A stretch of 21,170 bases of DNA from a virus. The stretch's first letter is position 1. Each line of letters starts with the position of its first letter. The translations under genes and the position numbers were made by a program. The notes under the pieces are model-generated. The model was not told where the DNA came from, did not search any database, and worked only from the letters and a program-made list of their open reading frames with translations. Location: IMG/VR virus record IMGVR_UViG_3300037827_000965, positions 1 through 21,170 of that record; one strand, given 5' to 3'. Of the stretch, positions 1 through 21,170 are shown piece by piece.

Positions 1-3000
1 AAGCTTCCTTATCCGAAGAATGTTTGGGCTGTTCAGGTTGAGCGCGTTAACAGCGATGGATCGCCGATGAGAGGGGAGCGGCCACGCTGGCATACGACCC
101 AGCCCGAGGTTAGCAACGTTCGCGGCGGCCTGCTTTCGCAGATCAGGGATATCGACACCAAATTGCGCACGAGCGTCCCCGACGCCCCCTTCAAGAAGAC
201 CTGGCCCGAGCTCTTACTGAAACGCATGGTGCGCTATGCCGCCGAAAACGGCTATGACGGGATCTCCTGGACCCCCGGCGAGCAGCAGGCAGAACGGTAC
301 AGCCTGGCGGAACAGATTGACACCTTGAGTTACGACCCACAAACCCAGCGCCTGCAGGCACAGTTACCCAACGGCACGAACCATATCGACAAAGCCGTGC
401 CGCCTGAAGAATTGTCTGATTATGTCGGTAAGGAAGTCGCGCGCAAATTACTTGACGCGCCCCTGCGAAAGCGAGACGGTGACATCTTCAAAGCCGCGAT
501 CATCAACCCTGCACCGAACGGTCGATTTGAAGTGAGTCTCAACAATGGAAGCTATCGAGGGCCTTTCAACTCACGCTCGGAAGCACAGGCAGTTATCGAC
601 AAAGGCCACGCTGGCGTTCACCTTCTCGATAAGCCGGACCTCAAAGTAGGCGGTGAGGGCATGAAGGGCTTCTACGACAAGATAGTGCCCGACCTGGCCA
701 ACCGGATCGGCAAACCGTTCGGGGCGAAGGTGGAAAAGACTTTCATCGAACTGCCGGACGCGGACAGTGAGGAGCTGAAAAGCCTGCCGGACGACGACGC
801 GATCAACGAGGGCGGCTATCATGTCCCCTACCTACCCATAACCCCCGCCATGCGCCAGAGCGTACTAACCGAAGGCCAGCCGCTGTTCAAGAAAGGGACC
901 ACGGTAACCACCGGCGGCCATGACACCGGCAAGTCGTTGCAGGAAGCGGTTGAAGACCTGGGCAAACTGCCCGAGCGCAAGATGACCATGGAAGAACGGA
1001 TAACCGCAGCTGCCGACACCGGCATCCGCAAAGTGGCCGAGGGCAAGACAGCGATCGAGCAGACCTGGGACAAGCTGAAGGGCTCAACTGCCGGCGTGTG
1101 GAGCGCATGGGCCCAGCCCGCGCCCTGGACCGACTACCTGGCCAGCCTGGGCGACCTGCGCAAAGCCGAGTTCAAGGCCGCGCTTGATCTCGACGACTAC
1201 CAGAAAGAACTGCGGCGAGTGGCGCCGACGGAACGCGAACGCGAAGCCATGACCGTCTACGGCGAGGCGAATGGCGACCCCGAGACCTTGAAACGCTGGG
1301 CGGCCAATGCCGGCAACCTGCCCGACCAACGGTATGCCCGGGCTTTTGCCGAGGCTGGAAACCTCTCTCCAGCGCAGAAGACGGTGGCCGACAGTCATCG
1401 GCGTTACTACGAACAGCAGTTGAAACTCCTGATGGATGCCGGCCTGCTGCCGGCCGGGGCAACCAACTACGCCATGCACATGTTTGCGACCGACCCCGAG
1501 ACCCTGGCCCAGATGCGCAGTATTACCGACTTCTCGGAACTCGCTTCCGACCCGTCTTTCCTGAAGCGGCGGGTGTATAAGAGCTACTTTGAGGCGATGG
1601 CCAACGGTGAGAAGCCGAGGACCATGGACGCCGGCAAGATTCTGGGCGCCTATCACGATATGTTTACCAAGACCTTTATGACCCGCAGTTTCCTCCGCAG
1701 CCTCATGTACGGCAAGGATGAGACCGACGGCAGGCCGCTGGCGGCGCTCGAGAGCCGGGCCGGCTGGACGCTATTGGACAAAAAGGCTGGCAGCGACGAA
1801 GCCCGGATCCTGAAGCAGCCCAAACGCACCGAAGACCTGGCTGGCTACGAGCGGATCCCCGCGGCCCAGCTCAGGAATTTTACCTGGGAACTGACGGACG
1901 CCGACCGGGAGATGCTGGCGCCGGGCTACGACAAGATGCCGGCCGAGGAACAGGACAAGCTGTTTGGACCGGATGACCCCCGCTTCCCGGTGCCCGACAA
2001 CAAAGTCCTGGCCATGAAGGGCGACATCCTGATCCACCCGGCCTATGTGAGCCGGGTTTCGGATATGGTGACCAAAAGCTGGATGGACCGTAGCGATTCC
2101 AAGGTCGCCGCAACCGTCAAGGCCATCCAGAAAGGCGGCGCGCTGGCAAAATCGGCCATCCTGGCCGGAAGCCTCTTCCATCAGGTGCAGCTGGGTGTGC
2201 ACTCGATGGAGCACTTGGTCAACCCGTTCAAGCTTGCCGAGTTCAAGGACGTCGCCAAAGACCCTGTGGTGCAGCAGGGAGTGAGCCACGGGCTGAATCT
2301 GCTGTCTGTGGACCCCGAGGGCGTGCTGAGCGATCTGCCGGGAATGGCGACGTACCACCGGTACCTGTTCCGCGACTTCATTCCGCGGCTCAAGGCCACG
2401 ATGTACAGCCACGCCTTCGAGCGCAATATGCAGCGCTACGGCGGGGCCAGGGCCGGAACCGAACCGAAGTTGACCCGCGATGAGATCCACCTGATGACGG
2501 CCAAGCAGGCCAACGCCGCCTTTGGAGGCCTCGACCCGGCATTCTTCGAGAAGCTGCACTTTATGAACAACCGGACCTATAAGGCTCTGGAGCACCTGGT
2601 GCTGTTCAGCCCCGACTTTACCAAGGCCCGCGCGCAGTTTGTGGTGCAGGGCTTCGGCAAATTCGGCCAGGAGCAGCGCCTGGCCCTGCTGCGCGGCGCG
2701 GTGGTCATCTACGCGGTGGCCCGGATTGTGAATGCAATTCTGAACCGCGACGAAGGCCTCAAGGGCGCAAAATGGGATCCGGCGGACGCTCTGAGCATGG
2801 TGACCCCGAAGAGCTGGGGCCGGATGGGCGACAAGCGTTTGAGCCTGCGGACGGTGCAGGGCGACCTGATGGGCCTGATCGACAACCCAGCCACCTGGGC
2901 CTATAACCGCCTGAATCCGGTGACGCTGCGACCGACGATCGAGTTCCTGATCGGGCGCGACAACTTCGGCCGCCAGGAAGCCAAGGCTCACTTTGCCAAG

Positions 3001-3543
3001 GATTACGTGAAGCAGCTGAGCCCGCTGCCGGTGCAGAAGCTTTTCACCACCTCGGACGAGGGAGTGGTCTCGAGCCTGTTCCAGGCCTCCGGCCTGAACT
3101 TTGCCAACTACCGAACCCCACTCGAGACCATGGCCATGAAGCTGCGGATCAAGGGCATCCCCGACAAGCCGGAGAGCGACGAAAAGGCCGACGAGCAGCG
3201 CAAGAACGTACAGATTGTTGAGAAAGTGCGGGACGGCCGCATGAGCCCGACCGACGTGTGGAACCAGGTAAACGCCGGCAAACTGACCGCGCGCGAGGCT
3301 GGCGCGATTGTGAAGCGGGCGAGCATGACCGAACTCCAGTATAACGTGGACCATTTGCAGGACTTCGACGACGCCCTGGCGGTGTGGAACAAAGCCGACC
3401 CGCAGGAAAAGGCGGAGCTGAAAGATGTGATGGAGCAAAAGGGAAGCCGCCGCCTGGAGCGCGTGGCCCAGGACCAGGGCGACAAGCAGGCCGGGGAACT
3501 CGAAGCGAAGCTGATCGATCTGGGAATTCTCGACAAACAGTGA
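1..3543 (+). CDS. Large phage polyvalent-type protein, 5' end missing
   Basis: The reading frame is open from base 1 with no stop, so the gene begins outside the window. The ATG at 67 is internal and has no convincing ribosome site. About 1180 residues are visible. The N-terminal part has the phrase YDGISWTPGEQQAERY, followed by KGFYDKIVPDLANRIGKPFG and LPITPAMRQSVL..GQPLF. These resemble conserved blocks of the large polyvalent proteins that phages and conjugative elements are thought to deliver with their DNA. The C-terminal two thirds is mostly helical-looking, with a hydrophobic stretch encoded near 2695-2750 (GAVVIYAVARIVNAIL). I see no catalytic motif that I can name with certainty. It is followed by the terminase genes on the same strand, with repeat element 1 starting one base after its stop codon. 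The assignment as polyvalent protein is from pattern memory; the exact role is unknown. Confidence 0.72.
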   Translation, partial: KLPYPKNVWAVQVERVNSDGSPMRGERPRWHTTQPEVSNVRGGLLSQIRDIDTKLRTSVPDAPFKKTWPELLLKRMVRYAAENGYDGISWTPGEQQAERYSLAEQIDTLSYDPQTQRLQAQLPNGTNHIDKAVPPEELSDYVGKEVARKLLDAPLRKRDGDIFKAAIINPAPNGRFEVSLNNGSYRGPFNSRSEAQAVIDKGHAGVHLLDKPDLKVGGEGMKGFYDKIVPDLANRIGKPFGAKVEKTFIELPDADSEELKSLPDDDAINEGGYHVPYLPITPAMRQSVLTEGQPLFKKGTTVTTGGHDTGKSLQEAVEDLGKLPERKMTMEERITAAADTGIRKVAEGKTAIEQTWDKLKGSTAGVWSAWAQPAPWTDYLASLGDLRKAEFKAALDLDDYQKELRRVAPTEREREAMTVYGEANGDPETLKRWAANAGNLPDQRYARAFAEAGNLSPAQKTVADSHRRYYEQQLKLLMDAGLLPAGATNYAMHMFATDPETLAQMRSITDFSELASDPSFLKRRVYKSYFEAMANGEKPRTMDAGKILGAYHDMFTKTFMTRSFLRSLMYGKDETDGRPLAALESRAGWTLLDKKAGSDEARILKQPKRTEDLAGYERIPAAQLRNFTWELTDADREMLAPGYDKMPAEEQDKLFGPDDPRFPVPDNKVLAMKGDILIHPAYVSRVSDMVTKSWMDRSDSKVAATVKAIQKGGALAKSAILAGSLFHQVQLGVHSMEHLVNPFKLAEFKDVAKDPVVQQGVSHGLNLLSVDPEGVLSDLPGMATYHRYLFRDFIPRLKATMYSHAFERNMQRYGGARAGTEPKLTRDEIHLMTAKQANAAFGGLDPAFFEKLHFMNNRTYKALEHLVLFSPDFTKARAQFVVQGFGKFGQEQRLALLRGAVVIYAVARIVNAILNRDEGLKGAKWDPADALSMVTPKSWGRMGDKRLSLRTVQGDLMGLIDNPATWAYNRLNPVTLRPTIEFLIGRDNFGRQEAKAHFAKDYVKQLSPLPVQKLFTTSDEGVVSSLFQASGLNFANYRTPLETMAMKLRIKGIPDKPESDEKADEQRKNVQIVEKVRDGRMSPTDVWNQVNAGKLTAREAGAIVKRASMTELQYNVDHLQDFDDALAVWNKADPQEKAELKDVMEQKGSRRLERVAQDQGDKQAGELEAKLIDLGILDKQ

Positions 3544-3544
3544 A

Positions 3545-3617
3545 GACAGAGGACAGGTTACAGAGGACAGTTTGAAGGGCCCGGGTTTTGTAACTGTAAC
3601 CTGTCCTCTGTAACCTG
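3545..3617. repeat. Heptad palindromic element, copy 1
   Basis: The left arm (3545-3570) is made of 7-base units such as GACAGAG, GACAGGT and TACAGAG. The right arm (3594-3617) is made of CTGTAAC, CTGTCCT, CTGTAAC. They are imperfect inverted repeats around a core with GGGCCCGGGTTTTG. It begins one base after the stop of the polyvalent protein gene and ends before the ribosome site of the terminase small-subunit gene. The core is in the forward orientation. Confidence 0.9.
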
Positions 3618-3647
3618 CACCGCGCACCACCACCGAAGGGCAATCGC

Positions 3648-4283
3648 ATGGCCACAATTGAAAAGGAACCCAAGCCGCTGGACCGCCAGGCCCTGCGCTT
3701 CATCACCGAGTTCCGCAAGCACCGCGACATCTATAAGGCCGCCGAGAAGGCCAGGATACCGCGCAACCGGGCCGCGAAACTGTTTAACCAGTCCGAGGTG
3801 CAGGACGAACTCGAACGCCAGGAAGAAGCGGTCCGGCAGGAACGAGCCGTGCAGGAGGTCCGGGTCGAGCTCCTGACCAACGAACTGATCGATCGCGAGC
3901 TCGCCGCCTTGATCCAACTGGACGGCAAAGACCATGGAACCCTGAAACACGAAGCCATCAAGACGGGACTGGTTCTGGCCGGCAGGATCCAGTACGGGCA
4001 GATGCGGTCTCTCGACCCGACGCTGGGCAAAGTTTCCGGCCTCGGGACCGACGAACCCGCACCCGGGCAGCGAACCTTTATCTACACCGCGCAGGTCGAG
4101 GGCACGATTGGTCCGCTGCAGGCTGAACCGATCATGCCGGCGGAGGTTCCAGAAACTGCGGCGCCCATCGCTGCCGCGGTCAATATATTTACAGCGGCCG
4201 CCAGTAAATTGACACCCAAACCTGAGCCGCCAACCGGCCCACCCGCCCCGCCCACCCGCGTCGGCAAGATGAAGATCGGATGA
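3648..4283 (+). CDS. Putative terminase small subunit
   Basis: A 211-residue protein directly upstream of the large terminase on the same strand. Residues 10-50 (QALRFITEFRKHRDIYKAAEKARIP and on) read like a helix-turn-helix DNA-binding region, as expected for the subunit that recognises the packaging site. The middle is charged and helical. The C-terminal 50 residues are rich in Pro and Ala (PKPEPPTGPPAPPTRVGKMK) and probably disordered, a plausible contact for the large subunit or portal. The ATG is preceded by GAAGGG with 7 bases of spacing. The function rests mainly on position and the N-terminal HTH; sequence similarity to a named TerS family could not be confirmed by eye. Confidence 0.65.
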   Translation: MATIEKEPKPLDRQALRFITEFRKHRDIYKAAEKARIPRNRAAKLFNQSEVQDELERQEEAVRQERAVQEVRVELLTNELIDRELAALIQLDGKDHGTLKHEAIKTGLVLAGRIQYGQMRSLDPTLGKVSGLGTDEPAPGQRTFIYTAQVEGTIGPLQAEPIMPAEVPETAAPIAAAVNIFTAAASKLTPKPEPPTGPPAPPTRVGKMKIG

Positions 4284-4289
4284 GGGGGG

Positions 4290-4371
4290 CAGGTTACAGA
4301 TTGCAGGTGACAGGTTACAGTCACAGAGCCCAGGCCCTTCAAACTGTCGACTGTCATCTGTCATCTGTCAG
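4290..4371. repeat. Heptad palindromic element, copy 2 (core inverted)
   Basis: Left arm 4290-4320 is built of GCAGGTT, ACAGATT, GCAGGTG, ACAGGTT units. Right arm 4343-4371 is CTGTCGA, CTGTCAT, CTGTCAT, CTGTCAG. The core AGAGCCCAGGCCCTTCAAACTG is the reverse complement of the core in copy 1, so this copy is in the opposite orientation. It fills the whole gap between the two terminase genes. Confidence 0.9.
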
Positions 4372-4392
4372 TTGCGCGCCAAAGGTGCGCCC

Positions 4393-6111
4393 GTGAGCAC
4401 CCAGGGCTTTACCCCGCCGGCATTCTGGCAGGCGCCGCCGCCCCTCTTGCCCGGCGAGCTCCAGATCCCGCACGATTTTCCTGTTTGGGTTCCGCCTTTC
4501 CCGGGGATGACGCCGCGGCAGGTGAGCGATGTGCCCGGGTGGTGGCCGATCAACGCCTCTCAGCAGGCCGCCTTGTGCTGCCCGGCTCAACTGCTGCTGT
4601 ATGGCGGGCAGTCCGGCGGAGGCAAATCGGACTTTCTGGTTGGCGACGCGATGCAGGAGTACATGATTCCCACCTTCAGGGGTCTGCTGCTGCGCGAGTC
4701 TCTGGGCGAATTCGACCAGATCAGCGACCGGATGGAGAAAGCCTACATCCCGCTGGGCGCGCGGTTCCGGTCCCGCTCCGGCGGCGGCCAGTGGATCTTT
4801 CCCGAGTACGAAAAACGCCACGGCCAGTGGCGGCCCATCTTCGGGTCATCCGGGGCGAGAATACGCTACGGGTACCTGGCCAGCGATGCCGATCTCAAGA
4901 AGTACCGCGGCAACCCCTACAGTTGGCTGGGCATCGATGAAAGCGGCCTGCACCCCAAGGAGCGCGTCCGGCAGATGATCGGCTGGCTGGCCTCCGTCGA
5001 CCCGAGATTGAGGGTCCGGGCCCGGTTTGCGTCGAACCCCGGCGGCATCGGCCATGGCTGGCAGATGTCGGTTTTCCTGCGCAACCTGTGCCCGCTGCAC
5101 TATCCGGCGCCGCCCAACAGCAAACCTACCTTGAAGACCTCGACGGTGGCGGGGCGGCTGTATGGCGGGTCAAGCTGGAGTTGGCCGCCGAGCTTCAGTG
5201 AGTTGACCCACAAGACGACGGCCTTCTTCCCGGCCTCGGTGACCGACAACCCTCTGTACGGCCAGGCGAAGATCGACTCCCTGTTGTCGCAAACGCCGGA
5301 AATCCAGATGCAGTTGCTCCACGGGTGCTGGTGCAACGCGGCCAGCCTCTATTTTGGTTTCCTGCATCCGGAGTGGAAACTGCCCTACCCCGAGGTCCAG
5401 GACCAGTGGTGGTGGAACCACTTCATTTCAATCGACTACGGCTATGGGAACAGCCATGCAGCGGCCGGCAGGTTCGCTGTGGACGAGTACGGCCGGGTGT
5501 TTGGCACGGGCGAAATCTGCGAGCAGAAGATGATCTCAAAGGAATTCGCCGAAAAAGTTTGCCAGACCTGGGTGAAACCCCGATCGAGCGAAGAGCCGCC
5601 CAAGTTTGTGTTTGCGACCATCGACCCCGCGAACGACAACGAGGACGGCACCGGTGAGACCAACTTCGACATCATTGCGGCGGTGTTTGCGAAGTATGGC
5701 GTCCCGCTGATCAAAAGCCACAAGGACCCATTCGACAACGCCCAGAAGCTTTATACCGGCCTGGCCAGCCGCGAAATCATTCTCACCGACGGCATGGAGC
5801 GGACCTTCAACTCAGTCGCCACCCGCATCATTGACGAGCGCCGGGCGGTCAAGAAGATCCACGGCGACCCGGCTGACGACCTGTACGACATGGTGAGCTA
5901 CGCCTACAACACCTGGCTGGTCGAGAGCGTGAAGCCGGAGCGAATGAAGATGATGGAGCGGGTCCGCCAGATGCGCAAGGACGGCCGCGATGAGACCGCG
6001 ATCGCGCGCTGGAGCCTGCAGGAAGCCTACAAGATTGCGATGAAGGAAAAGAGCCAGGCGGATGGCCTGCCGTTGACGAGGAGAAGGATGGGGGCGCAAA
6101 AAGCTAGATGA
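4393..6111 (+). CDS. terL: Terminase large subunit (packaging ATPase and nuclease)
   Basis: The phage DNA-packaging motor: an N-terminal ATPase drives DNA into the prohead and a C-terminal RNase H-like nuclease cuts the concatemer. The Walker A motif GGQSGGGKS is at residues 71-79, Walker B with acidic residues (WLGIDES) is near 178-184, and the nuclease segment SIDYGYGNS is near 346-354. A late DPADDLYDMVSYAY segment fits the last nuclease acidic site. The GTG at 4393 is preferred (572 residues) because AAAGGTG lies 5 bases upstream. A TTG at 4372 in the same frame abuts repeat copy 2 and lacks a ribosome site. The stop codon lies inside repeat copy 3. No portal gene follows, which is unusual since portal commonly follows TerL; the next genes are on the opposite strand. 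Confidence 0.93.
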   Translation: MSTQGFTPPAFWQAPPPLLPGELQIPHDFPVWVPPFPGMTPRQVSDVPGWWPINASQQAALCCPAQLLLYGGQSGGGKSDFLVGDAMQEYMIPTFRGLLLRESLGEFDQISDRMEKAYIPLGARFRSRSGGGQWIFPEYEKRHGQWRPIFGSSGARIRYGYLASDADLKKYRGNPYSWLGIDESGLHPKERVRQMIGWLASVDPRLRVRARFASNPGGIGHGWQMSVFLRNLCPLHYPAPPNSKPTLKTSTVAGRLYGGSSWSWPPSFSELTHKTTAFFPASVTDNPLYGQAKIDSLLSQTPEIQMQLLHGCWCNAASLYFGFLHPEWKLPYPEVQDQWWWNHFISIDYGYGNSHAAAGRFAVDEYGRVFGTGEICEQKMISKEFAEKVCQTWVKPRSSEEPPKFVFATIDPANDNEDGTGETNFDIIAAVFAKYGVPLIKSHKDPFDNAQKLYTGLASREIILTDGMERTFNSVATRIIDERRAVKKIHGDPADDLYDMVSYAYNTWLVESVKPERMKMMERVRQMRKDGRDETAIARWSLQEAYKIAMKEKSQADGLPLTRRRMGAQKAR

Positions 6112-6175
6112 CAGGTGACAGATTGCAGTTACAAAACCCGGGACCTTAAAACTGTCCTCTGTAACCTGTCCTCTG
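6107..6175. repeat. Heptad palindromic element, copy 3 (core inverted)
   Basis: Left arm about 6107-6133 (ATGACAGGTGACAGATTGCA and on), right arm 6152-6175 (CTGTCCT, CTGTAAC, CTGTCCT, CTG). The core AACCCGGGACCTTAAAACTG is the reverse complement of the copy 1 type. The TGA stop of the large terminase lies within the left arm. The element separates two convergent genes, so it could serve as a two-way transcription stop. Confidence 0.88.
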
Positions 6176-6178
6176 CTC

Positions 6179-6397
6179 TCACGCTACCGCGAGCAGCCGT
6201 TCCAGCTCTTCGACGTGCATGGACTTGCGGCAGGTCTGGACCGCAATCTGGTTACGGCAGCCCGGGCAGTAGACCTGGCCCAGGTCGACCGGGGAACCGC
6301 AGGCGATGCAGGGCATGCCCAGGCGGTTGGGAAAAGGAATGGAGGTAGCTACCCGGATGCTGAGGTCGAGGGGGTCGGGATAACGAGAGTTGCGCAT
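6179..6397 (-). CDS. Small zinc-ribbon protein
   Basis: A 72-residue protein with a zinc-ribbon: CIAC and CPGC, two CxxC pairs about 11 residues apart. The rest is basic and not recognised. The start is placed at the ATG at 6397 because GGAGG lies 5 bases upstream; an in-frame ATG four codons earlier (6409) would put the GGAGG inside the gene. It is the last gene of the leftward region, converging on the terminase with only repeat copy 3 between them. It is separated from the methyltransferase upstream by a hairpin and an AT-rich stretch, so it may have its own promoter. The role could be DNA or protein binding. Confidence 0.7.
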   Translation of the reverse strand: MRNSRYPDPLDLSIRVATSIPFPNRLGMPCIACGSPVDLGQVYCPGCRNQIAVQTCRKSMHVEELERLLAVA

Positions 6398-6423
6398 AGG
6401 TGCCTCCATTTGCCGAACAGGAT

Positions 6424-6452
6424 AGCATAAAAGTGAGCAAGATTGTACAGAA
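6424..6452 (-). promoter_or_regulatory. Weak candidate promoter in AT-rich gap
   Basis: Reading leftward, TTCTGT (6447-6452), 17 bases, then TATGCT (6424-6429) as a -10 box, in the only clearly AT-rich gap of the window. A near-perfect 16-base palindrome, ATACGAATATTCATAT, overlaps at 6452-6467 and could be an operator. The -35 match is poor. Confidence 0.3.
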
Positions 6453-6474
6453 TACGAATATTCATATTTTAGGT

Positions 6475-6502
6475 CCGGCGGCGGTATCCACTCCGCCGCC
6501 GG
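6475..6502 (-). terminator. Hairpin after methyltransferase gene
   Basis: A perfect 10-base stem (CCGGCGGCGG / CCGCCGCCGG) with an 8-base loop lies just downstream of the methyltransferase stop in the leftward direction. No run of T follows, so it is a hairpin with possible terminator or RNA-stability function, not a proven intrinsic terminator. Confidence 0.45.
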
Positions 6503-6535
6503 CTGTTCAACAAAGTTGGGCTCGGATATCTCCTT

Positions 6536-7885
6536 TCACACTGAAGATTTAGGTACGCGTACCTCGGGCTGAAACACCTCGACGGTGTTCAGGAGGGGCT
6601 CGACGGCGCCAATCCGGCATCCGGCAATAGTTACCGCGCCCGGGTCGTTGTCGATTCCTATAAAGTCGAAATTCTCAAGCAAGGCCGCGATGCCGGTGGA
6701 CCCCGAGCCCATCAGGATATCGAGCACCGTGCCGCCTGGCGGAGTAACCAGCCGGCAGAGATAGCGCATCAGCTCGACGGGTTTCACGGTTGGCCAGTAG
6801 TTCTCAGAGGTGCGGTCTGTGCCCTCGGCCTGGAACGTGCCAGGCGACTGAACGCCGGACGACCAGTTCATCGGTTTCTTGCCCAGGTGCTCACAGCCGC
6901 GATTTCGTTCTTCCCGGTCCGCCTTCGGACAATAGAAGAATCGCGCGGCGGAGCCGGAGTCACCCTGAAAGGTTGAACCAGCCTCGTCAACGTTGCCGGC
7001 GAACTCTCCGAATACCGAGCGGAATTTGTCGCCATTGCGTACGGTCACCGGAGCCTGGGCGCCGGCATCCTCGGGAAAGAGTTGCACCACCTCGTCGCTG
7101 CCGTCGTGCAGGACATTGGCCGGCCAGCGGCCAAGAGGATCTCCACCGCGCGGGCCTGGAGTGGCCGCAAAATTTGTTGAACCGCTCTCGGTGTACCGCC
7201 TTTCGGAAGAGGATTCGCCGGGGCGGTAATTACCGCCCCGTATATCTGGCCTGGGACCATGGCCAGGTTTATCACCTTCAATCCGGCAGCCGTCTATATT
7301 GAGGGCGCCAGTCCCCCACCTTTGGACGTTCTGCGCCACCGTACCCAGGAACGGCTTTCTGGCCATGCAGATCGGCTCGTGGGCTGGTTTCAGAGCGGTG
7401 CCCCACCCGGCAGCAGCAGCAGCAGCAGCAGTGATTGGGACATCACGGCGTTCGCGGTCTGGCGAGCTACGGCCGTCCCAATCTATATTCTTGCCTCTGA
7501 AATAAGGTGCGGAGGCTTCTTTTGTGATCTCGCGCTGCGCTCCTAACCGTTTGTCGATTGCCTTCGACACATCGAGCGACTTCGGAAATCCCGACCCATA
7601 AATCCACTGCATCTGGTCGCGCACCTCGAACCCTGCATCCTCGATCGCACAGGCGACGCGGTGATAGGTCCGGCTGCCTCCAAAAGCCAGTAGATGGCCT
7701 CCAGGCTTGAGAACCCGCAGGCACTCCCGCCACATCGGAACCGAGTAAGCGATGCCGGTTGAGTCCCAGGCCTTGCCCATAAAGCCGAGTTCATAGGGTG
7801 GATCGGTGACAATTGAGTCCACCGAGTCCGAGTCGAGCTCGGCCAGCCGGTCCAGCACGTGCCCGTAGAGGAGGGTAGCTTTCAC
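6536..7885 (-). CDS. Beta-class DNA adenine/cytosine-N4 methyltransferase
   Basis: A 449-residue DNA methyltransferase that transfers a methyl group from S-adenosylmethionine to an exocyclic amino group of adenine or cytosine. The catalytic DPPY is at residues 28-31. The AdoMet-binding motif DILMGSGSTG comes late (about 389-398), the order that defines the beta class. WGTALKPAHEPI, typical of phage members, lies between. The GTG at 7885 is preferred because it overlaps the stop of the DUF4326 gene (GTGA) and starts right at the conserved region. A run of alanines just before WGTALKPA comes from seven CAG/CTG triplets. No restriction enzyme is next to it, so it is probably an orphan enzyme protecting phage DNA or altering expression. 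Confidence 0.92.
   Translation of the reverse strand: MKATLLYGHVLDRLAELDSDSVDSIVTDPPYELGFMGKAWDSTGIAYSVPMWRECLRVLKPGGHLLAFGGSRTYHRVACAIEDAGFEVRDQMQWIYGSGFPKSLDVSKAIDKRLGAQREITKEASAPYFRGKNIDWDGRSSPDRERRDVPITAAAAAAAGWGTALKPAHEPICMARKPFLGTVAQNVQRWGTGALNIDGCRIEGDKPGHGPRPDIRGGNYRPGESSSERRYTESGSTNFAATPGPRGGDPLGRWPANVLHDGSDEVVQLFPEDAGAQAPVTVRNGDKFRSVFGEFAGNVDEAGSTFQGDSGSAARFFYCPKADREERNRGCEHLGKKPMNWSSGVQSPGTFQAEGTDRTSENYWPTVKPVELMRYLCRLVTPPGGTVLDILMGSGSTGIAALLENFDFIGIDNDPGAVTIAGCRIGAVEPLLNTVEVFQPEVRVPKSSV
7411..7431. repeat. (CAG)7 triplet repeat inside methyltransferase gene
   Basis: Seven perfect CAG units on the plus strand encode a poly-alanine run in the leftward methyltransferase. Slippage would change length by whole codons, so it would not switch the gene off. 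Confidence 0.9.
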
Positions 7886-8175
7886 GAGTTGGCGATCCTC
7901 AGCAGGTCGTCGACGTGACAATCCTCGTCGAGCGAGCAGTAACACATCAAGTCGGCCCCGTGCAGTTTCTCGCGAATGTACAGGTCGCTGGGATAGCCGT
8001 GGAGCGCGCGCAACTCTGGAACCGGCAGCATGGCCCGAAACAGCCCCAAAGCCTCAGTGCGGCCGTAGACCGAGACTTGAAATGGGTTGCCGAACTTGCC
8101 GGGCCGGGTGCAGTTGATGGCCCTGAATGGCTTATGCCAGCCCTTTGTCCGTTTACGCTGGATGCGTTTGGGCAT
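7882..8175 (-). CDS. DUF4326 family protein
   Basis: A 97-residue protein with the pattern of the DUF4326 family: RIQRKRTKGWHKP near the start, RPGKFGNPF in the middle and LMCYCSLDEDCHVDDLLRIAN at the end, with two Cys and a Cys-His pair that could bind metal. The biochemical function of the family is not known to me; it is common in phages and plasmids. The ATG at 8175 has GGAG about 6 bases upstream and gives the usual MPKRIQRKR start; a TTG four codons earlier is less likely. It overlaps the J-domain gene upstream by 23 bases and the methyltransferase start downstream by 4, so the three are probably translated together. Confidence 0.85.
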   Translation of the reverse strand: MPKRIQRKRTKGWHKPFRAINCTRPGKFGNPFQVSVYGRTEALGLFRAMLPVPELRALHGYPSDLYIREKLHGADLMCYCSLDEDCHVDDLLRIANS

Positions 8176-8815
8176 TGAGTTCTCCAATCTCCGCCAGGGC
8201 CTCTTTGCGCGCCTGGTTCAATTCCGCCATGGCGGAATTGCTGCCGGTTGGGGCGTCGGGGTGCCGGACCTTCATTAGGCTCTTGAATTGAGCCTCGACC
8301 AGCTCCACGGTGGGCTTGGACATGATGACCCCGAAGACGTCGCGCCAGGGCCGGGAAGTGCTGGCCGGCAGCGCCGCGAAACCCCTGAACGTCCGCTCCT
8401 GCACCTGGGCGCCGCCGTGGCGTTCGATCGCCCGCAGAGCCTCGAGACTGGCCGCGATGGCTGCCAGGTTGCCGGCGACGGTGCCATAGATGTCGATCGC
8501 CATGCACTGCATCTGGGCGTCCTGCCCTTTGCGCCAGTAGACGGCGACGCCGGGGTCTGAGGGTTCAGCCTGGTCGGAGCGGGGAAACCCGTCGATGCGG
8601 GTGGGAATGTTGGTCGAGATCAGCACATCGTCCCGGGATATCTGCATTCTTTCGAGTTCGGTGACCACCCGGCCCACGCCGTCGAGGACCGAGGTGGGCC
8701 GTTTCCCGGTCTTGAATGGATTGTTCTTGCGGTTGTTGATGGCAGTACGATGCCAGCCTTCCGGCCAGGAGAGCGGGTAATTGCTCAGCGAAAAACGGCG
8801 GTCTTCCTGATTCAT
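8153..8815 (-). CDS. J-domain (DnaJ-like) protein
   Basis: A 220-residue protein. The N-terminal half (LSNYPLSWPEGWHRT, then ISTNIPTRIDGFPRSDQAEPSDPGVAVYW) matches a family often seen in phages and plasmids. The C-terminal part (about 165-215) looks like a J domain with the HPD tripeptide at 185-187 followed by the usual helix (MAELNQARKEAL). J domains stimulate the ATPase of Hsp70/DnaK, so this protein may bring host DnaK to a phage substrate. The N-terminal half carries no zinc-finger or G/F region, so it is a specialised J-protein, not a full DnaJ. Its ATG at 8815 overlaps the stop of the upstream DUF5131 gene as ATGA. The J-domain call is good; the N-terminal role is unknown. Confidence 0.8.
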   Translation of the reverse strand: MNQEDRRFSLSNYPLSWPEGWHRTAINNRKNNPFKTGKRPTSVLDGVGRVVTELERMQISRDDVLISTNIPTRIDGFPRSDQAEPSDPGVAVYWRKGQDAQMQCMAIDIYGTVAGNLAAIAASLEALRAIERHGGAQVQERTFRGFAALPASTSRPWRDVFGVIMSKPTVELVEAQFKSLMKVRHPDAPTGSNSAMAELNQARKEALAEIGELNAQTHPA

Positions 8816-9843
8816 GGCATCACCGGGAAAGCGCGGTATTCGTGGCCGTCGAGCAGGTGCCCGGCGGCCTTCCTGCCTACAAGCCATGCTGAAACGCCGC
8901 CGTTCCATTCGAACGACTTCTTAGATTTTGCTGGCTTCGGGTCTGTGGGTAACGTGCCGATCCAATCGCCCCACTGTTTGAAAAAGTAAGGAATGTGGTT
9001 TTGCTCGCAGAATCTTTTCGCCGCATGGTGCCATAACGGGCTGCTCGGTCGCGCCCCGGCCTGCGACTCCCCGCCGGAAATCAGCCAGTTCAGAAATTCC
9101 CATCCATCCCAGTTCACAGGCCCCAGCGCCGGCTCGTAACTGACGAACGTTTTCCATCCAACCGCAGCGACCATACCAAGGTGCTCTCGGCGTTTATCAG
9201 CCCACTCTTGATTTTCAACGCTGACCCCGATCAACACATTCGGCAGGGGCCAGAGGAACGCCGGACTGACGTGCATTCCGTCCTTGTCGACCACGACATT
9301 GACAGGCCTGCCTTCGATCATCTGATGCCAGTTACGTTTATTCTCGTTCCACGGCTGCCTGACTAGCCGGATCACCTCCTGGGCGACCTCTGTGCGCAAA
9401 GCGCAGCCACCGTGGTAGAGAACCTCACCCAACCGTTCCGCCCGTTTGGTCAGCACCTGAAACACATGCTCCGGGCACAACGCCATGACCGCGAAGATGG
9501 AGACCAGGTGTTTGCGATCGAGGTGTTCATGGAACAAATCCGAGACCGAGTTGACGAAGATGCGGCGCCGGCGCTCGATGCCTGACTCTGGCGGAGGCAC
9601 GGACCCCCACTTCAACGGATCCAGCAGGTGGGCCTCCACAAAGCGCAGGTGCCCGTTCCAGTCGTTCGTACGCTCCCCCGCAGCATTGATGCGTACCAAC
9701 CCTTCAAACGGCTTCCCCGGCCCCGAGAACCGTTTGGCGGTGTTCGCCGCGTAGCAGTTCTGGCACCCCGGCGAGACCGGACTACAGCCACGAATCGGGT
9801 TCCATGTTGAGTCCGTCCAGTCGATATTACTTTGCTGACCCAT
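8812..9843 (-). CDS. Phage Gp37/Gp68 family protein (DUF5131)
   Basis: A 343-residue protein that begins with the family signature SNIDWTDSTWNP..GC followed by a Cys cluster (C20, C27, C30), and has FVNSVSDLFHEH and VFQVLTKR further on. The fold and Cys pattern suggest a relative of radical-SAM proteins, but the spacing is not the standard CxxxCxxC, and no reaction has been assigned with certainty that I know of. The ATG at 9843 is preferred: AAGGAGG lies 7 bases upstream, while a TTG two codons earlier has nothing suitable. It overlaps the end of the excisionase-like gene upstream by 17 bases and the J-domain gene downstream by 4. Confidence 0.88.
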   Translation of the reverse strand: MGQQSNIDWTDSTWNPIRGCSPVSPGCQNCYAANTAKRFSGPGKPFEGLVRINAAGERTNDWNGHLRFVEAHLLDPLKWGSVPPPESGIERRRRIFVNSVSDLFHEHLDRKHLVSIFAVMALCPEHVFQVLTKRAERLGEVLYHGGCALRTEVAQEVIRLVRQPWNENKRNWHQMIEGRPVNVVVDKDGMHVSPAFLWPLPNVLIGVSVENQEWADKRREHLGMVAAVGWKTFVSYEPALGPVNWDGWEFLNWLISGGESQAGARPSSPLWHHAAKRFCEQNHIPYFFKQWGDWIGTLPTDPKPAKSKKSFEWNGGVSAWLVGRKAAGHLLDGHEYRAFPVMP

Positions 9844-10030
9844 TGACAACCTCCTTCGGCCTGCTCTGGTTCCGCATCCAGTTATCGATCAACTCGCGCT
9901 TGAACCGCCAGCGGTTGCCCAACTTGAAGGCCGGAACTAACCCCTTGATCGCGTACCGATAGAGCGTGTCGTTCGAGATGCCCAGGTAGGCCGCGCAGGT
10001 CTGGATATCCATGACTTCAGGGTTTTGCAT
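9827..10030 (-). CDS. Excisionase-type helix-turn-helix protein
   Basis: A 67-residue protein with the MerR/excisionase-like HTH_17 pattern: MDIQTCAAYLGISNDTLYRYAIKGLVPAFKLG and then NRWRFKRELIDNW. Such small winged helix proteins direct excision or control transcription. No integrase is seen in the window, so excision cannot be argued from context. The ATG at 10030 has AAAGGGTG close upstream; the longer frame to 10165 overlaps the Fis-type gene and lacks family sequence. The gene overlaps the Fis-type HTH gene by 14 bases, consistent with one operon of regulators. Confidence 0.85.
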   Translation of the reverse strand: MQNPEVMDIQTCAAYLGISNDTLYRYAIKGLVPAFKLGNRWRFKRELIDNWMRNQSRPKEVVNGSAK

Positions 10031-10346
10031 GGGACACCCTTTCGGCCGCGGCGACCAGACGATTGACTCGATACGGAACTTCGTCGCCGGCTCGGCGGCC
10101 TGGCGACAGATGAACCTGCTTCTTTTTATTCCGCAGGGCTTTGGCCTCGATGCCCAGCGACTCACACAACCGGCTGAGCGTGTTCCGGTGAATGCCCAGC
10201 AGGTGAGCGGCCAGACACTGATTTCCGTTAGCGGTCTTCAACGCCTGCGTCAGATACTCTTTCTGAAAGAACCGGTTGGCCTCCGCCCAGGACGGCCACG
10301 AACTGGAGTCTGGATCTAACTCAAGCATGTTGATCAATTTGCCCAT
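10017..10346 (-). CDS. Fis-type helix-turn-helix protein
   Basis: A 109-residue protein. Residues 25-70 (FFQKEYLTQALKTANGNQCLAAHLLGIHRNTLSRLCESLG) have the form of the HTH_8 domain found in Fis and at the C-terminus of NtrC-type activators, where it binds DNA. The rest is a basic tail. It stands alone here, without an ATPase domain, and directly follows a receiver-like gene, so the two may form a split regulator; this is inference. The ATG at 10346 has AAAGGAG 7 bases upstream, and the stop of the receiver gene lies in the same gap. Confidence 0.85.
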   Translation of the reverse strand: MGKLINMLELDPDSSSWPSWAEANRFFQKEYLTQALKTANGNQCLAAHLLGIHRNTLSRLCESLGIEAKALRNKKKQVHLSPGRRAGDEVPYRVNRLVAAAERVSHAKP

Positions 10347-10348
10347 GG

Positions 10349-10921
10349 TCAGGCTCCTTTGGAGCAGGTGACAGATGGCAGGTTACAGGTTGCAGTTACA
10401 GTGCCCGGGTTTTCCAACCTGTCATCTGTCATCTGCAACCTGTCCTCTGCTTTACTGAATCCGGCATGACCAGGTTCCCGGCGCGCGGTAGCTTCAGCCT
10501 GGTTGCGCAGCATGGCCGGGGTAGGCGTCATGCCCTTGCGTGGACCCCGCTTGCGGGCGCAGAGGACCCTGACGATATCCAGCAGGTCAAGAGCTGAGCA
10601 GGTTGCCTTTGAGACCAGGCGGTCGGCGCGGTGCGTCTGATCCTGAACCTTTCCCGGGTCGCAGAGCAGGACCATGGGGGTGTGGGGGTTCAGAGCCTTT
10701 AGTTTGTCAATCAGCTCAATTCCGTTGGGCGTGCCGGCCGGGCCTCGAAAGTGGAAACTGGCAAGGACCAGATCGACGCGGTTTGAGGCAAAGACGCCCA
10801 GCGCCTCAGCAGGGCTGTGAGCCGCTAGAACCCGGTACGTGTTGGTGACCAGCATGAACTTCAACGTGGAACCATCTTTCTCGTTGTCATCGACCAGCAG
10901 AATCACTTTTTTAGGCCGCAT
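10349..10921 (-). CDS. Degenerate response-regulator receiver with repeat-derived tail
   Basis: A 190-residue protein. Residues 5-125 follow the CheY-like receiver pattern: VILLVDDNE supplies the acidic pair D11/D12 and VSKA supplies the conserved lysine (K105). The position of the phosphorylated aspartate is serine (DLVLAS, S55) and the usual Thr/Ser switch is Cys87, so it probably cannot be phosphorylated in the normal way. No output domain is fused; the Fis-type HTH gene follows. Residues about 158-190 are encoded by repeat copy 4, which has no stop in this frame, giving the tail EDRLQMTDDRLENPG and on. The native stop was therefore probably lost or displaced. The ATG at 10921 has AAGGAG upstream. 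Confidence 0.75.
   Translation of the reverse strand: MRPKKVILLVDDNEKDGSTLKFMLVTNTYRVLAAHSPAEALGVFASNRVDLVLASFHFRGPAGTPNGIELIDKLKALNPHTPMVLLCDPGKVQDQTHRADRLVSKATCSALDLLDIVRVLCARKRGPRKGMTPTPAMLRNQAEATARREPGHAGFSKAEDRLQMTDDRLENPGTVTATCNLPSVTCSKGA
10364..10450. repeat. Heptad palindromic element, copy 4, inside a coding frame
   Basis: Left arm 10364-10401 (GCAGGTG, ACAGATG, GCAGGTT, ACAGGTT, GCAGTTA, CAG) and right arm 10418-10450 (CTGTCAT, CTGTCAT, CTGCAAC, CTGTCCT, CTG) around TGCCCGGGTTTTCC. The whole element is open in the frame of the receiver-like gene and forms its last residues. Confidence 0.9.
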
Positions 10922-10937
10922 CGCTCTCCTTCGGTTC

Positions 10938-11025
10938 GCAGGTTACAGATAACAGGGTACGGATTGGAGTTTTAAGGGCCTGGGCTGTGAAGGCTGTCGC
11001 CTGTCATCGGCAACCTGTCCTCCGG
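10938..11025. repeat. Heptad palindromic element, copy 5, degraded
   Basis: Left arm 10938-10968 (GCAGGTT, ACAGATA, ACAGGGT, ACGGATT) and right arm 10994-11025 (CTGTCGC, CTGTCAT, CGGCAAC, CTGTCCT) around TTTTAAGGGCCTGGGCTGTG. Units are more mutated than in other copies. It encodes the last residues and stop of the small zinc protein and ends 16 bases before the receiver gene's ATG. Confidence 0.85.
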
Positions 11026-11190
11026 CGGCGGTTCGATCAGCAGCCGCATGGTGGGGTTGGCGCAGTCGTCGTGAACGATGTAACAGCCGACCACGTGCCA
11101 CTTGTGCCCGCGAAGCACGGGCAACTTGCAGGCGAAGCAGAAGCGCCCGTTTCCGCCGATGGGCCTGGAGCAGGTGGGGCAGACTTTCAT
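10972..11190 (-). CDS. Small zinc-binding protein with repeat-derived tail
   Basis: A 72-residue protein that starts with a zinc-ribbon (CPTC and CFAC, 12 residues apart) followed by GHKWHVVGCYIVHDDC, which adds Cys and His residues and may form a second metal site. The last 17 residues (EDRLPMTGDSLHSPGP) come from repeat copy 5 and resemble the tail of the receiver protein in the same register. The ATG at 11190 is preferred because the frame further upstream only reads repeat copy 6. The ribosome site is weak (GGAG about 7-8 bases away). Function unknown. Confidence 0.65.
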   Translation of the reverse strand: MKVCPTCSRPIGGNGRFCFACKLPVLRGHKWHVVGCYIVHDDCANPTMRLLIEPPPEDRLPMTGDSLHSPGP

Positions 11191-11203
11191 GGCTCGCTCC
11201 GCG

Positions 11204-11293
11204 GGCAGATGACAGATGACAGATGGCAGGTGACAGTCGGTAAAGCCCGGGCTCTGTAACTGAAATCTGTCATCTGTAACCTGTAACCTGTAG
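11204..11293. repeat. Heptad palindromic element, copy 6
   Basis: Left arm 11204-11236 (GCAGATG, ACAGATG, ACAGATG, GCAGGTG, ACAG), right arm about 11255-11293 (CTGTAAC, then CTGTCAT, CTGTAAC, CTGTAAC, CTG) around TAAAGCCCGGGCT. It fills the gap between two minus-strand genes. Confidence 0.9.
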
Positions 11294-11299
11294 TGACTT

Positions 11300-11650
11300 T
11301 CATGCGCCGAAACCTGGGTTGGGCGGAGTTCCCGTGCCGACGCCACGCTCCCGGAGCTGCTCCGGACTCATGAACCCGATGCTGCGGCCGCCTTTATCTG
11401 TCTGCAGGCTCCAGGCGATCTCCTGCATATCCATCAGGGTGGGTTTGGTGCGGTCAAGGTAGCCGGTGCAGCGGGCCACGGGCTCGAGCACCTCAAACCG
11501 CTGGGTGGCGTTGCAGAGGATGCGCTCTTTGCCGGTGACTGCCGACTGCATGTGGAGCGCGTTGCGGCAGGTTAGGCAGAGGTTCGTCCCGCCGTGCCGG
11601 GTGCCGTTGATGACCTTGAGCACCACCGGGTTCTGGTAGATGTTTTCCAT
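11300..11650 (-). CDS. Conserved phage hypothetical protein, Cys-containing
   Basis: A 116-residue protein with VINGTRHGGTNLCLTCRNA near residues 14-32, further Cys at about 46 and 61, and DMQEIAWSLQTDKGGRSIGF near the end. This resembles a family of small phage proteins I have seen with the same GTRHGG..LC..C pattern, but I know no function. The four Cys could hold one zinc. The ATG at 11650 has GAGGTGG upstream at a somewhat long distance. It is followed by repeat copy 6 and preceded by a 57-residue gene on the same strand. Confidence 0.7.
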   Translation of the reverse strand: MENIYQNPVVLKVINGTRHGGTNLCLTCRNALHMQSAVTGKERILCNATQRFEVLEPVARCTGYLDRTKPTLMDMQEIAWSLQTDKGGRSIGFMSPEQLRERGVGTGTPPNPGFGA

Positions 11651-11673
11651 GGATTAGAGCCACCTCAGAGCGA

Positions 11674-11847
11674 TTAGATCCAGTGATTTTTGCGCAGCGG
11701 AAAACTCATGGTCCCGAAACTGTGGACGACATTGCCAGCCTCGTCTTTGAGTTCGTGCAGGGTTGCTTCGCCACCACAGGCAGCGGCCAGTTGATTCAGG
11801 ACGTGACCCTCAGGTGCCGGATGTTGCTCCTCTTTGATTTCAGACAT
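11674..11847 (-). CDS. Small hypothetical protein, 57 residues
   Basis: An open frame with ATG at 11847 and TAA at 11674, preceded by GAAAGG about 7 bases upstream. The product begins MSEIKEEQHPAPEGHVL, is acidic at first and then reads LHELKDEAGNVVHSFGTMSF, which looks like one or two beta strands. No family is recognised. It fits neatly between the DUF2303-like gene and the Cys-containing gene in the same direction, leaving little gap, which supports it as real. Confidence 0.55.
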   Translation of the reverse strand: MSEIKEEQHPAPEGHVLNQLAAACGGEATLHELKDEAGNVVHSFGTMSFPLRKNHWI

Positions 11848-11871
11848 TGAGAAACCTTTCTTTGGGATGCA

Positions 11872-11891
11872 GGCGGGGCCGAAACCCCGCC
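11872..11891. other. GC-rich hairpin in intergenic gap
   Basis: A perfect 7-base stem, GGCGGGG / CCCCGCC, with a 6-base loop, between the DUF2303-like gene and the 57-residue gene. No T run follows on either strand, so it is more likely an RNA-processing or stability hairpin than a terminator. Confidence 0.35.
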
Positions 11892-11930
11892 AGGTCTTGA
11901 AACTGCGAATTCAGAACTCACGAACTGCTC

Positions 11931-12719
11931 TCAGGCTAAAATCACCGCACCCTCGGGCAGGTGATGCTTCAGGTAAGTCGCAATAGCCCGCATCGACTCA
12001 CCCTGCCACTTGGTTCCATCGACCGCAAAGATGGCAATGGCCGGCGCACCCCCCGGCCCGGGTTTGGCCCGCAGCAGGAACTCGCGCTCGACCGGCGCCG
12101 CTTCGTCGAAGGTGGTACGGGGGATGAGTTTAATGCGCGGCTTGATGGGCACGTCGATCGACGTTACTTCGCCCTGCTTGACGGTGATGGTCTGGTTGAT
12201 CCCATCGTCGTTGACCGCAACCGCGGTACCGGAGGATTTGACGGCCGAGGCCAACTTGATGAGCCAGACCAGATCCTCAGTGGCCAGAAACGCCACCTGA
12301 AGGCCGATGATGAATTTGGCTGGGTCGGTGTAGAACTCATCGAAGTTGAACGCATTGAGGGGCACGTGCTTCGCGGTGAGCAGGGTGTCCCGGATGCCGT
12401 AGGTGTCGCAGACAGTGGATTTGACCGAGACGGTGAGATAGTCTTCCACGTGCACAATTCTGCCCGCGAGACCGTCGCCCGCAACCGAAGCTTTGACGGC
12501 GTCGACGAACCCGGTGAGGGTGGAGACCTGCAACTTGGCAGGCCTGGGTGGAGTAACCTCTTTGCCGAGGGACCGGCCCCCGGTGGTTTGGCTGATGTTT
12601 GTCTCGTACAAACGCGAGCTGCCGTCGGTTAGAGCCAGGGTTGTGACAAGGACAGGTTCCTTATCGCTTGCGCGGGTCAGACGTTCGATCTGTACCCCGA
12701 GTTCATGCAGGTTTTCCAT
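11931..12719 (-). CDS. DUF2303-like phage protein
   Basis: A 262-residue protein. Its layout resembles the DUF2303 phage family: LTGFVDAVKA early, then FDEFYTDPAKFIIGLQVAFLATEDL in the middle, DDGINQTITVKQGEV, and IKLIPRTTFDEAAPVEREFLLR before a C-terminal ADGTKW-like segment (VDGTKWQGESM). The molecular function of that family is unknown; members often sit in phage early or replication-related operons. The ATG at 12719 has GGGAGGG about 9 bases upstream. The gap upstream contains a perfect 7-base inverted repeat that could be an operator. The family assignment is from memory of the pattern and should be treated as likely, not certain. Confidence 0.6.
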   Translation of the reverse strand: MENLHELGVQIERLTRASDKEPVLVTTLALTDGSSRLYETNISQTTGGRSLGKEVTPPRPAKLQVSTLTGFVDAVKASVAGDGLAGRIVHVEDYLTVSVKSTVCDTYGIRDTLLTAKHVPLNAFNFDEFYTDPAKFIIGLQVAFLATEDLVWLIKLASAVKSSGTAVAVNDDGINQTITVKQGEVTSIDVPIKPRIKLIPRTTFDEAAPVEREFLLRAKPGPGGAPAIAIFAVDGTKWQGESMRAIATYLKHHLPEGAVILA

Positions 12720-12754
12720 GGTGCGGCGCCCTCCCGAGCGCCATTTTGCCCCGA

Positions 12755-12773
12755 TGTCAACTGTCGGTTGACA
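12755..12773. promoter_or_regulatory. Inverted repeat, possible operator
   Basis: TGTCAAC, five bases, GTTGACA: a perfect 7-base inverted repeat with a 5-base centre, the size and form of a binding site for a dimeric repressor. It lies 36 bases upstream of the DUF2303-like start. It contains TTGACA on both strands, but no good -10 box is found at the right distance. Confidence 0.4.
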
Positions 12774-12787
12774 CGCTTCTGTGGGAG

Positions 12788-13165
12788 CTACGCGGTCGGC
12801 GTATTCCCAAACTGTAGAAGATTTTCCTTTTCCGCCGGCGGCTCGAACAGCAGGTCCTGGCGCGGATCCCGGTCGAAGACCAGCACATCCCCGGCGGTGC
12901 TTTTGCCGACATAGGCGGTGGACTCGTGGTTGGCCACGGCGGCGAGTTTGATCTCGCAGGAGGTGGTGATCTCGAGCTTCCGGCGGTCGGTATCCGGTTT
13001 GAGTTTGAAGTGCAGGATAATCTCCCGCGACTTGGTTGCCGGGGTGTCTTTGTCGGCGATGTTGGCGGCCACTTTAGCCAGAGCTTTCTCAAACAACTGC
13101 AGGCTGGCTCCCCGGGCGATGGACCCGAGGTTGAGGGGTGAGAGTTCGGGTTGGGTGTCAGACAT
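12788..13165 (-). CDS. Phage 'replication terminator'-like protein
   Basis: A 125-residue protein. NLGSIARGASLQLFEKALAKVAANIADKDT followed by REIILHFKLKPDTDRRKLEI and DPRQDLLF resembles a phage family that databases often label 'replication terminator protein'; that label is weak and the actual role is unclear. It commonly neighbours DUF2303 proteins, as here. The ATG at 13165 has GGAG 6 bases upstream and overlaps the end of the HTH gene upstream by 8 bases, showing translational coupling. The longer frame to 13297 lies inside the HTH gene and is rejected. Confidence 0.65.
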   Translation of the reverse strand: MSDTQPELSPLNLGSIARGASLQLFEKALAKVAANIADKDTPATKSREIILHFKLKPDTDRRKLEITTSCEIKLAAVANHESTAYVGKSTAGDVLVFDRDPRQDLLFEPPAEKENLLQFGNTPTA

Positions 13166-13667
13166 GGGCGTCTCCGGTTTCTGTGGGTTGAGCTGCGGTG
13201 AGATCGGGCGGCGCAAAAGCCACGCGGCCGCCTTCCGGGGTGGTGCGCCAAAGGGCGATAGGGTCGGCGCTGGCAGGACTTTCAAGCAGCTGCTCAAACC
13301 GGCGGTTGATGAGAAACTCGATGGCGTTGGCCTTGGCTGGGTCGTCTAGCGAGAGCAGTACAGCGATCGCCTCGTCCAGGGTGACGTTGCCCAGCACCCA
13401 GTCGAGCCGGCTGATGGGGATGTACACCTCGGCCTTGTAGCAGTCCTCACCATTGAAGCGCAGGGGCTCCGCGCTGCCAGGTTCAGTTTCGGCCGCGGCC
13501 CCAGTCCCGTCTCCGGCGCCCAGCGCGCCGGCCTCCCGCAGGCGTTTTTTTATGAGGTAAACGGCGCTGTTCGACACGTCCTGAGCCAGGGCCACTTCGC
13601 TCGACGATACCCCGGCGATCAGTGCGGTCTCGATCTTTTTAATCAACTTTTCATCCAGCTTCGGCAT
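13158..13667 (-). CDS. Putative helix-turn-helix DNA-binding protein
   Basis: A 169-residue protein. Residues 1-45 (KLIKKIETALIAGVSSSEVALAQDVSNSAVYLIKKRL) have a clear helix-turn-helix with a basic recognition helix. A flexible Gly/Ala/Glu linker (about 47-65) follows, and the C-terminal half (CYKAEVYIPISRLDWVLGNVTLDEAIAVLLSL) is a helical domain that I do not recognise. The ATG at 13667 has GGAGG 6 bases upstream. It is the first gene of this part of the operon, after a gap of 113 bases that holds a TGTGGAAAA box, so it is a candidate regulator or origin-binding protein; this is inference. Confidence 0.65.
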   Translation of the reverse strand: MPKLDEKLIKKIETALIAGVSSSEVALAQDVSNSAVYLIKKRLREAGALGAGDGTGAAAETEPGSAEPLRFNGEDCYKAEVYIPISRLDWVLGNVTLDEAIAVLLSLDDPAKANAIEFLINRRFEQLLESPASADPIALWRTTPEGGRVAFAPPDLTAAQPTETGDAHV

Positions 13668-13735
13668 GTGCGCCTCCGGGCGGTTATTCCTTAGAGATAA
13701 AACATACCTAAATACCCGTAGTAGCAGTAGTTCCC

Positions 13736-13912
13736 TGTGGAAAATGTGAACAACGCGCCAACTACTCAAAAAGAAACCGGTTAAGCGGTGGTCTCCCTGT
13801 GGAAGTATCTGTGGACGGTTTTCTTGAAAAGTGGGAAACCTGCCCCGGCCCGGTGAGTTGGAGCAGGATTTTCCACGGTTTGCTGAAGGTTGTGGGAAAA
13901 GCCTGTGAAAAT
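13736..13912. other. Cluster of TGTGGA boxes (DnaA-box-like)
   Basis: TGTGGAAAA (13736-13744), TGTGGAAGT (13798-13806), TGTGGACGG (13810-13818), TTTTCCACG (13869-13877), TGTGGGAAAA (13891-13900) and TGTGAAAAT (13904-13912) lie in 177 bases. TTTTCCACA is close to the standard DnaA box TTATCCACA and is itself a DnaA box in some bacteria. The first box is in a gap; the others lie in the 3' end of the membrane-protein gene. Confidence 0.4.
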
Positions 13913-14194
13913 TTCGGATTTCACGGGACGCAACTCCCAGAGCACGGCCAGCAGCCAGAGCAGTAAAACGATGAATACAACAGCGGTTACAAGCAAACGT
14001 GTGCCCGCGCGGCGGAGTTTGTCCGGAGACTGCATCCGGGCGCGTTCGGAATCCCAGAAGCGGGCGCTTACATCCTGCGATTCAGTCTCAGCAAAGGTCC
14101 GCGAGATGAGCCTTTTGCCGTATTCATCAACCTCCCAGATTCCGCTGCGAGTGACGTAAATCATGGCTTGGCTTCTGCGGGTGTCATCAATCAT
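13781..14194 (-). CDS. Single-pass membrane protein
   Basis: A 137-residue protein. The N-terminal 65 residues are soluble and charged (IYVTRSGIWEVDEYGKRL), followed by one strong membrane helix (RLLVTAVVFIVLLLWLLAVLWEL) and a basic C-terminal tail. No signal peptide, so the N-terminus is probably cytoplasmic. The ATG at 14194 overlaps the stop of the cold-shock gene (ATGA). A second in-frame ATG at 14164 has the same 14-base context because of a direct repeat, so both starts may be used. The 3' end carries several TGTGGA boxes. Function unknown. Confidence 0.6.
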   Translation of the reverse strand: MIDDTRRSQAMIYVTRSGIWEVDEYGKRLISRTFAETESQDVSARFWDSERARMQSPDKLRRAGTRLLVTAVVFIVLLLWLLAVLWELRPVKSEIFTGFSHNLQQTVENPAPTHRAGAGFPLFKKTVHRYFHRETTA

Positions 14195-14202
14195 GGCTTG
14201 GC
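14159..14202. repeat. 14-base direct repeat around two start codons
   Basis: AATCATGGCTTGGC occurs at 14159-14172 and again at 14189-14202, 30 bases apart (ten codons). Each copy contains an ATG (leftward) for the membrane protein, so the start region has been duplicated in frame. Confidence 0.85.
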
Positions 14203-14547
14203 CTCCGGTCCAGGGTTCGCGATGACATCGAGAGCCCGGGGCGCCTCGCGGGCGCCAGGCTTGACCGGCCCAGGCTTGAAGGTGACCGGTGTGCCCTCGA
14301 TCCAATCTCCGCGGTTCAACATTTCATGGATGTGCACAAAATACTCCTGCCCGCCGCCCGCAGCCCGGATGAATCCATAGCCCTTTTCCCGGTTGATGCG
14401 GAGCAGGACGCCACGTAAGCGAGTCAGCGAGTCAGCGCCCGCTGCGTTCGCAGACAGGTCGGCAGCGCCCGACCTGCTGCCGCGTACGCCGCGCCGTGTT
14501 GCCGGCCCGTTGACTGGCTGACTGGCTGACTGGCTCGCCCGGGTCAT
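14191..14547 (-). CDS. Cold-shock-domain protein with repeat-derived N-terminus
   Basis: A 118-residue protein. Residues 45-108 form a cold-shock domain that binds single-stranded RNA or DNA: GVLLRINREKGYGFIRAAGG, then EYFVHIHEM, then EGTPVTFKPGP and ALDVI. The aromatic RNA-binding motifs YGFI and YFVH are present. The first 44 residues are Ser/Gln/Ala/Gly rich (SQSASQPVNG) and are encoded by an 8-base-unit palindromic element, so they are not part of the family. The ATG at 14547 overlaps the groEL stop as ATGA, and no good later start precedes the domain, so the tail is probably translated. It may aid phage mRNA translation or folding. Confidence 0.8.
   Translation of the reverse strand: MTRASQSASQPVNGPATRRGVRGSRSGAADLSANAAGADSLTRLRGVLLRINREKGYGFIRAAGGGQEYFVHIHEMLNRGDWIEGTPVTFKPGPVKPGAREAPRALDVIANPGPEAKP
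14416..14538. repeat. Octad palindromic element inside coding sequence
   Basis: Three perfect GACTGGCT units (14512-14535) face two AGTCAGCG units (14422-14437), which are the reverse complement of GACTCGCT, so the arms pair with one mismatch per 8 bases. The centre holds a perfect 8-base hairpin CAGGTCGG / CCGACCTG (14455-14476). The plan resembles the heptad elements, but the unit length and sequence differ. Confidence 0.8.
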
Positions 14548-16274
14548 GGCTGGCCTCCCGGCCTGAGCCCTGGCCCCTGTTCCCTGGCTGCCGTATCCAG
14601 GACGTCGACCACCATGCCCGCGGAGGTGAGCAGGAGACCGGCCAGTTCCCCGGCATTCTCGAGCGCCAGCCGGACCACCTTGACGGGGTCGACGATGCCG
14701 TACCCGACTAAATCTTGATATTCATCCATGGCCGCGTTCCAGCCCCACTGCGCCGCCGGCCCGCAGAGACCATTGCGCATCTCGTGTTTTCCCAGGTGGC
14801 GCCGCATCCACTTTTCAGGGTCGTTCATTGCTTGGACTTCGCCGACGATGATATCGCCGCTCTGGCCGCAGTTGGTTGCCAGTTGATGCAATGGGGCGGT
14901 CAAGGCCCGGGCGACGATCTGGGCGCCTATCCTGCGGTCGCCGTCCATGGTCAGGATGAGCTCCGACAGCGCCGGCAGGCAGCGGATCAGCGCCGTGCCC
15001 CCGCCGGGCACCACACCCTCCTGGAGCGCGCCGATGGTGGCATTGAGCGAGTCTTCGCAGCGGTCCCGCTTCTCGAGCAACTTCGAATTGACCAGTGAGC
15101 CAATTTTGATGACCGCGATCGAGGCGCAGAGCCCGGCCAGGCGGCGCTCGAGCTGAGCCCGGACGAACTCCTTGGTCTCAGGGTCTTTAATCCGCGATCG
15201 CAACTCGTCTTTGCGGGTTTCAACGACGATGGGATTGCCCCGGCCACCGATGATAGTGGTGCGGTGCGGGGTGACGATGACTTTATCCGCAGCCCCAAAA
15301 TCTTCAAGCTTAGCTTTTTCCGGTTGGTCGCCGCGGGCTACCATGTAGGGCCGGGCCCCGGTGAGCGCGGCGATATCTTCAAGCGACTCCTTTTTGTCGG
15401 TGCCCGAGCCTGGGGCGCGCACCGGGCAGACCATGAGCGCGAGCGCAGAGCCGTCCGGGAGCCGGCCGCCCGCCAGAATCTGGAGCGCAGCGCCCTCAAC
15501 ATCTTCGGCGATGATGAGCAGCGGGGTCTTGTTGAGGGCGTCGACGTACATCTGGATGAGAGTCTGAGTTTGTTTTTGGTCGATCAGCCGCCGGTCGGTG
15601 ACGAAGATGCGGCAGTTCTCGTAAACTGTCATTCCGCGGGTGCGGTCGGTGACGAACGTTGGGGATATGAACCCGCGCTCGAACTGGAGGCCGTCGGAGA
15701 CTTCCAGGGTAGTTTGGCTGGTCGGCGAGGGGTCGAGGGTGTAATTGCCTTCAAGCCCGGCCAGGTGGACGGCCTTGCCGATCACTTCGCCGACTTCGAC
15801 TTCGCCGTTGGCGGCGACGGTGGCAACCGCGACCAGTTGGGCCAGATCGGCCTGCTCAAATTTGACGGCCATGGCTTTCAAGGTTTGGACCACCCGCTCG
15901 ATCGCGAGCGAGATGCCCCGTTCGACGGCCTGGGAGTCGGCGCCGGCGGTGACCTGCCGCAGGCCTTCGCGAAAAATGGCCCGGGTGAGGATGGTGGCGG
16001 CGGTGGTGCCGTCGCCGGCCATGGTGTTGGTTTTGGCGGCGACCTCCTGGATAAGCTTCGCGCCCTCATTCTCAAACGAGTCGGGAAGTGAGATGTTGCG
16101 CGCGACCGTGACCCCATCCTTGGTGACCAGGGCCGCGGCGTGGAGTCCTGCCTGGCGGCCGAGGATGACGGTCTGGCCTTTGGGCCCCAGGGTGGAACCA
16201 ACCAGGTCGGCGACGACGTTCATGCCGGCCAGCACCGCGTTGCGGGAATCGTCTTTAAGTTTGATCTGCTTCAT
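14544..16274 (-). CDS. groL: Phage-encoded GroEL-type chaperonin (Hsp60)
   Basis: A 576-residue group I chaperonin that would fold proteins in an ATP-driven ring. The family marks are in place: TLGPKG near residue 25, GDGTTAATIL near 87 (ATP binding), an apical domain with RGFISPTFV, LLIIAEDVEG near 257, CEDSLNATIGALQEG with the catalytic Asp, and VPGGGTALIR near 388. The usual GGM-rich C-terminal tail is absent; it ends REQGPGLRPGGQP. The sequence is clearly diverged from normal bacterial GroEL. The ATG at 16274 overlaps the stop of the secreted coiled-coil gene upstream (ATGA); the frame beyond it is non-family. No GroES is in the window, so it may use the host's, or one elsewhere in the phage. 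Confidence 0.93.
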   Translation of the reverse strand: MKQIKLKDDSRNAVLAGMNVVADLVGSTLGPKGQTVILGRQAGLHAAALVTKDGVTVARNISLPDSFENEGAKLIQEVAAKTNTMAGDGTTAATILTRAIFREGLRQVTAGADSQAVERGISLAIERVVQTLKAMAVKFEQADLAQLVAVATVAANGEVEVGEVIGKAVHLAGLEGNYTLDPSPTSQTTLEVSDGLQFERGFISPTFVTDRTRGMTVYENCRIFVTDRRLIDQKQTQTLIQMYVDALNKTPLLIIAEDVEGAALQILAGGRLPDGSALALMVCPVRAPGSGTDKKESLEDIAALTGARPYMVARGDQPEKAKLEDFGAADKVIVTPHRTTIIGGRGNPIVVETRKDELRSRIKDPETKEFVRAQLERRLAGLCASIAVIKIGSLVNSKLLEKRDRCEDSLNATIGALQEGVVPGGGTALIRCLPALSELILTMDGDRRIGAQIVARALTAPLHQLATNCGQSGDIIVGEVQAMNDPEKWMRRHLGKHEMRNGLCGPAAQWGWNAAMDEYQDLVGYGIVDPVKVVRLALENAGELAGLLLTSAGMVVDVLDTAAREQGPGLRPGGQP

Positions 16275-16702
16275 TTGGCCGGGACCTCTTTCGCCGGCGC
16301 CGGCGCTTTGTCGGTAGGCTTGGGAATGGCGATGAGGGTGCGTTTCACCGGCTCCCAATGGAAGCCGGGATGCTCAGATTCGATTTTTTTGATCAGGGCG
16401 GTGTAGTCCTGGAGGATCTGGTCCTGTTGCTTGCGGGTGGCGTCGCGCTCCGAGGGCAGGCGTTTCAATTGTTCATCGATCGACTGCAGGGCCTGGGCAA
16501 GAACGGTGGCCTTCAATTGCAGATTCTCGATTTTCAGGAGCTCGGTTTCGGTGGGTTGGGGGAGTGCCTCGGCGGGTGTATGCAGGTCTGTACCGATCTG
16601 CGGATTTTTGCCGGTGGCGACGGGGTGGGCAGTTTGAGCCAGGGAGGGTGGGGCGGACAGCAGCGACGCGAGCAGAAAAACCGGGAGCAATTCAATTTTC
16701 AC
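16271..16702 (-). CDS. Secreted or periplasmic coiled-coil protein
   Basis: A 143-residue protein that starts at a GTG (16702) with an excellent AAGGAG 6 bases upstream. Residues 1-23 are a signal peptide (IELLPVFLLASLLSAPPSLAQ, with an Ala-Gln cleavage region). Residues 50-110 are a coiled coil with regular Leu/Ile spacing (LLKIENLQLKATVLAQAL and SIDEQLKRLPSE), and the tail is Pro/Ala/Lys rich. A short exported coiled-coil protein in a phage may be a spanin-like or envelope-interacting protein, but no lysis gene is nearby and no family is recognised. It overlaps groEL by 4 bases, so an exported protein and a chaperonin are translated together. Confidence 0.7.
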   Translation of the reverse strand: MKIELLPVFLLASLLSAPPSLAQTAHPVATGKNPQIGTDLHTPAEALPQPTETELLKIENLQLKATVLAQALQSIDEQLKRLPSERDATRKQQDQILQDYTALIKKIESEHPGFHWEPVKRTLIAIPKPTDKAPAPAKEVPAK

Positions 16703-16712
16703 GTAGGTCTCC

Positions 16713-17096
16713 TTATTTTGGAAAACGGCGGTAACAGCGGCCACGGGCCCGCCCCGAGCACACCGGGCAGCCGCAGCCTTGGCCAAGACGCGGAGCAGGT
16801 TGAGGCTTGGGCGGGTCAACCGATTTAGGCAACCTTGCGACGCATTTCTCAGCCGTGCAGCAGGTCTGAGTCTTATCCGTCCAGCCGCATTTATCCCCGG
16901 TGCGGCTGGTACAAGAATCTCCGCCACATCCGCAAAACCGGCACACGCCCCCTTGAGGTTTGGGAAATTCCGGTCCGCGATCGATGCCCATGTAGGTGAT
17001 CTTATTGAAATACGCCGGACCTGGCTCAAAGAAACATCCACTCCCGGGATCGAACAGCAGCCCTTGCAGCGCATTGTCGGAATCGAGGGCGGCCAT
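16713..17096 (-). CDS. Cys-rich zinc-binding protein
   Basis: A 127-residue protein. The N-terminal part (LDSDNALQGLLFDPGSGCFFEPGPAYFNKITYMGIDRGPEFP) is followed by a Cys cluster: CRFCGCGGDSC, KCGW, TCCTAEKC and, after a Pro-rich stretch, CGCPVC. This recalls the small phage zinc domain with the C..CG....C...CxW....C..C pattern, here with extra residues between the second and third clusters. The ATG at 17096 has AAAGGT just upstream. The stop overlaps the ribosome site of the next gene. It is the first gene after the promoter at 17185-17213. Function is probably nucleic-acid or protein binding; unproven. Confidence 0.65.
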   Translation of the reverse strand: MAALDSDNALQGLLFDPGSGCFFEPGPAYFNKITYMGIDRGPEFPKPQGGVCRFCGCGGDSCTSRTGDKCGWTDKTQTCCTAEKCVARLPKSVDPPKPQPAPRLGQGCGCPVCSGRARGRCYRRFPK

Positions 17097-17184
17097 TTGA
17101 ACCTTTCGAACCTTGCCACCCGAACCAGCTAAAAACCGGCCAGCGCGGGATTGAGCGGAGGAAACCAAAAGAAAACCCAATCAC

Positions 17185-17213
17185 AACTTAGTGTGCAATT
17201 TGAGGCATGTCAA
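17185..17213 (-). promoter_or_regulatory. Sigma70-like promoter for the chaperonin operon
   Basis: Reading leftward: TTGACA (17208-17213), exactly 17 bases, then TAAGTT (17185-17190). The -35 box is perfect and the -10 box matches 3 of 6. It is the strongest promoter match I found, about 90 bases upstream of the Cys-rich gene, and directly downstream of the TGTGGA boxes. Confidence 0.65.
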
Positions 17214-17224
17214 GCGGAAACACC

Positions 17225-17243
17225 TGTGGACGGCTGTGGAAAA
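17225..17243. other. Paired TGTGGACGG and TGTGGAAAA boxes upstream of promoter
   Basis: TGTGGACGG (17225-17233) and TGTGGAAAA (17235-17243) lie side by side, one base apart, 12 bases upstream of the -35 box. Both 9-mers also occur in the cluster at 13736-13912. They may bind DnaA or a phage regulator. Confidence 0.4.
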
Positions 17244-17254
17244 CGGTGGAACAC

Positions 17255-17328
17255 GTGACACGTGACAGATGGTAGATGACAGTTTTCAGGGCCCGGGCTT
17301 TCACTGTAATCTGTCATCTGTAACCTGT
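17255..17328. repeat. Heptad palindromic element, copy 7
   Basis: Left arm about 17255-17283 (ACACGTG, ACAGATG, GTAGATG, ACAG), right arm 17304-17328 (CTGTAAT, CTGTCAT, CTGTAAC, CTG) around CAGGGCCCGGGCTTTC. The stops of both frames of the methyltransferase locus (17314 and 17301) lie in it. Confidence 0.9.
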
Positions 17329-18383
17329 TTCAAGGTGCGCTTTGATGAAGGCCGTCGCAACTTCGATATTGATTGCATCGCCATACAGGCGAAGCCGTCC
17401 CAGGCGGCAGGGATCGCCATGAGCCAGCGGGAATGTCCCGCTCTCAACTGGCCGCCACTTTCCATCCCGGCAGAGGAGCCAGTCAGCATCTCGCCATGGG
17501 CCGTTAAGCGGGCTGGACCGTTGGCGAACTTCACCGCGTGCTCCAAAGATGCCGTGTGTTTCCTGCCGTCCTTCGTCTTCCCCGTCGCATCCATCGCTTC
17601 CGTTGACATCGAGCGGCCGCCGTTCGGGGTACAGGGGGATGGCCAGCCCGCTAACTCCGCATCGATCCCCAGATCCGCGCAACCGTGCTTCGTTCCGTGA
17701 ATCTCTTTCTGGGTCTTCGAGCGGCCCGTCGCATCGTGCGCCTGCGGAGTTGTCCACCCCGCCAGGGTCGCTTCCACGCTCAAGTTGTGGCCCCGCGTCT
17801 CCGCTTGCTGTATCTCTAAAAACTCCGGACTCGCACTCGCACTCTTGTAATCCCGCTGGTTGGGCGCCGGCCAGCCCGCCAGCGTCGACGCCATGCCCAG
17901 TGTCAGGCCGAAGCCGTTCTGTCCATGGGTTTCCTTGCATTCCTGACGGCGTTGCTCCCAGTTGGCATCGGTCAGGTTCATTCCCGTGTCTGGACTCGGC
18001 CACGAAGTAAAGCCGCTGCCGGATATCCGCCCCGCCGACACTGCACGTTCCAAGTACGATCTTCCCAACGGCGTACGCCTGCGCTTCCAGGTCAGTTTGA
18101 ACAAGGTCGAGCCAGCCGTATCCAATGCTGTCATCAGCCTGTTCTCCAAAGATTGTTGCAGGGCGGCGCTTTCGGATGAGTTTCTCCCAATCCGGCCAGA
18201 GGTGGCGAGGGTCATCAAACCCTTGGCCTTTGCCCGCTGCCGAGAAACTGGGGCAGGGGCAGCTTCCGGTCCAGACGAGCCGGTCGTCTGGCCAGCCGGC
18301 GTTCCGGAGGGCGAGCGACCAGAATCCGCCGCCGGCGAAGAAGTGGCATTGGGTGTATCCCAGAAGCTCGTCTGGTTTGACAT
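17301..18383 (-). CDS. Overlapping frame: WPTP / WLMG-type phage protein
   Basis: A 360-residue frame, shifted +1 relative to the cytosine methyltransferase, on the same strand over almost its full length. It has the pattern of a phage family I recognise: TSG..SS.SAALQ.SLENRL, then GSTLFKLTWKRRRTPLGR, three repeats of LAGWxxPxxxD (AGWPAPNQRD, AGWTTPQAHD, AGWPSPCTP), and the end GGQLRAGHSRWLMAIPAAWD. The ATG at 18383 has its own AGAGGAG 8 bases upstream. The tail VTDDRLQ is from repeat copy 7. Alternatively it may be a non-coding shadow that keeps a family look because the methyltransferase below it is conserved. No function is known to me. Confidence 0.5.
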   Translation of the reverse strand: MSNQTSFWDTPNATSSPAADSGRSPSGTPAGQTTGSSGPEAAPAPVSRQRAKAKGLMTLATSGRIGRNSSESAALQQSLENRLMTALDTAGSTLFKLTWKRRRTPLGRSYLERAVSAGRISGSGFTSWPSPDTGMNLTDANWEQRRQECKETHGQNGFGLTLGMASTLAGWPAPNQRDYKSASASPEFLEIQQAETRGHNLSVEATLAGWTTPQAHDATGRSKTQKEIHGTKHGCADLGIDAELAGWPSPCTPNGGRSMSTEAMDATGKTKDGRKHTASLEHAVKFANGPARLTAHGEMLTGSSAGMESGGQLRAGHSRWLMAIPAAWDGFACMAMQSISKLRRPSSKRTLKQVTDDRLQ

Positions 18384-18492
18384 CTTTGATGCTCCTCTCG
18401 TCGACCACCCCATCCGCAACAGCCCCGGCCTTGATCGCTTCGCGGATGACCTGGGCTTTGAACGGGTCGGGCTCGTTGTACCAGGCCGTCAT
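17314..18492 (-). CDS. C5-cytosine DNA methyltransferase
   Basis: A 392-residue enzyme that adds a methyl group to carbon 5 of cytosine in DNA using S-adenosylmethionine. HFFAGGGFWSLALRNAGW is motif I (AdoMet binding; residues about 49-66), GSCPCPSFSAAGKG has the catalytic Pro-Cys of motif IV, FGEQ stands for motif VI (usually ENV), and VGGADIRQRLYFVA is motif VIII. The C-terminal end (WLLCRDGKWRPVESGTFPLAHG, then GRLRLYGDAI) is the form common in phage enzymes. Between them lies a Gly/Asp/Ser-rich stretch of low complexity, where the other frame looks more protein-like. The ATG at 18492 overlaps the HD gene stop (ATGA). The last residues and stop are in repeat copy 7. Confidence 0.9.
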   Translation of the reverse strand: MTAWYNEPDPFKAQVIREAIKAGAVADGVVDERSIKDVKPDELLGYTQCHFFAGGGFWSLALRNAGWPDDRLVWTGSCPCPSFSAAGKGQGFDDPRHLWPDWEKLIRKRRPATIFGEQADDSIGYGWLDLVQTDLEAQAYAVGKIVLGTCSVGGADIRQRLYFVAESRHGNEPDRCQLGATPSGMQGNPWTERLRPDTGHGVDAGGLAGAQPAGLQECECESGVFRDTASGDAGPQLERGSDPGGVDNSAGARCDGPLEDPERDSRNEARLRGSGDRCGVSGLAIPLYPERRPLDVNGSDGCDGEDEGRQETHGIFGARGEVRQRSSPLNGPWRDADWLLCRDGKWRPVESGTFPLAHGDPCRLGRLRLYGDAINIEVATAFIKAHLETGYR

Positions 18493-19121
18493 TTAGGCAC
18501 AGCCGGCCCGCAGTTCATGGTGCACACACTCCGGCCCCGAATCAGCATACAGTCGCCACACTTCAAAGCTTCCGGCGGATCCAAAGTCAGCAGGACTTCC
18601 CTGGCTCGGATGTACCGCAATTGCAAGCTTTCCATCTTCCCCAGATCGACACCACGGGCCAGAGCCCAGGCCTGACGTTCAGGATTCATATTGTCATTCA
18701 GATCCGCCAATTTGACCTTGCGGGCCATGGGGAGCCGGGCGGCCCGGCCGATGTAGGCTTCGTATTCTTCGTTGGGGCCGCGGGTCAATGCGCAGACAGC
18801 CTGAAAGATATCCGTGTCGCCGTTGACGGCCAGCAGCACCTCGGCATCTGGAGTTTCGGAGTCTTCGAAGACGTCGTGCAATATCCCCGCAATGCAGGCG
18901 TCGACGTCCGGCAGCAGGGAAAAACCGACCCGGAGCACGTGCCAGATGTAGGGCGAGCCGCCTTTGTCGAGCTGCCCGGCGTGAGCCTTGATGGCTAACT
19001 TGATGGCCCGGCTGATGGCTGCCCATTCCAGATGCTGGATGGCCGCGCGGGCCAGTTGGGTGACGGAGATTTTGGTTTGAGGATCGAGCGCTTGACAGTT
19101 GGTGACGACGGGATTCTTCAT
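18489..19121 (-). CDS. HD-domain hydrolase, SpoT/RelA-like
   Basis: A 210-residue protein with the HD metal-dependent phosphohydrolase pattern: AIKAHAGQ (about 44-50), SPYIWHVLRV with H61, GILHDVFEDSE with H82-D83, and KLADLNDN with D140. The spacing and wording fit the hydrolase domain of SpoT/RelA-type (p)ppGpp enzymes and their small phage versions; no synthetase domain is present. It could remove alarmone or another nucleotide signal, but the substrate is not shown. The C-terminal 30 residues have three Cys (CGDCMLIRGRSVC) that may bind metal. The ATG at 19121 has GAGGAAT close upstream, right after the PP-loop gene's stop. It overlaps the methyltransferase start by 4 bases. Confidence 0.82.
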   Translation of the reverse strand: MKNPVVTNCQALDPQTKISVTQLARAAIQHLEWAAISRAIKLAIKAHAGQLDKGGSPYIWHVLRVGFSLLPDVDACIAGILHDVFEDSETPDAEVLLAVNGDTDIFQAVCALTRGPNEEYEAYIGRAARLPMARKVKLADLNDNMNPERQAWALARGVDLGKMESLQLRYIRAREVLLTLDPPEALKCGDCMLIRGRSVCTMNCGPAVPK

Positions 19122-19127
19122 ATTCCT

Positions 19128-19928
19128 CTACTCGCACAGGTTGTAGACGCTCATGCACGAGCGCGCAGGAAACATCGGCAGTTGGTTCTCATCCACACTT
19201 TCGAGATAGCGGAACACATCGTCGCACCAAGGGAAAGGCTTCTGGCTCTTCACATCAAAGCCAGTGCAGAATCGTGCGGGAATATAGGTAGGCTCAAAGA
19301 AATTATGGGCTACGAGCTTTTCGAGTGACCGAAGTCTGTCCTTAAGTTCCCCCGCAAGCGGGCCTTTCAGGTAAGCCTTAAGCTCTCCCATGTTGACCAT
19401 CACGCACGGGAAGCAGCCCACACGCTTTGCCCCCATCAGGTAAAGAGGATTGGGCTTGATTCCCCATTTCGCTGCCAGCGCAAAGCACTGCTCTGCGGTC
19501 CACAAGAGCAATGGGCGTTCAATCCATGCGTCATAGTCATCGCTCCACTGGCGCGGCAACATCCGGGATCGACTCTCCGATTCATCAGCGCGGATGCCTT
19601 GATAGACAGTCACTTCATCATCCAGCGTCTTGAGCCAATCGATCATCGGGCGCACCTTGAGGGCTTCAGTGCAGAAGCGCGCCTTCGCCGAAGGCGCGCG
19701 GCCCTTCAAAACACACAAATCCACGAAGCCGTTTTCGTACTTCTGACTACGCAGAGTGATAACGCCCAACCCTAAAGCCTGATTCACCTCTTCGACGTAG
19801 GCGTTTGTGATTGAGACTTCCCAACCTGTATCGCAGAAGACGGTAGTGAACTCAGGCAGGTTTTCCTTCGCCCACAACACAAGGGCTGTCGAGTCCTTGC
19901 CGCCGCTAAAGCAAACGATCGCTTTCAC
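19128..19928 (-). CDS. PAPS-reductase-like PP-loop protein
   Basis: A 266-residue protein of the phosphoadenosine phosphosulfate reductase/PP-loop ATP pyrophosphatase family. SGGKDS (8-13) is the ATP-binding loop. FCDTGWE, KARFCTEALKVRPM, YQGIRADES and VGCFPCVM follow, with Cys residues that may bind a metal or an Fe-S cluster. The reaction could be sulfur activation or transfer in nucleic-acid modification, as in DndC-type proteins, or sulfate metabolism; no Dnd neighbours are seen. The GTG at 19928 overlaps the stop of the small membrane protein upstream (GTGA). The family is clear; the exact substrate is unknown. Confidence 0.88.
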   Translation of the reverse strand: MKAIVCFSGGKDSTALVLWAKENLPEFTTVFCDTGWEVSITNAYVEEVNQALGLGVITLRSQKYENGFVDLCVLKGRAPSAKARFCTEALKVRPMIDWLKTLDDEVTVYQGIRADESESRSRMLPRQWSDDYDAWIERPLLLWTAEQCFALAAKWGIKPNPLYLMGAKRVGCFPCVMVNMGELKAYLKGPLAGELKDRLRSLEKLVAHNFFEPTYIPARFCTGFDVKSQKPFPWCDDVFRYLESVDENQLPMFPARSCMSVYNLCE

Positions 19929-20080
19929 TTGTGACCTTTCTTCCGAAACAGCTCTTCAGTCACCGCGGCCCGGTACCGGTGAACAGCCGAGAGCACCACA
20001 ACCACAACCAGCAGGCCCACCCCCAGGACCCAAGGGGTAAGGTCGAGCACAGCTTTGAGCAGAGTCACTTCCCGCATCAT
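19925..20080 (-). CDS. Small single-pass membrane protein
   Basis: A 51-residue protein with one membrane helix (WVLGVGLLVVVVVLSAV) and a basic C-terminus ending RKKGHK. The ATG at 20080 overlaps the stop of the zinc-ribbon gene (ATGA) and has AAGGGGG 5 bases upstream; the longer frame to 20167 is within the zinc-ribbon gene. Unknown function; small phage membrane proteins can be holins or host-effector proteins, but nothing here proves that. Confidence 0.6.
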   Translation of the reverse strand: MMREVTLLKAVLDLTPWVLGVGLLVVVVVLSAVHRYRAAVTEELFRKKGHK

Positions 20081-20325
20081 TGAACCCCCTTCTGCGCCCT
20101 CTTCCAGCGCCACAGCCGCCATTGGCCGATAAGCCTGGCCACCCACCCAGCCGTGATCCGTTCCCACTTATGCGCCTTCGACCCGCAATCCGGACACGCC
20201 GGCTGAAAATAGAGATTGAACTGCTCATTCCTGCTGATGAGCCGCCCGCAGCCGGCACAGGTAAGAACCAGCCGCGTGCTAGCGGCCAGCGGTTTGGGAA
20301 CAAAGGCTAGCGGCGCGGGTCGCAT
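20077..20325 (-). CDS. Zinc-ribbon protein
   Basis: An 82-residue protein with CAGC (23-26) and CPDC (44-47), a zinc-ribbon with 17 residues between the pairs, followed by a basic aromatic tail (WVARLIGQWRLWRWKRAQ) that may bind nucleic acid or membranes. The ATG at 20325 lies inside the end of the 41-residue gene upstream. It overlaps the next gene by 4 bases. No family recognised beyond the ribbon. Confidence 0.7.
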   Translation of the reverse strand: MRPAPLAFVPKPLAASTRLVLTCAGCGRLISRNEQFNLYFQPACPDCGSKAHKWERITAGWVARLIGQWRLWRWKRAQKGVQ

Positions 20326-20432
20326 GGCGTCTTCCGATCATGGTAGAGCAACCCGCCGGCAATGACCGCAAAGGTGACCGCGCACGCGCCCCAGCCGACC
20401 CCGAACCCCTGCCAGAACGCATGCCAGTTCAT
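20307..20432 (-). CDS. 41-residue membrane protein
   Basis: A short open frame from ATG at 20432 to TAG at 20307. The product (MNWHAFWQGFGVGWGACAVTF and on) has one hydrophobic helix with Gly spacing (VTFAVIAGGLLY) and a polar tail HDRKTPCDPRR. The ATG overlaps the stop of the zinc-finger gene upstream as ATGA, the linkage used across this operon, and its end overlaps the zinc-ribbon start by 19 bases. It fills what would otherwise be the only gap in the operon, which supports it as real. Confidence 0.6.
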   Translation of the reverse strand: MNWHAFWQGFGVGWGACAVTFAVIAGGLLYHDRKTPCDPRR

Positions 20433-20635
20433 GGGCGCGCCTTCGTTCTGAGCCCCATGCCGGCGTAGAAACTGAGCGCTGCCTGGATCTCGCGGCGTTT
20501 CAAGCTCAGCCGTTGATAGTGCGGCCCGGCCAGCACCTGGCCTTCAGGATTGCGGCAGGGCTGACCTGAACCAGCCTGGCAGCGCGGACAGCGGCTGTCC
20601 CAGCGGGATTGTCTGCGAGCGAACAATTCAGCCAC
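20429..20635 (-). CDS. Small zinc-finger protein, phage type
   Basis: A 68-residue protein starting at GTG 20635 inside the end of the HTH gene. It carries CPRC, then GQPC, then GPHYQRL: a CxxC...C...H pattern with the GxPC..PxG..HxxR form seen in many small phage and actinobacterial zinc-finger proteins. The rest is basic. The longer frame to 20845 lies over the HTH gene and is rejected. Probably binds nucleic acid. Confidence 0.6.
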   Translation of the reverse strand: MAELFARRQSRWDSRCPRCQAGSGQPCRNPEGQVLAGPHYQRLSLKRREIQAALSFYAGMGLRTKARP

Positions 20636-20885
20636 CGTCCACCTCCTTTGTAACCCCGTTTTCAGTAACCAGCCGTTTGTAATAGACCATGGTCTCGACG
20701 TGCCGTGAGAACCCGAACACCGCCGCCACCCGGTCACTGACCACCCGCCTGCCCAGCAGGATGTCGGAGAGGTAGGCCGGTGACAGCCCCACCTCTTCCC
20801 CAACTTTGCGCTGGCTGGACGCCTGAACCCTGACCCGGATCGCATCCAGCACCTGCCACTCCTCGAGAGTTGTTTTGGCTTTCAT
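20628..20885 (-). CDS. Helix-turn-helix regulator
   Basis: An 85-residue protein with a XRE-like helix-turn-helix: QRKVGEEVGLSPAYLSDILLGRRVVSDRVAAVFGF (about 18-52), preceded by a charged helix and followed by a short tail. It is similar in form to small phage repressors. The ATG at 20885 lies only 4 bases after the pilin gene's stop, and no strong ribosome site is seen, so it may depend on read-through from the pilin gene. It may regulate the promoter at 21108-21137. Confidence 0.75.
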   Translation of the reverse strand: MKAKTTLEEWQVLDAIRVRVQASSQRKVGEEVGLSPAYLSDILLGRRVVSDRVAAVFGFSRHVETMVYYKRLVTENGVTKEVDGG

Positions 20886-20889
20886 CGAC

Positions 20890-21084
20890 TTAGATATCCG
20901 TCGACAACGCAACCGAAGTCGAGTAAAAGGCTCCGTTGACGGCTGAAGCCAGCGACTGCATGCTGGCCGTGGCTCCAAGGGCGACGAGGGCGACGACCAG
21001 CGCGTACTCGACCAGGTCCTGGCCTCGCTCAGAGGCGAGCAGGCTGTTGAACCGCACAGACAACTTCAAAAGCAGGGTGTTCAT
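20890..21084 (-). CDS. Flp-type pilin (class III/Tad prepilin)
   Basis: A 64-residue protein with a basic leader and the Flp prepilin motif: ERG, cut after G21, then QDLVEYAL with Glu5 and Tyr6 of the mature form (E26, Y27), followed by a hydrophobic stretch (VVALVALGATASM). Flp pilins form adhesive Tad pili and are processed by a TadV-type peptidase. AAGGAGA lies 6 bases before the ATG. It is the first gene of the operon here and sits 4 bases from a phage-type HTH gene, so it seems phage-borne. A host gene at a prophage boundary is the alternative, as the window ends 86 bases beyond. Confidence 0.88.
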   Translation of the reverse strand: MNTLLLKLSVRFNSLLASERGQDLVEYALVVALVALGATASMQSLASAVNGAFYSTSVALSTDI

Positions 21085-21107
21085 AGGGTGTCTCCTTTTC
21101 TGTACAC

Positions 21108-21137
21108 ACCGTACGCTTATCTTGCGGATGAAGTCAA
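21108..21137 (-). promoter_or_regulatory. Candidate promoter for the pilin operon
   Basis: TTGACT (21132-21137), 18 bases, TACGGT (21108-21113), in the leftward direction. The -35 region shares CGCTTGAC with the promoter at 17185-17213, which suggests both use the same promoter type. Confidence 0.45.
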
Positions 21138-21170
21138 GCGAAAAAACCGGGAGAGTTTCCTAGGCGGGAC

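Follow-up and report, generated by a model that had tools for sequence, protein, structure and literature searches.

Sequence evidence for a kilobase-long gene overprinted in the +1 frame of a phage C5-cytosine methyltransferase gene

The DNA analysed here (the window) is an IMG/VR virus record of 21 kb (21,170 nt). It contains an ORF for a C5-cytosine methyltransferase (F1) and, in the +1 frame of the same strand, a second ORF (F2) that shares 1070 nt of DNA with it (Table 1). The distribution of stop codons and substitutions across relatives indicates that purifying selection acts on both frames, i.e. that F2 is an overprinted gene. That F2 is a real gene under selection we hold to be nearly certain; no translation data are available. 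The earlier note on this DNA had left two options, a long overprinted gene or a shadow that had entered the databases, and the data favour the former. Sequence comparison indicates that hundreds of phages and prophages encode two proteins in this way.

Table 1. Coordinates of F1, F2 and their parts in the window.
Feature	Position	Strand	Remarks
F1, predicted C5-cytosine methyltransferase ORF, 392 aa	17314..18492	(-)	ATG 18492 to TGA 17314
F1 motif I, CHFFAGGGFW	18319..18348	(-)	sequence and alignment
F1 motif IV with catalytic Cys, CPCPSFSAAG	18232..18261	(-)	hmmsearch to M.HhaI
F1 motif VI region, FGEQA	18136..18150	(-)	sequence and alignment
F1 motif VIII, RQRLYFVA; final conserved block ahead of the middle	17998..18021	(-)	sequence and alignment
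Linker in the middle of F1, rich in Gly/Asp/Arg, not conserved and predicted to be disordered; occupies the TRD position	17527..17985	(-)	alignment, AF2, phase test
F1 motif X, GRLRLYGDAI	17371..17400	(-)	sequence; in the family, the C-terminal part aligned with motif X of canonical enzymes, E 0.005
F2, inferred overprinted +1-frame gene, 360 codons	17301..18383	(-)	ATG 18383 to TGA 17301
F2 Shine-Dalgarno (SD) sequence, AGGAG	18392..18396	(-)	8 nt upstream of the F2 ATG
F2 N-terminal part (LSARQAK / LQxSL / LTWKxxxTPxGR region)	18003..18383	(-)	identity exceeds the F1-preserving null
F2 cassette 1, 39 aa	17874..17990	(-)	
F2 cassette 2, 35 aa	17757..17861	(-)	type common to L158 and L184
F2 cassette 3, 33 aa	17646..17744	(-)	type common to L095 and L143
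F2 cassette 4, 37 aa	17523..17633	(-)	type common to L127 and L185
F2 motif IX-like block, QLRAGHSRWLMAIPAAWD	17397..17450	(-)	family consensus GQLNPAHSRWLMGLPPEWD; hhalign to canonical motif IX, weak, E 0.03-0.2

The start codon of F1 overlaps the stop of the upstream gene as ATGA. F1 matches PF00145 (E 4e-9) and phrog_363 (E 2e-58), and the methyltransferase motifs that had been noticed in the main frame are there as motifs I, IV, VI, VIII and X. The +1 frame had been described as having its own ATG, a ribosome site and 360 codons without a stop, all of which were found, together with the quoted motifs: LTWK...TPLGR within LTWKRRRTPLGR, HSRWLMxxPxxWD within HSRWLMAIPAAWD, and the AGWxxP repeats as four spacers (WPSP, WPAP, WTTP and WPSP). 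The longer F2 ORF matches phrog_1008 (E 7e-23) and phrog_31772 (E 3e-25), both of which carry the label 'DNA methyltransferase'. These labels on F2 are database echoes of the overlap, and the protein behind them is real.

Directly upstream of F1, positions 18489-19928 (-) encode an HD/SpoT-like phosphohydrolase and a PAPS-reductase/QueC-like protein, the latter resembling SspD, BrxP and DndC models. A phage-encoded GroEL-like chaperonin lies at 14544-16358 (-) (phrog_5725, E 1e-114), and a second DNA methyltransferase of a different class at 6536-7945 (-) (phrog_67, E 3e-66). When this second methylase gene was translated in three frames, the other two frames held many stops.

Relatives were picked from viral contigs and bacterial genomes via F1 peptides alone, using patterns that lie partly inside the overlap. 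The regions for stop counts were defined by F1 only, not by the F2 ORF, and the expected number of stops was obtained by shuffling synonymous F1 codons. For the window alone, 2.45 stops were expected in the +1 frame, so that their absence is only mildly unlikely (P(0) = 0.028). Across 147 distinct F1-selected relatives, the F2 frame contained 7 stops versus 421 expected and was stop-free in 141 loci versus 7 expected. There was no depletion in the third frame of the same relatives (1855 stops versus 1644 expected). Within the N-terminal and middle parts of F2 there were 0 stops versus 244 expected, with 1143 in the third frame, and in the loci checked the residual F2-frame stops fall beyond the end of F2. 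A set of 24 ordinary C5-methylases gave 272 stops versus 276.8 expected, with none open; since these stand at chance level, the open +1 frame is specific to genes of the F1/F2 type and not a property of C5-methylases generally.

An in-frame stop in F1, with F2 intact over the same stretch, was seen in loci L027, L028, L030, L031, L128, L129 and L175. These may be decaying prophages, or F2 may have been kept alone.

Position 3 of F1 codons is position 2 of F2 codons, and position 1 of F1 is position 3 of F2; the phase of substitutions therefore tells the two frames apart. The shuffle nulls ignore shared ancestry, and the phase test, made on independent pairs with each locus used once, is independent of such nulls. 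Before the F2 start, F1 position 3 was ahead in 79/80 pairs, with 888 changes versus 219 at position 1. Both frames were constrained in the N-terminal overlap (2180 changes at F1 position 3 versus 1018 at position 1) and again at the C-terminus, where the pairs divided 34:34 and the changes 405 versus 385. In the middle the pattern was inverted, with F1 position 1 (equivalent to F2 position 3) winning in 66/66 pairs (1002 versus 218 changes), which in such a comparison is the signature of constraint on F2 only. When the amino acids of F1 were kept constant, F2 identity was 0.49 versus 0.34 under the null for the N-terminal part and 0.61 versus 0.38 for the C-terminal part; a non-overlapping control gave 0.31 versus 0.30. 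Over its first ~37 codons F2 shows little excess conservation; from the LSARQAK region onward the excess is large. The earlier note's guess of a hand-over of constraint between the frames is exactly the substitution-phase pattern. The note had noticed that F2 resembles a phage family, without recognizing its likely role. What it had named as refutation, common stops in the second frame and dN/dS near 1, did not materialize: virtually all relatives keep F2 open, and substitutions that are nonsynonymous in F2 are strongly reduced.

The start signals of F2 impose demands on F1 codons. The F2 ATG falls within an F1 Asp-Val pair and requires that Asp be encoded by GAT, which was the case at 140/171 such sites versus 443/1316 elsewhere (P about 1e-34). 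The F2 SD requires an F1 Arg encoded by AGG or CGG, and the rare AGG was used at 63/185 of these sites versus 23/956 elsewhere (P about 1e-35). An SD was present in 95/144 loci with the F2 ATG and in 1/39 without it. These codon biases indicate that the start signals are selected; translation itself is undemonstrated. In EBPR siphovirus 2 (gp44, locus L457), F1 residues ~80-455 are occupied by an intein, which carries a LAGLIDADG domain and splits F1 at the catalytic Pro-Cys (CPC...VHN|CQPFS); it also interrupts the upstream part of F2, and the F2 ORF downstream of the intein has its own ATG. Because the start signals are selected and this downstream ORF contains an ATG of its own, F2 is most simply read as a separate protein.

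Two other accounts of the open frame were weighed. F2 could be an untranslated shadow, kept open and conserved by the codon constraint on F1 and placed in databases through automatic annotation. Such a shadow would fit the absence of a Pfam or NCBIfam family for F2, the PHROG label that merely repeats the name of the methylase, and the P(0) value for the window taken alone. We give it hardly any credence, since the stop depletion in F2 is not seen in ordinary C5-methylases, the F1-synonymous positions are the slowest ones in the middle in all 66 pairs (which already refutes a shadow), F2 is conserved beyond what F1 demands, and its SD and ATG are selected. Separately, a chance ORF arising from GC content or from F1 codons was ruled out by the shuffle nulls, the canonical controls and the phase. 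Ribosomal frameshifting from F1 into F2 would instead yield one fused methylase, with F1 motifs I-VIII followed by the F2 cassettes and motif IX. This would follow the order of monomeric C5-methylases and would agree with a middle constrained in F2 only. It is nevertheless improbable, given that F2 starts from an SD and ATG of its own that are under selection, that F2 is constrained upstream of any shift site, and that F1 is open across the whole middle with motif X in its own frame. The intein in F1 of EBPR siphovirus 2, which breaks F2 and leaves a downstream F2 ORF with its own ATG, also stands against it.

F1 is a C5-cytosine methyltransferase by its motifs and predicted fold. Its AF2 model aligned with M.HhaI at Z 14.4 and rmsd 3.2 over 168 residues, and residues 1-168 are confidently folded in an M.HhaI-like manner. 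Residues from about 170 to 333 are predicted to be disordered (pLDDT about 43 for ~170-330), the phase test detected no F1 constraint in the middle, and residues from about 170 to 322 are unconserved in the alignment. On the model and the alignment, F1 is without a folded target-recognition domain (TRD) between motifs VIII and IX, where it has a disordered linker of variable length. No match to motif IX was found in F1, the C-terminal part aligning only to motif X; this is a weak profile match and no proof of absence.

The order of motifs in F1 also looks rearranged. A II/III-like segment (YNExDP..GDVDERSI) stands ahead of motif I (window 18492-18319, residues 1-58), motif IV follows motif I almost directly, and the structural alignment pairs residue 1 of the model with M.HhaI residue 34, which lies beyond the HhaI motif I.

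In its middle, the F2 protein carries cassettes of ~30 aa (about 25-42 aa) with AGWPTP-like spacers between them, and the cassette DNA coincides with the unconserved linker of F1, where the TRD of a C5-methylase belongs. Among 149 F2 proteins, 487 cassettes of 133 types were counted, with 1-8 per protein and four in that of the window. Cassette types occur in any slot, and no type was found twice in one protein (0 versus 14.6 expected; minimum 4 in 2000 shuffles). Between the Xanthomonas phages PhiXhv-18 and PhiXhv-7 (L087 and L088), a clean 99-bp deletion removes one cassette and keeps both frames. The cassettes are thus modular, exchanged and non-redundant.

The terminal block of F2, GQLNPAHSRWLMGLPPEWD, aligns weakly in three families with canonical motif IX, RRLTPRECARLMGFP (hhalign, E 0.03-0.2). 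In controls with permuted columns this score was exceeded at least once, and 35/300 of them also landed on motif IX. Searches of Pfam and NCBIfam found no family for F2, and a profile search of the PDB gave no solved structure matching it. The AF2 model of F2 is of low confidence (mean pLDDT 60); residues 70-117 form a helix and hairpin with pLDDT 81-91. Foldseek comparison of the model with a viral library gave four matches below E 0.001, apparently other F2-type proteins.

A homologous F2 is also carried as a +1 ORF by two more families of C5-methylases, whose motif I stands ahead of motif IV at conventional spacing. No F2 stops occurred from motif IV to motif X in 74 and 73 loci; in the middle these families likewise show the inverted phase, and they have F2 matches to phrog_1008 and some cassettes in common. 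Conservation of the N-terminal part was uninformative in family B, represented there by 12 non-redundant, closely related sequences. In one bacterial phylum, F2 matches were found in 24/398 genomes, and all loci fetched from those 24 genomes except L288, a weak F2 match, also match the F1 model in the overlapping frame. All 15 plasmid records with F2 (15/15) were also among the F1 matches. The check proposed in the earlier note, a search for the second family without the methyltransferase, accordingly turned up no clear case, only the weak match L288 being unresolved.

Annotation in GenBank varies among F1 only, both genes (K1G, PhiXhv-18) and F2 only (PhiXhv-7, in which F2 is a hypothetical protein and F1 is not annotated). 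In K1 phages, F2 is annotated only as 'Mte8-like'. Our literature search found no description of this phage F1/F2 overlap. In Edwardsiella phage eiAU (L454, 1225-2649), F2 runs stop-free into a Dam N6-adenine methylase (PF05869, E 1e-40), possibly a natural fusion.

The role that we favour, with some reserve, is that F1 and F2 form a two-protein cytosine methyltransferase in which F1 is catalytic and F2 gives the target-recognition cassettes and a motif IX-like element. F1 would be the catalytic chain, with the SAM-binding and catalytic motifs I-VIII and X. F2, whose ribosome site lies within F1, would be translated in the +1 frame and contribute an array of exchangeable cassettes and the motif IX-like element, completing the small domain. 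Paired with F1, it would direct methylation to several sequences, which would probably protect the phage DNA from host restriction. That F1 and F2 physically associate, that the cassettes recognize targets and that the enzyme has several specificities is inferred, without biochemical data. Alternatively, F2 might be a genuine protein in its own right that does something other than recognition, such as antirestriction or DNA mimicry; it would then travel with the methylase, and its cassettes would vary to match host restriction. The variety and non-redundancy of the cassettes would fit such an arms race equally, and F2 has no solved fold. We consider this doubtful without dismissing it, because no clear case of F2 without a C5-methylase was seen, its cassettes lie exactly at the missing TRD of F1, its C-terminus aligns, weakly, to motif IX, and in eiAU it is continuous with the Dam adenine methylase. 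Beyond the two-protein methyltransferase itself, there may be a widespread phage and prophage class in which target recognition has moved from the enzyme into an overlapping gene, with shifted-frame cassette arrays, exchanged between phages and at least three C5-methylase families, reprogramming a linker-bearing catalytic chain; this broader statement could with equal chance prove right or wrong.

To our knowledge, it is rare for two genes to overlap on one strand by more than 1 kb with selection acting on both, and most reports of such overlaps rest on one genome. The evidence for the F1/F2 overlap comes from hundreds of loci and three enzyme families and includes a clean transfer of constraint between the frames. 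It would explain many phage proteins annotated as methyltransferase or hypothetical, and its loci are a ready test bed for the evolution of overlapping genes. For cytosine methylation, the cassettes would provide recognition modules that are natural and can be swapped.

PHROGs 1008, 31772 and 27243 bear the label 'DNA methyltransferase' or unknown, and no catalytic motif is seen in the F2 members that match them. In the multi-specific phage C5-methylases SPR, phi3T and rho11s, recognition modules of ~30-40 aa stand in tandem between motifs VIII and IX; they are exchangeable and all lie in the methylase frame. F2 likewise has tandem exchangeable modules at the TRD position, but they lie in the overlapping frame. 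For M.EcoHK31I, we take the small ORF to lie inside the large ORF in another frame. M.EcoHK31I is a C5-methylase (YGGCCR) of two polypeptides, a large chain with motifs I-VIII and X, in which the TRD is predicted, and a small chain with motif IX (PMC3404938). The same source describes M.AquI as a C5-methylase of alpha and beta polypeptides that divide the catalytic motifs from the TRD and motif IX parts, beta carrying motifs IX and X (PMC3404938). F1/F2 resembles M.AquI in that the function would be split over two polypeptides, and differs from it in keeping motif X on F1 and in having a 1070-nt overlap. Like the large chain of M.EcoHK31I, F1 has motifs I-VIII and X, in an altered order; unlike in that enzyme, its TRD region is unconserved and predicted disordered, and the modules are in F2. 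Neither the M.EcoHK31I precedent nor the multi-TRD one fits F1/F2 fully, and because its large chain is without a TRD, F1/F2 is a variant of the M.EcoHK31I type rather than a member of it.
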